Shown piece by piece: positions 1 to 64,000 of a stretch of 64,000 nucleotides of DNA. The DNA is from Bacteroidales bacterium (GTDB lineage: Bacteria; Bacteroidota; Bacteroidia; Bacteroidales; UBA932): the NCBI GenBank assembly GCA_017620335.1, contig JAFZQO010000044.1:38130-102129 (forward strand). Direction: 5' to 3'. A program made the translations under genes and the position numbers. The notes under the pieces are model-generated. The model was not told the DNA's origin. It made no database searches and worked only from the letters and a program-made list of their open reading frames with translations. The stretch's first letter is position 1. Each line of letters begins with the position of its first letter.

Positions 1-165
1 AAGGCCATCAGCGTGGAGGTTGGCATGCAGAACAGCGGACTGGCCTCGTCGCTGGCGACGCTTCATTTCGCCGCTTATCCCATGGCGACCATCCCAGGCG
101 CGGTGTTCAGCGTATGGCACAACATCAGCGGGGCCATAGTTGCCCGCTTATATTCCAGGAAATAA
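1..165 (+). CDS. C-terminal end of a bile acid:sodium symporter (BASS) family carrier, truncated by the window edge
   Basis: Frame 1 is open from the first base to a TAA at 163-165, giving 54 residues. It contains the segment [14 protein letters not shown], which resembles the conserved C-terminal helix of the BASS (SBF/YocS-type) sodium-coupled symporters, followed by a hydrophobic stretch and a short basic tail (LYSRK). BASS proteins are inner-membrane carriers for organic anions such as bile acids, pantoate or keto acids; the substrate cannot be judged from this fragment. The gene ends 5 bp before the convergent GH95 gene, with no room for a terminator. The call rests on a short motif. Confidence 0.72.
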
Positions 166-170
166 GGCTG

Positions 171-2528
171 TTACAGCTCCGGACCGAACTTGACGGATTT
201 GCCTGCGGCAAGGGTGAAGTCTTTCGTCATGCCGGCATAGCGGACGGTAAAAGGATGCCCGAATTCGGACTTGATCTCGCAGGAGGTCATCTTTCCGTCC
301 TTCCAGCTGATGCTCACTTCGTATCCGCCCCTGGCCTTCAGGCCGCTGACGGATCCTTCCTTCCAACTCGCCGGCAGGGCGGGCAGGATGGAAATCTCGC
401 CCGCGTGGCTCTGCATGAGGCTCTCGGCCATGGCTGCGGTCAGGCCGAAATTGATGTCCGACTGATTCGAGCCGGAGAAGTGGAGGTTGTTGCCGAAGCC
501 GCCCCTGCGGCCGGGGGGCGTCATGAAGATTTTCCTAAGGATCTCGTCCGTCTTTTCACCGTTCTCGAGCCTGGCCCATTGGCAGATGTCTATCGCGCTG
601 TTCCAAAAAACCGTGACCGGGCGTGGCTCCAGCCAGGTCTCGACGGCCTTGGCGAGCTCCGGAGTGCCCCTCAGGGTGATGGAGTTGCCCGGATAGAGCC
701 CGAAGGTCCCGGACCAGTTGTGGTTCTCGCGGCCGCGGGTCCAGTCCTCGATCCAGCTCTGCAGCATCCCGTTTCCGCCTATCATGTAGGGAGGGATCTT
801 CTCCAGCGTGGCCGCCAGTTCATCGCTGAACTCACTATCGATGCCCAGGAGCCCCGCCGCCTCGATGACGTGCGGGAAGAGGTCTCGGATCAGGGCGTTG
901 TCCATCGTGGTCGAAGGTGCGAGGAACATTTCCTCGGGATTGCCGTCGATGTAGTAGCCCTGCTCGGGGGACATCGAGAAGGGGATGGTCAGGTATCCGT
1001 AATTCGGGTTCACCTCCAGGATGTCCATCACGAACTGGGCGGCGCCCTTCATGATGGGATAATACTTCTGGAGGAAATCGAGGTCCTCGGTGAAGAGATA
1101 GTGCTCCCATACGTGCTGGCACAGCCACGCGCCGCTCATCGGCCACATGCCGTAGCGCGCGGCGTCTACGGGCGCCGTGCCGCGCCAGAGGTCGGTGTTG
1201 TGGTGCGACACCCAGCCGCGGGCGTCATAATAGAGCTTCGCCGTTTCCTCTCCGTTCTCGGCCAGGTCTTCCAGCAGGTGGAAGAGCGGGGCGGTGCATT
1301 CGGAGAGATTGGCGACCTCGGCCGGCCAGTAGTTCATCTCGGTGTTGACGTTGAGGGTGTACTTGCTGCCCCAGTTGGGGAGCAGGTCCTGGCTCCAGCG
1401 TCCCTGGAGGTTGCTGGGCTCGCTGCCGGCCCTGCTGCTGGAGACCGTGATGTAGCGGCCGAACTGGAAAAGCTTGGCCTGAAGGTCGGAGTCGGGTTCG
1501 CCCTGCTTGAGGGCCGCAACCCGTTCATTGGTAGGTATTTCGTTTGCCGCACCGTCCCCGATGGTGAGGTGGACCCGGCTCATCAGGCCGGAGAAGTCCT
1601 TGAGATGCGCCGCCTTGAGCTGCTTGTAGCTCTTGCCTTTGACCGCGGCGAGTATCTCCCCGCAACGTGCGGAGGGGTCGCCGCAGATGTCCTTGTAGTT
1701 GACATAGTCGGTCGCGATTGTCAGTACGAATGTCACTGAATTGGCCCCTGTGACGACGAGGCTGGTATCCGTCGCTTCGAGTTTTCCCTTTTCCGGAAGG
1801 GCCACGACATCGGTCTGGAAGCTCATGCCGTCTCCTTCGACCTTCGCGATAAGGTCGAAGATCCTGGTCGGGAGGTAACTCCAGGTGCCGTTCATGGTCA
1901 GGCGGTTGTCCCTGGAGGAAACGCTCCTGCGGAAGGGACTGTCAAGCCTCGCTTCGACGTTGACCTTCCCGAGCTTGTCGGCGGAGACCTTCATCACCAT
2001 CACGTGGTCGGGATAGGACATGAACACCTCACGGCTCATCTTTACTCCGTCCTGGGTATAGCTGACCTTGACAATGCCCGTCTCCATGTCGAGTTCGCGG
2101 TAGTAATCGCTGACCGGCCCGGCGCCGGGCTGGAAATCGAGGAGCAGGTCTCCGACAGGGACGTATGTCTGCTGGTTTGCGGGGATCCCGTAGAAATGTT
2201 CGTCCACAAGTTTCTCCGCCTCCTTGTATTTTTTGGCGTACATCAATTCCTTGATCTGGTCGTAGTATTTGTGGGCGTCGGGATCGTTGTAGTCGTGGGG
2301 ACGGCCGGACCAGAAGGTCGACTCGTTGAGCGCAATGCGCTCATTCTCAGTTCTTCCGAACACATTGCCGCCCATGTAGCCGTTGCCTATGAAAAGGCCG
2401 TCGAGCCAGACCTCTCCGGCGGGCTGGTCGTACCACAGGACCATCTCCCGGCTCGACTGGGGAGCGGATTTGGAACAGGAAACAAGTGCGGACAATACAA
2501 TGCAAAACAGATAGAATCGCTTTTTCAT
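171..2528 (-). CDS. GH95 family alpha-L-fucosidase/galactosidase, lipoprotein
   Basis: 785 residues. The N-terminus (MKKRFYLF...LVSC) is a lipoprotein signal with Cys near residue 18, so the enzyme is probably anchored to the cell envelope. The start at 2528 is preferred over an upstream ATG because a TAnnTTTG box lies between them. Family GH95 is recognised by LWYDQPAGEVWLDGLFIGNG near the mature N-terminus, the NVNTEMNYWP motif (catalytic Asn pair) in the middle, SMSPE (likely acid Glu) and QSDINFG near the C-terminus, where most relatives read IDGNFG. GH95 enzymes remove alpha-1,2-linked L-fucose, or L-galactose, by inversion. It stands alone, convergent with the symporter fragment. Family is secure; the exact sugar is not. 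Confidence 0.9.
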   Translation of the reverse strand: MKKRFYLFCIVLSALVSCSKSAPQSSREMVLWYDQPAGEVWLDGLFIGNGYMGGNVFGRTENERIALNESTFWSGRPHDYNDPDAHKYYDQIKELMYAKKYKEAEKLVDEHFYGIPANQQTYVPVGDLLLDFQPGAGPVSDYYRELDMETGIVKVSYTQDGVKMSREVFMSYPDHVMVMKVSADKLGKVNVEARLDSPFRRSVSSRDNRLTMNGTWSYLPTRIFDLIAKVEGDGMSFQTDVVALPEKGKLEATDTSLVVTGANSVTFVLTIATDYVNYKDICGDPSARCGEILAAVKGKSYKQLKAAHLKDFSGLMSRVHLTIGDGAANEIPTNERVAALKQGEPDSDLQAKLFQFGRYITVSSSRAGSEPSNLQGRWSQDLLPNWGSKYTLNVNTEMNYWPAEVANLSECTAPLFHLLEDLAENGEETAKLYYDARGWVSHHNTDLWRGTAPVDAARYGMWPMSGAWLCQHVWEHYLFTEDLDFLQKYYPIMKGAAQFVMDILEVNPNYGYLTIPFSMSPEQGYYIDGNPEEMFLAPSTTMDNALIRDLFPHVIEAAGLLGIDSEFSDELAATLEKIPPYMIGGNGMLQSWIEDWTRGRENHNWSGTFGLYPGNSITLRGTPELAKAVETWLEPRPVTVFWNSAIDICQWARLENGEKTDEILRKIFMTPPGRRGGFGNNLHFSGSNQSDINFGLTAAMAESLMQSHAGEISILPALPASWKEGSVSGLKARGGYEVSISWKDGKMTSCEIKSEFGHPFTVRYAGMTKDFTLAAGKSVKFGPEL

Positions 2529-2556
2529 ATCAATGATAGCCTTATGGGTTGTCACT

Positions 2557-2564
2557 CAAAGTTA
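2557..2564 (-). promoter_or_regulatory. Promoter -7 box of the GH95 gene
   Basis: On the minus strand this reads TAACTTTG, a match to the Bacteroidota -7 consensus TAnnTTTG, ending 28 bp before the start codon at 2528. Confidence 0.65.
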
Positions 2565-2618
2565 GTCATTATTTCGTCCGGATAATGCATATGGGAAGGG
2601 TGTATGTAAAAAAATACT

Positions 2619-2626
2619 TATATTTG
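2619..2626 (+). promoter_or_regulatory. Promoter -7 box of the small outer-membrane barrel gene
   Basis: TATATTTG matches TAnnTTTG and ends 26 bp before the ATG at 2653. It supports the start at 2653 rather than an in-frame one at 2632, which would leave almost no leader. Confidence 0.7.
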
Positions 2627-2652
2627 TTAGGTTGTTTCTAAAATTAAGCTTT

Positions 2653-3090
2653 ATGAAGAAATTGATTGCCGTCCTTATCGGCGTTTTCGCCTTTGTCGCG
2701 GTCGCATCCGCACAGTCCCGTGCACTTGGCCTCCGTATCGGTTATGGTGGAGAGCTTTCGTATCAGCATAACGTTTCTGGCGGTTTCCTGGAGGCCGATC
2801 TGGGATTCCTTGCCAATGCCCATGGTTTCTATGTGTCCGGAATGTACGACTTCATCTTTGCGAGCAGTGGCATAGCCAATTTCTATGTTGGCCCCGGTGT
2901 GCAGGTCGGCGTTCACAATCACGAGCACTCCAGCGAAATCAACGCCGGTATCGGCGGCCAGCTGGGCGTGGAGTTCGAGATACCGTCCATACCGCTGAAC
3001 CTCTCGCTGGACTGGAGGCCGATATACTACTTCCAGCAGGATGTTTTCGGCTGGCAGGGTATCGCCTTGGGCATCCGCTACCGCTTTTAG
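2653..3090 (+). CDS. Small outer-membrane beta-barrel protein
   Basis: 145 residues with a clear signal peptide (MKKLIAVLIG... cut after ASA, before QSRALG). The mature part alternates hydrophobic and small residues in strand-like blocks (ALGLRIGYGGELSY, FLEADLGF, GFYVSGMYDF, FYVGPGVQVGVH, GQLGVEF, LNLSLDWRPIYYF) and ends in GIRYRF, the aromatic C-terminus typical of Gram-negative outer-membrane proteins. This suggests an eight-stranded barrel of OmpA/OmpW size. No specific ligand or family can be named. It is a single gene with its own promoter and a strong terminator. Confidence 0.75.
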   Translation: MKKLIAVLIGVFAFVAVASAQSRALGLRIGYGGELSYQHNVSGGFLEADLGFLANAHGFYVSGMYDFIFASSGIANFYVGPGVQVGVHNHEHSSEINAGIGGQLGVEFEIPSIPLNLSLDWRPIYYFQQDVFGWQGIALGIRYRF

Positions 3091-3112
3091 TTCCCCACTT
3101 GTCTTTTCCTGA

Positions 3113-3148
3113 AAAAAAGTTGACCCGTAAACACGGGTCAACTTTTTT
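3113..3148 (+). terminator. Rho-independent terminator after the small barrel gene
   Basis: A perfect 16-bp stem (3113-3128 with 3133-3148), AAC-containing 4-base loop, and T6 at the end of the right arm; A-tracts on the left make it bidirectional in principle. It lies 22 bp after the stop at 3090. Confidence 0.92.
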
Positions 3149-3229
3149 CGGTACTGAACAACCACGTGATTGCCACGGGCTGTCATCCCCTTACGCAGCT
3201 CACGGTTCAAGCCTTCCGTCTTCGTTCCT

Positions 3230-3316
3230 GCTACTGACGGTCCAGTATTTGGACCGTCAGTAGCAAAAACTACGGTAAAACGTCACTGACGGTCCAAATA
3301 CTGGACCGTCAGTAGC
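3230..3316. repeat. Two palindromes that are inverted copies of each other
   Basis: Copy one is a perfect 15-bp stem (3230-3244 with 3250-3264) around the loop GTATT. Copy two has a 12-bp stem (3285-3296 with 3302-3313) around AATAC, the reverse complement of the first loop. The core CTGACGGTCCA thus occurs four times in 87 bp. Either two small hairpins or one large cruciform can form. There is no U-tract, so it is not a simple terminator, and it lies well upstream of the helicase promoter. The rest of the 339-bp gap 3091-3429 holds only the terminator and promoter. Confidence 0.85.
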
Positions 3317-3407
3317 ACATAGCATGCAACATCATCTCCGTAAGCTCGGGTAACAGCGACTATTCAAGAAAAACCTCTTGTCCCCCTGATATGGCACAAG
3401 CTCGGGT

Positions 3408-3415
3408 TATATTTG
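3408..3415 (+). promoter_or_regulatory. Promoter -7 box of the UvrD-type helicase gene
   Basis: TATATTTG, 14 bp before the ATG at 3430 and 26 bp before an in-frame ATG at 3442. The second spacing is closer to that seen at other genes here, so 3442 may be the true start. Confidence 0.6.
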
Positions 3416-3429
3416 CTGCTTAACCAATT

Positions 3430-5595
3430 ATGTGCAAAAAGATGGATGTCGAATACAGCAGCAATGGGAACGGACGGATTTTACTGACTGAGGACCAGAA
3501 TAGGGCGGTGCGGACCACCGAGGGGCACGTGCGCGTGGTTGCGGGTGCAGGTTCGGGTAAGACGCGCACGCTGGTGGCCAGATATTCGTATCTGACCATT
3601 ACCATGGGTGTTCCGCCGTCGGACATACTCTGTATGACTTTCACCAACAAGGCGGCGCAGGAGATGCGAACGCGCATCGGGGCGCAGACCCCTGGCGGAG
3701 CCGTCGGCGATTTCATCACCACCATCCACGGCTTCTGCGTCAAGTTCCTGCGGGAGGAGATATACCGTCTGGGTTATCCGCAGAACTTCCTCATCTTCGA
3801 CCCTGAGGATATGAAGGCCGTGGTGAAAGAGGTTCTGGAGGAGAACGGCATAGAGCGCAGGAGCGGCATCGTCGGGAATTATCTTGAGGACCTGGCCGTC
3901 TTCAAGGCTGCCACGCCGTACATAAACAGGTTCGTAATCTCCACGGTGCAGCCCCTGGACGTGCCGGTACTTGGCCAAATAGTCCTGCGCCAGAAGCGCT
4001 ATTTCGCCCTTGATTTTGACGACCTGCTTTTCTTTACCCTCCATATACTGAATAATTATCCGGAAGTGCGTCGCAGGTGGCAGGAGCAGTTCCAGTACGT
4101 GATGGTCGACGAGGTCCAGGACTGCGGCAGGCCGGAATGGGAACTTTTCACGATACTGAGCGACTTTTACCACAACCTTTTCATCGTCGGCGACGGTGAC
4201 CAGGCCATTTACGAATGGCGCGGCGCCCACCCCGAGATCTTCGTCGGCTATGTCCCCGACACGGACATCTACCTGAAGGAGAATTTCCGCTCGGTGCCCA
4301 ACATCGTCGCCCTCGCTGACAGCATCATCGGCAACAACCGCAACAGACTGCCCAGGACCTCCGTGACCATGCGCCCGTCCATGGGGCTCAGGACGAAGTT
4401 TTATCACTGCCGGAACGAAAGGCAGGAGGCTGAAAGGCTTGCTTCCACACTTATGGACATCCACAAACGTCTGGAATGGAAAGGGATGGCCGTGCTCTAC
4501 CGGGCTTCATACCTGTCGAGGAGCATAGAGCAGGCGCTGATGGCCGCGAAGATTCCATATATCATCTGGGGCGGCGTCCGTTTTTTCGAAAGGAGGGAGG
4601 TGAAGGATGCCCTGGCCTACCTGCGGCTGGTCGCGCTGGATGACGACGTCGCTTTCAAACGGATAGCCAATGTTCCGTCCAGAAAAATCGGACGGAAGAC
4701 CATGGCGCGGCTGCAGGCGTTCTCCGAATGCCGGCACTGCTCGCTGTTCGCGGCGCTGAAAGCCGGCGCGGCTGGCTCCGGCGCCGCCGCCGCGCGCTTC
4801 GCCGCCCTTGTCGAGGAGGCGCGCTCGGATATCGGCAAAGTCAGCATTTCAGCCCTGCTCGAGCAGCTGCTGGAAAAGAGCGGGATTCTTGAGCAGTACC
4901 GTATCGATACGGAGGAGGAGCGTCTGGAGAACCTCCAGGAGCTGGTGAAATCCGTCCGCTTGTATGAGGAAGACCACAAGAATGAGGAAGACCTGAGCAT
5001 ACAGTCATACCTTCAGGACGTGGCCCTGTACACCAATGCCGATTACCGCAAGGACGACGACCATGTCAAGTTGATGACCATCCATCAGGCGAAGGGCCTG
5101 GAATATCCCCTGGTGTGGATATACGGACTCAACGAGGGGATAATGCCTAGTCACCGCACCGTCCGCGAACGCGGAGATGCAGGGTTGGAGGAGGAGCGTA
5201 GGCTGATGTATGTCGCCTGCACCCGCGCCATGGACATGCTGTTCTTCTCTGATTCTGAGGGCTTTGACGTCCAGAACTCCCTGTCCAAGTATCCCAGCCG
5301 CTTCATCCGGGAGGCGCATGACGCGTGCGGCCCCCTGTACGATATCGTGGGGAGGTTCAGCGATGAGCTCTGGAAGGGGACGGAGCGTCTGATGTCACGG
5401 CTGGAAAGCCCTGAACCCCGGGCTCAAGGTCTTAGGGCTGGGACGATAGTGAAGCATCCGGTATTCGGCGCAGGTACTGTACTGGAGTCGGACCCGGACA
5501 CAGGTACCGTCCGCGTGGATTTCGAACTTTTCGGCATCAGGAGAATCAACGTATCCATGGTATTGCTGACGACGGACGTGTCGGTTTCCGGCTAA
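3430..5595 (+). CDS. UvrD/PcrA-type ATP-dependent 3'-5' DNA helicase
   Basis: 721 residues, the usual PcrA/UvrD size. Superfamily 1A helicase motifs appear in order: VVAGAGSGKTRT (Walker A, about 37-48), GDGDQAIYEWRGA (motif III region), VDEVQD (motif II, about 225), KENFRS (motif IV), MTIHQAKGLEYPLVW (motif V) and MYVACTRAMDML (motif VI). A short C-terminal module starting IVKHPVFGAGTVL resembles the Tudor-like tail by which PcrA/UvrD touches RNA polymerase. These enzymes unwind DNA in nucleotide excision and mismatch repair and clear RecA or stalled polymerase. Its last 4 bp overlap the end of the convergent DUF4298 gene. A start at 3442 is possible. Confidence 0.93.
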   Translation: MCKKMDVEYSSNGNGRILLTEDQNRAVRTTEGHVRVVAGAGSGKTRTLVARYSYLTITMGVPPSDILCMTFTNKAAQEMRTRIGAQTPGGAVGDFITTIHGFCVKFLREEIYRLGYPQNFLIFDPEDMKAVVKEVLEENGIERRSGIVGNYLEDLAVFKAATPYINRFVISTVQPLDVPVLGQIVLRQKRYFALDFDDLLFFTLHILNNYPEVRRRWQEQFQYVMVDEVQDCGRPEWELFTILSDFYHNLFIVGDGDQAIYEWRGAHPEIFVGYVPDTDIYLKENFRSVPNIVALADSIIGNNRNRLPRTSVTMRPSMGLRTKFYHCRNERQEAERLASTLMDIHKRLEWKGMAVLYRASYLSRSIEQALMAAKIPYIIWGGVRFFERREVKDALAYLRLVALDDDVAFKRIANVPSRKIGRKTMARLQAFSECRHCSLFAALKAGAAGSGAAAARFAALVEEARSDIGKVSISALLEQLLEKSGILEQYRIDTEEERLENLQELVKSVRLYEEDHKNEEDLSIQSYLQDVALYTNADYRKDDDHVKLMTIHQAKGLEYPLVWIYGLNEGIMPSHRTVRERGDAGLEEERRLMYVACTRAMDMLFFSDSEGFDVQNSLSKYPSRFIREAHDACGPLYDIVGRFSDELWKGTERLMSRLESPEPRAQGLRAGTIVKHPVFGAGTVLESDPDTGTVRVDFELFGIRRINVSMVLLTTDVSVSG

Positions 5596-5909
5596 TCGAA
5601 TTCAGGGCCGCGCAGGCGGCGGAGGATGGCGTCGTAGTCGCGGAGGAGGTCGTAGAGGCCGTCTTCCGAGAGGACGGCGCGGAGCGTCCATTCTGGGAGG
5701 GCGCCGGCCTCGTCGGCTTCGAAGTCTTCCAGCCAGAGGCCGGAGGACTGGTATTCCTCTAGCTTCGCGACATCGTCGCGGATGCCGTCGAAAGCCTCGA
5801 GGTCTTCGCTGAGTGAGCGTATCACGTTACCGGCCTTTTCATACGCCAGGGACATGGCGTCCACCCGTTCGGCACGCGTTTTCTTGTCAGATCTTTTTTT
5901 TCCGGCCAT
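5592..5909 (-). CDS. DUF4298-type small acidic protein of unknown function
   Basis: 105 residues starting MAGKKRSDKK. After a short basic head the protein is acidic and helical, with SLSEDLEAFDGI, DDVAKLEEYQSSG, WLEDFEADEAG and LSEDGLYDLLRDYDAILRRL, matching the short DUF4298 family common in Bacteroidota and Firmicutes. There is no signal peptide, so it is cytoplasmic. The start at 5909 follows the promoter box at 5931-5938; longer in-frame starts lie upstream of that box. It is convergent with the helicase gene with a 4-bp overlap. Function is not known. Confidence 0.75.
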   Translation of the reverse strand: MAGKKRSDKKTRAERVDAMSLAYEKAGNVIRSLSEDLEAFDGIRDDVAKLEEYQSSGLWLEDFEADEAGALPEWTLRAVLSEDGLYDLLRDYDAILRRLRGPEFD

Positions 5910-5930
5910 AGATTCAATGTTATTGCTTCT

Positions 5931-5938
5931 CAAAGGTA
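5931..5938 (-). promoter_or_regulatory. Promoter -7 box of the DUF4298 gene
   Basis: Minus-strand TACCTTTG matches TAnnTTTG, 21 bp before the start at 5909. It is back-to-back with the patatin promoter at 5969-5976. Confidence 0.65.
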
Positions 5939-5968
5939 AGCATTTTCGCTCACTTTCAAAAAAAGGCG

Positions 5969-5976
5969 TATATTTG
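5969..5976 (+). promoter_or_regulatory. Promoter -7 box of the patatin gene
   Basis: TATATTTG, 29 bp before the ATG at 6006; divergent from the promoter at 5931-5938. Confidence 0.7.
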
Positions 5977-6005
5977 TATCTTGTCATAAAACTATGCTAT
6001 AACCA

Positions 6006-8480
6006 ATGAAGAAGATTATTCCCGCGATCATTCTTGCCATCGCTGTTTCCCTGCCGTTGTCCGCCCAGGTCATCCTTGACAGCGCCGATCCCGAGGCTGA
6101 TTCCCTGGCTTTCGTGAGGGTGAGGGCGAGGCTGGACTCCATCCGTCAGTACCGCCCCACGGTGGGACTGGTCCTTGCCGGAGGCGGAGCGCGCGGACTC
6201 GCGCATCTGGGCGTAATCAAGTACATGGAAGAACTTGGCATACCTGTGGATGTCATCACCGGTACGAGCATGGGAGGCCTGGTCGGCGGCCTGTACGCCC
6301 TGGGCTACACTCACGACCAGCTTGACTCCCTTGTCCGGGACATCCAGTGGCCCGTCATGATGTCGGACAAGATCCCGAACGCATTCGTGCCCTACAAGAT
6401 CAAGAAATATCGCGAGCGTTTCATAATACGCATCCCGCACCATTATGACAACAAGGACCTGGCGGACCGCCTGAAGCAGGAGAGGGTCCTGGACCTGATG
6501 GCCGAGGAGGTGGGCGTCTCCACGTCCGATGCCCTTGAAGAGTCTCTCAAGAAGATAGGCATAGGCCTGCCTGACGGTTACCTTTACGGCCTCAACGTCC
6601 GCAACATGCTCAGTTCGGTCAGCGTCGGCTATCAGGACAGCCTCAGTTTCTCGGAACTTCCCATCCCGTATGTCTGCGTGGCCACCGACATGTATACCAT
6701 GACTCCGAAGTACTGGACCGAAGGAAGCATCACTTCAGCCATGCGTTCCACAATGGCCATCCCGTTCTATTTCAGGGCGGTACGCGGTGAAGGCGAGATC
6801 CTGCTCGACGGAGGCATGCGCAACAACTTCCCGGTGGACCTGGCCAGGGAGATGGGCGCGGACATCATCATCGGCTCCGACATGTCCCACCACCGGGCCA
6901 TCAACGAGCTCAATTCTCCGTTGGACTTCGTCTTCCAGACCATCACGCTCCTTGCGTCGGGTGCGATGGAGGACTCGATGGATATACTGGAGAACAAGGA
7001 CGGCCTTGACGACGCCCTCAGCGTCCACCACGAACTGACAGGATACAACATGCTCTCCTTCGACGACAGGAGCGTCGACGACATCATCAATCAGGGATAC
7101 CAGAACGCCATCGCGAATAAGGAGGGATTCGAGGCCATCGCCGCCAAGGTGGCCGGCAAGCCCGCTCCGCAGGTCAGCCGGCCCGCGCCCGCGGTCAACC
7201 TGGCCCAGACCAAGGTCCGCGTGGACCGCGTGGAGTTTACCGGCATCGATGACGAAGAAAGGGACAAGATCCTTGCCCGGGACGAGTATCCCGCCGACGG
7301 CATGTATGACAGGGATGCGGTCGAGGCACTCTTGAACAAGATTTACGGGACCAATGCTTTCGAGGCAGTCACATACCGTTTCGAGGGACACGGGGAGCCG
7401 TACACGCTTGTGTTCGACTGCCAAAAGGGCCAGACTAACGACCTCGGAATAGGGGTGCGTGCCGACACTGACGAGACCGTGGCCCTGCTCGTGCATTATG
7501 GCCTGGGCACCCGCCGCCTTTCCGGTCCCCGCCTTACCATGGACCTTAAACTCGGTACCAACCCGTCCCTTTCGATCGACGTGTTCCGCAAGTTCTCGGC
7601 CGGGATCCCCACCATCGGCATAAGCACACGTGCCAGGATGATAGGTACTTTCACGGATTATATGTCGTCCGTACGCGAGAAACTTTTCTCTACCGCGGTC
7701 GACCTGTATGCGGAGGACTCCCGTCTCCGCTACGGCACGATGCGTGCCGGCCTTACGTCGGAGATGGACCCTTATGAGCACTATCTCTCCCGTGAGGAGG
7801 AGTGGATCGGCTGGGACTGGAAGAGTTACTGGCTTTCCGCTTTCGCGACGTTCAAGTTCGACAATTTCGACGACGGGTATTTCCCCGACAAGGGTATCAG
7901 GTTTTCACTGGACGGGAGACGTGTGTTCAAGGGATTCAGCATCGACCTCGACCCCGAAGAGTACCATCCTGTGGATGCGGCCTTGACCGAAGACGGCTCC
8001 GTCCCCGCCTACTGGTCCGTTCTTACCAGCCTCCAGGGGGCATTTTCCATCTGGGAGAATTTCACGATACTTCCCAGCCTGTATTTCGGCTGGTACACGA
8101 TACGCCCTGAAGACAACAGGATCGACAATTGCTTGAACCCCAAGCATATCATCACCTTAGGCGGCTTCATGCCCAACCGCTATACCGAGCGTCAGATCCC
8201 ATTCTTCGGAGTCCCGTCCGGATACCGCAACTGCCGTCCCCTCAGCACCGTGGGCCAGCTGGACCTCAGATACCGCATCGCCAGAAAGAATTTCATCACC
8301 GCCAGGGGCGCTCTCTTCTATGACGGCTATAACTTCAGTGAACTCGCCATCGTCAGTCCTGAAAGGGCGTTGGGCCTTGAATACGGCAGGCAGACGATGG
8401 TCGGACCGCTCAGGGTTGCCGCCCAGTGGAGTGATCTGTCAGGTTTTACCGCCTATGCTTCAATAGGTTTTGACTTCTAA
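6006..8480 (+). CDS. Patatin-like phospholipase fused to a BamA-type outer-membrane barrel
   Basis: 824 residues with signal peptide (cut near LSAQ). The patatin domain (about 50-370) has the oxyanion loop GGGARG (about 59-64), the nucleophile motif GTSMGG (about 86-91) and the DGG dyad Asp (about 267). A POTRA-like segment follows (about 400-475, KVRVDRVEFTGI), then a beta-rich C-terminal half with repeated strands ending in GFTAYASIGFDF, as in BamA/TpsB-type barrels. This arrangement matches type Vd (PlpD-like) proteins, in which the barrel displays or exports a phospholipase A1. Whether the passenger is released or stays in the periplasm is not visible. It lies 6 bp upstream of the MscS gene, probably one transcript. 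Confidence 0.9.
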   Translation: MKKIIPAIILAIAVSLPLSAQVILDSADPEADSLAFVRVRARLDSIRQYRPTVGLVLAGGGARGLAHLGVIKYMEELGIPVDVITGTSMGGLVGGLYALGYTHDQLDSLVRDIQWPVMMSDKIPNAFVPYKIKKYRERFIIRIPHHYDNKDLADRLKQERVLDLMAEEVGVSTSDALEESLKKIGIGLPDGYLYGLNVRNMLSSVSVGYQDSLSFSELPIPYVCVATDMYTMTPKYWTEGSITSAMRSTMAIPFYFRAVRGEGEILLDGGMRNNFPVDLAREMGADIIIGSDMSHHRAINELNSPLDFVFQTITLLASGAMEDSMDILENKDGLDDALSVHHELTGYNMLSFDDRSVDDIINQGYQNAIANKEGFEAIAAKVAGKPAPQVSRPAPAVNLAQTKVRVDRVEFTGIDDEERDKILARDEYPADGMYDRDAVEALLNKIYGTNAFEAVTYRFEGHGEPYTLVFDCQKGQTNDLGIGVRADTDETVALLVHYGLGTRRLSGPRLTMDLKLGTNPSLSIDVFRKFSAGIPTIGISTRARMIGTFTDYMSSVREKLFSTAVDLYAEDSRLRYGTMRAGLTSEMDPYEHYLSREEEWIGWDWKSYWLSAFATFKFDNFDDGYFPDKGIRFSLDGRRVFKGFSIDLDPEEYHPVDAALTEDGSVPAYWSVLTSLQGAFSIWENFTILPSLYFGWYTIRPEDNRIDNCLNPKHIITLGGFMPNRYTERQIPFFGVPSGYRNCRPLSTVGQLDLRYRIARKNFITARGALFYDGYNFSELAIVSPERALGLEYGRQTMVGPLRVAAQWSDLSGFTAYASIGFDF

Positions 8481-8486
8481 GCAATT

Positions 8487-11057
8487 ATGAAAATGCGATC
8501 TTTCCCGAGATATCTGCCGGTCGCCGCGGCCTTCCTGCTTCTGTCCGCGTCCATCCTTCAGGCCCAGGCCGTGAAGGATGAAGGGACGACGCTGTCCAAC
8601 CTCCTTCCGGAACTGAAACTGTCATATGAAGAGGCTCTCGGGTCCGACTCGCTGCTGGTGGACAACGGCTCCCGCAGGCAGGCTCTAGCAGAGATGATAC
8701 GCTCCGCGGACGAGGTGGCGGTCATGACCTATACCCAGCGTCCGGGCTTCGCCATCGACATGGCCCTCGCCCTGGAGAACGTTTCCCGGGTCTATGACTC
8801 CTTGCGGGAGGAGGCCCGCCTGTCCGACAAGTATCTCAGTTCCTCGCGCGCCGGTCTCCTCCGTTATTCGCTTCTGGGTGAGGCGCTCAGGGATATGTAT
8901 CTGCCTCCCGCGCCGGATACGCTGTCGGTTGCGGCGGATACCCTGCTTCTGGAGGAAATGCTGCCTCCCGAGCCCGTACGGGAGATGGATCCGGAGGAGA
9001 AGGCTCTTCTTGACAGCTGCCTTTTCTACGCCGACGCCCTCACCGCGCTGTACTCCAAGTCCGTGTCCCTGGCCTTGCAGGACAGCCTGAGTTTCGCGGG
9101 GACGGAGCGCCGTCTCCTGCAGGCCTATGATTACGTCCAGGCCAATTATGCCGAGGCTCAGAGGAACATCTTCATCGGGAGCAACGTCACGCTGTTCCAG
9201 ATATTCAGGAACTGGGACACCTACATCGCGGGCGTGAAGAATGACTTGGAATCGCGTTTCGATCCTGATTCCCCGGATGAATCTGAAGGCAGGACTGTGG
9301 ACATCGTCCCCTCCAGGGGAAGGGATATCCTCCGGTATGCGTTCCTGTCGCTGCTCGCCCTCATACTGGCGTTCCTGCTTGCCAGCATCATCACAAGCCT
9401 GGTCTTCAGGTATGTGCGCAAAGAAAGCGTCCGCCCGTACAAGCCGGTCATTACGTCCATGCTGGCCCTCCTCCTCTTCGTCCTGGGCATCCTGATCGCC
9501 AACAACGGGAGGGGAGACCCTTACTGGCGGACCGCCTACCAGCTCCTGAGCGTATTCTCCTGGCTGACCCTGGCCATATTTGTGTCACTGCTCATCCGCG
9601 TCCGCGGCTCACAGGCCCGGACTTCGCGCAACCTGTATGTCCCGACGCTGCTGCTCGCATTCATGAACATCCTTCTCAGGGCCATGTTCATGCCTGCCAG
9701 CATCGTTCCGCTCATCTTCCCTGCGGGGCTCGTCATTTTCATCATCTGGCAGTCCTCCGCAAACGTCCGCTACCGCAACAAGGTCGAGCGGACGGATCTC
9801 AGGTACATGTGGGTGTCGGTGATTGTGATGGGTATAGCCTGCATACTCTCGCTGGCAGGCTATTCCATGATAGGCGTGTTCCTGCTGACCTTCTGGACCT
9901 TCGAACTCGCGCTTCTCCACACCATCACCACGATCTATTACCTGATGAAGCGTTACAATGAGAGAAGGGTGATACGCAAGATAGCCCGTTACCGTGCGGA
10001 AAATCCTTTCCTTCCCCTTGAGGAAAAGGGGGATTTCATCGAGGTGACATGGGTTTACGACCTGCTCAGGATGGTGGTCCTTCCGGTCACCATCATCCTC
10101 TCCTTCCCCCTGGGCGTAAGGCTCACGTCGGGCGCCTACCAGCTGTCGCTCACGGGAAGCGACTTCCTGAACCACACCCTCTTCAACGCCGAGTCGTTCA
10201 GGAACCTGACGCTGAAGAACATCCTGATCATCCTGGTGCTGTTCTTCGTCTTCCGCTTCCTGAACTACCTTGTCAGGAACATGGTCAGGCTTTTCAGGAT
10301 GCGCAACGCCGTCGACAAGAAACAGCCTTCGGACATGCCGCTGAAGAGGTCCGAAGTGAACACTTCGCTCTCCGACGCTTTGTTGTCCCTGCTTGGCTGG
10401 GTGATATACCTCTTCATCGTGTTCTCCATCCTGCAACTGTCCGGAAAGGCCATCACCACCATTTCCGCGGGTCTTGCCGCCGGTGTCGGTTTCGCACTCA
10501 AGGACCTGATCAACAACTTCTTCTACGGTGTGCAGCTGATGGCGGGACGCATCAGGGTGGGGGACAAGATTTCCTGCGACGGAGTCAGGGGAATAGTCAA
10601 AAGGGTGAGCTATCAGACAACCCTGGTAGAGGACGAGGACGGATCGCTCATCGCCTTCACGAATACCGACCTCTTCACAAAGAAGTTCCGCAACCTCAAC
10701 AGCGGCAAGAATTACGAGTTCCTCAAGATGCCGGTCAGCGTCCGGTACGGAACTGATATCGCGCGTGCGAGGGAAGTCATACTTGAGGCACTCAAGCCCT
10801 TGATGGTCAAAGACAAGGCCGGAAGGGACATCGTGGACCCTTCGTTCCCCGTGGACGTCCGTTTCGACAGTTTCGGAGACAGTTCGATCAACCTAATCGT
10901 GGCCCTTTATTCCACGGTGGAGACGCACTATACCTTCCCTTCCCGTGCAAAGGAGGCGATCTACAATGCTTTCCATGAGAACGGCATCGAGATACCTTTC
11001 CAGCAGCACGACGTCTATATCAAGCAGGCGCCCGAAGATGAACGTGAACGAAAGTAA
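8487..11057 (+). CDS. Large MscS-family mechanosensitive ion channel
   Basis: 856 residues. A signal peptide (cut after LQAQA) is followed by a periplasmic helical region (about 30-275), roughly eight to ten membrane helices from about 282 onward, and the MscS pore and beta domain near the C-terminus: TISAGLAAGVGFALKDL (pore-lining helix rich in Ala/Gly), then RIRVGDKISCDGVRGIVKRV and a mixed alpha-beta tail. The long N-terminal extension places it with MscK/YbdG-like relatives that open under membrane tension to release solutes. It sits between patatin and the beta-helix protein, with 6 and 26 bp gaps. Inner-membrane location is inferred. Confidence 0.88.
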   Translation: MKMRSFPRYLPVAAAFLLLSASILQAQAVKDEGTTLSNLLPELKLSYEEALGSDSLLVDNGSRRQALAEMIRSADEVAVMTYTQRPGFAIDMALALENVSRVYDSLREEARLSDKYLSSSRAGLLRYSLLGEALRDMYLPPAPDTLSVAADTLLLEEMLPPEPVREMDPEEKALLDSCLFYADALTALYSKSVSLALQDSLSFAGTERRLLQAYDYVQANYAEAQRNIFIGSNVTLFQIFRNWDTYIAGVKNDLESRFDPDSPDESEGRTVDIVPSRGRDILRYAFLSLLALILAFLLASIITSLVFRYVRKESVRPYKPVITSMLALLLFVLGILIANNGRGDPYWRTAYQLLSVFSWLTLAIFVSLLIRVRGSQARTSRNLYVPTLLLAFMNILLRAMFMPASIVPLIFPAGLVIFIIWQSSANVRYRNKVERTDLRYMWVSVIVMGIACILSLAGYSMIGVFLLTFWTFELALLHTITTIYYLMKRYNERRVIRKIARYRAENPFLPLEEKGDFIEVTWVYDLLRMVVLPVTIILSFPLGVRLTSGAYQLSLTGSDFLNHTLFNAESFRNLTLKNILIILVLFFVFRFLNYLVRNMVRLFRMRNAVDKKQPSDMPLKRSEVNTSLSDALLSLLGWVIYLFIVFSILQLSGKAITTISAGLAAGVGFALKDLINNFFYGVQLMAGRIRVGDKISCDGVRGIVKRVSYQTTLVEDEDGSLIAFTNTDLFTKKFRNLNSGKNYEFLKMPVSVRYGTDIARAREVILEALKPLMVKDKAGRDIVDPSFPVDVRFDSFGDSSINLIVALYSTVETHYTFPSRAKEAIYNAFHENGIEIPFQQHDVYIKQAPEDERERK

Positions 11058-11083
11058 CATAACCTGATAACCACACTGATAAC

Positions 11084-14000
11084 ATGAGAAAATGCATTTT
11101 AACGGCGGTCCTGTTGCTGTCCGTCCTTTTTTCTTTCACTGCCCGTGCCGGGGTTTCCGTGTACACGCAGAAATTCAACGACGCCCGCGGAGTGTTCTTC
11201 ACGGAGGAGGCCTTCGGCATCAAGGCCGACGGCAAGTTCGACTGCAGCGACGCTCTCCAGGCTGCGGTCAACGCCATCAAGGAGGAGAGGGGCTTCGGCA
11301 CCCTGTACCTTCCCGAAGGCAAATACCGAGTCACGAGGACCATCTATGTCCCCGGTTCGATCCGCATCGTGGGTTACGGCGCGAAGCGCCCCGAGATCGT
11401 CCTTGAGAAGAATACCCCCGGTTTCGACAAGGAGGAGACCTCGATGATGTGGTTCACCGGCGGCATCGTCACCAACCCTGAAAGGGTGATGGACGCCAGC
11501 GCCGGCACCTTCTACAGTGGCATCTCCAACGTCGATTTCCGCATCGGGAAGGGCAATCCCATGGCCATAGCCCTGCGTACGCATCTCGCACAGCACGGCA
11601 TAGTCAGTCACGTGTCCGTATACGGCGGTGACGGCTTCGCGTGCCTGTACGACGCCGGAAACGAGCTTGAGGACGTCGAGTTCTTCGGGGCCCGCTACGG
11701 CATCAGCTCCAACGTCTCGTCCCCCAGCTGGCCCATCGCCATGGTGGACGCTTACTTCGAAGGCCAGAAGGAGGCTGCGCTCCTGACCAGGAACGCCGGC
11801 TTCGCCATCGTGAACATGAAGGTCAAGGACGCTCCGGTCGCGGTCTTCTGCGAGAAGGACATGGCCGACCGCCTCTACCTCGAGGACTGCTTCTTCGAGA
11901 ATGTGAAGACGGGTGTCGTCATGACCGGCGACGAGGGTGAGACCAACCAGCTCAACATGGTGAACATACATTGCAAGAACGTCCCCGTGGCCGTTTCTCT
12001 TCCTAAGATAGGGAAGGAATATCCCGTGAAGGACAAGACCTACCTGATCAGCGAGTTCGTCCATGGCCTCGTGATGCGCGAGATGGGCGGCGACGCCGGT
12101 TATGAGGTCATCTGCAAGACCGCTCCTGCGGAGTTCCCCGCCGCTTTCACCCGGACCGTTCCGGCGGTTCCGGACATGTCCACCTGGGCCAGCGTCGCCG
12201 ACTACGGCGCCGTGGGTGACGGTGAGGCCGACGACACCGAGGCCATCCAGAAGGCCGTGAACGAGAACGTCGCGGTGTTCTTCCCCGAAGGATGGTATAA
12301 GATTACCAACACTATCAAGCTTCGCAAGGGCAGTGTCCTGATCGGCCTGCACCCGTTCTCCACCCAGCTTATCCTGTCGGAGAGCACACCCGCTTTCAGC
12401 GGTTTCGGCTCTCCCGTCCCCATGGTCGAGTCCTCGGAGGGCGGAGACGACATCTTTACCGGCATCGGCATCTGCACCGGCGGCTACAACAAGAGGGCGG
12501 TCGGCATGAAATGGATGGCCTCCGGCAATTCCCTGCTCAATGACGTGAAGTTCGTCGGCGGGCACGGTACGATGCGCAAGCCTGCGCCCAGGCCTGCGGC
12601 TCAGGCCGCGGCGCCCGGCGCGGCGGCTCCCGGCGGCGCTCCGCGCGCCGGCGCAGCCTCCGCCGCTGCCGGCGGCATGGCCGGCTTCGGAGGAGGCATG
12701 GGCGGTTTCGGCGGCATGATGGGATTCGGCGCCGCCCGCGTCAGCTCCCCGGACAACCCCATTGCCACACAGGGCCTGGACCAGGCCTGGGACAACCAGT
12801 ACTGGAGCCTCTGGATCACCAACGGAGGAGGCGGAACCTTCAAGGATATCTGGTCGGCCAATACCTATGCCTCGGCCGGCATCTACATCAGCAACACCAG
12901 CACCCCTTCCAGGATGTTCGCCATTTCGCTCGAGCATCACGTGCGCTTCGAATCGCGCTGGAGGAACGTCGAGAACTTTAAGGTGTATGCCCTCCAGTAT
13001 GAGGAGGAAAGCCGCGAAGGACCTGACTGCGTAGCCATGACCATGGACAACTGCCGCAACATCATGTTCGCCAACACCTGGTTCTACCGCGTGGTCCGTG
13101 TCATGGTCCCTCGCGACTTCGGCACGCTCATGTCCGGCTGCGAGAACATCGAGTTCCGCAACATGAGGGCCTGGACGCAGATCCTCTGCGAGACCGCCGC
13201 CACTGCGTACGACGTCAACAAGAACATCTCGATCTTCCCTCTGGAATTCTCCTACGCCAAGGTGACCGGCAAGGAGAAGGGCCGCAGGGCTGAGCCTGCC
13301 GTCGGCGGCGCCGTCGAGATCGGCGACGAATACCAGTTCGCCACCGGAGCCGCGACGGACAGCAAGGGCAACGTATATTTCTGCGAGGGCAACATGCGCA
13401 AGATCTACAAGTGGGATGCCGCGACCGGAGCCCTCACTCTCCTCGCCGACTATCCTTACAGGCCTCTCTCGCTCGCCGTCGACACCAAGGACAACCTTAT
13501 CGTCATCGTGCGCTATGAGGGCCAGCCCGGACTTACCGGAGAGAAGATAGAGATGATCCAGTCCTTCCCGGATGCCAACTCCGATTACAGCGGCTGGGGC
13601 AACGGCATGTGGGGCGTCGTCGCATACGCGATCGACACCCGTAACGGCGCCGACACCATGACTCCGCTTGAACTCGTCCCGACCGCCAGTGTCAAGGCCA
13701 CGAGGCTCATCTATCCTTCCCATGCCCTGCGCGGCGGCGACTTCCTCGACGTCTATGACGGCAAGATGCCTGAGCGCAGTTTCCTGGCTCCGGACGGAGT
13801 CACGGTCGTGCCTTATTTCTTCGACCTGTGCCGCTCCATCGACCTGACAGCCGTCACTCCCGGCCAGAAGGAGCCCGTGATGATAGCCTGGGAGAATCCC
13901 CGTCGCACTTATACCTTCAAGGTTAACGCCGACGGATCACTCTCGGCAACGGGCGATTATGTCAAGCATGGAGAGTACGCCACCGCCTACGACAAGGACG

Positions 14001-14170
14001 GCAACATCTATGTCGCGGCGGGCCAGATCCGTGTCTATGACAAGGACGGAAAGGAAATCAAGTGCTTCGACATCGAGGAGAGGCCCATCTCCATGGAGGT
14101 GGGCGGAAAGAATGGAGAATACCTCTTCATCACCACCAACCGCTCATTCTACAAAATGCGTATAAAATAG
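11084..14170 (+). CDS. Secreted protein with two pectate-lyase-3 beta-helix domains and a C-terminal propeller-like domain
   Basis: 1028 residues with signal peptide (MRKCILTAVLLLSVLF, cut near ARAG). Two Pectate_lyase_3/GH55-type modules each start with the family's FGIKADGKFDCSDALQ or YGAVGDGEADDTEAIQ motif (about residues 45 and 370) and continue with PEGKYRVTRTI or PEGWYKITNTI. Between about residues 500 and 555 there is an Ala/Pro- then Gly/Met/Phe-rich low-complexity insert. From about 740 the protein resembles an SMP-30/NHL beta-propeller (FATGAATDSKGNVYF, YDKDGNIYVAAG). A glycan-cleaving or -binding role is likely, but no catalytic residue can be assigned. It may be read through from the MscS gene (26-bp gap). 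Confidence 0.82.
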   Translation: MRKCILTAVLLLSVLFSFTARAGVSVYTQKFNDARGVFFTEEAFGIKADGKFDCSDALQAAVNAIKEERGFGTLYLPEGKYRVTRTIYVPGSIRIVGYGAKRPEIVLEKNTPGFDKEETSMMWFTGGIVTNPERVMDASAGTFYSGISNVDFRIGKGNPMAIALRTHLAQHGIVSHVSVYGGDGFACLYDAGNELEDVEFFGARYGISSNVSSPSWPIAMVDAYFEGQKEAALLTRNAGFAIVNMKVKDAPVAVFCEKDMADRLYLEDCFFENVKTGVVMTGDEGETNQLNMVNIHCKNVPVAVSLPKIGKEYPVKDKTYLISEFVHGLVMREMGGDAGYEVICKTAPAEFPAAFTRTVPAVPDMSTWASVADYGAVGDGEADDTEAIQKAVNENVAVFFPEGWYKITNTIKLRKGSVLIGLHPFSTQLILSESTPAFSGFGSPVPMVESSEGGDDIFTGIGICTGGYNKRAVGMKWMASGNSLLNDVKFVGGHGTMRKPAPRPAAQAAAPGAAAPGGAPRAGAASAAAGGMAGFGGGMGGFGGMMGFGAARVSSPDNPIATQGLDQAWDNQYWSLWITNGGGGTFKDIWSANTYASAGIYISNTSTPSRMFAISLEHHVRFESRWRNVENFKVYALQYEEESREGPDCVAMTMDNCRNIMFANTWFYRVVRVMVPRDFGTLMSGCENIEFRNMRAWTQILCETAATAYDVNKNISIFPLEFSYAKVTGKEKGRRAEPAVGGAVEIGDEYQFATGAATDSKGNVYFCEGNMRKIYKWDAATGALTLLADYPYRPLSLAVDTKDNLIVIVRYEGQPGLTGEKIEMIQSFPDANSDYSGWGNGMWGVVAYAIDTRNGADTMTPLELVPTASVKATRLIYPSHALRGGDFLDVYDGKMPERSFLAPDGVTVVPYFFDLCRSIDLTAVTPGQKEPVMIAWENPRRTYTFKVNADGSLSATGDYVKHGEYATAYDKDGNIYVAAGQIRVYDKDGKEIKCFDIEERPISMEVGGKNGEYLFITTNRSFYKMRIK
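12577..12755 (+). repeat. Low-complexity coding insert (Ala/Pro then Gly/Met/Phe)
   Basis: The DNA encodes a run of APGAAAPGG-type residues followed by MAGFGGGMGGFGGMMGFG. It interrupts the second beta-helix domain between the conserved strand region and the SPDNPIATQG segment. Similar G/M/F- or A/P-rich loops occur in both GH3 enzymes of this window. Confidence 0.85.
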
Positions 14171-14181
14171 GAATGACAGAA

Positions 14182-14221
14182 TGAAAAAGCCGTCGGAGAC
14201 AATTCTCCGGCGGCTTTTTCA
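14182..14221. terminator. Bidirectional rho-independent terminator
   Basis: An 18-bp stem (14182-14199 with 14204-14221, one G-T pair) with A5 on the left and T5 on the right. It serves the beta-helix gene (+) and the AI-2E family gene (-), whose stops are at 14170 and 14225. Confidence 0.9.
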
Positions 14222-14224
14222 TTA

Positions 14225-15364
14225 TCATTCCCCCTCCTTGTCCCTGTCGGGGATCAGGCGGCGGATGGGTTTGTACTTGTAGAAGAAGCGGCTGGCAATC
14301 ACGCGTATCACGGTATATGCGGGGATGGCCAGGAGGATACCGACGATGCCGCCGATACGTCCCGCGATGAGCAGGACGATGAATATCTCCAGGGGATTGG
14401 CCCTGATGCTCGTGGAGTAGATCAACGGCTGATACACGAAGTTGTCCACCAGCTGGGTACCCTGCATTATTGCGAAGACTATAAGGGCGAAGATCCAGAT
14501 GTTGACGTCAAGGCCCACTCCCGCGCCGAACTTGAGTATCACGCACAGGACGATGCCGATAACGTCTCCGAGCAGGGGACCCACGTACGGGATGACGTTC
14601 AGTATGCCCGCGATGAACGCTATGCCTATGGCGTAGTTCACACCTATCCGCGCTATCAGCGTGAGGCCTATGAAGTCCAGCAGCATCACACCGAGTACTT
14701 CGATGGTGAGACCGACGAAATACCGGGAGAGAAGCCTCTCGATGTCAAGGACCGTCTTTCCCACCGACTCTTCGATCCTGTCCGGCACGATGGCACCGAC
14801 GATCTTACCGAAAAGCGCCTCGTCCTTGATGAAGAAGAACGAAATGAAAACTGTTGAGAAGATCCCGATGGCTATTCCGGCGACGGCTGAGGCCAGCGAG
14901 CCGATGATGCTGGAGATGCCGCTGAAGCTCGTCATGTCCCTGAGCTTCGTCAGGGAGTAGCTGAGGATGTCGAAATCACGCCCCACATCCGGGAAAACCC
15001 GGACGATCCATGCGTTGATCCGCCTCAGCATGTCCCTGTCGAAAGAGATGCGGGAGTTCATCAAGGCCGCGTCGCGTATGATGCCCGATACGATAGGGAC
15101 CACCTGGGTCACTATCGTAATCAGGATTGAAAAGATGATGATGAGCGTAAGGACCGACAGCAGCCAGTCCGGTGCGCTCCGTCCCTTGACCTTGACCTGT
15201 TTCATGACCTTGAAGACCGGCTGGCCGAGCAGGGAGATGACGAAGGCCGCAATAATATACGCGAGCACGCTCCGGAAATACCAGCACAATGCCGCGATAA
15301 TGGCGAACGCGCCGAGGCTTATCAGGTATCGGGCGAGCCTGTCTATGCTTCTCTCTTCTTCCAT
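14225..15364 (-). CDS. AI-2E family (PerM-like) membrane transporter
   Basis: 379 residues, all-membrane, with about eight hydrophobic segments. Family signs are the N-terminal helix pair (LISLGAFAIIAALCWYF, LAYIIAAFVISLLGQPV), the amphipathic middle region, and the conserved C-terminal GILNVIPYVGPLLGDVIG and LEIFIVLLIAGRIGGIVG motifs of the AI-2E/PerM family. Members export the quorum signal AI-2 in E. coli (TqsA) or act as cation/proton antiporters in other bacteria; the substrate here is unknown. It has its own promoter and shares a terminator with the convergent beta-helix gene. Confidence 0.9.
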   Translation of the reverse strand: MEEERSIDRLARYLISLGAFAIIAALCWYFRSVLAYIIAAFVISLLGQPVFKVMKQVKVKGRSAPDWLLSVLTLIIIFSILITIVTQVVPIVSGIIRDAALMNSRISFDRDMLRRINAWIVRVFPDVGRDFDILSYSLTKLRDMTSFSGISSIIGSLASAVAGIAIGIFSTVFISFFFIKDEALFGKIVGAIVPDRIEESVGKTVLDIERLLSRYFVGLTIEVLGVMLLDFIGLTLIARIGVNYAIGIAFIAGILNVIPYVGPLLGDVIGIVLCVILKFGAGVGLDVNIWIFALIVFAIMQGTQLVDNFVYQPLIYSTSIRANPLEIFIVLLIAGRIGGIVGILLAIPAYTVIRVIASRFFYKYKPIRRLIPDRDKEGE

Positions 15365-15385
15365 GGCGGGGAAAGGTTATTATTG

Positions 15386-15393
15386 CAAATATA
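15386..15393 (-). promoter_or_regulatory. Promoter -7 box of the AI-2E family gene
   Basis: Minus-strand TATATTTG, 21 bp before the start at 15364. The box lies just beyond the end of the S9 peptidase gene (15415). Confidence 0.7.
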
Positions 15394-15414
15394 ATAAAGA
15401 GAAGCGAATAATGA

Positions 15415-17376
15415 CTAGTTCCTGGCTATGAAGTCGAGTATGGTGCTGTAGTAGCGCATTTGGTTGTCTATACCCTTGTAGCCGTGGCCCTGGCCTTCCA
15501 TTATGAGGAATTCCACGGGTTTGCCGGCCTCCTTGAGGGCGTCGTAGAGCATCTGCGAGCCGCCGATGTCCACGCGGTCGTCATGGTCGCCATGGATGAG
15601 CAGCAGCGGACCGGAGATCTTGTCCACATGGTTGATGGGGGAGCGGTCCATCAGTTTCTCCTTCTCCGTCACGGGGTCTCCGGCCTCGAGGTAATCCCAG
15701 TCGGGGATGTTGGTGTGGTAGTGCTCGTAGATGATGTCGCTGAAGCCTGCCACCGCCACTCCGAAGCCGAAGGGGAACGAGGCCTTGAATCCGTTCACTT
15801 CTCCGGGGAAGGTCATCAGGCGCATGGTCTCGTAGCCGCCGTGGCTCATGCCGAAGCAGCCTACGCGCTCGGGCGGGATGCCCAGCATGTCGGAAACGTA
15901 ACGGGCACAGTAGATCATGTCTATGGTCTCATTGCCGCCGAGGTCGTGGTCGTTGAGCGCGGCGAAGTCGCGGCCGAAGCCGCTGGAGCCGCGCGGCGAG
16001 GCGCTGAGCACGTACATTCCGGCATCGGTGAATAACTGATGTTCTATATCATAGGAGTTCTCTCCGCCGTAGAATGACATCACCATTAGACGGGCCTGGT
16101 CGGCCGGAAGCGGGTTGTCGGGAACCATTAGATAGGCGTGGAGCATGCGGGTCTCTCCCGTGGCGGGGTCGATGTCGAAGGTGGGTATGCTGAGTTTTTC
16201 GGCATGCGACGTCACCATCGAGGATTTGATATCCTCCGGGAGATCTACCAGTACAGACTGCTTCAGGGCTCCGTCCTCGAAGGAGACGGTCCATATCTGG
16301 AACAGGATGTCAGTCGCTCCGGCGGTGAAATACATCTTGTTGCCGACGGTGGTCTGGAAAGTCAGGGTGGCGGGGTAGAGCTCCTGGACGATTTCCCTGC
16401 CGTCGGGCTGAAGGACGCGTACGAGCGAGCCCTCGGGGCTGGTGCTCACGCAGACCAGGTATTTCTGCCCGTCAGCTTCGATCCACTCTGCCGAGACGTC
16501 CTGGGTATATGAAGTGACCTGCGAGGTCTTGCCGGTTCGGCGGTTATATGTATACACGTTGGCGTAGCCGCTCTGGTCCGACAGGAAATAAGCCACGTCG
16601 GAGGAGTACCAGGGCGAGATGACCGCACAGCCGGACAGGCTGGCCTCGAGCGAAGGGTCCGTGACGACGGTATACTCGCCTGTCGCGAAGTCAAGGTAGG
16701 CCATGTTTGTATATGTGCGGTTGACGTTCTTGAGCACCGTCAGCATGCATCCGGTATTGTCCGGACTGAGGGCGAACTCGCTCCAGGTCATACGGAAATC
16801 CGGCCTGTCCTCGCAGACCAGCCTGTCCTCGAGGGTATTGACATCCAGGATGCGGAACTCGTCGGTATGGTCGTCACCGTCCTGGGAGGTGCGGGCGACG
16901 TATGCGATGAGACTCTTGTCATCGTTGAAACTCCATCCGTAGATGTACGGGACGTCGGTGAAGCATATGGTCTCGCCGGTCTCCGGATCCATCCTGTAAA
17001 GGTCTATCTTCTCGTCGTTGGACTTGTCGCCCATCCAGTACAGGCATCCGTCCTTCTCATTGTATTCGGGGCTCCAGAAGTTGCGCTCGGCCCAGTTCTC
17101 TGCTGAAATGACCTTGCCTTCGCTTATGTCGGTGCTCTCAGCGAGGTTGAGCATCAGCAGGGGATTGCCTCCCGTGTTGCGTACATACACGATCCTGGAA
17201 GCGTCGTCGGAAAGATAGAAACCCCATGTGGAGTAGGGGAATCCTTCAAGGAAGGAGAGCACATCGACCTCGCGGTCGATGAAGGATACCTTGCCTTCAT
17301 CCTGCTTCTGGTTACAGGAATTGAAAAGGAATGCTGCCGATAGCAGCAGCATTCCTGAAATCAAAAACCTTCTCAT
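15415..17376 (-). CDS. S9 family (prolyl oligopeptidase/DPP-IV-like) serine peptidase, lipoprotein
   Basis: 653 residues. The N-terminus is a lipoprotein signal (LFNSC, Cys about 20). Residues about 40-400 are a WD40-like propeller with repeated strands (ASRIVYVRN, DKSLIAYVARTS, SSDVAYFLSD). The C-terminal alpha/beta-hydrolase carries the triad: Ser in GMSHGGYE (about 508), Asp in HGDHDDRVD (about 594) and His in GQGHGYKG (about 632). S9 enzymes trim short peptides, often after proline. The start overlaps the SusD stop (TAATG), so it is the third gene of the SusC-SusD operon. Its substrate range is inferred from the family. Confidence 0.92.
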   Translation of the reverse strand: MRRFLISGMLLLSAAFLFNSCNQKQDEGKVSFIDREVDVLSFLEGFPYSTWGFYLSDDASRIVYVRNTGGNPLLMLNLAESTDISEGKVISAENWAERNFWSPEYNEKDGCLYWMGDKSNDEKIDLYRMDPETGETICFTDVPYIYGWSFNDDKSLIAYVARTSQDGDDHTDEFRILDVNTLEDRLVCEDRPDFRMTWSEFALSPDNTGCMLTVLKNVNRTYTNMAYLDFATGEYTVVTDPSLEASLSGCAVISPWYSSDVAYFLSDQSGYANVYTYNRRTGKTSQVTSYTQDVSAEWIEADGQKYLVCVSTSPEGSLVRVLQPDGREIVQELYPATLTFQTTVGNKMYFTAGATDILFQIWTVSFEDGALKQSVLVDLPEDIKSSMVTSHAEKLSIPTFDIDPATGETRMLHAYLMVPDNPLPADQARLMVMSFYGGENSYDIEHQLFTDAGMYVLSASPRGSSGFGRDFAALNDHDLGGNETIDMIYCARYVSDMLGIPPERVGCFGMSHGGYETMRLMTFPGEVNGFKASFPFGFGVAVAGFSDIIYEHYHTNIPDWDYLEAGDPVTEKEKLMDRSPINHVDKISGPLLLIHGDHDDRVDIGGSQMLYDALKEAGKPVEFLIMEGQGHGYKGIDNQMRYYSTILDFIARN

Positions 17377-18890
17377 TACTTTCTCCAGTATTCGTTCTGG
17401 TCGGCATTGGTGAGAGCATGGTTGTAGAGCATCTCGACCTCGGGGATGGGGAGCATGAAACGCGGACTGTCGGCAGGCAGGCTCTTTACGCTGGCCCAGT
17501 GCTCGGGATCCTTGGTGCGGTCGAGGGGCTGGTGCAGGCGCTTGAGGTCATGCAGGCGGAAGCCCTCGCCGTAGAGCTCCTTGCGGCGCTCATAGTAGAT
17601 ATTCTCGAAGGTGCCTTCGGTCGGAGTGGCGCCACGGGCCACCTGAAGGGCGTTCAGCACGCTCTTGGCAGTGGCGGCGCTGCCGCTCTGGGCCTCGCAC
17701 TCGGCCTTAATGAGGTAGGCCTCCGCGATGCGGGCGAGCGGGAACTCCGCATCGCCGACGTTGGCGCGGTGGCTGAACTTGCTGGTGAGCCAGCCGTCTT
17801 CCTCAAAGAAGTAGAAGGGAAACATTTTGCGGCAGTCGCTGTCCTCGAAGGAATCGCGGAAACGCTTGGTCCAGCGGACGGTGCTGTATCCGTAGAGAGG
17901 ATTCTCGAAGTAGTCGCCTTCCTCGGCGGTGTCGAGGTAATCGATGTCGTTGGGATCGGCCTTGCCATCAGGAGTGACGTTGTAGGCGGCCTCGGCGAGG
18001 TAATAGAAAGAGGGGATGGAGGCGTAGAAGTTGCACTTGGAAGGGACGTAGTTGAAGTACTGCAGCCACTCGGCGTTGTGATCCTTGAATCCGCTCCTCC
18101 ATTCGTCCTTGCTCATGAGGTTGCTGCCGTCGAACACGTTACCTGCGGCCTCCTCGGCGTATCTCTTGGCGTTAGCATAGTCCTGCATGTCCATGTATGC
18201 GCGGGCCATGAACAGGGCGCAGCTCTTTGGAGTGAAAAAGTCTGTGGCGGCTGCGGAGCAATGCTGGCGGCCGTATTCGAGATCCTTGAGCAACTGGGCG
18301 TAGACTTCTTTAAGCGAAGCGCGGCCGAGGTGATCGGATGCGGCGTCGGCGGGCTCGAGGCGCAGAATGACGCAGGGACCGTCGGGATTGATGCTGTAGG
18401 CGGGGGCGAACAGACGGGCGAGGCGCAGGTAGACGTAGCCGCGGATGGCATATGCCTGGCCCAGCAGGTTCTCCTTTCCTGCCTGCTCTTCAGCATCGGA
18501 CAGGCTGGCGATGATGTTGTTGGCGACGTCAATGGCCTTATAGTCGGCAGCCCAGATGTAGTTGGAGTAACCGAACCACCAGGGATCGGACTCGGCCACC
18601 TGGGAGTAGGTGTAGGAATAGAGGTTCCAGTTGTAAGTCGGGATACCGAAAGAACCGGAAGTCATCGCGGCGTCTTCGCCCATCACCTCTGACATGATGG
18701 TGTCAAGCGTAATGGACTGATAGTGGCCGATGTAGGCCATGCCTGAATTGAGGGCTGTGGTGGCGGACTCCACGGAGGAGAAGATCTGGGAGTCGGACAC
18801 TGCGTCGGACGGAACGGGGTTCAGGACGTCCTTGGAGCAGGAAACCAGGGCCGTCAGGCCGATAAGCGCTATGTATATGATCTTTTTCAT
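17376..18890 (-). CDS. SusD/RagB family outer-membrane lipoprotein
   Basis: 504 residues with lipobox LVSC (Cys about 19) followed by SKDVLNPVPSDAVSD. It shows the SusD pattern: N-terminal TPR-like helices (AVSDSQIFSSVESATTALNSG, ENLLGQAYAIRGYVYLRLARLF), a variable loop-rich middle, and the C-terminal RRKELYGEGFRLHDLKR motif typical of SusD/RagB. SusD proteins sit as a lid on a SusC TonB-dependent channel and bind the imported oligomer at the cell surface. It lies 12 bp after the SusC gene and overlaps the peptidase start, so all three are one unit. Confidence 0.96.
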   Translation of the reverse strand: MKKIIYIALIGLTALVSCSKDVLNPVPSDAVSDSQIFSSVESATTALNSGMAYIGHYQSITLDTIMSEVMGEDAAMTSGSFGIPTYNWNLYSYTYSQVAESDPWWFGYSNYIWAADYKAIDVANNIIASLSDAEEQAGKENLLGQAYAIRGYVYLRLARLFAPAYSINPDGPCVILRLEPADAASDHLGRASLKEVYAQLLKDLEYGRQHCSAAATDFFTPKSCALFMARAYMDMQDYANAKRYAEEAAGNVFDGSNLMSKDEWRSGFKDHNAEWLQYFNYVPSKCNFYASIPSFYYLAEAAYNVTPDGKADPNDIDYLDTAEEGDYFENPLYGYSTVRWTKRFRDSFEDSDCRKMFPFYFFEEDGWLTSKFSHRANVGDAEFPLARIAEAYLIKAECEAQSGSAATAKSVLNALQVARGATPTEGTFENIYYERRKELYGEGFRLHDLKRLHQPLDRTKDPEHWASVKSLPADSPRFMLPIPEVEMLYNHALTNADQNEYWRK

Positions 18891-18902
18891 AAGGCGTTCG
18901 AT

Positions 18903-21900
18903 TTAGAAAGTGATGTTGACACCCATCGTGTAGGTACGGCTGAGAGGGATGTAGTAGGCGTATTGTTCATATCCGCCGATGCCGAAGATGTCGAGGTCGT
19001 CATAACCCTTGTAACCCTTGTCCTTGAACTTGGTCCAAACATTGTCTACGTTGACGTAGAAGCGTACGTTGGAAACGGCACCGACCTTCTTGAGAAGGTT
19101 CTTGGGGAGGGAATAACTCAGGTTCACGTTCTTGAGCTTGAGGTAGGTGGCGTCATAAAGGAAACGCGTGGAAGGGGAGTTGGACTGGTTGTCGTTGGTG
19201 TTGGTGTACCTGGGAACGTCGGTGTTGGTATTGGACGGGGTCCAGGCCTTGAGGGCGTCCACATGCAGGTTCTTGCCGGGATCGTTTCCGTCATGCATGA
19301 TGTCGCCGTAAATGCTGTCGTACACCTTGCCGCCCAGATTGTAGTAGAACATGAACGAGAAGTTCAGGCCCTTCCAGGACAGGTTGTTGGTGAGTGCGCC
19401 GTAGCCCCAGGGCGTTGCACGTCCCTGCATCTCGTAGTCGGCCTCGGAATAGTTGTTGGTCGTTCCTTCACCCTTCTTCCAGAGCGGGTCTCCGTTGGCG
19501 GGATCGACACCCATCCATGTGGGGATGTAGAACTCGTACTGGCTGTGGCCGACCTTCCAGATCTTCTTGGTATCGGACATCGTGATGTCGTCGTCACCGG
19601 CGAGGTCGAGGATCTTGTCGGTGCTGGAGGAGAAGTTGAGGCTCACGTCCCAGGTGAATTCCCTGGTCTGTACCGGGATGGCGTTCAGGACGAACTCCAT
19701 ACCCTTGTTCTCTACCTTGGCGAGGTTCATCATCACTGAACTGACCTGGTCATAGTATCCGGCAACGCCGTGGGAGGCGGGGAGGGGATACTCATAGAGA
19801 AGGTCGTCGGAGGTCTTCTTGAAGAACTCGACGGAACCGGAGATGCGGTTCTTGAAGAAGCCGAAGTCGAGACCGAGGTTGAGCATCTTCTGCTTCTCCC
19901 AGCCGAGGTCTGAATTGGAGAGGCTCTCGTGGCCGAGACCGGCGCTGTTGCCGTACTGGTAGTTGCTGGAGGCCACCCAGAGACCCAGGGACTGGTAGCG
20001 TCCCAGGCCGGCGTTATTGCCGGAGGTGCCGTAACTGACGCGCAGCTTGAGGTCGCTGAGTGCGTCGGCGCCCTGCAGGAAGTCCTCCTGCTTGATGCGC
20101 CAGGATGCGCCTAAGCTGTAGAAGTCGCCCCACTTGTTGTCGGCTCCAAACACGGAGGAACCGTCACGGCGGTAGGATCCGCTCAGGAAGTACTTCTCGT
20201 CATAATTGTACTCAGCGTGGCCCAGGTAAGAGATGAGGGCTGCCTCATTGTAGTAAGAGGTGAGGGACTGGATGCTGCCTGCGCCTGCGAGCTCAGTGAG
20301 GAAATCGAATGCGAAGTCGGTCTTGGCTCCGTTGAAGTAGTTGCGCGTGCTCTGCCAGTACTCGTATCCGGCCATCGCGGAGAAGTTGTGCTTGTTTGCG
20401 AGAGTGCGGTTAAAGTTCAGCGTGGTGGTGCTGGTGAACATCAGATCGGAAGTCTGCGTCTTGGTGCCGCGGCCGCCGTAGGCGGGACCGTCACCGTGGT
20501 ACTTGTTCCAGTAACTGGTGTCGTACACGGATACATAGTCGGGGCTGAATACGGTCTTCGCGGTCAGGCCGTCGAAAAACTTCACTTCGGCATAGAGGGA
20601 TGCGAACAGGCGTGCGGTGTTGGACACGTTGATGTTCATCTGAGGGATGGCGATGGGGTTGAAGTCCCTGGCCACGGGGTTGGACCAGTTGAACTGCTTT
20701 TCACCGGAGGCGTCCAGGACATAGTTGCCGTTGTTGTCCACCTTATATACGGGGACGGCGTTGGGGAAGGTGAGGGAGTTGTAAAGAGGTGATGCTCCGG
20801 CGCTCTCCGAAACCTCGGAATTCTGGGTAGCGTAGGAGAAGATCACGTTGGCTCCGCCCTTGAACCACTTGTTCACCTGTGCGTCGACGGTGGCCTTGCC
20901 TGAATAACGTGTATAGCGCGAAGTGGGGGAGGTACCCTTTTGGTCGAAGTAGCCTCCTGATACGAAGTAGCTTACCTTGTCGGTACCGCCCGAGTAGCTG
21001 AGGCTGTAGTCCTGGGTGATACCTTTCGACAGGACCTCATCCTGCCAGTCGGTGTCGATGATGATCTTGGCGCCGGGGGCGAGGTTGCCGTTGGCGTCGA
21101 GAGGGAGATCCATGTTGTAGGGATTCCAGCTGGTGAGGCCCTGAGCCTTCTGGTTGGCGGCCATGTAGTCGTCACCGTCTGCGAGATAAGCGTCGAAAGC
21201 CTTCTTGTAATACTCGGCGGAACTGAGCATTGTATAGGTCTTCGCCACTGAGGAAACACCCACCTGGGCATTGAAGTTGACATGGCCGGTACCGGTCTTG
21301 CCGCTCTTGGTGGTGATGATCACCACGCCGTTGGCGGCGCGGGAACCGTAAAGGGAGGCCGCGGCGGCATCCTTCAGCACAGTGATGGACTCGATGTCCT
21401 GGGGATTGATGGTTGAGAGGATGCTGGAGGTCGTGTAGGTCGAAGACGCGTTCTGCGAATAGCTGGCGCTGGTGGTGGCGACGCCGTCGATCACGTACAG
21501 GGGCTCTGCGGAGGCGTTGAGGGTGCCGGTACCGCGGATGCGGAAGGACGAGGATGCGCCCGGCTGGCCGGAGGCGGTAGTCACCTGGAGACCGGCTACC
21601 TTGCCCTGAAGGGCCTGCTCGACGGAGGAGACGGGTTTCTGGGCGAGTTCATCCGAACGGACCATGGTGGCGGAACCGGAATAGGATGATTTCTTGGCAG
21701 TACCGTAGGCTACGACGATGGTTTCATCGAGGAACTCGGAGCTGGGGCTCAGTTCGACGTTGAGGGTGCGGTTGCTGCGGATGGGAACCTGCATCGTCTC
21801 ATAGCCGATGGAGGAGAAGATAAGCACTCCGTCTGAGGGAGCCGTGATGGAATAAGTTCCGTTTACGTCGGTTACGACGCCGTTGGTCGTGCCGCTGACG

Positions 21901-22034
21901 ATGACGGATGCACCAGGGACCGGATCGCCGTTGGCGGCGTCGGTAACGGTACCTCTCACCGTGATGTTCTGCGCATTAAGGGATGCGCACACGGTGATGA
22001 GAAGGATCGAAAATAGACTCTTGATTCCTTTCAT
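18903..22034 (-). CDS. SusC/RagA family TonB-dependent outer-membrane transporter
   Basis: 1043 residues. A signal peptide is followed by a carboxypeptidase-D-like domain (ITVRGTVTDAANGDPVPGA), a TonB-box region (DETIVVAYGTAKKSSYSG), the plug with the SusC signature (EQALQGKVAGLQVTTASG, SFRIRGTGTLN, PLYVIDGV) and a long barrel ending in YTMGVNITF. Start 22034 (MKGIKSLF) is chosen because it opens the signal peptide; an upstream in-frame start adds 13 non-signal residues. It imports oligomers bound by the adjacent SusD. The neighbour is a peptidase, so peptides are the likely cargo, as for RagAB of Porphyromonas. No sigma/anti-sigma pair is adjacent. Confidence 0.97.
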   Translation of the reverse strand: MKGIKSLFSILLITVCASLNAQNITVRGTVTDAANGDPVPGASVIVSGTTNGVVTDVNGTYSITAPSDGVLIFSSIGYETMQVPIRSNRTLNVELSPSSEFLDETIVVAYGTAKKSSYSGSATMVRSDELAQKPVSSVEQALQGKVAGLQVTTASGQPGASSSFRIRGTGTLNASAEPLYVIDGVATTSASYSQNASSTYTTSSILSTINPQDIESITVLKDAAAASLYGSRAANGVVIITTKSGKTGTGHVNFNAQVGVSSVAKTYTMLSSAEYYKKAFDAYLADGDDYMAANQKAQGLTSWNPYNMDLPLDANGNLAPGAKIIIDTDWQDEVLSKGITQDYSLSYSGGTDKVSYFVSGGYFDQKGTSPTSRYTRYSGKATVDAQVNKWFKGGANVIFSYATQNSEVSESAGASPLYNSLTFPNAVPVYKVDNNGNYVLDASGEKQFNWSNPVARDFNPIAIPQMNINVSNTARLFASLYAEVKFFDGLTAKTVFSPDYVSVYDTSYWNKYHGDGPAYGGRGTKTQTSDLMFTSTTTLNFNRTLANKHNFSAMAGYEYWQSTRNYFNGAKTDFAFDFLTELAGAGSIQSLTSYYNEAALISYLGHAEYNYDEKYFLSGSYRRDGSSVFGADNKWGDFYSLGASWRIKQEDFLQGADALSDLKLRVSYGTSGNNAGLGRYQSLGLWVASSNYQYGNSAGLGHESLSNSDLGWEKQKMLNLGLDFGFFKNRISGSVEFFKKTSDDLLYEYPLPASHGVAGYYDQVSSVMMNLAKVENKGMEFVLNAIPVQTREFTWDVSLNFSSSTDKILDLAGDDDITMSDTKKIWKVGHSQYEFYIPTWMGVDPANGDPLWKKGEGTTNNYSEADYEMQGRATPWGYGALTNNLSWKGLNFSFMFYYNLGGKVYDSIYGDIMHDGNDPGKNLHVDALKAWTPSNTNTDVPRYTNTNDNQSNSPSTRFLYDATYLKLKNVNLSYSLPKNLLKKVGAVSNVRFYVNVDNVWTKFKDKGYKGYDDLDIFGIGGYEQYAYYIPLSRTYTMGVNITF

Positions 22035-22108
22035 GATAAATGGGTTTGTGAAACAATCGGTGAAGACGCTCACCTTAAGGAAGAGGCCTCACACTACTAC
22101 TAATGGCT

Positions 22109-22116
22109 CAAAGGTA
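22109..22116 (-). promoter_or_regulatory. Promoter -7 box of the susCD-peptidase operon
   Basis: Minus-strand TACCTTTG, 74 bp before the SusC start, leaving a leader longer than at the other genes of this window. Confidence 0.6.
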
Positions 22117-22324
22117 TAAGAAAATAAGGAATAAATCAAATATTTAGTAACAGAACCGGAAGTGTGATTACCAAAATGGAACGGTATGTGCACTGAAAGC
22201 ATGGTGTCGTGACGGTCCGCGATTCATCCCCTTCATGTCATTTCGCCACATAACGGGCGAAATCGCCACAAAAGGGAAGGATTATGCCGTATTCGCACGC
22301 GTTTATCCTTAACTTCGTAAAATT
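22117..22324. other. Intergenic region between the SusC promoter and the first acyl-CoA ligase gene
   Basis: No gene is seen. It holds an 8-bp stem (22240-22247 with 22256-22263, ATTTCGCC/GGCGAAAT) and an 8-base direct repeat TCGCCACA at 22243-22250 and 22263-22270, spaced 20 bp. This could be an operator or a weak palindromic element. Confidence 0.5.
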
Positions 22325-22332
22325 TTAGTTTG
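22325..22332 (+). promoter_or_regulatory. Possible promoter -7 box of the aromatic/acyl-ligase operon
   Basis: TTAGTTTG differs from TAnnTTTG at one fixed position and ends 24 bp before the ATG at 22357, a spacing like that of the better boxes. Confidence 0.4.
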
Positions 22333-22356
22333 GTTAGTTTTAATTGCAAGTGGATT

Positions 22357-24000
22357 ATGATCAACTATCTTGAAGTTTTTACCGAGAATTCGAAGAAATA
22401 TTGGAACGAAAAGGCTCTGTGCGACTGGCGCGGAGACGGCTTCACCTTCGGGGAGGTCGCGAACCAGATAATGAGGATACATCTCCTTTTTGAGAACACC
22501 GGCATATCAGACGGAGACAAGGTGACTGTCTGCGCGCCGAACTCCGCCCGCTGGGCCATCTCATTCCTCGCATCCAATACTTATGGAACCGTGACCGTGC
22601 CGCTGCTCGCGGACTTCACCCCCGACGCCATCTGCGGTCTTGTCCATCACTCCGAGAGCGTCGCGCTTTTCACCGACAAGGACACCTTCTCCAAGCTGGA
22701 CGTCTCCAGGATGCCCCGCCTGAAGTTCATCGTCTGCACTGGTGATTTCTCCCTGCTTTGGGCCGCCTCCAAGGAGTATGAGGATGCCTTCAACGGTCTT
22801 GGGAAGGCCTTCTCGGCGAAATATCCCGAGGGTCTCCGTCCCGAGGACATCGACTACAAGCCCGACACGGAGGATAAGCTCGCCATCATCAACTATACCT
22901 CCGGAACCACCAGCGCCCCGAAAGGCGTAATGCTGAAATACAAGGCCCTCAGCACCTCCATCGACTTCGCCATCCGTTACATCCCCGCCGGAAAGAAGGA
23001 CAGCATCGTGTCCATGCTCCCGATGGGACACATCTACGGCATGGTGTTCGAGTTCCTGTATCCGCTGTCCTGCGGCGTGACCGTCTATTATCTGGGCAAG
23101 GCCCCTGCCGCTTCCACGTTGCTCAAGGCCATGGCCGACGTCAAGCCTTACATCGTCATCACCGTCCCGCTCGTGATGGAGAAGGTTTACAACAATTCCA
23201 TCAAGCCCGTCCTTTCCAAGTGGTACATGAAGGTCCTCACCTCCATCCCCGGGGTCAAGAAGGTCATTTATAAAAAGGTGGTCGACAAGATCCTGGCCAG
23301 CTTCGGCGGCAACGTCCAGCAGTTCATCATGGGCGGCGCGGCCCTCAACCCCGATGTGGAGAAGGCCTTCCGCCGGATGGGACTCCCTTACAGCGTCGGC
23401 TACGGCATGACCGAGGCCGCGCCGCTGCTTGCATTCTCCAACTGGTGGCTGTATGTCCCCGGCTCCTGCGGCAAGCATGTCGATTCCGCCGAGGTCCGCA
23501 TCGATTCCCCGGACCCGGAGAACGTCATCGGCGAGATCCAGGCCAAGGGTTCCAACATCTGCATGGGTTATTTCAACAACCCTGAGGCATCCCAGAATGC
23601 ATTCACCGAGGACGGATTCCTCCGCACGGGTGACCTGGGCGTTATGGACAAGGACGGCAACATCTTCATCAAGGGACGCTGCAAGACCATGATCCTGTCC
23701 GCCAACGGCCAGAACATCTTCCCCGAGGAGATTGAGGCCGTCCTCAACTCCATCGACTTCGTCGGAGACTCCGTTGTGGTGGACCGTCACGCCAAGCTCG
23801 TGGCGCTCATCACGCTCGACAAGGAAGCCATCCGCAAGGCCGGCCTGGATGACGCTTCCGTGGCTGAACTGCCCGAGAAGGTGCGCGTCAAGGCCAACAG
23901 GACCCTGCCGGTTTACAGCAAGATCACCAAGGTGGAAGTGAAGACCGAGCCTTTCGAGAAGACCCCGAAGGGCAGCATCAAGCGCTTCCTCTATTCTTAG
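22357..24000 (+). CDS. AMP-forming acyl-CoA synthetase (long-chain fatty acid-CoA ligase family), paralogue 1
   Basis: 547 residues. It carries adenylate-forming motifs in order: YTSGTTSAPKGVMLK (A3/P-loop, about 190), GYGMTEAAPL (A5), RTGDLGVMDKDG (A7), and the C-terminal Lys motif KTPKGSIKRFLYS (A10). It activates a carboxylic acid as acyl-AMP and then thioester; the FadD-like sequence suggests a fatty or aryl acid in the cytoplasm. The start at 22357 follows the possible promoter; an upstream non-ATG frame extension is unlikely. It is the first gene of a six-gene run, 3 bp before the prephenate dehydratase gene, and has the same length as the second ligase in the run. Confidence 0.9.
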   Translation: MINYLEVFTENSKKYWNEKALCDWRGDGFTFGEVANQIMRIHLLFENTGISDGDKVTVCAPNSARWAISFLASNTYGTVTVPLLADFTPDAICGLVHHSESVALFTDKDTFSKLDVSRMPRLKFIVCTGDFSLLWAASKEYEDAFNGLGKAFSAKYPEGLRPEDIDYKPDTEDKLAIINYTSGTTSAPKGVMLKYKALSTSIDFAIRYIPAGKKDSIVSMLPMGHIYGMVFEFLYPLSCGVTVYYLGKAPAASTLLKAMADVKPYIVITVPLVMEKVYNNSIKPVLSKWYMKVLTSIPGVKKVIYKKVVDKILASFGGNVQQFIMGGAALNPDVEKAFRRMGLPYSVGYGMTEAAPLLAFSNWWLYVPGSCGKHVDSAEVRIDSPDPENVIGEIQAKGSNICMGYFNNPEASQNAFTEDGFLRTGDLGVMDKDGNIFIKGRCKTMILSANGQNIFPEEIEAVLNSIDFVGDSVVVDRHAKLVALITLDKEAIRKAGLDDASVAELPEKVRVKANRTLPVYSKITKVEVKTEPFEKTPKGSIKRFLYS

Positions 24001-24003
24001 ATT

Positions 24004-25113
24004 ATGAAAGAACTGGAAGAGATAAGGAAAGGCATCGGCGCCGTTGACGAGAAGTTGGCGCGGCTGTTCGTCGAGCGCATGGAGCTCGTCGGGCAGGTGG
24101 CCGCATACAAGAAAGCCAACGGGCTTCCGGTGAAGGACGCTTCGCGCGAGGCCATGGTATTGGACCGGAACATACGGCTCGTCGACGACCCGGTCATGCA
24201 GGAGTATTACGTCCCCTTCATGAAGGATGTGATGTCCTGCGCCTGCGCGTATGAGGAACGGCTCATGAATGAGATGAAGGTGGCTTACTGCGGGGTGCCC
24301 GGCGCCTTCGCCCATATAGCGGCGAAACGTCTCTATCCCTCCGCCCGCCTTGTCGCCTTCCAGGATTTCGAGTCGGCATACAGGGCGTGCGAGAACGGTG
24401 AGACGGACGCCGCCATCCTCCCGCTGGAGAACAGTTTCGCGGGCGACGTCGGCAGCGTCATGGACATGGCCTTCTCCGGAAGCCTCTACATCAACAGGAT
24501 GATCGACGTCGAGATCAGCCAGAACCTGCTAGGTATCAAGGGAGCGTCGAAGGAGGGGGTCAGGAAGGTCGTCAGCCATCCCCAGGCCCTGGCCCAGTGC
24601 GTCCGATATGTCCGCGAAAGCGGCTACGATGTCGTGGAGATGTCCAATACTGCGGCGGCCGCCAAGTACGTCGCCGAACTCGGCGACCCTTCCGTGGCGG
24701 CCATAGCCTCCGCCGAGGCCGCGGACATTTACCGCCTCGAGGTCCTCGAGCGCCGCGTCAATACCAGCAGCGGCAACACCACGCGTTTCGCCACGTTCTC
24801 GCGTACGCGCAACATGCCTGCGGGCCGCGGCCGGATGGACGAGTACTTCGTCCTCGTCTTCACCGTGGCCAATGAGGCCGGATCGCTTGCCAAGACCCTG
24901 AATATCATAGGCTCGCACGGATTCAACATGTGCAACCTCCACAGCCGTCCCATGAAGGAGCTGATGTGGAACTATTATTTCTTCGTCGAACTCGAGGGCA
25001 ACGTCAACACCCCTGACGGCGAGGACCTGCTGGTCCAGCTGGGTTCCGTATGCGAGAAACTCAAGCTGCTCGGCACATACAAGCGGGACAATTATTCCGG
25101 GGAGGAGGAGTGA
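24004..25113 (+). CDS. pheA: Bifunctional chorismate mutase-prephenate dehydratase (P-protein)
   Basis: 369 residues with three modules. Residues about 1-90 are an AroQ-type chorismate mutase (IRKGIGAVDEKLARLFVERM, LVGQVAAYKKANG). Residues about 95-270 are prephenate dehydratase (VAYCGVPGAFAHIAA, GETDAAILPLENSFAG, and the TRF motif in GNTTRFATF). Residues about 280-360 are an ACT domain (NEAGSLAKTLNIIGSHGFNM, LHSRP), the usual phenylalanine feedback site. Together they convert chorismate to phenylpyruvate in the cytoplasm. The stop overlaps the start of the next gene by one base (TGATG). Confidence 0.94.
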   Translation: MKELEEIRKGIGAVDEKLARLFVERMELVGQVAAYKKANGLPVKDASREAMVLDRNIRLVDDPVMQEYYVPFMKDVMSCACAYEERLMNEMKVAYCGVPGAFAHIAAKRLYPSARLVAFQDFESAYRACENGETDAAILPLENSFAGDVGSVMDMAFSGSLYINRMIDVEISQNLLGIKGASKEGVRKVVSHPQALAQCVRYVRESGYDVVEMSNTAAAAKYVAELGDPSVAAIASAEAADIYRLEVLERRVNTSSGNTTRFATFSRTRNMPAGRGRMDEYFVLVFTVANEAGSLAKTLNIIGSHGFNMCNLHSRPMKELMWNYYFFVELEGNVNTPDGEDLLVQLGSVCEKLKLLGTYKRDNYSGEEE

Positions 25114-25970
25114 TGCTCGGGACCGATACCAGGATACTTATAGTCGGTCTGGGACTGATCGGCGGCAGTTACGCGGAGGGCCTGAAGAAGGTCGGCTTCG
25201 AGGTGGGCGCCGTCACCCGGTCGCAGAAAACTCTCGACTATGCCCTTGAGAAGGGAATCATTGACAGCGGCACCATCGAAGTGACGCGGGAGTATGTCTC
25301 GCGCTTCGACATAGTGGTGTTCGCGTTGTATCCTCACGTTTTCCTTTCCTGGATACGTGATTATCAGGACTTTATCAAGCCTGGTGCCTTGCTGACCGAC
25401 GTCACCGGCGTCAAGCGGGCGGTGGTTTACGAGGTGCAGGGGATGCTCCGGCCCGACCTGGAGTTCGTCGGCGCCCACCCCATGGCCGGCCGCGAGGTTT
25501 ACGGCGTGGAGAACGCCGACTGCGGCATCTTCGAGGGGGCCAATTACATCGTTACTCCCACGGAGGCCAACACCGAAGCGGCCGTGAGGACCTGCGAGGA
25601 CCTTGGACGCGCCCTGGGTTTCGGCTGCATCTCCAGGCTTTCCCCAGAGCACCACGATGAGATGATAGGTTTCCTCAGCCAGCTCACCCACTGTATCGCC
25701 GTCGCGCTGATGAACAGCAAGGAATCGCACCATCTGGTGGACTTCACCGGCGACTCCTTCCGTGACCTGACGCGCATCGCCAGGATCAATGACGGTATGT
25801 GGAGCGAACTTTTTATGCTCAACAGGGACGAGCTGCTCTCTCAGATGGACCTGTTCGCGGAGAAGTTCGGTGAACTGCGCGATGCCCTGGAGGCCGGGGA
25901 TACGGACAAAATGCGTGGAATGATGAGGATATCCACCGAAAGGAGGGGATATTTCGATAAAAGGAAGTGA
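25113..25970 (+). CDS. tyrA: Prephenate dehydrogenase
   Basis: 285 residues. A Rossmann start (ILIVGLGLIGGSYAEGL) binds NAD(P), followed by the TyrA signatures VGAHPMAGREVYGVENA and FLSQLTHCIAVALMNS. It makes 4-hydroxyphenylpyruvate from prephenate for tyrosine. The start at 25113 is chosen because it overlaps the previous stop (TGATG) and is preceded by GGAGGAGG, one of the few good ribosome-binding sites here; a longer frame runs back into pheA. No aromatic aminotransferase gene is in the cluster. Confidence 0.93.
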   Translation: MLGTDTRILIVGLGLIGGSYAEGLKKVGFEVGAVTRSQKTLDYALEKGIIDSGTIEVTREYVSRFDIVVFALYPHVFLSWIRDYQDFIKPGALLTDVTGVKRAVVYEVQGMLRPDLEFVGAHPMAGREVYGVENADCGIFEGANYIVTPTEANTEAAVRTCEDLGRALGFGCISRLSPEHHDEMIGFLSQLTHCIAVALMNSKESHHLVDFTGDSFRDLTRIARINDGMWSELFMLNRDELLSQMDLFAEKFGELRDALEAGDTDKMRGMMRISTERRGYFDKRK

Positions 25971-25972
25971 TT

Positions 25973-27004
25973 ATGAACATGGTTTTCAAGAGGGAACTTT
26001 TCAGCCCCCAGGAAGTCAAGGAAATGTACCCGGCAACGCCGGAGGCCCTCGCCGCCAAGAAGGAGAACGACCGTGAGATAAGGGACGTCCTGAGCGGCGC
26101 GTCTGACAAGCTCCTTCTCATCATCGGTCCCTGCTCGGCGGACCGCGAGGACGCCGTGCTGGACTACATCGGCCGCCTGAGACCCGTTCAGGAGAAGGTT
26201 AAGGACAAGATCGTCATCGTCCCCCGCATCTATACCAATAAGCCCCGCACCACCGGCGCAGGCTACAAGGGCATGTTGCACCAGCCCGATCCGGTTGCCA
26301 ATCCCGACATAATAAAGGGTGTCCTGTCCATACGCCACATGCACATGAAGGCGATGAACGAGTTCGGCTTCTCCTGCGCGGACGAAATGCTCTATCCCGA
26401 AAACCACCATTTCCTCTCCGACCTCATATCCTACGTGGCCGTGGGCGCGCGCAGCGTCGAAGACCAGCAGCACCGCCTTACCGCCAGCGGCCTGGACCTC
26501 CCGGTCGGTATGAAAAACCCTACCAGCGGCGACCTTTCGGTCATGATGAATTCAGTCAGGGCGGCCCAGAGTTCGCACACGTTCATCTACCGCAACTGGG
26601 AGGTGGAAAGCAAGGGCAACCCTTTCGCACACTGTATATTGCGCGGTTACGTGGACAATCACGGCAAGACCCACCCCAACTACCATTACGAGGACCTGAT
26701 GATCCTTGCCGGAATGTACGCCGAGGCCACTCAGCTTCATAATCCAGGCGTCATCGTGGACTGCAACCACGCCAATTCCGACAAGAAATACCTCGAGCAG
26801 GTACGCATCGCAAAGGAGGTCCTGCACAGCACCCGCCACAGCGCCGAGGTCTGCCGCCTCGTCAAGGGCCTCATGATAGAGTCCTATATCGAGGACGGTT
26901 CCCAGAGCCTTGGCGGCTGCGTCTACGGCAAGTCCATCACCGACCCCTGCCTCGGCTGGGAAAAGACCGAGCGCCTCATTTACGACCTCGCCGATTTAAG
27001 ATAG
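25973..27004 (+). CDS. 3-deoxy-7-phosphoheptulonate (DAHP) synthase, AroG/F/H type
   Basis: 343 residues, the usual type I-alpha length. Motifs are LLIIGPCSADREDAVLDY (about 45-62), PRIYTNKPRTTGAGYKGM (metal/PEP site), VDCNHANSDKKY, and the C-terminal SYIEDGSQSLGGCVYGKSI with ITDPCLGWE. It condenses PEP and erythrose-4-phosphate, the first step of the shikimate pathway, and is normally inhibited by Phe, Tyr or Trp. The ATG at 25973 is preferred to a GTG at 25967 inside the preceding stop region; the gap to tyrA is 2 bp. Allosteric type cannot be told. Confidence 0.93.
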   Translation: MNMVFKRELFSPQEVKEMYPATPEALAAKKENDREIRDVLSGASDKLLLIIGPCSADREDAVLDYIGRLRPVQEKVKDKIVIVPRIYTNKPRTTGAGYKGMLHQPDPVANPDIIKGVLSIRHMHMKAMNEFGFSCADEMLYPENHHFLSDLISYVAVGARSVEDQQHRLTASGLDLPVGMKNPTSGDLSVMMNSVRAAQSSHTFIYRNWEVESKGNPFAHCILRGYVDNHGKTHPNYHYEDLMILAGMYAEATQLHNPGVIVDCNHANSDKKYLEQVRIAKEVLHSTRHSAEVCRLVKGLMIESYIEDGSQSLGGCVYGKSITDPCLGWEKTERLIYDLADLR

Positions 27005-27005
27005 G

Positions 27006-27569
27006 ATGATCGAAGCCATGTGGAGAAAAATCTGCCGTTTTGTTATGAAGACCTGGGGATGGGAGATGGATGAGCACCTCCCCGAGGAGCCCAAATGCAT
27101 CCTGCTGGGTGCACCCCATACATCCATCATGGATTTTGTCGCTGCCTATTTCTATTATGAAGCCATCGGCGGACATGCCCTCTGCATGATCAAGAAGGAG
27201 TTGTTCTTCTTCCCCCTGGGAATACTGGTACGTGCCATGGGAGGCATTCCTGTAGACCGCTCGCACCCTTCAGCCGTGGTGCGCTCGGTCATCCGGGAAA
27301 TGGAGTCGCGTGAGCATTTCCATCTCGCCATCGCGCCTGAAGGCACGCGTAAGCCGGTAGCACGGTGGAAGAGCGGCTATCATCTCATTGCGCGTCAGGC
27401 CGGTATCCCGGTCTATCTCGGATATTTCGACTGGAAACGCAAGCGTATCGGCTGCGGGCAGAAGGTCGAACTGACCGATGACGCTGTTGCTGACACCCGC
27501 CGGATCCAGCAGATCTACGAATCCATGGACCTTGGTGGACTACACCCCGAAAAGTACAGGACCCATTGA
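27006..27569 (+). CDS. PlsC-like 1-acylglycerol-3-phosphate acyltransferase family protein
   Basis: 187 residues, a short member of the lysophospholipid acyltransferase family. The HX4D motif is APHTSIMD (about 36-43) and the acceptor-binding motif is APEGTRKP (about 108-115). A single hydrophobic stretch (FFFPLGILVRAMGGIPVD) lies between them; there is no signal peptide. Family members move an acyl chain from acyl-CoA or acyl-ACP to a hydroxyl group at the membrane. It starts 1 bp after the DAHP synthase stop and overlaps the next start (TGATG), so its expression is tied to aromatic synthesis and to the second ligase. Confidence 0.85.
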   Translation: MIEAMWRKICRFVMKTWGWEMDEHLPEEPKCILLGAPHTSIMDFVAAYFYYEAIGGHALCMIKKELFFFPLGILVRAMGGIPVDRSHPSAVVRSVIREMESREHFHLAIAPEGTRKPVARWKSGYHLIARQAGIPVYLGYFDWKRKRIGCGQKVELTDDAVADTRRIQQIYESMDLGGLHPEKYRTH

Positions 27570-29212
27570 TGAGACATTCATTCACCACTCTATCCGACAT
27601 ACTGGACTATTCGTCGTCCAAATACGCCAAGCGCACCGCTTCCGACTATGTCGACGGCGGGCAGGGCTATACCTATGCCAGCTTCAAGGAGACCTGCGAC
27701 CGCCTCTCAGGCGTCCTAGCTACCTTCGGCATCAACGCATCGGACAAGATCGCCATCCTCTCCGAGAACATGCCCAACTGGGGTGTGGCGTTCTTCGCCA
27801 TCACCTCCAACGGCCGCATCGCTGTGCCGATGCTGCCTGAGGTTTCCCCGAACGAGGTCGATAACATCCTGACGCATTCCGACGCCAAGGCCATCTTCGT
27901 CTCCCGGAAGCAGCTTCCCAAGATAAGCGAAGAGGCACTTGAGCGCCTGCATATAGTCATCGACATCAGCACCTTCGAGCTGATCAGGGCCGACAGGACC
28001 AAGTACACCTGCGACGGCACCACCAAGCATCCCGAGCCGATGGATATCGCCGCCATCATCTATACGTCCGGCACCACCGGCAACGCCAAGGGAGTCATGC
28101 TCAGCCACAGGAACTTCTGCTCCAACGTAGAGGAATCCTGGCACGCGCACCACGTTTACCGCAAGGACGTCTTCCTGTCCATACTTCCGCTGGCGCACAC
28201 CTATGAGATGAGCATCGGCATGCTCTATCCCTTCGCGCGCGGCGCTTCCGTATTTTACATCCAGAAGCCCCCGACTCCGACCGTGCTGATGGGCGCCATA
28301 AAGAAGATACGCCCGACGACCATGCTTTCGGTACCGCTGATCATCGAAAAGGTAGTCCGGAGCAAGGTCCTGCCCACCATCAATGCCAGCAAGTTCCTGA
28401 CTTACCTGCGCGACAAGCTGCCCTGGATACTCTACTGGCTTGTCGGCACGAAGCTCAAGAAGCAGTTCGGCGGCCGCATACGCTTTTTCGGCATCGGCGG
28501 CGCCAAGCTGGACGTCGAGGTGGAGAAGTTCCTGAAGAAATGCCGTTTCCCGTACGCCATCGGCTACGGCCTCACCGAGACGGCCCCGCTCATCTGCGAC
28601 GCGGGCCCGAAGAAGACTCATATCGGCACGACCGGCACGGCTTCGTTCGGCGTCAGCGTACGCCTGGCCGACGTCAACCCCGACACCGGACAGGGTGAGC
28701 TCCAGGTCAAGGGCCCGAACGTGATGCTCGGCTATTACAAGGATTATCTCCGCACCCAGGCGGTCATGACCGAGGACGGGTGGATGCGGACAGGCGACAT
28801 GGCCACGGTGGACAAACAAGGCCGGTACAGCATCCTGGGCCGCATGGGCAACGTCATCATCGGCTCGTCCGGCGAGAACATCTATCCCGAGGAGATAGAG
28901 AGCGTCATCAACAACTTCGCCGGGGTGAACGACTCGCTCGTGGTGTCCCGTGCCGGCCAGCTCGTGGCGCTGGTCCAGTTCAACGAGGGCCAGATTGACT
29001 GGAACCTCGAGGACGAGGACAAGTTCATAGAGAACCTCGAGCAGAAGAAGAAGGAAGTGATGGAGTTCGTAAATTCCAAGGTCAGCCAGTTCCTGAAGAT
29101 CAAGGACGTGGAGGTCATGAAGGAACCCTTCAACAAGACCGCCACGCACAAAATCCGCCGTTTCCTTTACCAGGACAAGGCGCAGTCGAAGGAAAAATCA
29201 GATAAGAAGTAA
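27569..29212 (+). CDS. AMP-forming acyl-CoA synthetase (long-chain fatty acid-CoA ligase family), paralogue 2
   Basis: 547 residues, a distant paralogue of the ligase at 22357. Motifs: YTSGTTGNAKGVMLSHRN (A3), GYGLTETAPLICD (A5), MRTGDMATVDKQGRY (A7) and FNKTATHKIRRFLYQ (A10 Lys). The start overlaps the PlsC-like stop as TGATG; a TTG three bases earlier is less likely. The tail ends in a charged KAQSKEKSDKK. Its last 15 bp overlap the end of the convergent acyltransferase gene. It likely supplies an acyl-CoA used by one of the two neighbouring acyltransferases. Confidence 0.9.
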   Translation: MRHSFTTLSDILDYSSSKYAKRTASDYVDGGQGYTYASFKETCDRLSGVLATFGINASDKIAILSENMPNWGVAFFAITSNGRIAVPMLPEVSPNEVDNILTHSDAKAIFVSRKQLPKISEEALERLHIVIDISTFELIRADRTKYTCDGTTKHPEPMDIAAIIYTSGTTGNAKGVMLSHRNFCSNVEESWHAHHVYRKDVFLSILPLAHTYEMSIGMLYPFARGASVFYIQKPPTPTVLMGAIKKIRPTTMLSVPLIIEKVVRSKVLPTINASKFLTYLRDKLPWILYWLVGTKLKKQFGGRIRFFGIGGAKLDVEVEKFLKKCRFPYAIGYGLTETAPLICDAGPKKTHIGTTGTASFGVSVRLADVNPDTGQGELQVKGPNVMLGYYKDYLRTQAVMTEDGWMRTGDMATVDKQGRYSILGRMGNVIIGSSGENIYPEEIESVINNFAGVNDSLVVSRAGQLVALVQFNEGQIDWNLEDEDKFIENLEQKKKEVMEFVNSKVSQFLKIKDVEVMKEPFNKTATHKIRRFLYQDKAQSKEKSDKK

Positions 29213-30550
29213 AGTCCTCAACGTCGCAACCCTTGCCCACTGCATGGGGGCGACGGGGATTGTGTCCTCCGTTTTCTTCCTCCGGGAAGGGACGGAATGC
29301 CTTACCCGTGCCCTGATTCCCATCTCGTCCAGGATACGGATGAAGGCGTCCTCGAACCCGTGCTCGACTATCTTGCGCGAGAAATTGATATTGAAATTGT
29401 TGCCGTAACTGACGCCGGCGCACGAGCCGGACCTCTTCTTAGGGCGTCCCAGGATGAAGTCGATGTCACGGACATGCTTCTGCATGGCTTCCGGAAGGAT
29501 GATGTTGCCGAGGTTCGAGAAGGTCTGCGTGCAGTAGTTGTCCCCCTTGTGGCTGTTGATGAAGTTGATGACAGGCTTTTTGATGAAGAGGGGGATGGCC
29601 CTGATGGCGAGGTTGTCCTCAAGTGCGACGTTGGCCGCCACGCGCGTGGTAAGGCGGTGGGGATGGGCGTAGAGGCGTTTCTGGAGCCTGACCTCCTCGA
29701 GGATGTCGGAGAAGGGCAGGTCGCCGTTCCTGACATCGACGCCGAGATGCACGTAGGAAGAGAAGTTGCGAAGGGTGCGGCTGCCGAAGAGGGGCCTGAG
29801 GTTCACGGGCACCTCGACCTTGATGAACGGGCTTGCGCCGAGGGCGTTGTCTTTCGTCCGGACCTCCTGGAGCGCCTGCAGCATAACGGCCGTGATGAAT
29901 TCCGTGACAGTGCAACCGAGTTCCGCGGCCTTGGCGCGGACTTCCTGCACGGGGAGCGAGACGCGGATGTCGTTCAGGACGTTGGGGAGCTCCTCACGGC
30001 CCGGAACGTGCCAGGCGTTCGATTCCTTGTCAAGCGACCCTTTCGTTCCGGAGAATTGGTCGAAGCTGTCCTCCATCTCTTTCTCGGAGGGTTCCTCGTC
30101 CGGGTCGAGCACCCATTTTCCGGCGGGGACGTCGATGCCGTAGCGCAGCCTTATGTATTCAGCCGTGAGGCTCATGAGGAAGGTCATCGCTCCGGTGCCG
30201 TCGGTCAGGGCATGGAAGACGTCGAGGCAGATGCGGTTGTCCTCGCAGCTGGCCTTGAACATGTATCCGCCGTTCCTGCGGAAACTGAAGGGGCGCATGG
30301 GACCGGTGTGGGTGGCGGTGGGATCGTTCTCAAGCCTCCTGAGGAACCACCAGAAGAAGCCCTTGTCCAGGGAATACCTGAAACTGGGGAACCTTTTCAT
30401 GGTATTCTGCAGGGCCCGGTCGAGGAGGCCTGCGGAAACCGTCTCGTCAAGGGTGACGGTGAGGCGGAAGATTGTGGCGTATTTCCTGCTCCTGCAGGAG
30501 GGATATATGATGGAGGCGTTGTCGAGCCTTGTCCAAGCGGGTGTTTTCAT
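29198..30550 (-). CDS. HxxxD-type CoA-dependent acyltransferase (condensation/alcohol acetyltransferase-like)
   Basis: 450 residues. The catalytic motif HALTDGTGAM (about residues 112-121) is the HxxxDG signature of the CoA-dependent acyltransferase superfamily (NRPS condensation, PapA, alcohol acetyltransferases). Supporting segments are RFPSFRYSLDKGFFWWFLR and the later VEVPVNLRPLFGSRTLRNF, whose NLR resembles the structural motif of PapA/WS-DGAT proteins. The tail is Arg-rich. Such enzymes ester- or amide-link an acyl group to an alcohol or amine. It is convergent with the second acyl-CoA ligase with a 15-bp overlap and has its own promoter. Acceptor and donor are unknown. Confidence 0.8.
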   Translation of the reverse strand: MKTPAWTRLDNASIIYPSCRSRKYATIFRLTVTLDETVSAGLLDRALQNTMKRFPSFRYSLDKGFFWWFLRRLENDPTATHTGPMRPFSFRRNGGYMFKASCEDNRICLDVFHALTDGTGAMTFLMSLTAEYIRLRYGIDVPAGKWVLDPDEEPSEKEMEDSFDQFSGTKGSLDKESNAWHVPGREELPNVLNDIRVSLPVQEVRAKAAELGCTVTEFITAVMLQALQEVRTKDNALGASPFIKVEVPVNLRPLFGSRTLRNFSSYVHLGVDVRNGDLPFSDILEEVRLQKRLYAHPHRLTTRVAANVALEDNLAIRAIPLFIKKPVINFINSHKGDNYCTQTFSNLGNIILPEAMQKHVRDIDFILGRPKKRSGSCAGVSYGNNFNINFSRKIVEHGFEDAFIRILDEMGIRARVRHSVPSRRKKTEDTIPVAPMQWARVATLRTLLLI

Positions 30551-30574
30551 TGCTTTGTCCGTTTTTGTCTAAGG

Positions 30575-30582
30575 CAAAGTTA
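30575..30582 (-). promoter_or_regulatory. Promoter -7 box of the HxxxD acyltransferase gene
   Basis: Minus-strand TAACTTTG, 24 bp before the start at 30550. Confidence 0.65.
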
Positions 30583-30630
30583 TGTACTTTCACCCGGGCT
30601 GGTAAGCGATGGCCAGTTACACCCTTGATT

Positions 30631-30688
30631 TGTGACGAAAACACTGTTTTTGTGACAAAAACCCCGTTTTCAGTGACGAAAACGGGGT
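30631..30688. repeat. Three copies of a GTGAC(G/A)AAAAC motif
   Basis: The motif occurs near 30632, 30651 and 30673, spaced 19-22 bp; the third copy is part of the terminator loop and right arm. It may be chance similarity within an AT-rich hairpin region. Confidence 0.5.
30657..30688 (-). terminator. Rho-independent terminator of the thiamin operon
   Basis: Read on the minus strand: an 11-bp perfect stem (30678-30688 with 30661-30671), a 6-base loop, then T5. It lies 37 bp after the thiD stop. Confidence 0.85.
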
Positions 30689-30724
30689 GATTTGATATTG
30701 GTCACAACATCCAAAGGGATGCTG

Positions 30725-31549
30725 TCACTCGGATTCAATCTTGGAATGTTGGGCCCAGAAATGGTCTACGGGTCCGTGGCCGTGGCCGATGGCATACCCG
30801 GCGCCGGAGACTATCGCGGAGTTGATATAGTCCTTAGCCGCTCTGGCAGCGTCGTCAAGGTCCAGGCCCAGTGCAAGGAACGAGGCGAATGCCGACGACA
30901 GGGTGCAGCCTGTCCCGTGAGTGTTGGGCGTATAGACCCGCCTGGAGGGGAGTTCGAGGACCGTGTCTTTTTCGGCGTTGTAAAAAAAGTCGACCAGGTT
31001 GTCGTCAGAGAGATGGCCGGCCTTCATCAGTACTGAGACGCGTCCGCCGCAGGAGAGCGTCCGCGCGATGCGCGGCAGGTCGGCCTGCGAGGATATGCGC
31101 GTCCCGGCGAGGATCTCGGCCTCCGGAACGTTGGGCGTAATGACACGAGCCATTGGGACCAACTCTTCGGAAAGGACCTTCACCGCAGAGTCTTCGATAA
31201 GCCGGTGTCCGGAAGTCGACACCATCACGGGGTCGAGGACTATGTTTTTGATTCCGAATTTCTCGAGCTGTTCCTTTACTGCCAGGACAACCTCGGCGCT
31301 GTGCAGCATGCCTATTTTGACTGCATCGGCGCCTATGTCGCCCAGTACGGCCGCTATTTGGCCGGAAATTACCTCTATGGGGACGGGGTGTACTCCCTCC
31401 ACCCCCAGAGTGTTCTGGACGGTGACGGCGGTAATGGCGCTGGCGGCGTAGCTTCCGGTCGCGGATATGGCCTTGATGTCGGCCTGGATGTCGGCGCCTC
31501 CGCCGGAGTCGCTTCCGGCTATGGTCAGGACTACAGGATACTTTTTCAT
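30725..31549 (-). CDS. thiD: Hydroxymethylpyrimidine/phosphomethylpyrimidine kinase
   Basis: 274 residues of the ribokinase fold. Signatures are VLTIAGSDSGGGADIQADIK at the N-terminus and the anion-hole motif NTHGTGCTLSSAFAS near residue 210. It phosphorylates HMP to HMP-P and HMP-PP for thiamin synthesis in the cytoplasm. The start at 31549 gives an ATGA overlap with the tenA stop, as at the thiM/thiE junction; an ATG 6 bp upstream is also possible. It is the last gene of the thi operon and is followed by a terminator. Confidence 0.95.
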   Translation of the reverse strand: MKKYPVVLTIAGSDSGGGADIQADIKAISATGSYAASAITAVTVQNTLGVEGVHPVPIEVISGQIAAVLGDIGADAVKIGMLHSAEVVLAVKEQLEKFGIKNIVLDPVMVSTSGHRLIEDSAVKVLSEELVPMARVITPNVPEAEILAGTRISSQADLPRIARTLSCGGRVSVLMKAGHLSDDNLVDFFYNAEKDTVLELPSRRVYTPNTHGTGCTLSSAFASFLALGLDLDDAARAAKDYINSAIVSGAGYAIGHGHGPVDHFWAQHSKIESE

Positions 31550-32229
31550 AGCCATTCCTTCAGGGAGTTCATGTAGGAATAATCCTTTTCGGGGCCGCTG
31601 TATCCGAAATCCCAGAATGCGTATTCGAAAAGGGCTGCTTCAAGGTATGCACGAGTCATTTCCGAACGGGTGGCGTCGTCCGCCGTCTCGGCCCAGCCGT
31701 CAGCCAGGGCAAGGACGGCGTTCACGCCTTCGGTGAATTCCTCGTTGCCGTATTCGAGCACCCACTCCTTGTAAGGATTGTCTTCAAGCGAGGCTATGCT
31801 GCGTATATACAGGCCCACCTCGTTGTAGATCCACATGCAGGGCAGCATGGCGGCCAGGGCCACTTCCTTGCTGCCGCTGACGATGGCGGCCTGCGTATGG
31901 CTGTTGTAGGTTGATGTTACCACGGAAGGCTCGACCTTGGTGTCAATGCCGAAGCGGCTGATCAGCAGCTCGTGCATCGCCTTTTCCCCGTCAATACCGC
32001 TCTGCGCGAACAGGCGGAAGAACTCGCGCTGTTCCGGGTCCGGCATCATGTCCGCCAACTGGAACATCTGCCTGCCGTAGTTGCCTATGTAGAGCTCGTC
32101 CTGGGCGATATATCTGTCGAAACAGGACGGGTCCAGGCTGCCGTCCGCCAGTTCTTTGATGAAGGGAAGGCCCTTTATGCCTTCGAAGATCTTGGCTGAT
32201 TCAGCCCAGACGTCTTTTGTCCAACTCAT
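31546..32229 (-). CDS. tenA: TenA-type aminopyrimidine aminohydrolase (thiaminase II)
   Basis: 227 residues. It shows the TenA pattern: DLDPSCFDRYIAQDELYI near the N-terminus (active-site Asp/Tyr region), the LPCMWIYNEVG segment with the catalytic-type Cys of the TenA_C group, and the C-terminal ALFEYAFWDFGY with the conserved Glu and aromatic residues. TenA salvages base-degraded thiamin by releasing HMP from aminomethyl precursors. It overlaps the end of thiE by 29 bp and the start of thiD by 4 bp. Confidence 0.93.
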   Translation of the reverse strand: MSWTKDVWAESAKIFEGIKGLPFIKELADGSLDPSCFDRYIAQDELYIGNYGRQMFQLADMMPDPEQREFFRLFAQSGIDGEKAMHELLISRFGIDTKVEPSVVTSTYNSHTQAAIVSGSKEVALAAMLPCMWIYNEVGLYIRSIASLEDNPYKEWVLEYGNEEFTEGVNAVLALADGWAETADDATRSEMTRAYLEAALFEYAFWDFGYSGPEKDYSYMNSLKEWL

Positions 32230-32851
32230 TGTCTATTATTGATTTAAGGTTTTTGCTCGCTAAATAAGGGTCAGGTGCGCTGACTATTGCGCTCACCACG
32301 GCCACGCCGTCCGCCCCGCAGGCGACGGCCCGCCCGGCAGTGTCGGCGTTCATGCCTCCGATCCCGCATATAGGGTGGCGCGTGAGCCTGCATGCGCGTT
32401 CGAGCCCTTCGTAGCCGAAGGGTGTGAGGGTGTCGGTCTTGGTGTGGGTGGCGAAAACGGGTGAGACGGCGACGTAGTCGACGTCCAGCGCGTTTGCCTG
32501 GATCACTTCGTCCATCGTCTCCACGGAAAGGCCGATTATCTTGTCCGGGCCGAGGAGCCGGCGGGCTATGTCGTACGGCATGTCGCTCTGGCCGATGTGT
32601 ACGCCGTCGGCGTCAACCGCCATGGCCACGTCCACCCGGTCGTTGATCAGGAGGGGCACCCCGCTGCCTGCCAGGGCAGCCTTGAGACGCAGGCCCAGGG
32701 CGATGAATTCCCGGGTGTCGATTTCCTTTTCGCGCAGCTGGACCAGGGTGACCCCGCCCTCGACGGCCTGCAGGACGACTTTTTCCAGGTCACGTCCCAG
32801 GGACAGTCCCCGGTCAGTCACCAGATACAATGCAAGGTCTTCCCGTCTCAT
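32201..32851 (-). CDS. thiE: Thiamin-phosphate synthase
   Basis: 216 residues, TIM barrel. Motifs: YLVTDRGL, GGVTLVQLREKE, LLINDRVDVAMAVDADGVHIGQSD (diphosphate and Mg sites) and PICGIGGMNADTA. It joins HMP-PP and HET-P to thiamin monophosphate. The start at 32851 is set by an ATGA overlap with thiM; the longer frame upstream lies entirely inside thiM and reads as noise. Confidence 0.95.
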   Translation of the reverse strand: MRREDLALYLVTDRGLSLGRDLEKVVLQAVEGGVTLVQLREKEIDTREFIALGLRLKAALAGSGVPLLINDRVDVAMAVDADGVHIGQSDMPYDIARRLLGPDKIIGLSVETMDEVIQANALDVDYVAVSPVFATHTKTDTLTPFGYEGLERACRLTRHPICGIGGMNADTAGRAVACGADGVAVVSAIVSAPDPYLASKNLKSIIDNELDKRRLG

Positions 32852-33642
32852 TCCTTGATGCTTTTGGTGTAATCGGAAGGATCGAAGGTGCTGAGTTCGT
32901 CGATGAAATGCATCTCCATGGAGCCGGTGCCGGCGCTGCGGGCTGCGGCTCGCTCGCCCGCGATGCCCATGAGGGCCATCGCGTTGCGCGCGGCCAGCAG
33001 CGTGTCCGTGCCGGCGGCTATGAACGCTCCGGTGATCACGGATGCGGTGCATCCCATCGCGGTGATGCGCGACATCCAGGGGTGTCCGTTGGCTATTGTG
33101 AGGATGTTCGTGCCGTCAGTGATGTAATCGACCGGCCCGCTTACGGATACGATGGCTCCGCTGCTGAGCGCCAGGGCTTTGGCTCCCTCCACGGCGTCGG
33201 AACTCAACGCCGAAGTGTCCACCCCGCGCGATGAGACCTGCTCTCCTGCGAGGCACAGGATCTCCGAAGCGTTGCCCCGGATGACGGTCGGATGGCTGTC
33301 GCGGATGAGGGAGAGGGCCGTCTGCGTACGGATGTCGCTGGCGCCGGCGCCGACGGGGTCAAGCACCCAGGGCTTGCCCAGGAAATGGGCGGTGGCGGCC
33401 GCTATTTCCATCCCCTCGATTTCATGACGGTCAAGGCATCCGATATTCACCACGAGGGCGGAAGCGATCCCGACGATTTCCTCCATCTCCTCGGGACAGA
33501 AGGACATCAGGGGGGAAGCCCCGACGGCAAGCAACGCGTTCGCGTTGATGTTCATCGCGACATAATTGGTGATACAGTGTACAAGCGGAGATTTTTCGCG
33601 TACCGACGCACAATCTCTGACGAAAGAATCAGATGTAAACAT
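32848..33642 (-). CDS. thiM: Hydroxyethylthiazole kinase
   Basis: 264 residues. Motifs: PLVHCITNYVAMNINANALL near the N-terminus, KPWVLDPVGAGAS, TVIRGNASEI, and ITAMGCTASVITGAF (the catalytic-Cys/anion-hole region). It phosphorylates the thiazole alcohol HET. It is the first gene of thiM-thiE-tenA-thiD; with no thiC, thiG or thiH here, the operon salvages both halves of thiamin rather than making them. Its start codon lies only 3-4 bases after the TPP riboswitch. Confidence 0.95.
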   Translation of the reverse strand: MFTSDSFVRDCASVREKSPLVHCITNYVAMNINANALLAVGASPLMSFCPEEMEEIVGIASALVVNIGCLDRHEIEGMEIAAATAHFLGKPWVLDPVGAGASDIRTQTALSLIRDSHPTVIRGNASEILCLAGEQVSSRGVDTSALSSDAVEGAKALALSSGAIVSVSGPVDYITDGTNILTIANGHPWMSRITAMGCTASVITGAFIAAGTDTLLAARNAMALMGIAGERAAARSAGTGSMEMHFIDELSTFDPSDYTKSIKE

Positions 33643-33644
33643 AA

Positions 33645-33725
33645 TTCCCTACGTTGTAATTAAACAAATCAGGTTCCAAGGGTATGATCTCAGCCCCGGT
33701 CACACTGCCGGAGCACCCCTATTTC
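33645..33725 (-). promoter_or_regulatory. TPP riboswitch (thi box) controlling thiM-thiE-tenA-thiD
   Basis: On the minus strand the conserved blocks come in order: AGGGGTGCTCC, CTGAGATCATACCCTTGGAACC (split here as CTGAGA, ACCCTT, GAACCTGAT), then CGTAGGGAATT. This is the thi-box consensus of the TPP aptamer. The last conserved block runs directly into the thiM ATG at 33642, so folding would cover the ribosome-binding region. No separate terminator hairpin fits, which points to control of translation start. Confidence 0.95.
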
Positions 33726-33730
33726 AACTG

Positions 33731-33738
33731 CAAATATA
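33731..33738 (-). promoter_or_regulatory. Promoter -7 box of the thiamin operon
   Basis: Minus-strand TATATTTG; transcription would start about 6 nt on, almost exactly at the 5' edge of the riboswitch. Confidence 0.75.
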
Positions 33739-33785
33739 ATGATTATTTCCTCATTCCGCCCTCCATCGGTCGGGCAAAACCGCTG

Positions 33786-34024
33786 AAACGGGAATGAAAA
33801 GGGCGATTTCATTCCCGTTTGAAGAAAAAACGCCGTTTTGGGAATGAAAAGACGATTTCCATTCCCGTTTGACAGGGAGGGAACGATTACGGGCCTGGGA
33901 ATGGTGTTTCCTGGCCCGTTTGAGGGGAAATATGCCGTTTTGGGCCCCAGAATGGCGTTTCCGGGCCCGCTGCCCGCAATGTAGGCGGGAAACGGGTTAC
34001 CCTGCGGGCAAACACCCGTAGGGT
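33786..34024. repeat. Tandem array of about 50-bp hairpin units
   Basis: Four units begin near 33786, 33836, 33890 and 33938. Stems: 33786-33797 with 33809-33820 (12 bp perfect); 33840-33846 with 33860-33866; 33890-33895 with 33913-33918; 33942-33947 with 33963-33968. Units 1-2 have GGGAATG-type stems; units 3-4 have GGGCC-type stems. Linkers CCCGTTTGANG (33814, 33915) and GCCGTTTTGGG (33832, 33934) are kept. A further stem at 33999-34008 with 34015-34024 ends just after the dicarboxylate transporter stop. No coding potential is seen in this 390-bp gap apart from the riboswitch and promoter. Confidence 0.85.
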
Positions 34025-34032
34025 AGAGGCTA

Positions 34033-35340
34033 TTAGTAGATGAGGCTGCTGATGAGCATGGCGGCGAGCGTGGATACGACCACGCTGACGAGGCCCGGCA
34101 TCATGAAGCTGTGGTTCAGCAGGTACTTGCCTATCTTGGTCGTTCCGGAACGGTCGAAATTGACCGTGGCGATATCGGAAGGATAGTTCGGGATGAAGAA
34201 GTATCCGTACACGCTCGGAAGGACGCCCAGGAGGATGGGGCCCGGGATACCGAGGGAATACGCCAGCGGCAGCATCGAGACCACGACCGCACCCTGCGAG
34301 TTGATCAGCACGGAGACCAGGAAGAACACGAAGGCGATGGCCCAGGGATACTTGCCCACGAGCCCGCCAAGGGAGTTCTGGATCAGGTCCATGTAGTTGC
34401 TGAAATAGGTGTCGGCCATCCAGGCGATGCCGAAGATGGCGATGACCGCGACCATGCCGCTCTGGAAGACCTTTCCGCTGGTCGCCACCGCAGGCTTGGC
34501 CTTGCAGAGCATGATCATGAGGCCGGCGGCCACGAGCATGATGATCTGGATGACGAGGTTCATCTTTACGGCCTTGTACCCGCAGGCGGCGAGGATGACG
34601 ATGGCGAGGATGGCGCAGAGGAAGATCATCACGGAAGCCTTGGCCTCCTTTGAGACGACCTTGTCAAGCAGCGTAGCGTTCTCGCCATACATGTACTTGT
34701 ACATGTCGGGATCCTTCAGGCGTGCCTGAAAATCGGGGTCCTTGTCGAGGTCCTTGCCCCTCTTGTACGAGCATGCGGCTGCGGCGAGGAGGCCTACGAG
34801 GCAGGCGGGGATGGTGACCAGCAGGACCTGCGGGATGCTGATGTCGAATCCGTTGGCGGCGGATATGGTGGTGAAAGCCACCACCGCCGCGGCGATAGGC
34901 GAGCAGGTGATGCCCACCTGCGAGGCTATGGACGCCACGGCGCAGGGGCGCTCGGGACGTATGCCCTTCTTGAGCGCGATGTCGGCGATGAGCGGCATCA
35001 GGGTGTATACCACATGGCCTGTGCCCACGAGCACTGTCAGCAGGAAGGTGCATATTGGGGCGTAGAATGTGATGTGGTCCGGATGCTTGCGCAACGCGCG
35101 CTCGGCGATCTGGATGAGCCAGTCCATTCCGCCGGCGGCCTGCAGCACGGAGGCGCAGGTGACGGCCGCTATGATGATGTAAATGACATCCGTCGGGGGA
35201 GTGCCCGGCTTCATGCCGAAACCGAATACGAGGATGGCGAGGCCGATGCCGGAAATGGCGCCGAGTGCCAGGGAGCCGTAACGCGAGCCCACGTAGAGGG
35301 CCGCCAGCACGATAAGGAGTTGGATGATCATCAATGCCAT
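34033..35340 (-). CDS. Anaerobic C4-dicarboxylate transporter (DcuA/DcuB family)
   Basis: 435 residues, about ten to twelve membrane helices. Family segments include LAILVFGFGMKPGTPPTDVIYIII, MDWLIQIAERALRKHPDHITFYAP, VGTGHVVYTLMPLIADIALKKGIRPERP and the C-terminal PNYPSDIATVNFDRSGTTKIGKYLLNHSFM. Dcu carriers exchange fumarate, aspartate or malate for succinate during fumarate respiration in the inner membrane. The start at 35340 is chosen because the promoter box at 35370 lies within the longer open frame. It is a single gene. Confidence 0.95.
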   Translation of the reverse strand: MALMIIQLLIVLAALYVGSRYGSLALGAISGIGLAILVFGFGMKPGTPPTDVIYIIIAAVTCASVLQAAGGMDWLIQIAERALRKHPDHITFYAPICTFLLTVLVGTGHVVYTLMPLIADIALKKGIRPERPCAVASIASQVGITCSPIAAAVVAFTTISAANGFDISIPQVLLVTIPACLVGLLAAAACSYKRGKDLDKDPDFQARLKDPDMYKYMYGENATLLDKVVSKEAKASVMIFLCAILAIVILAACGYKAVKMNLVIQIIMLVAAGLMIMLCKAKPAVATSGKVFQSGMVAVIAIFGIAWMADTYFSNYMDLIQNSLGGLVGKYPWAIAFVFFLVSVLINSQGAVVVSMLPLAYSLGIPGPILLGVLPSVYGYFFIPNYPSDIATVNFDRSGTTKIGKYLLNHSFMMPGLVSVVVSTLAAMLISSLIY

Positions 35341-35369
35341 ATTGGGTCTAGTTTCAGTGTTCGATATGA

Positions 35370-35377
35370 CAAAGATA
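35370..35377 (-). promoter_or_regulatory. Promoter -7 box of the dicarboxylate transporter gene
   Basis: Minus-strand TATCTTTG, 29 bp before the start at 35340. Confidence 0.65.
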
Positions 35378-35390
35378 ATCAAAAAATGGA

Positions 35391-36755
35391 TTAATCTGCC
35401 TGAATCACTGTCACATTTTCATTTTCCAGGCGTGCTTTCAGCCATCTTTCCAGCCGTTCGGTCATTTCTGTGTCCAGAGTGTCGGAAGAGGTAACTATGG
35501 CGGTCACCTGATGCCGGCCTTCCTTTCCGGATGCGGTCACCGTCGTGCCTTCCGAAAGGCTTATGCCCTTGATGAAAGGATACTGGGCGAATAGCTCGCG
35601 GGCAACCGCCTCGACCGGAAGCTCATTCTTCCTGTAAACGTCCAGCCTGGCCTCAAGGCTGGCGATGGAATCCGTGAGGTCCTTTACCTGCCGGTCGTTA
35701 TATTCATAGATGCTCTTAACCAGGTCGGATTCGGACAGGACGTCCCGCGTCATCGTGGCGTCCTCGTGGAAAATGATCTGGCTGCGGGTGATGCCGTACT
35801 CCTCCGCATCCTTGTAGAGCACTTCCTTGAACTCGGGCGTGAGCGTCTCTCCGGCAAGGTACAGGTCAAGTGTAGCTGGCTTGGAAGTGGCGTTTGTCTT
35901 GTAGTCGTATATGAAGCTCTTTCCTATGGACTTGTTCTTCGACACGAGCCTCTCCGCGTGGATCCTGAAATTGTTCTCCTGCACCATGCGGATGGCGGAG
36001 AAGATGCTGGGGACTATCATGACCAGCAGGATGAAGGCGATGGCCCGTTTCGACAGGCGCTGCCGCTTTCCGTCAACCTCGGTCTCAATGACGAGAGGGA
36101 ACCGAAGGTACTTGGCAGTGAGGAAAGTGGCGAGGGCGATGAAGATGCTGTTAATGAGGAACAGGTACAGCGCTCCAAGGACATAATGCCAGTTGAGTAT
36201 GGAGAGTCCGTACCCCACGGTGCAGAGCGGGGGCATGAGGGCGGTCGCGATCGCGACGCCGGCTATCACCGTGCCCCGCTCCTTGCGGGAGGTCTCGAGC
36301 ATTCCTGCGATGCCGCCGAACAGGGCTATCAGGACGTCGTAGATGGAAGGGTTGGTCCTGGCGAGCAGCTCCGAAGGGTTCTCGAGGTTGAGGGGACTCA
36401 GTATGAAGTACAGGGCGGAGGCCGCTATGCTGATGGCCACCATCACTCCGAAGTTCTCGAGCGAGTCCTTCACCAGCCGGTTGTCCTGGACGCCCAGTCC
36501 GAAGCCGAAACCGAGTATAGGCCCCATTACGGGCGAGATGAGCATGGCGCCGATGATGACGGGGATGGAATTGACGTTCAACCCGACTGATGCAATGATA
36601 ATGGCACAAGCAAGGATGAATACGTTGGGCCCCTTGAACGCAATGTTCTTCCTTATGGACAGGCTGGCGTTGCCGTGGTCGATGTCCTCCGACATGTTGA
36701 CGTGGTCCTTCAGGTATCTTGTGAATTTTCCCATAATCCTTATAATTTTCCTCAT
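35391..36755 (-). CDS. DUF389 family membrane protein
   Basis: 454 residues. The N-terminal half holds the DUF389 hydrophobic domain with SLSIRKNIAFKGPNVFILACAII, VIIGAMLISPVMGPILGFGFGLG and RGTVIAGVAIATALMPPLCTVGYGL, about six membrane helices. The C-terminal half (about 240-454) is soluble, with a coiled-coil-like segment (DRQVKDLTDSIASLEARLDVYRK). Function of DUF389 is not established. The ATG at 36755 lies 13 bp after the TrkH stop; an earlier start at 36788 would overlap TrkH. It is probably co-transcribed with trkH. Confidence 0.88.
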   Translation of the reverse strand: MRKIIRIMGKFTRYLKDHVNMSEDIDHGNASLSIRKNIAFKGPNVFILACAIIIASVGLNVNSIPVIIGAMLISPVMGPILGFGFGLGVQDNRLVKDSLENFGVMVAISIAASALYFILSPLNLENPSELLARTNPSIYDVLIALFGGIAGMLETSRKERGTVIAGVAIATALMPPLCTVGYGLSILNWHYVLGALYLFLINSIFIALATFLTAKYLRFPLVIETEVDGKRQRLSKRAIAFILLVMIVPSIFSAIRMVQENNFRIHAERLVSKNKSIGKSFIYDYKTNATSKPATLDLYLAGETLTPEFKEVLYKDAEEYGITRSQIIFHEDATMTRDVLSESDLVKSIYEYNDRQVKDLTDSIASLEARLDVYRKNELPVEAVARELFAQYPFIKGISLSEGTTVTASGKEGRHQVTAIVTSSDTLDTEMTERLERWLKARLENENVTVIQAD

Positions 36756-36768
36756 TGTCCGTTTCCGG

Positions 36769-38217
36769 TCAGCGTTTGTAAATTCCAAATATCATAAAAA
36801 AAGGATAGATTTCCAACCTTCCCATCAACATCAGTACCATTGAACTGACTTTCAGGGCATCCGGAAGGCCGGAATAGTTGCCAGTTGCCCCAACGCTTCC
36901 AAAACCCGGGCCGACATTGCCCATGCACGCGATGGAAGCTGAGATCCCGCTCCGCAAATCCATCCCTCCTACGGAGTTGACGAACGCTCCAGCCACTATC
37001 AGTCCGAGGTAGAACAGGATGAAGGTGCAGGCGTCCTCCACCTCTTCCGTCCTTCTGATGTGCCCGTCTATTTTCACGCACATCACGCGTGAGGGGTGTG
37101 CGAGGGAATGAAGCCTAGACTTCATCCCCTTGGCCGCAAGCAGTGCGCGGTCCACTTTGATTCCTCCGGACGTGGACCCTGTGCAACCGCAGAAGACCGA
37201 GCACAGGCACAGTATGGTAATGCTCAATGGAGGCCAAGTGTCTGTATCGGTAGTGGCGAAGCCCGTGGTTGTCGATATTGATGCGATTTGGAATACAGCC
37301 TGGCGCAGTGCTCCGTTAAAGGACTCGCATCGCCCGTTGAGTAACAGGTCCGCGGCGGTCATCACAGATGCCGCCATGATGCAGAGTATGAAAGACCGGA
37401 ATACCTCCGAATTGAGAATCGTCCTGCCCTTGTGACTTGGCAGGAAAGTGGCCTGCAGCAATGCGAAATTGCAGCCTCCCAGAACCATGGCTACGGCAAG
37501 GACCACTTCTATGCTTATGCTGTCGAAAGCCGCTATGCTCGCGTTGCGCGTACTGAAGCCGCAGGTACTGCATGCCGACATCGCATGCGTCACTGCGTCG
37601 AACCATCTCATGCCGCAGATCCTAAGTGCAATGGCGGATACCACCGTGATGCCGGTATAGATGGTCAGCATAGTGTATACGAAACGTTTCTTCCGTCGTC
37701 CATACCCGTTCCTGGCCAGGTCGGATGATTCGGCGGATGCCAGTATGGACAGTTTGTCATCCTTTGCGGAAATAAAGATGGAGACAAGGGCGACGATGCC
37801 TATCCCGCCGATCCAGGAGGAAGCTATCCTCCAGAACAACAGGCCGTTGGGCAAAGCCTCGATATCGTTCAGGATGGAGGCTCCGGTGGTGGTGAAGCCG
37901 GATACGCTCTCGAAAAAAGCATTGACCGGGGTAAACTCTCCTCCGTACATGAGATAGGGGAGTGCTCCGAAAAGGCAGGCAAGTATCCAGGAGAATGTGA
38001 CGATGAAGAATCCTTCGCGTATTCCAATGTTCTTTTGCTTCGGTACAAAGATGGACGGGAAAATGCCCGCCGTTGCGGTCAAGAGCCCTGAATAAGAGAG
38101 CGGTATCATAGCCGCCTCGCTTTTCTCGTGCCATGCCACGCATGCGGATGCCATCATCAGCAGGGATACGCCGACAAGGGAAACTCCGCAGTATCGCATT
38201 ATGGCAGCCGTATTCAT
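36769..38217 (-). CDS. trkH: TrkH/KtrB family potassium uptake channel subunit
   Basis: 482 residues. The four pore-loop filters of the TrkH fold are visible: SGFTTTGASI (about 106), STCGFSTR (about 218), STTTGFATT (about 315) and MGNVGPGFG (about 433), each flanked by membrane helices. TrkH moves K+ across the inner membrane under control of the cytoplasmic NAD/ATP-binding TrkA. No trkA gene is adjacent; the partner must be elsewhere or the channel works alone. It shares a divergent promoter region with the LysR-type regulator and is followed by the DUF389 gene. Confidence 0.93.
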   Translation of the reverse strand: MNTAAIMRYCGVSLVGVSLLMMASACVAWHEKSEAAMIPLSYSGLLTATAGIFPSIFVPKQKNIGIREGFFIVTFSWILACLFGALPYLMYGGEFTPVNAFFESVSGFTTTGASILNDIEALPNGLLFWRIASSWIGGIGIVALVSIFISAKDDKLSILASAESSDLARNGYGRRKKRFVYTMLTIYTGITVVSAIALRICGMRWFDAVTHAMSACSTCGFSTRNASIAAFDSISIEVVLAVAMVLGGCNFALLQATFLPSHKGRTILNSEVFRSFILCIMAASVMTAADLLLNGRCESFNGALRQAVFQIASISTTTGFATTDTDTWPPLSITILCLCSVFCGCTGSTSGGIKVDRALLAAKGMKSRLHSLAHPSRVMCVKIDGHIRRTEEVEDACTFILFYLGLIVAGAFVNSVGGMDLRSGISASIACMGNVGPGFGSVGATGNYSGLPDALKVSSMVLMLMGRLEIYPFFMIFGIYKR

Positions 38218-38245
38218 CAGATCGTCTTTCTACTAAAACCGGATG

Positions 38246-38253
38246 CAAATTTA
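38246..38253 (-). promoter_or_regulatory. Promoter -7 box of trkH
   Basis: Minus-strand TAAATTTG, 28 bp before the start at 38217. Confidence 0.65.
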
Positions 38254-38288
38254 TTTTGCCGGCATATATTTATCAATACAATAATTTC

Positions 38289-38296
38289 TATATTTG
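38289..38296 (+). promoter_or_regulatory. Promoter -7 box of the LysR-type regulator
   Basis: TATATTTG, 20 bp before the ATG at 38317. It lies 35 bp from the divergent trkH box, close enough for one bound regulator to affect both. Confidence 0.7.
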
Positions 38297-38316
38297 TATT
38301 TATAAAAATCAATAAA

Positions 38317-39243
38317 ATGACACTGCAACAATTGGAATATATAGTGGCTGTGGAGCGTTACGGATATTTCGTCGCGGCGGCTGAGGCTTGCGGCGTCACG
38401 CAGTCAACCCTCAGCCTGATGGTCCGCAAGCTTGAGGAAGAGTTGGACATCCGCATTTTCAACCGCAATACGCACCCTGTAGAGGTTACCGGGCCGGGGC
38501 GCAAGGTCATAGAACAGGCCAGGATGGTATTGTATCACTGTGAGCAACTTACAGAAGCGACCAGATCGGACCGCGAGCTTCTGTCCGGTCCGCTCCGCGT
38601 AGGGATGATATCTTCCGTCGCTCCTGTCCTCATACCGGGATTGTTCCGTCATGTACGCCGGTATCACCCGTCCATCGACCTGCGGACCGAGGAAATGCTC
38701 TCTTCGACCGTGATGTCGAGGCTTCAGCGCGCGGAACTTGACATGGGTGTGGTCAGCTCTCCGGTGGACGACTCCGACATGCTTGAGATACCGCTTTATC
38801 ACGAGGCATTCTTCGCATATGTTTCTCCGACTGATTCATCCTTTGATGAGGAGAGCATCCCTCGCTCCGAAGTCCTTGACCATTCGTTGTGGATAATGAA
38901 GGACGGAGTCCGCCTGATTGACCGTTCGATGCTGAAGACGGACGAACCGTTCCGTTATGAGACCCAGTATGAGGGCGGCAGGGTAGGCCTTCTTGTCCAG
39001 ATTATCAACGAGAACGGTGGCATCGGCATAATCCCTGAGACGCACGTCGGGCTGATTCTCCGCAGCCATCAGGTCAATGTCCGTCCCATCGTGGATCCTG
39101 TTCCTTCCCGTACCGTCTCACTTGTCATAAGGAGGGATTTCATCCATGAACGTTTGTTGAACGTTGTCGTGGAGGCGGTCAGGAGAATCATTCCGCAGCA
39201 CCTTCTCGAAAATGTCATACTTTCTGGAGAATTGAAGATTTAA
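38317..39243 (+). CDS. OxyR-like LysR-type transcriptional regulator lacking the redox cysteines
   Basis: 308 residues. The winged HTH (about 1-60) reads MTLQQLEYIVAVERYGYF, CGVTQSTLSLMVRKLEEEL. The effector domain resembles OxyR: PLRVGMISSVAPVLIPGL, the HSLWIMKDGVRLIDRSM stretch, and GGIGIIPETHV. At the two positions that hold the peroxide-sensing Cys in E. coli OxyR (EDGHCLRD and GFC), this protein has Arg and Thr. Its only Cys residues are in or near the HTH and linker. It may therefore sense something other than peroxide. The start at 38317 follows the promoter box; frame upstream is noncoding. Confidence 0.88.
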   Translation: MTLQQLEYIVAVERYGYFVAAAEACGVTQSTLSLMVRKLEEELDIRIFNRNTHPVEVTGPGRKVIEQARMVLYHCEQLTEATRSDRELLSGPLRVGMISSVAPVLIPGLFRHVRRYHPSIDLRTEEMLSSTVMSRLQRAELDMGVVSSPVDDSDMLEIPLYHEAFFAYVSPTDSSFDEESIPRSEVLDHSLWIMKDGVRLIDRSMLKTDEPFRYETQYEGGRVGLLVQIINENGGIGIIPETHVGLILRSHQVNVRPIVDPVPSRTVSLVIRRDFIHERLLNVVVEAVRRIIPQHLLENVILSGELKI

Positions 39244-39251
39244 TGACCCTA

Positions 39252-39314
39252 GACTTGATGGTTGTTTGTCAAGTTTTGAAAAAACGTTTCCGAATATGTC
39301 AAGTTTTCGAAAAA
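39252..39314 (+). promoter_or_regulatory. Putative operator: direct repeats upstream of the HTH-Gmd gene
   Basis: TGTCAAGTTTTGAAAAAA at 39267-39284 and TGTCAAGTTTTCGAAAAAG at 39297-39315 are spaced exactly 30 bp. An inverted half, ACTTGA at 39252-39257, faces TCAAGT in the first copy. The second copy ends 8 bp before the -7 box, overlapping the -33 region, so a bound protein would block transcription. The HTH domain of the downstream enzyme is the obvious candidate; this is inference. Confidence 0.6.
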
Positions 39315-39321
39315 GAATAGC

Positions 39322-39329
39322 TAAATTTA
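39322..39329 (+). promoter_or_regulatory. Promoter -7 box of the HTH-Gmd/fcl operon
   Basis: TAAATTTA, one mismatch to TAnnTTTG, 24 bp before the ATG at 39354. Confidence 0.5.
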
Positions 39330-39353
39330 CGGCGTGATTTTAATCAAAAAGCA

Positions 39354-40649
39354 ATGGATAACGCAACGGTTATAGCAAAAATCAAGGATGCGCTGAAGCG
39401 TAAGGGCATCAGTCAGCGTGAACTGGCTACAAGGATGGGCAAGGACGAGACAGTCGTGAGCCGCTGGCTTTCGGGCCGCACGGGCATTTCTCAGGCAAGT
39501 CTCGATGCCATAGAGGAGGCATTGGGAGAGAAACTTGACAAGTCTGGCGTCAAGTCAAAGGTCAAGGTTGCACTTATAACAGGCATTACCGGCCAGGACG
39601 GAAGCTTCCTGGCGGAGTTCCTGCTCGAGAAGGGCTACGAGGTGCACGGCATCATGCGCCGCTCCTCCTCGTTCAACACCGCCCGCATCGAGCACCTCTA
39701 CCTGGACGAGTGGGTGCGCGACATGAAGCAGAAGCGCACCATCAACCTGCACTACGCCGACATGACCGACTCCAGCTCTCTGGTGCGCGTCATCCAGCAG
39801 GTGAAGCCCGACGAGATTTACAACCTAGCGGCGCAGAGCCATGTCAAGGTGTCTTTCGACTGCCCTGAATATACCGCAGAGGCTGATGCCGTCGGCACGC
39901 TCCGCCTTCTCGAGGCCGTCCGTATCCTCGGCATGGAGAAGAAGTGCCGCATTTACCAGGCTTCCACTTCCGAACTGTACGGCAAGGTGCAGGAGGTCCC
40001 GCAGAGGGAGACCACTCCGTTCTATCCCCGCAGCCCATACGGCGTGGCGAAGCAGTACGGTTTCTGGATAGTCAAGAACTACCGCGAGGCCTACGGCATG
40101 TTCGCGGTCAACGGCATACTCTTCAACCACGAGTCCGAGCGCAGGGGAGAGACCTTCGTCACCCGCAAGATCACCATCGCCGCATCGCGCATAGCCCAGG
40201 GCATGCAGGACAAGCTGTACCTCGGAAACCTCAACTCCCTGCGCGACTGGGGTTACGCTAAGGACTATGTCGAATGCATGTGGCTGATGCTCCAGCACGA
40301 AACCCCCGAGGACTTCGTAATCGCCACGGGGCAGTACCATACCGTGCGCGAGTTCTGCACTCTGGCCTTCCGCGAGGTCGGCATCGACCTCGTCTGGGAA
40401 GGCACCGGCGTGAACGAGCGCGGCATCGACGTCAGGACGGGCAAGTCCCTGGTCGAGGTCGATCCGAAGTACTTCCGCCCCACGGAAGTGGACCAGCTGC
40501 TGGGTGACCCGACGAAAGCCAAGAGCCTCCTCGGATGGAATCCCCAGAAGACTTCCTTCGAGGAGCTCGTCAGGCTGATGGTCCGTCACGACATGAAATT
40601 CGTCAAGAAACTCAAGGTCAAGGCTGAAATAGACAATCTCTCGATATGA
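39354..40649 (+). CDS. gmd: GDP-mannose 4,6-dehydratase with an N-terminal XRE-type helix-turn-helix domain
   Basis: 431 residues. Residues about 5-60 are an XRE/Cro-type HTH ([35 protein letters not shown]). A short basic linker ([10 protein letters not shown]) leads into a full Gmd: [19 protein letters not shown] (NADP loop, about 76), [25 protein letters not shown], the TSELYGKV region and catalytic SPYGVAK (about 227-233). No start codon exists at the normal Gmd N-terminus, so the fusion is continuous in frame. The enzyme makes GDP-4-keto-6-deoxymannose; the HTH suggests it also binds DNA. It overlaps fcl by 4 bp. I know of no described HTH-Gmd protein. Confidence 0.93.
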
Positions 40650-41590
40650 TGGAAAAGGATTCGAAAATCTATGTCGCCGGGCACCGCGGCATGGTCGGCA
40701 GCGCGATAGTGCGCGAGCTCCAGCGTCAGGGTTATACCAATATAGTCACCCGGACGCACAGGGAGCTGGACCTCTGCCGCCAGGAGGCAGTCGAGGCCTT
40801 CTTCGAGGCGGAAAAGCCTGAGTACGTGTTCCTTGCAGCGGCAAAGGTGGGCGGCATCGTCGCCAACCAGTCCGCCCTCGCGGACTTCATGTACGACAAT
40901 ATGATACTCGAGATGAACGTTATCCATTCGGCCTGGAAGAACGGCTGCCGCAAGCTCGAGTTCCTGGGTTCCAGTTGCATCTATCCGCGCATGGCCCCCC
41001 AGCCGATGAAGGAGGACTGCCTGCTTACCGGAGCGCTGGAGAAGACTAACGAGGCGTATGCGCTCGCGAAGATCAGCGGCCTGAAATACTGCGAGTTCCT
41101 GAACCGTCAGTACGGTACCGACTACATCAGCGTGATGCCGACCAACCTCTACGGCCCCAACGACAATTATCACCCGGAGCATTCGCACGTGCTGCCGGCC
41201 CTGATCCGCCGCTTCCATGAAGCCAAGGTGGCCGGTGCGCCGTATGTCGTATGCTGGGGTGACGGCTCCCCGTTGAGGGAGTTCCTCTATGTCGATGACC
41301 TTGCGAACCTCTGCGTATTCCTGATGAACCATTACAGCGGTAACGAGACGGTCAACGCCGGTACTGGCAAGGAACTGACCATCAAGGAATTGACGGAACT
41401 TGTGGCGAAGGTCGTCGGCTATGGCGGGGAGATCCGCTGGGACACTTCGCGTCCCAACGGCACGCCCCGCAAGCTCCTCGACGTCTCCAAGGCCGCTGCG
41501 CTCGGCTGGACCTATAGGACTGAGCTTGAGGACGGCATCCGCCTTGCCTACGAGGACTTTTTGAACAACCCCTTGAGGGCGGAAAGATGA
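40646..41590 (+). CDS. fcl: GDP-L-fucose synthase
   Basis: 314 residues, SDR fold. It has the NADP loop [18 protein letters not shown], the conserved [12 protein letters not shown], the catalytic Ser in LGSSCIYPR and YxxxK in EAYALAKI, and the GWGDGSP-like [17 protein letters not shown]. It epimerises and reduces GDP-4-keto-6-deoxymannose to GDP-L-fucose. The first ATG overlaps the gmd stop; a second ATG follows at once. It completes the GDP-fucose pathway with the upstream enzyme, for use in capsule or surface glycoprotein fucosylation. Confidence 0.95.
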
Positions 41591-42762
41591 CAAAGAAAGT
41601 ATTTGTTTCGGGTTGTTACGACTTGCTGCACAGCGGGCACGTGGAGTTCTTCCGCCAGGCGGCGCAGTACGGCGACCTGTATGTCGGCATAGGCTCCGAC
41701 AAAACCATACTCGGGTACAAGGGCCACAAAACCATCTACTCCGAGCAGGAACGCCTCTTCATGGTGAAAAGCATCCGTTATGTCAAGGACGCCTTCATCA
41801 ACCAGGGCTCGGGAATACTGGATTTCCTTCCCACGTTGGACATCGTTAAGCCGGACATCCTGGTGGTGAACTCCGACGGGGGCAGCGAGGCCAAGCGCCG
41901 CGTCTGCGAGGAGCGCGGCATGGAGTACATCGTACTCGACCGCGTCCCTCAGCCAGGCCTGCAGGCCCGCTCCAGCACCGAGCTCAAGAAGGTTGAGAGC
42001 CGGATTCCCACGCGCTTGGATCTAGCCGGAACCTGGATAGACCAGCCTTACGTGAGTTGTTTCCATCCAGGATGGGCCCTGACTATAAGCCTGGAACCGA
42101 ACTTCGAGGTCAGGGAGCGTTGCGGGCTTAGCACTTCCACCCGCAACATCATCAGGCGCATCTGGCCCTACCAGCTGCCGAACATGGACCCCGAGACGCT
42201 GGCACGCCTGGTCTTCTGCTTCGAGAACAGCCCGGAGAGGGACGACGGCATCGTCAGCGGGGCGCAGGATGCCATCGGCATCTGCGTGCCCGGGCTGGCC
42301 CGGCATTATTACGACAACCATTTCTGGCCCGAGCGCATCGAGACTTGCGAGGACGAGAAAGTACTCTCCTGGCTGGAGTCGCACCTGTGCATGATACCGA
42401 TGGAACCGCGTCCCCAAGGCTGCTCCGTGGTGGAGGGAAAGGACATCACAGAGGTAAAGGTCAAGGCCCTCGCGGACGCCGCTGACCGCTGCTGGGATGC
42501 CATAATGGCCCTTGATTATGAGGGATTTGCGAACGCGTATCTGGATTCTTTCAACGCCCAGGTGGCGATGTTCCCGGCGATGGTGCAAGGGAGTGTCCAA
42601 AGCTATATCGACAGGTATTCGGCGCTGCCGGAGGTCCGGGCGTGGAAGATGCCCGGAGCGGGCGGCGGCGGCTACCTGGCCTGCGTCGTGGACGACGCGC
42701 CAGGCTTCGCCGCCGCGCACCCCGGCACAATTCTTCTGAAAATCCGCCGGCCGGGTATGTAG
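41587..42762 (+). CDS. Nucleotidyltransferase-GHMP kinase-like fusion protein
   Basis: 391 residues. Residues about 1-135 are a HIGH-superfamily nucleotidyltransferase: [21 protein letters not shown], with HSGH as the catalytic motif, and a TagD/RfaE-like [20 protein letters not shown]. Residues about 140-391 resemble a GHMP kinase: [16 protein letters not shown] at the start and the C-terminal [14 protein letters not shown]. The middle Gly-Ser ATP loop is weak (GLSTSTRN), so kinase activity is uncertain. It overlaps fcl (ATGA). It could activate a sugar phosphate with a nucleotide, perhaps in fucose or heptose metabolism. It is not the Fkp type, whose N-terminus differs. Confidence 0.75.
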
Positions 42763-42779
42763 GAACGGATAAAATTTGT

Positions 42780-42787
42780 TATATTTG
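42780..42787 (+). promoter_or_regulatory. Promoter -7 box of the NCS2 permease gene
   Basis: TATATTTG, 29 bp before the ATG at 42817. It overlaps an in-frame GTG at 42787, which is therefore not the start. Confidence 0.7.
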
Positions 42788-42816
42788 TGTCCCAGAATAC
42801 AATTCAAAATTCTGGT

Positions 42817-44175
42817 ATGGCACAAGAAAACGCGATCTATGACGCCCGCACCCTGGGACGTCCGAAAATGTTGGTCCTGGGCTTCCAGCACATGTTCGCC
42901 ATGTTCGGCGCGACTGTCCTGGTCCCCGCTCTCACGGGTCTTTCCGTAAGCGCTACCCTCCTCTTCGCCGGTATCGGCACCCTCCTTTTCCACCTTCTGA
43001 CCAAGATGAAGGTTCCGGCCTTCCTCGGCTCGTCCTTCGCCTTTATCGGAGGTTACGCCGCCGTGGTGGCCGTCGGCGCCACTTACGGCCTCGACCAGGC
43101 TCATTCCCTGCCTTATGCATGCGTGGGCGTGTTCTTCGCAGGCTTGATGTACTTCATCCTGGCCGGCCTGTTCAAGGCTTTCGGAGTGAAGAAGGTCATG
43201 CGCTACTTCCCGCCCGTCGTCACCGGCCCGATCATCATCGCCATCGGTCTGACGCTCTCCGGATCGGCCATCAACAACTGCATGGCCAATGTCTGGATCG
43301 CCCTGCTCGCCACGCTGATCATCATCGTGTGCAACATCTGGGGCAAGGGCATGATCCGCATCATCCCGGTTCTCCTCGGCGTCATCGGCTCGTACATCAT
43401 CGCGGCCTGCTTCGGCCTGGTCGACTTCAGCGGAGTACACGCCGCCAAGTGGATCGGCATGCCTTTCAGCTGGGAGAATACCGCCTTCTCGGTTTTCAAG
43501 AATCCTGACTGGGGTCTCGTCGTGACCGCCATCATTACCATCGTCCCGATCTCGCTCGCCACCATGATCGAGCACATCGGCGACATGTGCGCCATCTCCT
43601 CCACCACCGGCATAAACTACCTCGAGGATCCCGGCCTGCACCGTACCCTCATGGGCGACGGTCTCGCCACCGCCCTGGCTTCCCTCTTCGGAGCTCCCGC
43701 CAATACCACTTACGGTGAGAACACCGGCGTGCTCAACCTCACAAAGGTCTTCGACCCGCGCGTGATCCGCATCGCCGCCGTGCTCGCCATCATCTTCTCC
43801 TTCTGCCCGAAGTTCGCCGCCGTCGTGGCCGCGATGCCCGCCGCCACCATCGGAGGCGTCTCGCTCGTGCTCTACGGTATGATCTCGGCGGTCGGCGTGC
43901 GCAACCTCGTCGAGAACAAGGTCGACCTCACGGTCTCCCGCAACCTCCTCATCGCCGCCCTCATCCTCGTCCTCGCCATCGGTATCAACTACGGTCCCGG
44001 AAGCATCACCTTCAACATCGGCAAAACCGCCATCAGCCTCTCCGGTCTGGCAGTCGCGGCCCTCGTGGGTATCATCCTCAACGCCATCCTGCCTGGCAAG
44101 GACTACGAGTTCGGCACCAGCAAGAGCGGCGACATGACCGTCGACTTCGGCAGCGACGACAGGCCGAGGGAGTAA
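42817..44175 (+). CDS. NCS2 family uracil/xanthine permease
   Basis: 452 residues, about 12-14 membrane helices. UraA-type marks are [21 protein letters not shown] at the N-terminus, [12 protein letters not shown] (substrate loop), the conserved His/Glu segments MIEHIGDM, and [19 protein letters not shown] before the last helices. It is a proton-coupled nucleobase importer of the inner membrane; uracil is the best guess from the UraA-like GENTGV motif. A strong terminator follows 30 bp after the stop. Confidence 0.94.
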
Positions 44176-44205
44176 TTCTCTCCGCCCGCCCGTCGTTACG
44201 GCAAC

Positions 44206-44251
44206 AAAATGAAAGTAGTGGCCCAGGGATTGGGCCACTACTTTCATTTTT
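44206..44251. terminator. Rho-independent terminator of the permease gene
   Basis: A perfect 20-bp stem (44206-44225 with 44231-44250) around GGGAT, with T-rich right end. A-tracts on the left allow it to work from the other side too. Confidence 0.93.
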
Positions 44252-44382
44252 CAGGATAGGTTCCTGCGGCACTTAACCAGTTGAAAAACAGCGAGATCAT
44301 TATTTACCCTTGTGCAAAAACAGATATGGGTAATTAAGTTTCTGTTTCAAAATCAGATACTTAAGTGACACGGTGTTTGGAG
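44252..44382. other. Gap between the permease terminator and the small secreted gene
   Basis: AT-rich, with no gene. On the minus strand CTG(A/T)TTTT recurs three times, near 44285, 44321 and 44356. No terminator fits the small gene ending at 44383. Confidence 0.4.
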
Positions 44383-44952
44383 TCAGTCGGAGCCGTGATA
44401 TTCCTTGCGGTTGCAGTGGGAGCAGGGGGGTACGAAGAAGAGGACGCCGTCGGTGCAGGTGATGACGAACTCGTCACGCTCGAGGTCGGCGCGGACGGAG
44501 AGGGGAGTCTCGGTGAGCTCGAAGAGTTCTTCTCCCTGAGAATAGGTGAGCCCGCGCTCCGTCCAGACGTTTCCCCTCGAGGAGACGAACATGGCCGGGG
44601 CGCCGGTCTTTTCATAAGTGCCGACAATGGCGACGCTGCCCTTGCCGGCGGCGATCCCGACGAAGCGTACCGGCTGGTAATAACCCCGGTACGCTTCGTT
44701 GAAATCGACGACTTCCCATCTCACTGAGTCCCTCGTCCAGAAAATCTCCCCCGCATCCGTCAGTCCGAAGGCCGCAAAGTCATTGAAACTCAGTCCAATG
44801 ACCTTTCCTCTTACCTCCGGTCCGGGGAGCAGCGGTGTCTCGGAAAACCTTGGCCGCCCATGGCCTCGTGAGTTCTCCGAGACACCGCTGCTCCCCGGAC
44901 CGGAGGAAGACCAGGCCAGGGAGAGCAGAAGTATGAGGACGGGGCGGAGCAT
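44383..44952 (-). CDS. Small secreted protein of unknown function carrying a large palindrome
   Basis: 189 residues. A signal peptide (MLRPVLILLLSLAWS) is followed by a low-complexity stretch encoded by a perfect 31-bp inverted repeat (SSGPGSSGVSENS ... RFSETPLLPGPE). The rest is beta-rich with repeat-like units (SFNDFAAFGLTDAGEIFWTRDS, VGIAAGKGSVAIVGTYEKTG, MFVSSRGNVWTERGLTY), resembling BNR/sialidase-type propeller blades, too few for a full propeller. The C-terminus (CSHCNRKEYHGSD) has two Cys. The start overlaps the GH3 stop by one base (TAATG), so it is expressed with the GH3 enzyme. Function unknown. Confidence 0.62.
   Translation of the reverse strand: MLRPVLILLLSLAWSSSGPGSSGVSENSRGHGRPRFSETPLLPGPEVRGKVIGLSFNDFAAFGLTDAGEIFWTRDSVRWEVVDFNEAYRGYYQPVRFVGIAAGKGSVAIVGTYEKTGAPAMFVSSRGNVWTERGLTYSQGEELFELTETPLSVRADLERDEFVITCTDGVLFFVPPCSHCNRKEYHGSD
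44814..44906. repeat. Perfect 31-bp inverted repeat inside a coding sequence
   Basis: The arms 44814-44844 and 44876-44906 are exact reverse complements, separated by 31 bp that itself contains GGCC-based pairing. The hairpin lies right after the signal-peptide codons of the small secreted gene and stays in frame (93 bp is a multiple of three). Confidence 0.93.
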
Positions 44953-47900
44953 TACTTGATGTGGAACCAGTCGAAGGCGACCTTGAGGGGCGAAGGCTGG
45001 GCGGGCTGGGCCTGCGGCATGGCGAAGCCGCCGCGGCCGCCCATGGCAGCCCGCACGCCCTCGCAGGCTACGAGGCCGGCTTTGACGTCCTTGAGCAGGA
45101 CGGAAGCCTCGCCGGCCTTGGTGAACTTCTTGCCGTCAACGGAATAGTACGCCGTATAACCGCTTCCGGACTTGACAAGCCGCAGCCAGACGGTGTTGTC
45201 TTTCACGGGGATGTCAGCCAGGCTTACGCTGACGGTGGCCTTGTTGTATCCGCCCTCCTCGGCGACCAGCTGGATGCTGCCGGCCGGCGCCGCGCCGGGC
45301 GCCGCCATCGGCATGCCGCGGCCGAACGCCGGCGCCGCGTACACCAGTTTCACGAAATTGTCGTCGTCAGCGTATGCGATCAGTCCGGCGTTCTGCGCGG
45401 GGTTGCCGGGCACCGCCGAAGTGCTGAGTTTCGTCTCCGCCGTCCAGTCGGTATTGGCGCTCTGTACGAAGATGTTACGCGCGTTGTTGTTCGTCAGGGT
45501 CACGTCGCCCTCGCCGGTGACGACGGTCAGCGCGCCGTTCTGGACGGACCATGCGGCCTTGTCCTCCCGGACTATCTCCCACTGCTTGCCGAGGGCCTTG
45601 AACTCGTCGGATACGGCCTTCGTGCCGAAACCTACATAATAGTCGGCCTCGTCGCCGGTGATGTAGTCGATGACGCGGATGACGGCGGTTCCTGGCACGG
45701 CGTCAGCCTGCTTGACCACGACATCAAGGGACGGGTCGGCCGCCGTGGCGGTCACAACCGGGGCCGCACCGGCCTTGCGGACGACGCTGTACTGGTTCGC
45801 GCCGGGCTTGAGGACGGACTTTCCGTCGACCTTGAGGCTGTTCAGAGTGAGCTCCGGCATAACCTTAACGGCATAGGAGCCGCTGGCTACGGTGCCGTTA
45901 TAGGTGACCTTGGCGGTGACTGTCGCGACGCCCATGGCGTTTGCGACTATCCTGCCGTCCTTGCCGACGGCCACCACGGAAGGATTGTTGCTGGTGTATT
46001 CGACCTTGGCATCTGCCAGGCTGATGAAGGAATCGTCATTGAGACAGGCGGTTACGTTGGTCATCAAGGTCTCTCCGGCCCGGAGGACGCTGCGCCCGCA
46101 GTCGGCCACGACCGTCTTGAGGGCAGGAGTAAGCCTGCCGCTCATCGTCGCGGTCACGGTGCCTCGGATGTCCTTGGAGGACGAGCCGACCTCGAAGACA
46201 TAGCGGCCCTGGTCGAAGGTCATCCTGTCGGCGTCCATGTCCCAGAACCACAGGTCGGAGCAGTCTATGCAGATGTCCACAGTCTTTGTCTGGCCCGCGG
46301 GGACGGTCACGCGCTGGAAGCCCTTGAGCCGTTTTATCGGGCGCTGGAGCGCCGCGGGGGCGTCTGGCGTGGTCATGTACACCTGCACGACCTCGTCGCC
46401 GTCCACTCCGCCGGAATTGGTCACGTCCACGGAGATGACTATCTTGTCATCCGGGGTAATGGCTGACTTGGAGATCCTGAAGTTGGAATAGTCGAAAGTG
46501 GTGTAGCTGAGGCCGTAACCGAACTCGTACGAGACAGGTTTGTCGAAATACCACAACGTACGGCCGTTCTTTCCGGCTCCGCCGCGCAGGGTGTAGTCGG
46601 TGATGTGCGGCAGGTCGCCGACTGTCTTAAACCATGTGGCGTTGAGCTTGCCGCCGGGATTTACGTCGCCGAAGAGGACCTTCGCTGCGGCCGTGCCCTG
46701 GGCCTGGCCGTTGTATCCGGTCCAAATGATGCCGGGGATGCTCGCCAGGTTCCTGAACTCCTCGACCTCCACGCATCCGAGCGTCTGCATGAAGACGATG
46801 GTGTTCTTGTTGGCGGCCGCCACGGCCTGTATGAGCTTGAGCTGGTTGCCGGGGAGGAAGAGCGTGAGGCGGTCGGCCTCCTCGGTGGCGGTGTTCTCGT
46901 CGGTGCCGACGAACACCACCGCGACGTCGGCCGCCGCGGCATCGTCGATGATGGCAGGGTCGATCTCGTCGTCCTCCGGGGCCTTATACACGAGGTACAG
47001 CGTCCTGAGGTCGTTGATGCCGAGTTTGAGGACCTTCTCGGTCATCGGAGTACTGGTGCCATACACGCCTCCGGCACGCTTGCCGGAGGCCCTGGTGGCC
47101 TCGATGGTGCATACGAGGTTGCCGTCGGGGGAGTCCACGTGCGCCTCGATGATGCCGCCCTCGGTGGGGATGTTGGCGCCCACTGTGAGCTGCTCAACAT
47201 CCACGAGGTCTACATTGGCGTATGCGGTCCACGAACCGTCGTCGATGCTGCGGACCTGCTCTTCGTCACCCATTCCGGAACCGACGGTAATGCCTTCGGA
47301 GGAAGCGGTGTACTGCGTCGCGTCGTAGCGGCGGACGGTGCCGTCGGCCTTGACAGTCTCGAAGTAACCGATATACAGGAGGTTGCTCTTGCTCTTTGTG
47401 CTCGCGCCGGAGGCTACGGTCACCTCGATGTCAAGCCCCTTGTCCGTGATGTATTCGGAAATGGCCTTGTAAGGGCTTATCCTGCTGGACTCTTCCGGCC
47501 GGCCGGAATAAGGGCCGAGTTCCACCTTGTCGGCCTGGGGGCCTATCAGCGCGATGCGCTTGACTTTGGAAAGGTCTATCGGAAGGGCCTTGTCCGAAGT
47601 GCCGGGGACATTTTCGTTCTTGAGCAATACCGGGGTGCGGGTGGCGACCTCCATCGCCAGCGCACGGCTGCGCTCGGAGTTGACCGTGGAGGGCGGCATG
47701 AGCGTGTAGGGAACCATCGGTTCCGGGTCGAATTCGCCAGTGCGCATCCTCACGGTGAACATGTTTACGAGGGCCCTGTCGATGTCCGCCATGGTGATGA
47801 GGCCCTGCTCCAGGGCGCTGATGGCATAGCGTTGGTAAACGCTGCCGCAGTCGGTGTCGACGCCGGCGGTAAGGCCCTCTGCTGTCGCCTCCTCGGCGGT

Positions 47901-48782
47901 CTCAACATAATAGTGTCCGGTGTAGATATCCTCGATGGCGGCGCAGTCTCCTGTCACGTAGCCCTTCATGCCGTAGGTCCTGCGGGCCACCCTGTCCAGG
48001 AGGAACTCGCTGGCCGACACGGGCACATGGTTCACCGCGCTGTATGCAGTCATGATGGACGGAAGCGCGTCGTTCTCAATGAGTTCCTTGTAAGGATAAA
48101 GGTAGAATTCGCGCATGTCGCGGGAGTCCATGTCGGCACTGCCGACGTGACGGTTGAACTCGCTGTTGTTGGCGAAGTAATGCTTGGCCGTGGGGACGGC
48201 CTTCATGTATTTCGGGTCGTCGCCCATAAGGCCGCGGACATAGCCCGAGGCCATCCTTGCCGAGAGGAAGGGATCCTCGCCGAAGGATTCTCCCGTGCGG
48301 CCCCAGCGAGGGTCGCGGATGGGCTCGACGACGGGTGACCAGAAGGTCAGACCCTTCGTCCCTGTCTGGAAAATGGCGCGCGCCTCGTCGGCTATCATCG
48401 ATGCTTCACGCCTGAGCAGCTCGGGGTCCCACGAGGAGCCCGTGGCGACGCTGTTGGGGAATGAAGTCGGTCCCTGGATGCCCACGGAGGGGTTGGCGCC
48501 CGAAAGGACGCCGTGCAGGGCCTCGCTCCATACGTTGTACGCCTTGATCCCGAGGCGCGGAACGGCGGCCATGCTGTTGCCCAGCAGGCTCTGCTTCTCC
48601 TCGAGCGTGAAGCGCGAAACGAGGTCCGCGGCCCTCTCTTCGAAGGAATAGCTGGTGTTCAGGTAAATGGGGGTCGCGGATTTGGACTTCCTGTCCGCGG
48701 AAGGCTTGGAAGCGGTCAGCAGGAAGACGGCCGCCAGTGCTGCAGCGAGCGTCAGAATGCCGAGGAAACGTTTTGGATTCAT
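44952..48782 (-). CDS. Large multidomain GH3 glycosidase (beta-xylosidase/beta-glucosidase type)
   Basis: 1276 residues, much longer than a usual GH3. After a signal peptide come the GH3 TIM barrel with KHYFANNSEFNR and the nucleophile Asp in VTGDCAAI (about 279), and the second GH3 domain, interrupted at about 468-605 by a CBM6-like module (YTASSEGITVGSG). Then follow a fibronectin-III-like domain (NSGGVDGDEVVQVYM), a bacterial Ig-like segment (VEYTSNNPSVVAVGKDG) and a concanavalin-like C-terminus (about 1060-1276) ending in FDWFHIK. Two A/P/G/M-rich loops sit in this last domain. It likely trims xylo-oligosaccharides, as its divergent neighbours suggest. The small secreted gene follows. Confidence 0.92.
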   Translation of the reverse strand: MNPKRFLGILTLAAALAAVFLLTASKPSADRKSKSATPIYLNTSYSFEERAADLVSRFTLEEKQSLLGNSMAAVPRLGIKAYNVWSEALHGVLSGANPSVGIQGPTSFPNSVATGSSWDPELLRREASMIADEARAIFQTGTKGLTFWSPVVEPIRDPRWGRTGESFGEDPFLSARMASGYVRGLMGDDPKYMKAVPTAKHYFANNSEFNRHVGSADMDSRDMREFYLYPYKELIENDALPSIMTAYSAVNHVPVSASEFLLDRVARRTYGMKGYVTGDCAAIEDIYTGHYYVETAEEATAEGLTAGVDTDCGSVYQRYAISALEQGLITMADIDRALVNMFTVRMRTGEFDPEPMVPYTLMPPSTVNSERSRALAMEVATRTPVLLKNENVPGTSDKALPIDLSKVKRIALIGPQADKVELGPYSGRPEESSRISPYKAISEYITDKGLDIEVTVASGASTKSKSNLLYIGYFETVKADGTVRRYDATQYTASSEGITVGSGMGDEEQVRSIDDGSWTAYANVDLVDVEQLTVGANIPTEGGIIEAHVDSPDGNLVCTIEATRASGKRAGGVYGTSTPMTEKVLKLGINDLRTLYLVYKAPEDDEIDPAIIDDAAAADVAVVFVGTDENTATEEADRLTLFLPGNQLKLIQAVAAANKNTIVFMQTLGCVEVEEFRNLASIPGIIWTGYNGQAQGTAAAKVLFGDVNPGGKLNATWFKTVGDLPHITDYTLRGGAGKNGRTLWYFDKPVSYEFGYGLSYTTFDYSNFRISKSAITPDDKIVISVDVTNSGGVDGDEVVQVYMTTPDAPAALQRPIKRLKGFQRVTVPAGQTKTVDICIDCSDLWFWDMDADRMTFDQGRYVFEVGSSSKDIRGTVTATMSGRLTPALKTVVADCGRSVLRAGETLMTNVTACLNDDSFISLADAKVEYTSNNPSVVAVGKDGRIVANAMGVATVTAKVTYNGTVASGSYAVKVMPELTLNSLKVDGKSVLKPGANQYSVVRKAGAAPVVTATAADPSLDVVVKQADAVPGTAVIRVIDYITGDEADYYVGFGTKAVSDEFKALGKQWEIVREDKAAWSVQNGALTVVTGEGDVTLTNNNARNIFVQSANTDWTAETKLSTSAVPGNPAQNAGLIAYADDDNFVKLVYAAPAFGRGMPMAAPGAAPAGSIQLVAEEGGYNKATVSVSLADIPVKDNTVWLRLVKSGSGYTAYYSVDGKKFTKAGEASVLLKDVKAGLVACEGVRAAMGGRGGFAMPQAQPAQPSPLKVAFDWFHIK

Positions 48783-48953
48783 GTTTTATAAGTTGTTGGT
48801 TACTATCTGCGGTCTACACAAAGAAAAGCATTTATTTCCTTATTGCAAATGAAATGACACCATTCTTAAAGTGATTGACACGAATCGGAAAGTAATTGCA
48901 AGCGAATATTCGTACCTTGCCGATGAATAGTATAACCACTTTTCTACAACGAT
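48783..48953. other. Divergent promoter region of the arabinoxylan locus
   Basis: No gene. Weak -7 candidates are minus-strand TTTCTTTG at 48819-48826 (36 bp before the GH3 start) and TTCATTTG at 48846-48853. On the plus strand only TACCTTGC at 48913-48920 is near the GH43 start, with two mismatches. The weak boxes suggest activator-dependent expression. Confidence 0.45.
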
Positions 48954-50315
48954 ATGAACCTTAAGAAACTTCTCCTTCTCCCTCTGTCCCTGCTCGCTTC
49001 AGGAGCGTTTGCAGGCGCCCAGAACCCCATCATCAAGGACGCTTTCACTGCAGACCCTTCAGCCCACGTGTTCGAGGGCCGCGTCTACGTGTATCCTTCC
49101 CACGACATCCCGGCTCCGGCGGACTATGCCCGCAAGGACTGGTTCTGCATGGCCGATTACCACGTGTACTCCTCCGACAATTTCGTCGACTGGGTGGACC
49201 ACGGCGTCATAGTCGACCAGGACCACGTTCCGTGGGTGAACGCGGCGGGCTACAGCATGTGGGCGCCTGACTGCAACTACAAGAACGGCAAGTATTACTT
49301 CTATTTCCCGGCGCCGCAGAAGCCGCAGCCCGGCCAGCGTTTCGCCGGCAACGGCATAGGCGTGGCCATATCCGACACGCCCTACGGCCCCTTCACCCCT
49401 GAGGAGACCCCCATCCAGGGCATAGGCGGCATCGACCCGTGCATCTTCATCGACAATGACGGCACTCCTTACCTGGCTTGGTCGGGAATGGGCCTCCAGG
49501 TCGCCAGGCTGAAGGACAACATGCTCGAACTGGACTCCGACCCCGTCCGTATCGAGGGCATCCCTAGGGGACAGACCGAGGGACCGTTCCTCTTCAGGCG
49601 CGGCGACAAGTATTACTATACCTTCCCGTGGGTTGAGGACGCCCGCGAGACTCTGGCTTACTGCATGGCGGACAACCCCCTCGGACCGTATGAGTTCAAG
49701 GGCAAGTTCATGGAGCAGTCCGAGACCATCTGCTGGACCAACCACCATTCCTTCATCGAGCTGGACGGCCAGTGGTATCTCTTCTATCACCACAACGACT
49801 ATTCACCGTATTTCGACAAGAACCGTTCGGTATGTGTCGATTACGTCGAGTTCAATCCTGACGGGACCATCGTCCCGGTGGTTCCCACGCTCCGTGGAGT
49901 CGGAGTCACCAAGGCATCCTCGCAGATCCAGATCGACCGCTACACCGACAAGTCCGACAAGTACGTGGCCGTGGAGTTCCTGAACTCCGACACTCCGTTC
50001 GACGGATGGAAGGCCATCCTGTGGAACACCACCCAGGAGAGGGAGCCCCGCTGGATCAGCTACGCGAGGGTTGACTTCGGCAACGTCCCCGCCAAGGTCG
50101 CCACGATGCGCGTCATCTCCAAGGCCGGCGGCACCGTCGAGCTGCGCGCCGACGCCAAGGACGGCCCCGTCCTCGCCACCTTCAACGTTCCCGGAAAGGG
50201 TGTCTGGACCGAGCAGTCCATCACCACGACCGAAACGGTCGAGGGCATCCACGACCTGTATCTCCTGATGACGAACGGAAGCCACCTCGAGGTGGACTGG
50301 GTAAGTTTCAAATAA
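48954..50315 (+). CDS. GH43 family beta-xylosidase/alpha-L-arabinofuranosidase with C-terminal CBM6
   Basis: 453 residues with signal peptide (cut near AGAQ). The five-blade GH43 catalytic part has the three acidic residues in DAFTADPSAHVF (about Asp 34), GGIDPCIFID (about Asp 161) and QTEGPFLF (about Glu 208). From about 325 a CBM6-like beta-sandwich follows (AVEFLNSDTPFDGW, ARVDFGNVPAKVATMRV, HLEVDWVSF). These enzymes release xylose or arabinose from arabinoxylan pieces by inversion. It is the first gene of a five-gene operon (gap 9 bp to the GH3 gene). The exact subfamily cannot be fixed. Confidence 0.92.
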   Translation: MNLKKLLLLPLSLLASGAFAGAQNPIIKDAFTADPSAHVFEGRVYVYPSHDIPAPADYARKDWFCMADYHVYSSDNFVDWVDHGVIVDQDHVPWVNAAGYSMWAPDCNYKNGKYYFYFPAPQKPQPGQRFAGNGIGVAISDTPYGPFTPEETPIQGIGGIDPCIFIDNDGTPYLAWSGMGLQVARLKDNMLELDSDPVRIEGIPRGQTEGPFLFRRGDKYYYTFPWVEDARETLAYCMADNPLGPYEFKGKFMEQSETICWTNHHSFIELDGQWYLFYHHNDYSPYFDKNRSVCVDYVEFNPDGTIVPVVPTLRGVGVTKASSQIQIDRYTDKSDKYVAVEFLNSDTPFDGWKAILWNTTQEREPRWISYARVDFGNVPAKVATMRVISKAGGTVELRADAKDGPVLATFNVPGKGVWTEQSITTTETVEGIHDLYLLMTNGSHLEVDWVSFK

Positions 50316-50324
50316 GCGCTAGAT

Positions 50325-52946
50325 ATGAGAAGAGCCTTCATTCCGGCCGTCCTTACGGCCGTCCTCCTGCTGGCTGCGTCCTGCGGGAACAAGAACGAGT
50401 ACGAATTTCCATTCCAGAATCCCCGGCTCTCGAACGAGGAGAGGGTGGAGAACCTCATCTCCCTCCTGACCCCCGAGGAGAAGGTGGGCCTGATGATGAA
50501 CAAGTCGGTCTCGGTGGACCGCCTCGGCATACCTTCCTACAACTGGTGGAGCGAGGCCTGCCACGGCGTCCGACAGGACGGATACACTGTGTATCCCCAG
50601 CCCATCGGCATGGCGTCCTCCTTCAATCCCGGCATGATCTACGACGTGTTCTCGACCGTTTCCGACGAGGCCCGCGCCAACTGGAACCGTTCCGACCACG
50701 ACATCTTCGGGGTCGGTTTCAAGGAGCGCTACTATCCCGGCAACCCTGAGCTCACCTTCTGGTGCCCTAACATCAACATCTTCCGTGACCCCCGATGGGG
50801 CCGCGGCCAGGAGACCTACGGCGAGGACCCGTACCTGATGGCCGTCATGGGCGTCCAGAACGTAAAGGGCATGCAGGGCAACGACAAGAAATACTACAAG
50901 ACCCACGCCTGCGCCAAGCACTATGCCGTGCACAGCGGACCTGAGCCGCTGCGCCACAGCTTCGACGCCTCCGTGCAGATGCGCGACCTCTGGGAGACCT
51001 ACCTCCCGGCCTTCAAGGCCCTGGTGAAGGAAGCCGACGTCCGTGAGGTGATGTGCGCCTACAACCGCTACGAGGGCAAGCCCTGCTGCGCCAGCGACAG
51101 GCTCCTCGTGGACATCCTCCGCAACAAGTGGGGATACGAAGCCATCGTCCTGACCGACTGCGACGCCATCAACAACTTCTACAACAAGAACCAGCACGGC
51201 ACCCATCCGGATGCTGAGCACGCTTCGGTCGACGCCATACTCAACGGCACCGACCTCGAGTGCGGCGTCAGCATGGTATCCCTCGTGGACGGCCTCAAGG
51301 ACGGCCTCATCCAGGAGGAGGACCTTGATGTCCATCTCCGCAAGACCCTCATGGGCCGCTTCGAGCTCGGCATGTTCGACCCTGCCGAAAGCATTCCCTG
51401 GGCCGGTCTCGGCGAGGATGTGATCAGCAGCGAGTCCAACGACGCGCTGGCCCGCCAGGCCGCGCGCGAGGCCATCGTGATGCTCAAGAACGACGGCGTC
51501 CTGCCGCTTTCCAAGAACGTCAAGAAACTGGCTGTCATAGGCCCCAATGCCGACGACGCCTCCATGCTCAACGGCAACTATGGCGGCACCCCGACCGCGG
51601 AGCACACGCACTCCATCCTCGAGGGCATCAAGGCCGCCGTCCCTCAGGCCGAGGTGTTCTACACCAAGGCCTGCGAGATCATGGACGACTACAATACCAC
51701 CTACCATATCGGTGATTTCAACGACGGCAAGGGACTCTACGTGGAGTTCTTCAACAACCGCAACCTCAAGGGCGAGCCGGCCGTGACTGGATATTATACC
51801 AATACCCTGAACTTCAGCACCTTCGGTGGCTATGGTTTCGCCGATGGCGTCAATACCGACGACATCTCCGTGCGTATCACCGGTACTTTCGTCCCTGACT
51901 TCACCGGTCCTCTCCAGTACTCCCTCTCCTCTGACGGCAACCACGTCATGACCGTGAACGGCAAGGTCGTCGAGAAGTCCCAGCCCGGCATGGGCGGCAT
52001 GATGCGTGGCTTCGGATTCCGCGGCGCCACCCCCACCAAGTCCTTCGACGTGGTGGCCGGCAAGCCTTATCAGGTCAAGATCGAGTATAGCCAGGGCAAC
52101 GGCCAGTTCGCCATGCTCAATACCGAGTTCTGCGAGCGCAGGTTCGCCGAGTTCGGCGACCTCGCTGAGCAGCTGAAGGACGCTGACGCCATCATCGTCG
52201 TCGGCGGCATCTCAGCCCGCTTCGAGGGCGAGGGAGGCGACCGCAGCTCCATCGAGCTGCCGGCCGTCCAGCAGCGCCTCGTCAAGGCCATGCACACCAC
52301 CGGCAAGCCCGTCGTGTTCGTGAGCTGCTCCGGTTCAGCCATCGCCTTTGCCAGTGTCGAGGACCAGTATGACGCCCTCCTCCAGGCGTGGTACGGCGGC
52401 CAGGCCGGCGCAGCCGCCCTCGCCGACGTCATCTTCGGCGACTACAACCCTTCGGGCAAGCTTCCCGTCACCTTCTACGCCTCCGATTCACAGCTCCCCG
52501 ACTTCCTGGACTACAACATGGAGGGACATACCTACCGCTATTTCCGCGGCGAGCCCCTCTATGCCTTCGGCTACGGCCTGAGCTATACCACCTTCTCCTA
52601 TGGTGAAGCCAAGCTCTCCAAGGCCTCCGTCAAGGCCGGTAAGGGCGTGGACGTCGTCGTTCCCGTCACCAATACCGGCTCCGTAGCCGGCGACGAGACC
52701 GTCCAGGTGTACGTGAAGCGCCTCGACGACGCGGGCGCTCCCATCAAGTCGCTCAAGGGATTCCAGAAGGTTTCCATCGCCCCCGGCGCCACGATGAAGG
52801 TGAAGATCACCCTGGCCCCCGAGGCCTTCGAGTACTATGACGAGTATATCGACGAGCTTTCCGTAATGCCCGGCAGGTACCGCATCCTCGTCGGCAGCTC
52901 TTCCCGTGACACCGACCTTCAGACACTTGATTTCCAGGTAATTTAA
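50325..52946 (+). CDS. GH3 family beta-xylosidase with inserted PA14 domain, lipoprotein
   Basis: 873 residues. Lipobox AASC (Cys about 20). The GH3 catalytic barrel shows SYNWWSEACHGV, KHYAVHSGPEPLRHSF and the nucleophile Asp in VLTDCDAI (about 278), a form typical of xylan 1,4-beta-xylosidases. A PA14 module (about 455-610, YVEFFNNRNLKGEP) is inserted in the second domain and carries a G/M/F-rich loop (GMGGMMRGFGFRG). A C-terminal FnIII-like domain follows (NTGSVAGDETVQVYV). It hydrolyses xylo-oligosaccharides, probably in the periplasm or at the envelope. Gap of 9 bp on each side. Confidence 0.94.
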   Translation: MRRAFIPAVLTAVLLLAASCGNKNEYEFPFQNPRLSNEERVENLISLLTPEEKVGLMMNKSVSVDRLGIPSYNWWSEACHGVRQDGYTVYPQPIGMASSFNPGMIYDVFSTVSDEARANWNRSDHDIFGVGFKERYYPGNPELTFWCPNINIFRDPRWGRGQETYGEDPYLMAVMGVQNVKGMQGNDKKYYKTHACAKHYAVHSGPEPLRHSFDASVQMRDLWETYLPAFKALVKEADVREVMCAYNRYEGKPCCASDRLLVDILRNKWGYEAIVLTDCDAINNFYNKNQHGTHPDAEHASVDAILNGTDLECGVSMVSLVDGLKDGLIQEEDLDVHLRKTLMGRFELGMFDPAESIPWAGLGEDVISSESNDALARQAAREAIVMLKNDGVLPLSKNVKKLAVIGPNADDASMLNGNYGGTPTAEHTHSILEGIKAAVPQAEVFYTKACEIMDDYNTTYHIGDFNDGKGLYVEFFNNRNLKGEPAVTGYYTNTLNFSTFGGYGFADGVNTDDISVRITGTFVPDFTGPLQYSLSSDGNHVMTVNGKVVEKSQPGMGGMMRGFGFRGATPTKSFDVVAGKPYQVKIEYSQGNGQFAMLNTEFCERRFAEFGDLAEQLKDADAIIVVGGISARFEGEGGDRSSIELPAVQQRLVKAMHTTGKPVVFVSCSGSAIAFASVEDQYDALLQAWYGGQAGAAALADVIFGDYNPSGKLPVTFYASDSQLPDFLDYNMEGHTYRYFRGEPLYAFGYGLSYTTFSYGEAKLSKASVKAGKGVDVVVPVTNTGSVAGDETVQVYVKRLDDAGAPIKSLKGFQKVSIAPGATMKVKITLAPEAFEYYDEYIDELSVMPGRYRILVGSSSRDTDLQTLDFQVI

Positions 52947-52955
52947 ACTCTTCAT

Positions 52956-55025
52956 ATGAAAAGGCTCATCCTTTCGGCAGTCCTGGGGCTCGGCATCATG
53001 GCCGGGCTCCAGGCCCAGCCGGGCGGCATGTCGTCGGCCCAGCTGGCAGGTTTCAGTTTCCGCATGCCCGAGCTCCGCTGCGGAGAGAAGTTCATGGACG
53101 TGGACTACGCGGGTGACGGGCAGGTCTATCACAAGTTGGACATCTATCTCCCTTCGGAGAAGCGCGACGCCTATCCAGTCGTGGTCCACATCTACGGCAG
53201 CGCCTGGTTCTCCAACAGTTCCAAGGGCATGGCCAACCTCGACAGCATAGGCCAGGCCCTTCTCGACGCCGGCTACGCCCTCGTCTGCCCCAACCACCGT
53301 TCCAGCATGGACGCCAAGTTCCCGGCCCAGATAAACGACATCAAGGCCGCCATCCGCTTCGTGCGCGCCAAAGCTGACGAGTACGGATTCGACACCTCCT
53401 TCATCGGCATCTCCGGATTCTCCTCAGGCGGACATCTCGCGTCCCTCTCGGGTACAACCTCCAATGTCAAACAGACCAAGGTAGGGGAGTACGACGTCGA
53501 CATCGAGGGCTCCGTGGGACCTTACACCTCCTTCAGCAGCGCCGTTGACTGCGTCTGCGACTGGTCCGGCCCCATCGACCTGCTGAACATGGAGTGCGAG
53601 TGGGAGCGTCCCTGGGGCGGCACCCCCGAGGAGGCCCTCCTCGGCGTGGATTACGCCGGACAGGACGACCTCTTCCGCACCATCGACCCCATCACCTATC
53701 TCGATCCCTCCGACCCTCCGCTCATCGTCTTCCACGGCACCAAGGACAACGTCGTCCCCCACTGCCAGGGAGTCGAACTGTATGAGGCCGTCCAGAAGCA
53801 GGGCATCGTGACCGACCTGAACCTTGTCGAGGGCGCCGGCCACGGCATCAACCTCTTCGTCGAGCCCTGGCTCTCCGAGATGGTGGAGTTTGTGAACGCC
53901 GCCCGCAACGCCAAGATACAGAAGGAGTTGGAGCCTAAGCTCCAGGGCGCCGTCTCTCCCGTGACCAACATCAGCGCCAACGGCTTCCCCAAGATCCTTG
54001 CGGACAATTCCGTGGTGTTCAAGGTGCGCGCCCCGCAGGCTGAGCGCGTGCAGATCGACCTGGGCGGCCGCCATGATGGCGTCAAGGACGCCTCCGGCAC
54101 CTGGACTATCGTCACCAAGCCCCTCCTTCCCGGATACCATTACTACTCCCTGATCGTAGACGGCGTCTCGGTGGCCGACCCCGCCAGCGAGTCTTATTTC
54201 GGCACCAGCCGCATGGCCAGCGCCATCGACATACCGGAGCCGGGAATGGACCTCTTCGAGACCCAGGACGTCCCCCACGGACAGGTCCGCGAGATGACCT
54301 ACTGGTCCAAGGACGCCGAGGCCTGGAGGCCCGTATTCGTCTATACCCCCGCTGATTACGAGAAAGGAAAGAAGAAATATCCCGTAGTGTACATCCATCA
54401 CGGCGGCGGCGAGGACCACCGCGGCTGGATCCAGCAGGGTCGCACCGCGACCATCCTGGACAACCTCATCGCCCGCGGCGAGGCCGTTCCGATGATAGTC
54501 GTAAGCGTCAACTCCAACATCCCCCGCAAGCCCGGTGCCCCCGCTTCCCAGGGCGGCTACAGCTGGGAGGGCATGCAGCCCTACCGCAGCGAGCTCATAG
54601 GCAGCATCATTCCCTTCATCGAGTCCAATTTCCGCGTCAAGGCGGATGCGAAGCACCGCGCCATGTGCGGCCTGTCGATGGGTGGCGGCCAGTCCTTCTT
54701 CATCGGCCTTCGCTGCCCCGAGACCTTCGCCAATGTCGGCATCTTCTCCACCGGAGTGTTCGGAGGCATCCAGGGCTCGTCCAACTTCGACCTCGAGGCC
54801 AACATCCCCGGCATGCTGACCGCTCCGGAAAAGTTCAACTCCGGACTCGACGTGTTCTTCATCTCCTGCGGCGAGCAGGACCCCCGCATCGAGTATACCA
54901 AGGCCATCGTGCAGAAGATGCGTGACGCAGGCGTGGACGTGGAGTTCCAGTCCTTCCCCGGAGACCATGAGTGGCAGCCCTGGCGCAAGTCCCTTGCCGC
55001 CTTCGCAAGTATGCTCTTCAAATAA
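52956..55025 (+). CDS. Tandem esterase: alpha/beta-hydrolase (acetylxylan-esterase-like) joined to a CE1-type esterase
   Basis: 689 residues with signal peptide (LQAQ). The first alpha/beta-hydrolase (about 45-315) has the oxyanion IYGSAWF, Ser in GFSSGGHLAS (about 155), Asp in HGTKDNVVP and His in EGAGHGINL. A CBM48-like linker domain (about 340-420, FKVRAPQAERVQIDLGG) leads to a CE1/esterase-D-like domain (about 430-689) with Ser in CGLSMGGGQS, Asp in SCGEQDPR and His in PGDHEWQPW. The pair would remove acetyl and feruloyl groups that block xylan cleavage. The order resembles known bifunctional xylan esterases. Confidence 0.88.
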   Translation: MKRLILSAVLGLGIMAGLQAQPGGMSSAQLAGFSFRMPELRCGEKFMDVDYAGDGQVYHKLDIYLPSEKRDAYPVVVHIYGSAWFSNSSKGMANLDSIGQALLDAGYALVCPNHRSSMDAKFPAQINDIKAAIRFVRAKADEYGFDTSFIGISGFSSGGHLASLSGTTSNVKQTKVGEYDVDIEGSVGPYTSFSSAVDCVCDWSGPIDLLNMECEWERPWGGTPEEALLGVDYAGQDDLFRTIDPITYLDPSDPPLIVFHGTKDNVVPHCQGVELYEAVQKQGIVTDLNLVEGAGHGINLFVEPWLSEMVEFVNAARNAKIQKELEPKLQGAVSPVTNISANGFPKILADNSVVFKVRAPQAERVQIDLGGRHDGVKDASGTWTIVTKPLLPGYHYYSLIVDGVSVADPASESYFGTSRMASAIDIPEPGMDLFETQDVPHGQVREMTYWSKDAEAWRPVFVYTPADYEKGKKKYPVVYIHHGGGEDHRGWIQQGRTATILDNLIARGEAVPMIVVSVNSNIPRKPGAPASQGGYSWEGMQPYRSELIGSIIPFIESNFRVKADAKHRAMCGLSMGGGQSFFIGLRCPETFANVGIFSTGVFGGIQGSSNFDLEANIPGMLTAPEKFNSGLDVFFISCGEQDPRIEYTKAIVQKMRDAGVDVEFQSFPGDHEWQPWRKSLAAFASMLFK

Positions 55026-55031
55026 CAGGAT

Positions 55032-55556
55032 ATGAAAAGGATTGCTTTACTCTTCGGATTCATCGTCATGACGGCGCTCTGCGCACGGGCGCAGGCCCCG
55101 GCGCAGCAGGAGGGCGTGCCCGAGGGCCCGGCCCTCGAGTTTGTGTGTGAGCTTCGCGTCAACTGCGAGGGCACCTATACCGTCGGACAGACATCGCATG
55201 GCAACAGGGTTGTCATCCCCATAGTCGGAGGTACTTTCGAGGGTCCCCGCATGAAGGGTACCATACTCTCTGGGGGCGCTGATTACCAGTTGGTTGACCA
55301 GGAGCACGGCCGCACGGAAGTAGAGGCCATATACTCCATCAAGACCGATGACGGAGTCTATATCCACATCCGCAACTGCGGCATCATCCACACCGGGAAC
55401 GGCCCTGACGGCAAGCCGGAATTCTACTTCAGGACTACTCCGAAGTTCGAGGCTCCGCAGGACTCTGCATACGACTGGCTGAACAACGCCGTGTTCGTCT
55501 GCATGCCCGGCTTCGCCACCGACTGCATCTGCCTCAGGATCTGGAAGGTCCTGTAA
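55032..55556 (+). CDS. Secreted DUF3237 family protein
   Basis: 174 residues with signal peptide (LCARAQ). The mature part matches the DUF3237 barrel: VGGTFEGPRMKGTILSGGADYQLV, EAIYSIKTDDGVYIHIRNCGI, YFRTTPKFEAPQDSAYDWLN and AVFVCMPGF. Most DUF3237 proteins known to me are cytoplasmic; here it is exported and sits between an esterase and GH127 in a xylan operon (gaps of 6 and 19 bp). Its function is unknown; a lactone- or phenolic-ligand role would fit the setting but is inference. Confidence 0.85.
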   Translation: MKRIALLFGFIVMTALCARAQAPAQQEGVPEGPALEFVCELRVNCEGTYTVGQTSHGNRVVIPIVGGTFEGPRMKGTILSGGADYQLVDQEHGRTEVEAIYSIKTDDGVYIHIRNCGIIHTGNGPDGKPEFYFRTTPKFEAPQDSAYDWLNNAVFVCMPGFATDCICLRIWKVL

Positions 55557-55575
55557 ACGCAATAACGACTGTTCT

Positions 55576-57963
55576 ATGAAAAAGACGCTATTGGCCGTCG
55601 TGCTCCTCATGGCGGCCTTTGCCGTGTCCGCCCAGGACAGGCTCTATAAAAATGAATTCCCGATAGGGGACGTCACGCTTCTTGACGGGCCCTTCAGGCA
55701 TGCACGCGACCTGAACCTCTACGTGCTCCTCCAGTACGACGTGGACCGCCTCCTGGCGCCGTTCCGGGCCGAGGCGGGCCTGCCCAAGAAGGCTGAGTAT
55801 TACCCCAACTGGGCGGGCCTTGACGGCCATGTGGCCGGCCATTACCTTACGGCCATGGCCATGAACTGGCAGATGACCGGCAACCCGGAGTGCCTCCGCA
55901 GGATGGAGTACATGATAGACGAGCTCGCGGAATGCGCGGTGGCCAATGCCGTGAACCATCCCTCGTGGGGAGTGGGTTACATCGGCGGCGTGCCGCAGAG
56001 CGACTCCATGTGGTCCGCCTTCATGAAGGGCGATTTCCGGCAGTATTCATCCGCCTGGGCGCCTTTCTACAACATCCACAAAATGTTTGCGGGTCTGCGC
56101 GACGCATGGCTCTACTGCGGCAATGAGAAGGCGCGCAGCCTCTTCCTGGGCTTCTGCGACTGGGGCATCAACCTGACCGCCGGCCTTTCGGACGACCAGA
56201 TGGAACAGATGATGCGCAACGAGCAGGGCGGCATGAACGAAATGTTCGCCGACGCCTACGCGATGACCGGTGACGCCAAATACCTCACCGCCGCCAAGCG
56301 ATTCTCCCACAAGCTTATCATGGAGCCGCTCGCTCATGACGAGGACCGCCTGGACAACCTCCACGCCAACACGCAGGTGCCGAAGGCCATAGGATTCGCC
56401 CGCATAGGCGAGCTCGGTGGCGGAGCGGATTATGCCGAGGCGGGCCGCTTCTTCTGGCAGACCGTCACTCAGAACCGTTCGCTCGCTTTCGGCGGCAACA
56501 GCCGTCGCGAGCACTTCCCGAGCGCGGAGGCCTGCATCGACTTCGTCAACGACGACGACGGTCCGGAGACCTGCAATTCCTACAACATGCTCAAGCTCAC
56601 CGAGGATCTCTTCAGGGTGTCCCCGAAAGCGGAATATGCGGATTTCTACGAGCGTACGATGTTCAACCACATCCTGTCCACGCAGCATCCGGAGCATGGC
56701 GGCTACGTCTATTTCACCTCCGCCAGGCCGAGGCATTACCGCGTGTATTCGGTGCCCAACGAGGCCATGTGGTGCTGTGTCGGCTCCGGTATGGAGAACC
56801 AGTCCCGGTACGGGCAGTTCATCTACACTCATGACGGCGACGGTCTGTACGTCAATCTCTTCGTGGCTTCAGAGCTGAACTGGAAGGATAGGAAGACGGT
56901 CATCCGCCAGGAGACCTCTTTCCCCGCGGAGGAGGGCACGAGACTGAGTGTAGTGTCAGGAATGGGGAAATTCACCATGTATGTACGCTGTCCCGGATGG
57001 GTGAAACCGGGTGCAATGACCGTTTCAGTCAACGGAAAGCCGCTGGACATCGATGCCACGCCCTCCTCCTATGTCGCCATCACGCGCAAATGGAGGAAGG
57101 GTGACGTCGTGGAGGTCGGTCTGCCGATGCAGAATACGGTCGAGCACATGCCCAACGTGCCGGACTACATAGCCATCATGCACGGCCCTATACTACTTGG
57201 CATGCGTACGGGCACCGAGGACCTGGCCGGCCTCCTGGCCGACGACGGCCGCTGGAGCCAGTACGCCGCCGGCACCAAGCTGCCGGTGGACCAGGCCCCA
57301 ATACTCGTTTCCCATAATGTCGACCATATCGGCAACCACATACGCCCGGTTCCGGGCAAGCCCCTGCATTTCCGTTTCGAGGGTATCCGGATGCTCAATC
57401 CCATCGACGCAGATTTGGAACCTTTCAGCGGCATCCATGATTCCCGTTACCAGATCTACTGGCTGGCGCTGGACGAGGACGGGTACAAGGAGTATGTCGA
57501 TTCTCTTGCGCGCAGGGAAAAGGAGATGCTGGCCCTTGAGGCCCGCACCCTCGACGCCGTCGCCCCCGGCGAGCAGCAGCCCGAGACCGACCACGGCATC
57601 CTGTCCGAGCGCTCCAGTACCGGCGTGACGAGGGATGTCCATTACCGTGATGCGTCCAGGGGAGGATGGTTCAGCTACAGCCTGGCTACCGGAGGCTTCT
57701 CCGAGGGGATTTCCCTATACGTGAAGTATTGGGGAGCGGCGGAATGGGCCACGCGCAGGTTTGACATCCTGGTGGATGACGAACCCCTGCTGTCCGTGGA
57801 CAATACCGGGAAGTGGATGCAGTCCCAGTTCAAGAGCGAGGAGTATCCGGTCCCGGCGTCCTTGCTGGAAGGGAAGGACGAGGTCCGCGTCAAGTTCCGT
57901 GCGGACAACGGCGCAACCGTCGGGGGCATCTATGACCTCCGGCTGCTGAAAAGCCCTGAGTAG
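55576..57963 (+). CDS. GH127 family beta-L-arabinofuranosidase
   Basis: 795 residues with signal peptide (VSAQ). The (alpha/alpha)6 barrel shows the family marks FPIGDVTLLDGPF, NWAGLDGHVAGHYLTAMA, the zinc ligands Glu and Cys in GPETCNSYNML (about 331) and the CysCys pair in MWCCVGSGMEN (about 399-400). By comparison with HypBA1, the first Cys of the pair is the nucleophile, held by zinc with Glu, Cys and Cys. It removes L-arabinofuranose from side chains. It is the last gene of the operon and ends 12 bp from the convergent CapD-type gene, with no visible terminator. Confidence 0.93.
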   Translation: MKKTLLAVVLLMAAFAVSAQDRLYKNEFPIGDVTLLDGPFRHARDLNLYVLLQYDVDRLLAPFRAEAGLPKKAEYYPNWAGLDGHVAGHYLTAMAMNWQMTGNPECLRRMEYMIDELAECAVANAVNHPSWGVGYIGGVPQSDSMWSAFMKGDFRQYSSAWAPFYNIHKMFAGLRDAWLYCGNEKARSLFLGFCDWGINLTAGLSDDQMEQMMRNEQGGMNEMFADAYAMTGDAKYLTAAKRFSHKLIMEPLAHDEDRLDNLHANTQVPKAIGFARIGELGGGADYAEAGRFFWQTVTQNRSLAFGGNSRREHFPSAEACIDFVNDDDGPETCNSYNMLKLTEDLFRVSPKAEYADFYERTMFNHILSTQHPEHGGYVYFTSARPRHYRVYSVPNEAMWCCVGSGMENQSRYGQFIYTHDGDGLYVNLFVASELNWKDRKTVIRQETSFPAEEGTRLSVVSGMGKFTMYVRCPGWVKPGAMTVSVNGKPLDIDATPSSYVAITRKWRKGDVVEVGLPMQNTVEHMPNVPDYIAIMHGPILLGMRTGTEDLAGLLADDGRWSQYAAGTKLPVDQAPILVSHNVDHIGNHIRPVPGKPLHFRFEGIRMLNPIDADLEPFSGIHDSRYQIYWLALDEDGYKEYVDSLARREKEMLALEARTLDAVAPGEQQPETDHGILSERSSTGVTRDVHYRDASRGGWFSYSLATGGFSEGISLYVKYWGAAEWATRRFDILVDDEPLLSVDNTGKWMQSQFKSEEYPVPASLLEGKDEVRVKFRADNGATVGGIYDLRLLKSPE

Positions 57964-57975
57964 GAAATACTTGTA

Positions 57976-59943
57976 TCAGACTGGCTGTTCCGGGGTGTCG
58001 AAGGCGCAGAACTTTGAGTTCTGGCTCTTGAACTCCGGAACGGTCTTTTTCATGAGCCTGACCATCTCGGAAATCTCCACTTCGCGGGAGAGGGTCTCGA
58101 GACGGTTGACGACACGCAACGCTTCGTCATAGTCATAGTCCCGGACGTGCGCTATGCGGATGCGGTCGTGGGGAGTAGGGTCGGTATTCTCCGCGCTGGA
58201 CAGGAGCTCCTCGTAGAGTTTCTCGCCCGGACGCAGTCCGATATACTCTATGTCGATGTCCGTCCCGACCTTGAGGCCTGCGAGCGAGATCATCTTCCTG
58301 GCGAGGTCGTCTATCTTGACGGGTTCTCCCATGTCGAATACGAAAATCTGGTTGCCTTCGGAAAGGGTGGCCGCTTCCATCACGAGGCGGCATGCCTCCG
58401 GAATGGTCATGAAGTAGCGGGTGATGCGCGGGTCGGTAACCGTGACAGGGCCTCCCTTCTCGATCTGCTCACGGAAACGGGGGATGACGGAACCGTTGGA
58501 TCCCAGGACGTTGCCGAAACGCGTCGTAATGAACTTCGTTGCTCCCTGAACCTTTCCCGACTTCAGGGCAAGTCCCAGGGACTGTACGTATATCTCGGCC
58601 AGGCGCTTGGTGCAACCCATGATATTGGTGGGGTTGACCGCCTTGTCCGTGGAGATCATGACCATCTTCTCCACTCCGTATTCGAGGCATTTGTCAGCGA
58701 CGTTCCTGGAACCGTGGACGTTTACCAGCGTGGCCTCGCAGGGGTTCTCCTCCATGAGGGGGACGTGCTTGTACGCTGCGGCGTGGAATACGATCTGGGG
58801 ACGCCATTTGCGGAAGACATAGTCAAGACGGGGTGTTTGACGGACGTCTCCGATAATCGGCACGGCTTTCACGTCGGGGAAGCGGCCCTCCATCTCGAGG
58901 CGGAGGTTGTGCATGGGGGTCTCGGCATTGTCGAAAAGGACGAGCTTCTTCACTCCGAAGCCCGCCAGCTGGCGGCAGAGCTCGCTGCCTATGGAACCTG
59001 CCGCACCGGTGACAAGTATGGTCTTGCCCTCGCATTCCCGCCTGATGCCTTCTTCGTTGATGCTGATCTCCTCGCGTCCGAGCAAGTCCTCGATCTTGAT
59101 GCCGCGGATCTTGTTCTTCATGATCTTTCCGCCTACGACTTCGTCTATGGTAGGGGTGATCAGGACTTTGACGCCTTTTTCGATGCAGAACTGAATCAGG
59201 CCGTCCCTTTCAGCCTGGGCCTCGGATTCCGTGGCGAAGAGGATGCAGTCGAGCGAAAAACGGTCGACCAGTGCTTTCAGCTTGCTTTCATCGTTGTACC
59301 CGTAAACCGGAGTATCGGCTATCTTGTACTGAGTGGCGATGTTGTGGGGGACCAGGAATCCCAATACCTGATAATGTGTCGAATCCTGGAGCCTGGCCAC
59401 TACGGCGACGGACTTCTCGTTGGTGCCGTACACCAGGATACGCTGGCGGTTAAGACGGTCTTTAAGCTGGCTCTTGTAGATGTCATAAACAAGGATCATC
59501 AGTATCCTCAAGGAAATGAGGAAGAAAGACGTGATCAGGAAATCCAACAGAAGGGCGAGGATGACGGTCTTGTTGAAGATGCTGAAGACAGCAAGGACAA
59601 GACACATGAGCAGTACTTTGGTGGCGGATATCCTGAAGATGCCGAGGAGGTCGCGCAACTGTGCGTGACGGATGACAATCTTGTAGTTCTTGAACAGGAA
59701 AATGGCGATGAGAGTCGCAACCAGTGAACTGCCTAACCACCAGAGAGTGAACACTCCGCGGTAGGATTCGACGTTTCCTGCGAACAAGGAGATGAGCCAC
59801 AGGACGATGACGGAAGCAAGTATCGACAATGCAAGGTCGCTTATGAAAACGACCCTTGTGTCAAGGTATTCGTACAAATACCTTTTCAACTTGGAAGGCA
59901 GTACTCTGATTAATCCCTTCTTGCGATTTTGCTTGTCAGCCAT
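57976..59943 (-). CDS. Membrane-anchored nucleotide-sugar 4,6-dehydratase (CapD/PglF/WbpM type)
   Basis: 655 residues. Four membrane helices fill about 30-165 (FISDLALSILASVIVLWLISLF and following). A first Rossmann-like region (about 165-290) precedes the SDR domain: TGAAGSIGSELCRQL (about 313), HAAAYKHVPLMEENP, STDKAVNPTNIMGCTKR (Thr-Asp-Lys and catalytic Lys region), RFGNVLGSNGSVIP and GLRPGEKLYEELL. Such proteins dehydrate UDP-GlcNAc to a 4-keto-6-deoxy sugar at the start of capsule, O-antigen or glycoprotein sugar synthesis. The expected Tyr is replaced by Met (NIMGCTK), as is normal in PglF-like enzymes. It is a single gene with its own promoter. Confidence 0.93.
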   Translation of the reverse strand: MADKQNRKKGLIRVLPSKLKRYLYEYLDTRVVFISDLALSILASVIVLWLISLFAGNVESYRGVFTLWWLGSSLVATLIAIFLFKNYKIVIRHAQLRDLLGIFRISATKVLLMCLVLAVFSIFNKTVILALLLDFLITSFFLISLRILMILVYDIYKSQLKDRLNRQRILVYGTNEKSVAVVARLQDSTHYQVLGFLVPHNIATQYKIADTPVYGYNDESKLKALVDRFSLDCILFATESEAQAERDGLIQFCIEKGVKVLITPTIDEVVGGKIMKNKIRGIKIEDLLGREEISINEEGIRRECEGKTILVTGAAGSIGSELCRQLAGFGVKKLVLFDNAETPMHNLRLEMEGRFPDVKAVPIIGDVRQTPRLDYVFRKWRPQIVFHAAAYKHVPLMEENPCEATLVNVHGSRNVADKCLEYGVEKMVMISTDKAVNPTNIMGCTKRLAEIYVQSLGLALKSGKVQGATKFITTRFGNVLGSNGSVIPRFREQIEKGGPVTVTDPRITRYFMTIPEACRLVMEAATLSEGNQIFVFDMGEPVKIDDLARKMISLAGLKVGTDIDIEYIGLRPGEKLYEELLSSAENTDPTPHDRIRIAHVRDYDYDEALRVVNRLETLSREVEISEMVRLMKKTVPEFKSQNSKFCAFDTPEQPV

Positions 59944-59967
59944 CTCTGTCTTTCAGTCCTTGAGTTA

Positions 59968-59975
59968 CAAAAATA
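59968..59975 (-). promoter_or_regulatory. Promoter -7 box of the CapD-type gene
   Basis: Minus-strand TATTTTTG, 24 bp before the start at 59943. Confidence 0.6.
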
Positions 59976-59987
59976 GCATTTTTTTAT

Positions 59988-59995
59988 TAATTTTG
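59988..59995 (+). promoter_or_regulatory. Promoter -7 box of the serine acetyltransferase gene
   Basis: TAATTTTG, 16 bp before the ATG at 60012; divergent from the box at 59968-59975 and only 12 bp away. Confidence 0.6.
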
Positions 59996-60011
59996 CGAAA
60001 CGCCAGACAAA

Positions 60012-60749
60012 ATGAGTGTTTCATTGAATCAAACCGCAGGGCATCTGAAGTCGCTGATGGCAAGTGTCAAGGATGTCGTTTTCCCGATGTACAGCGAAGT
60101 CCGGGAAGAGAGTGCCCTTTCCAATATCTCCGACAGGCTCGCGGCCGTAAGCTCACGGGAGGTCGCGGAAGCCTTCATCGGAAGGCTCCCGGCGATCCGG
60201 GAGCTGCTCGCCGCGGACGTGGAGGCCGTCGCCCATAACGACCCTGCCGCCAGCGACCCCCGGGAGGTCGTTTTCTGCTATCCCGCCGTTACTGCCATGC
60301 TTTATTACCGTACGGCTCACGAGTTGTACCTGCTTGGCGTGCCTGTCATCCCGCGCATGCTCACGGAGCATGCACACTCGAAGACAGGCATTGACATACA
60401 CCCCGCCGCAGTCATCGGCGACCATTTCGCCATAGACCACGGCACAGGCGTCGTGATAGGGGAGACTGCGGTAATCGGAAGCCATGTCACCCTGTACCAG
60501 GGCGTGACCCTGGGAGCCAAGAACTTCTCCTACGACGAAGCCGGTCATCCCATGCGTATCCCCCGGCACCCGATACTCGAGGACAACGTCACAGTGTATT
60601 CAAATGCTTCGATACTCGGCCGCATCACCATAGGTGAAGGCTCCGTCATAGGCGGCAACGTCTGGCTGACCCATTCCGTCCCGAAGCATTCCCGCATCCT
60701 TCAGGGCAAGGCGCAGGACCTGACTTTCATGGATGGTGCGGGTATTTGA
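60012..60749 (+). CDS. cysE: Serine O-acetyltransferase
   Basis: 245 residues. A helical N-terminal half (about 1-110) is followed by a left-handed beta-helix of hexapeptide repeats: IDIHPAAVIGDHFAIDHGTGVVIGE (catalytic Asp-His), VTLYQGVTLGAKNF, and HPILEDNVTVYSNASILG. The tail is short, as in EpsC-type enzymes. It acetylates serine to O-acetylserine, the acceptor for sulfide in cysteine synthesis. No cysK is adjacent. Confidence 0.94.
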   Translation: MSVSLNQTAGHLKSLMASVKDVVFPMYSEVREESALSNISDRLAAVSSREVAEAFIGRLPAIRELLAADVEAVAHNDPAASDPREVVFCYPAVTAMLYYRTAHELYLLGVPVIPRMLTEHAHSKTGIDIHPAAVIGDHFAIDHGTGVVIGETAVIGSHVTLYQGVTLGAKNFSYDEAGHPMRIPRHPILEDNVTVYSNASILGRITIGEGSVIGGNVWLTHSVPKHSRILQGKAQDLTFMDGAGI

Positions 60750-60792
60750 TGAGTTTTTCGGCATAATCCTTGGACTTTGTGCAGAAAAGCAT

Positions 60793-60800
60793 TTACTTTG
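60793..60800 (+). promoter_or_regulatory. Possible promoter -7 box of the barrel-lipoprotein genes
   Basis: TTACTTTG, one mismatch to TAnnTTTG, 18 bp before the ATG at 60819. Confidence 0.4.
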
Positions 60801-60818
60801 TATGTTAATACTTATTTT

Positions 60819-61637
60819 ATGAAGAGGTTACTCATTCTTTTATCCGCCTTTGCGCTTCTTATCCCCGTCAGCGTTTCCGCCCAGGATTCCGACGGTTCGT
60901 TCAGCATGGCCGCCGGTGTCTCCGCAGGTGTCGTGGACGGTTTCGGAGCTTCGCTGGCGTTCGGCGTGACCGACAGGCTCAATGTGCGTACCGGATTCAG
61001 CGTGATCCCTTCTTTCCTTATTCCGGAGATTGCGGTAGACCTTCCCAAGTGGAACTCCAACCCCGCCACAAGCACGGAGTTCACGGGAAGTTTCTCTCCT
61101 ACAGGTAACCTCCTGGTCGACTATCATCCCGGCGGCGGCGCCTTCCGTGTCACCGCTGGTGTTTTCATCGGTTCCAGCGATTTCGCCAAGGCCTATAATA
61201 CCAAGGCCCTCCCTGATTCGTATCACAACGCCGGCATCACCTATTACCTCGACGGAAATACCGAGGATGTGACCAAGTTCTACCGCATCCAGTCCGACGA
61301 GAATGGCATTATGCGCGGCTCCCTTAAGACTCTGCCCGTCAGGCCTTTCATCGGCATCGGATTCGGGTCTGCCATTCCCAGCGGCAGGGTAGGGGCGGCT
61401 GTCGACCTTGGCTTGGAATATATCGGAGGCCTCAAGGCCTGCACCGACGCCCGCAACATCAAGGGCGATCTGGAAAACATCACCATGACCTCCAAGGAAC
61501 TCTTGGAAACCATCTACGGCATACGTGGCTACAGGACTGAAAAGTCCTATGACAAATATGTCGATTACGTGGACAAGCTTGCGGCACTTCCGGTGCTGCC
61601 CGTCCTCCGTGCCAGTGTTTTTGTGAAACTTTTTTAA
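60819..61637 (+). CDS. Outer-membrane beta-barrel protein of unknown function
   Basis: 272 residues starting MKRLLILLSAFALL, signal peptide cut after VSAQ. The mature part has strand-like stretches (FSMAAGVSAGVVDGFGASLAFG, NVRTGFSVIPSF, NLLVDYHPGG, AFRVTAGVFIGSS, PVRPFIGIGFGSA, VGAAVDLGLEYIGG) and ends in PVLRASVFVKLF with a terminal Phe, as in outer-membrane barrels. A helical segment (about 220-255) precedes the last strand. The start at 60819 is set by the signal peptide. It is 12 bp before a lipoprotein gene and likely shares its transcript. Confidence 0.75.
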   Translation: MKRLLILLSAFALLIPVSVSAQDSDGSFSMAAGVSAGVVDGFGASLAFGVTDRLNVRTGFSVIPSFLIPEIAVDLPKWNSNPATSTEFTGSFSPTGNLLVDYHPGGGAFRVTAGVFIGSSDFAKAYNTKALPDSYHNAGITYYLDGNTEDVTKFYRIQSDENGIMRGSLKTLPVRPFIGIGFGSAIPSGRVGAAVDLGLEYIGGLKACTDARNIKGDLENITMTSKELLETIYGIRGYRTEKSYDKYVDYVDKLAALPVLPVLRASVFVKLF

Positions 61638-61649
61638 ATCTTACGGTTT

Positions 61650-62495
61650 ATGAAAAGATATCATCTCATCGTTGCGGCAATGCTCATGCTGCCGGTGTTT
61701 TTCTCCTGTGAGGAGCCGCTCAATCCCGACGATCCCAATAATTCTGAGACCCCGGTCACTCCGTCGGATCCCGATAATCCCCCTGTAACGCCTCCGGAAC
61801 CCCAGATAGAGTTCCGCAGGACTTTCAAGTTCGGCAACAGCATTTTCTCGACCAGCGCCGACGGCGCATTCGTCGCCGTGCTCGACAAGGCATTCACCAA
61901 GTCGGCTGATGAGCGCAAGATAGTCACCGGGACTTATACATTCGATAATTCCTCGAAGACCTGGTCTTTCTCAGGACAAGGGAAGATCGAGCTCCTCGAC
62001 GACAAGAAGATAGCGTATACCCCCGCCAACGGCATACGTACCGTGTACGACAATATCGAATTGACGGAAATCGTATCGAGCGAGAGTTCCGAAGCTTACA
62101 AGATGAACGGCGTCTGGAGCACCAAGGAGACTATCCTCAACATGCCCGACCGCAAGGTCAACAATACGTACACCGGACCGCTTGACCTGAATGTGGTTGA
62201 AAAGGATGCGAAGGATTTGGGCATCCAATTCAAATACCACATGGACGACAACATGGTCGTCGACAAGGTCATCTTCACCGATTCCATGATGGCGGCCAGC
62301 TTCAAGAACGGCCAGTCTTATGCCGCGGAGCACAATCTCCGCCTCGGCAGCAGCTTCAAGCTGCATGAGTTTACCAACGACCTTGACGGCACCGCCACCG
62401 TCCAGTTCGTCGATGAGCTCTGCGTCGTCAAGATCAGCACGACCCTTGACGAATCGGCCGCCGAGATCATCCTGACCCTCCAGCCTGTGAAATAA
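61650..62495 (+). CDS. Lipoprotein of unknown function with Pro/Asp-rich linker
   Basis: 281 residues. The lipobox FFSC gives Cys about 20, followed by acidic EEPLNPDDPNN, which resembles the acidic export signals of surface lipoproteins in Bacteroidota. A Pro/Asp/Thr-rich linker (about 25-50) leads to a beta-rich domain with FEFG-like strands (FRRTFKFGNSIFSTS, GTYTFDNSSKTWSFSG, AEIILTLQPVK). No family is recognised. It lies between the barrel gene and another lipoprotein gene; the three may form an envelope complex (inference). Confidence 0.65.
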   Translation: MKRYHLIVAAMLMLPVFFSCEEPLNPDDPNNSETPVTPSDPDNPPVTPPEPQIEFRRTFKFGNSIFSTSADGAFVAVLDKAFTKSADERKIVTGTYTFDNSSKTWSFSGQGKIELLDDKKIAYTPANGIRTVYDNIELTEIVSSESSEAYKMNGVWSTKETILNMPDRKVNNTYTGPLDLNVVEKDAKDLGIQFKYHMDDNMVVDKVIFTDSMMAASFKNGQSYAAEHNLRLGSSFKLHEFTNDLDGTATVQFVDELCVVKISTTLDESAAEIILTLQPVK

Positions 62496-62518
62496 AACCG
62501 GGTTTTTCCCGTTTGTGC

Positions 62519-62558
62519 ATGGTTTTTGCTTTTTCGGAAGTGAAAACCATTTTTTTTA
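62519..62558 (+). terminator. Terminator-like hairpin directly before a start codon
   Basis: An 8-bp stem (62519-62526 with 62543-62550, ATGGTTTT/AAAACCAT) with partial inner pairing is followed by T8. It ends about 6 bp before the ATG at 62564, so it may act as an attenuator between the two lipoprotein genes. Confidence 0.65.
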
Positions 62559-62563
62559 ACGCT

Positions 62564-63793
62564 ATGAAACGGATTCTGCACTATTTCTGCCTCGTGGCAG
62601 CCTTCGCCGGCATGGTGACGGGGGCCGGCTCCTGCGACATCTCCACCCGCCAGCACAGGGGTGACAACTACGACCCCGAGTATCCCGACGATCCCTCCCG
62701 CCAGGGCGAGACGGTCGAAGAGTCCCGTGACGTAACCCTCAAGTACGGTTACGGCGAGTACTACGGACAGTGGTACAACAACAATTCCGACAGTTACCTT
62801 ATCTATCTGTACGAAGGTGCAACCGACAGTGAGGGGAACTTCACCGGTTCCGCCCATGAACTCACTCTGGACGTGCTCCTTCCCAAGACCGGGGATCTTT
62901 CCATCAGGGAAGGCGTATACAAGTGTACGGACGCCGCCGGACAGACCCAGATATTCATCCCTGCCTACGAGTCCAAGGACGAGAACGGCGAAGAATACCT
63001 GGACGGCTCCACCCTCTTCATACAGAAGGATTCCCAGCATAAGGCCATTTACGGGATCACGGACGGCGAGTTGATTGTCAAGAAGACAGTCACCAATCTC
63101 TATGAGATAACGGCCAGGGTCGTGGCCAACGGCGCGGAATACAACTTATATTTCAAGGGAAGGATCGACATCTCGGACATGACCCAGGGCGGCCAGCCTG
63201 AAGATATCCCGAAGGATGTAGAGATGAAGGACATATCGCGGGTCGTGGCCCTTGACTGCGGCCAGGTATGGGAGGGCATCGAGTGCACGGACTATCGTGA
63301 CTGGATCCTCTACTTCTATGACAAGGATGCGGACGCCACCAGCGAATACACTTGCGTAGAGATACTTACCGAGGAGAAGGTGAAGGGTTCGCTTCCCGAC
63401 ATGAGGCTGGCCAAGGTCGTCCAGGTGGGCAACCCTCAGGATTTCGTTCCCGGGGTCATCATCGGAGGCTATACCGACGAGGAGAACATCGCCTGGGGCA
63501 CATGGTACTGCAAGAGCGGCTACGCCTACTATGCGGCCACCAAGGGCACTCTCGACATCAAGCGCTCCGGCAGCGACTACACCATGACCTTCGACTTCGT
63601 GGACGAGGACGAGACCTACGGCGGCACCTTCAAGGGCAGCTACACCGGTCCGGTCGAGTTCAAGGTCGATTCTGGTGCGTCCAACTCCGCGAGGAGGTCC
63701 GCGGGCAAGTTCTTCGGCCCTCGCCGGGGAGCGGCGGCCGCAGCCCATGCGCCCGTCCGGCGCAGCAACCGCACGATGCCGAAGGCGAAATAG
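62564..63793 (+). CDS. Lipoprotein of unknown function with a basic C-terminal tail
   Basis: 409 residues. Signal MKRILHYFCLVAAF, lipobox-like GAGSC (Cys about 24). An acidic Asp/Pro-rich stretch (DNYDPEYPDDPSRQGE) is followed by beta-rich repeats: YGEYYGQWYNNNSDSYLIYLYEG, VLLPKTGDLSIREGVYK, YGITDGELIVKK and a second GTLDIKRSGSDYTMTFDF unit, which look like two related sandwich domains. The last 40 residues are Arg/Ala-rich (SARRSAGKFFGPRRG ... NRTMPKAK), unlike the acidic body. The start at 62564 is set by the signal peptide. No family recognised. Confidence 0.65.
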   Translation: MKRILHYFCLVAAFAGMVTGAGSCDISTRQHRGDNYDPEYPDDPSRQGETVEESRDVTLKYGYGEYYGQWYNNNSDSYLIYLYEGATDSEGNFTGSAHELTLDVLLPKTGDLSIREGVYKCTDAAGQTQIFIPAYESKDENGEEYLDGSTLFIQKDSQHKAIYGITDGELIVKKTVTNLYEITARVVANGAEYNLYFKGRIDISDMTQGGQPEDIPKDVEMKDISRVVALDCGQVWEGIECTDYRDWILYFYDKDADATSEYTCVEILTEEKVKGSLPDMRLAKVVQVGNPQDFVPGVIIGGYTDEENIAWGTWYCKSGYAYYAATKGTLDIKRSGSDYTMTFDFVDEDETYGGTFKGSYTGPVEFKVDSGASNSARRSAGKFFGPRRGAAAAAHAPVRRSNRTMPKAK

Positions 63794-63813
63794 AAATAAA
63801 ATAATAGACAGAT

Positions 63814-63856
63814 GGTGCAAGGTTGGCGGATTCTTGCTAACTTTGCACCACTTTTT
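63814..63856 (+). terminator. Rho-independent terminator of the lipoprotein gene, overlapping the ssrA promoter
   Basis: A 14-bp stem with two G-T pairs (63814-63827 with 63836-63849), 8-base loop, then ACTTTTT. The right arm contains the -7 box of ssrA. Confidence 0.82.
63838..63845 (+). promoter_or_regulatory. Promoter -7 box of ssrA
   Basis: TAACTTTG matches TAnnTTTG, 16 bp before the mature tmRNA 5' end. It lies inside the right arm of the upstream terminator. Confidence 0.65.
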
Positions 63857-63861
63857 GTCCT

Positions 63862-64000
63862 GGGGATGTTTTGGTTTTGACAGCATCGATGCGGGACAGT
63901 AAGCACGCCGTGAGTCGGAAGCCCTCACGTAAATACCAGTTTCCGAAAAACTAGTTGGCAACAACAATTTCGCACTCGCTGCTTAATTTGACCAAGTCAA
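63862..64000 (+). ncRNA. ssrA: tmRNA (5' part), cut by the window edge
   Basis: The 5' end GGGGATGTTTTGGTTTTGAC is the conserved acceptor/D-arm half of tmRNA, which would pair with a 3' half beyond the window. The tag frame is 63957-63986: GGC AAC AAC AAT TTC GCA CTC GCT GCT TAA, encoding GNNNFALAA. It compares with GENNYALAA of Bacteroides and ends in the usual ALAA degradation signal. tmRNA with SmpB frees stalled ribosomes and tags the peptide for proteolysis. The pseudoknots and 3' acceptor lie outside. Confidence 0.95.

Follow-up and report, generated by a model that had tools for sequence, protein, structure and literature searches.

Trigger enzymes such as PutA, NadR and BirA join a metabolic enzyme and a DNA-binding domain in one chain, with sites at their own operons. 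Here, we describe a gene in which an XRE-type DNA-binding domain (HTH) is fused to GDP-mannose 4,6-dehydratase (Gmd), the first enzyme on the way to GDP-fucose, located in a 64,000-nucleotide stretch of a Bacteroidales genome (the whole stretch analysed is called the window). HTH-Gmd is like these trigger enzymes in its single-chain build and has candidate sites at its own operon; it differs in that its enzyme and its HTH are unrelated to theirs and, unlike theirs, its HTH clade is common to three enzyme types.

Regulators are thought to arise from enzymes that gain DNA-binding domains, and according to PMC3602430 the experiments on this are few and the published case is one rebuilt in the laboratory. 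As described there, the regulator BzdR has an XRE-type N-terminal HTH, a linker and an enzyme-derived domain, three operator regions lie at its promoter, and the natural protein is without kinase activity. A synthetic HTH-shikimate kinase chimera, Q1, served as both kinase and repressor in vitro, where shikimate relieved the repression; in vivo, catalysis prevented the response (PMC3602430). HTH-Gmd has the same order of XRE-type HTH, linker and enzyme-derived domain, but its C-terminal domain is Gmd and not one related to shikimate kinase, so it is no member of the BzdR subfamily. The linker is only about 8 residues long in the window's protein, unlike that of BzdR, and the Gmd motifs are intact in the product of an apparently sole Gmd gene, in contrast to the kinase-inactive natural BzdR. 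HTH-Gmd resembles a natural intermediate with candidate operators, one that would work much as a trigger enzyme does. The natural set offers an enzyme that is intact and apparently present in a single copy, sister fusions to other enzymes, candidate operators and a specificity swap (TGTCAAG versus TGTTAAG); if the reading given below is true, it would be a natural counterpart of the synthetic BzdR missing link. It also points to a compact feedback loop by which uncultured gut and rumen bacteria could control their fucose-containing surface glycans.

Plain Bacteroidales Gmd proteins are up to 86% identical to the Gmd domain of the window's protein and their genes usually lie beside fcl (93/104 loci), as here, but they carry neither an HTH nor an upstream TGTCAAG pair (0/102 loci). 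The fused HTH has the HTH_3 fold in common with small XRE proteins and HigA-type antitoxins, and the profile matches among solved structures include HigA, C.BclI and 3bs3; unlike HigA, the fusion at the window locus has no toxin partner beside it, its neighbours being a LysR-type regulator and fcl. The earlier note on this DNA knew of no described HTH-Gmd fusion, and searches of open-licence PMC papers listed none. Thirteen solved Gmd relatives found by sequence all begin at query residue 57 or later, so none of them has the HTH. For an HTH-LicC fusion, a possible precedent, a literature search found no report.

The fused gene, its operon and its range

Table 1. Features of the HTH-Gmd locus (positions in the window).
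Feature	Position	Strand	Basis
HTH-Gmd fusion gene, 431 aa	39354..40649	+	ATG 39354, stop 40649; ORF and profile matches
XRE/HTH_3 domain, residues 10-62, type 1 recognition stretch KDETVVSRW	39381..39539	+	Pfam; HTH tree
Gmd domain, residues 71-431, active-site and NADP motifs intact	39564..40646	+	TIGR01472; motif check
fcl, GDP-L-fucose synthase, second gene	40646..41590	+	480 bits, slightly below curated cut-off of 500
Third gene, cytidylyltransferase-like N-part and GHMP-kinase-like C-part	41587..42762	+	PF01467; GHMP mostly by eye
Distal upstream site TGTCAAG (-87)	39267..39273	+	motif match
Proximal upstream site TGTCAAG (-57), 30 bp from distal	39297..39303	+	motif match
In-gene site CTTGACAAG, end of HTH coding part	39534..39542	.	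motif match; synonymous resampling
Imperfect -7 box TAAATTTA (consensus TAnnTTTG)	39322..39329	+	aligned promoters

The frame of the fused gene (Table 1) translates without internal stops. Its product matches Pfam HTH_3 at 45.1 bits (cut-off 23), Pfam GDP_Man_Dehyd (PF16363 family test; residues 74-409, E 2.5e-153) and NCBIfam gmd TIGR01472 (residues 71-416, 580.9 bits against a curated cut-off of 415). A motif check finds the NADP loop and the Thr/Glu/Tyr/Lys motifs, SPYGVAK included, whose residues we take to be catalytic, and the Gmd motifs are intact in 20/20 HTH-Gmd proteins. These matches bear out the earlier reading of a single unbroken frame encoding an HTH and a complete Gmd. The accompanying statement that no alternative start exists stands for the normal Gmd start itself (AAG TCA AAG GTC AAG GTT GCA), where there is no in-frame ATG, GTG or TTG; it fails a little upstream, where an in-frame TTG (codon 57, 39522-39524) lies 14 residues ahead of the Gmd core. 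This codon is CTT in a relative whose protein is 93% identical to the window's (L032, assembly 'uncultured Bacteroidales bacterium isolate RUG470'), so the TTG is no conserved start.

The fcl gene and the third gene each overlap the preceding gene by 4 bases. In the product of the third gene the N-terminal part matches PF01467 (E 3e-13) and the C-terminal part has a weak similarity to the fucokinase portion of PRK13412 (E 1e-5). This gene was considered and rejected as a fusion-specific partner, its GHMP half being also found near 9/104 plain gmd loci.

Searches for the HTH plus Gmd architecture and its range, as the earlier note proposed, yield 20 HTH-Gmd loci in two genera, together with 3 HTH-IspD-like and 3 HTH-Gfo/Idh loci (26 fused loci in all; L148 is the same as L032 and is counted once). 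Among the 108 Gmd loci listed, four have the HTH in frame, namely L001 (the window), L014, L032 and L033, with one locus (L029) unscorable because its sequence is truncated ahead of the start. The HTH model gives 20 matches at E<=1e-16 in 400 genomes of the window's genus (perhaps Cryptobacteroides), drawn from a larger group, and all are fusions. The partner is Gmd in 17, Gfo/Idh in two (L161 and L162, by Pfam) and an IspD-like enzyme in L160. Across 393 genomes of the order there are 26 matches at E<=1e-13, with a fusion only in the window's own genome; the other 25 lie in frames of 91-178 aa. The genus of L033 (37 genomes) has 6 HTH matches, with six fused loci in five of the matching genomes (HTH-Gmd L033, L219 and L222; HTH-IspD L217 and L218; HTH-Gfo L220) and a stand-alone HTH in the sixth. 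Since this genus holds 37 genomes and 400 were drawn from that of the window, the two genera are different. A 272-aa frame in G412 was rejected as a fusion, as by eye it reads as an HTH of the stand-alone type.

Candidate operators and their proposed use

The fused HTHs were divided by recognition stretch into type 1 (ETxV) and type 2 (xE[VI]), the types being set after the data were seen. TGTCAAG/CTTGACA lies within 160 bp upstream of 19/19 type-1 HTH-Gmd loci and 2/102 plain gmd loci, a comparison in which the controls come mostly from other genera and the loci are related, so that site counts are not independent. A site pair, defined as two sites 29-33 bp apart with one exact and the other carrying at most one mismatch, occurs at a spacing of 30-32 bp in 17/19 type-1 loci versus none of the plain gmd controls; L033 and L222 are without the regular pair. 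The aligned sites read approximately TTTGTCAAGTT, which is near the palindrome cTTGwCAAg.

A strict match to the promoter consensus TAnnTTTG, as given in PMC7366714, stands 21-24 bp past the proximal site in 16/19 type-1 loci (a count made without a control), and the position of this box puts the proximal site at the -33 region. The box test fails for L033, L222 and the window, where the -7 box is imperfect. The box ends about 5 bases ahead of the ATG in L117-L119, L149-L151 and L153-L159, a position that hints at a very short leader in most second-lineage relatives.

The in-gene site is present in 17/17 loci tested, whereas 5000 resamplings of synonymous codons give 0.73 loci on average and never more than 4; L219 and L222 also have it. 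Its bases encode KLDK, KLVK or LDT in one reading frame and NLTK or NLTN in another, which argues that the DNA and not the peptide is conserved. In the first Gmd lineage the null chance of the site is 0.11-0.14 per gene, and given this and the kinship of the genes, it is chiefly the second lineage and the change of frame that give the in-gene evidence its weight.

We consider it probable that the protein has Gmd activity and, in addition, binds DNA to regulate the operon that encodes it, made up of gmd, fcl and the third gene. Known Gmd relatives are tetramers, and Gmd oligomers would display paired HTHs that could grip the two near-palindromic sites, which lie on the same side of the DNA at a distance of about three helical turns. 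With the proximal site at the -33 region, binding there would most likely repress, and a bound proximal site that blocks this region would amount to negative autoregulation. Looping might give access to the third site, inside the stretch that encodes the HTH, and occupancy of the Gmd active site by GDP-mannose, GDP-fucose or NADP(H) may tune the regulation. We infer DNA binding, repression, looping and ligand control, and for ligand control the in vivo behaviour of Q1 (PMC3602430) is a caution. The earlier note had proposed that the protein senses its substrate or NADP state and controls the GDP-fucose genes, and had named 39252-39330 as the DNA on which to test binding; that region does hold both TGTCAAG sites, and their layout tracks the HTH across species, which lends good sequence support to control of the gene's own upstream region. 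Control of the GDP-fucose genes would follow, at the level of sequence, from the site positions.

It is unlikely that the HTH binds these sites in order to activate, or to work a loop switch, with an enzyme part that only oligomerises and senses nothing. The spacing of 30-32 bp and the third site would suit oligomers without ligand, and the sequence gives no sign of sensing, but the proximal site sits where binding usually blocks.

One count speaks against the preferred reading, a Gmd that represses its own operon: TGTCAAG-N12-30-TGTCAAG is not enriched in the 2.76 Mb genome, occurring at 2 places (this locus and C25:10095) against 1 for the reversed control, and a large regulon was dropped on these counts. 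Of the 22 occurrences of TGTCAAGTT in the genome (control 9), this locus has 3 and the gene of the neighbouring regulator has one; a close pair at C51:91130/91254 was rejected as sites because by eye it reads as protein-coding. Across the whole window there are 25 matches to CTTGWCAAG when one mismatch is allowed, versus 10.4 expected in shuffles, an excess that perhaps reflects Leu-Asp/Val-Lys codons.

Gene starts, recognition types and origin

The native Gmd ATG is retained in 11/20 HTH-Gmd genes, so a separate Gmd could be made too. This would suit a two-product scheme, in which an internal start or cleavage gives two proteins, a regulator with the HTH and a free-standing Gmd, and the fusion is not the working form. 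We regard that scheme as very unlikely, since the native ATG is lost in 9/20 genes, the window's included (among these, a GTG lies nearby in L033 and L152), and no HTH-only stop is seen in the fused frames. Besides the fused gene, no Gmd was found in the window's genome (54 contigs), and in 18/18 genomes tested nothing but the fused copy matches Gmd at E<=1e-60; many of these genomes are incomplete (G807 and G811 were left out, and G791 is the same record as G229).

Type-2 fused HTHs (n=7) have TGTCAAG/CTTGACA upstream in 0/7 cases. TGTTAAG/CTTAACA is upstream of 6/7 of them, versus 1/102 plain gmd and 1/19 type-1 loci; the type-2 locus L220 has neither site, and L162 has a single far site at -158. 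The Gmd of L163 is sister to that of L158 (support 99/95), yet the two loci differ in HTH and sites, both being type 2 in L163 and type 1 in L158, which argues that the site follows the HTH and not the enzyme; type-2 HTHs keep TGTTAAG/CTTAACA even with Gmd as the enzyme part. Such a change of site with the recognition stretch, even between sister Gmds, and the missing sites at plain gmd genes both weigh against the idea, less probable again than the two-product scheme, that another factor uses the sites and the HTH has some other role, for example in protein contacts. That idea draws on the stand-alone HTH relatives, which for the most part are without upstream sites (TTGTCAAG at 3/63 and TTGTTAAG at 0/63 loci within 400 bp upstream, counted without a chance level); with these counts, an ancestral operator in the stand-alone relatives was rejected as well.

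Neither a frameshift nor a stop, which the earlier note had named as evidence that would overturn the fusion, is found between HTH and Gmd. HTH-codon dN/dS is 0.04-0.28 in 11/11 pairs computed, and the HTH is under purifying selection. An assembly artefact or the chance read-through of a dying HTH gene, to which the resemblance of many genomes to metagenome assemblies of limited completeness might point, is effectively refuted, as recurrence in 20 distinct genomes of two genera, the coding selection on the HTH and the sole Gmd copy make a frameshift or assembly error very unlikely.

The HTH that would give Gmd its regulatory function sits on two Gmd lineages. One Gmd tree (107 rows, 4 fused) has 2 changes, and a second (38 rows, 18 fused) has 3; a single change is found in 0% of 200 bootstrap trees for the first and 0% of bootstrap trees for the second, with L219 and L222 absent from both trees. 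The second lineage also takes in two plain genes, L015 and L016, where the surrounding support is weak; in L015 the gmd, which has no HTH, begins at the stop codon of an aspartokinase-like gene. Among the type-1 second-lineage loci in the genus, 9/13 have a related upstream gene, then a promoter stretch, then the HTH; in the flanking DNA available, this upstream gene had no match at the other 4/13 loci or at L163. From these layouts the HTH seems to have been gained or lost jointly with its promoter. In the HTH tree the 26 fused HTHs form one clade apart from 25 stand-alone XRE relatives (support 100/99), in an alignment of 51 rows that has few columns (63) and whose rows were found using models trained on fused HTHs.

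Sister fusions with IspD-like and Gfo/Idh enzymes

The HTH clade heads at least three unrelated enzymes, which we read as enzymes of surface-glycan precursors. With our confidence evenly divided, we propose that this clade of gut Bacteroidales is a portable head on at least three glycan-precursor enzymes, that it would bring recognition-matched operators with it, and that the set preserves stages in the passage from enzyme to regulator. These stages would run from the sole-copy HTH-Gmd enzymes to an HTH-IspD protein with a decayed nucleotide-binding stretch.

GxRxGxxxPKQ is an important nucleotide-binding stretch of IspD-like enzymes. It is lost in the HTH-IspD-like protein L160 (genome G447; its gene row, L207, is G447:C76, 3737-5370), whose gene overlaps an intact IspD-like gene (L207:4657-5370) by 4 bases. 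We take the G447 fusion for a later stage, at which an enzyme appears to have become a regulator.

The HTH-Gfo gene in G390 heads a gene row with PEP mutase, TPP enzyme and class V aminotransferase genes. At L208 (4331-11001) and L209 (4850-8182), HTH-Gfo/Idh is followed by permease-like and nucleotidyltransferase-like genes, and the L208 row also has PEP mutase, TPP enzyme and aminotransferase genes. These gene rows likely serve phosphonate decoration. Gfo enzymes have a lysine in an EKP motif, and its loss was tried as a sign of decay in HTH-Gfo; the lysine is missing in 3/3 fused proteins and also in 3/3 non-fused relatives translated (out of 7 found), so its loss is not fusion-specific and the sign was rejected. 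In the non-fused Gfo/Idh relatives L223, L228 and L229 a cytidylyltransferase-like N-terminal part, recognised by eye, replaces the HTH. The window's own genome contains a Gfo/Idh relative as well (L224), matched at G000:C51:212930-213859 within a 453-aa frame.
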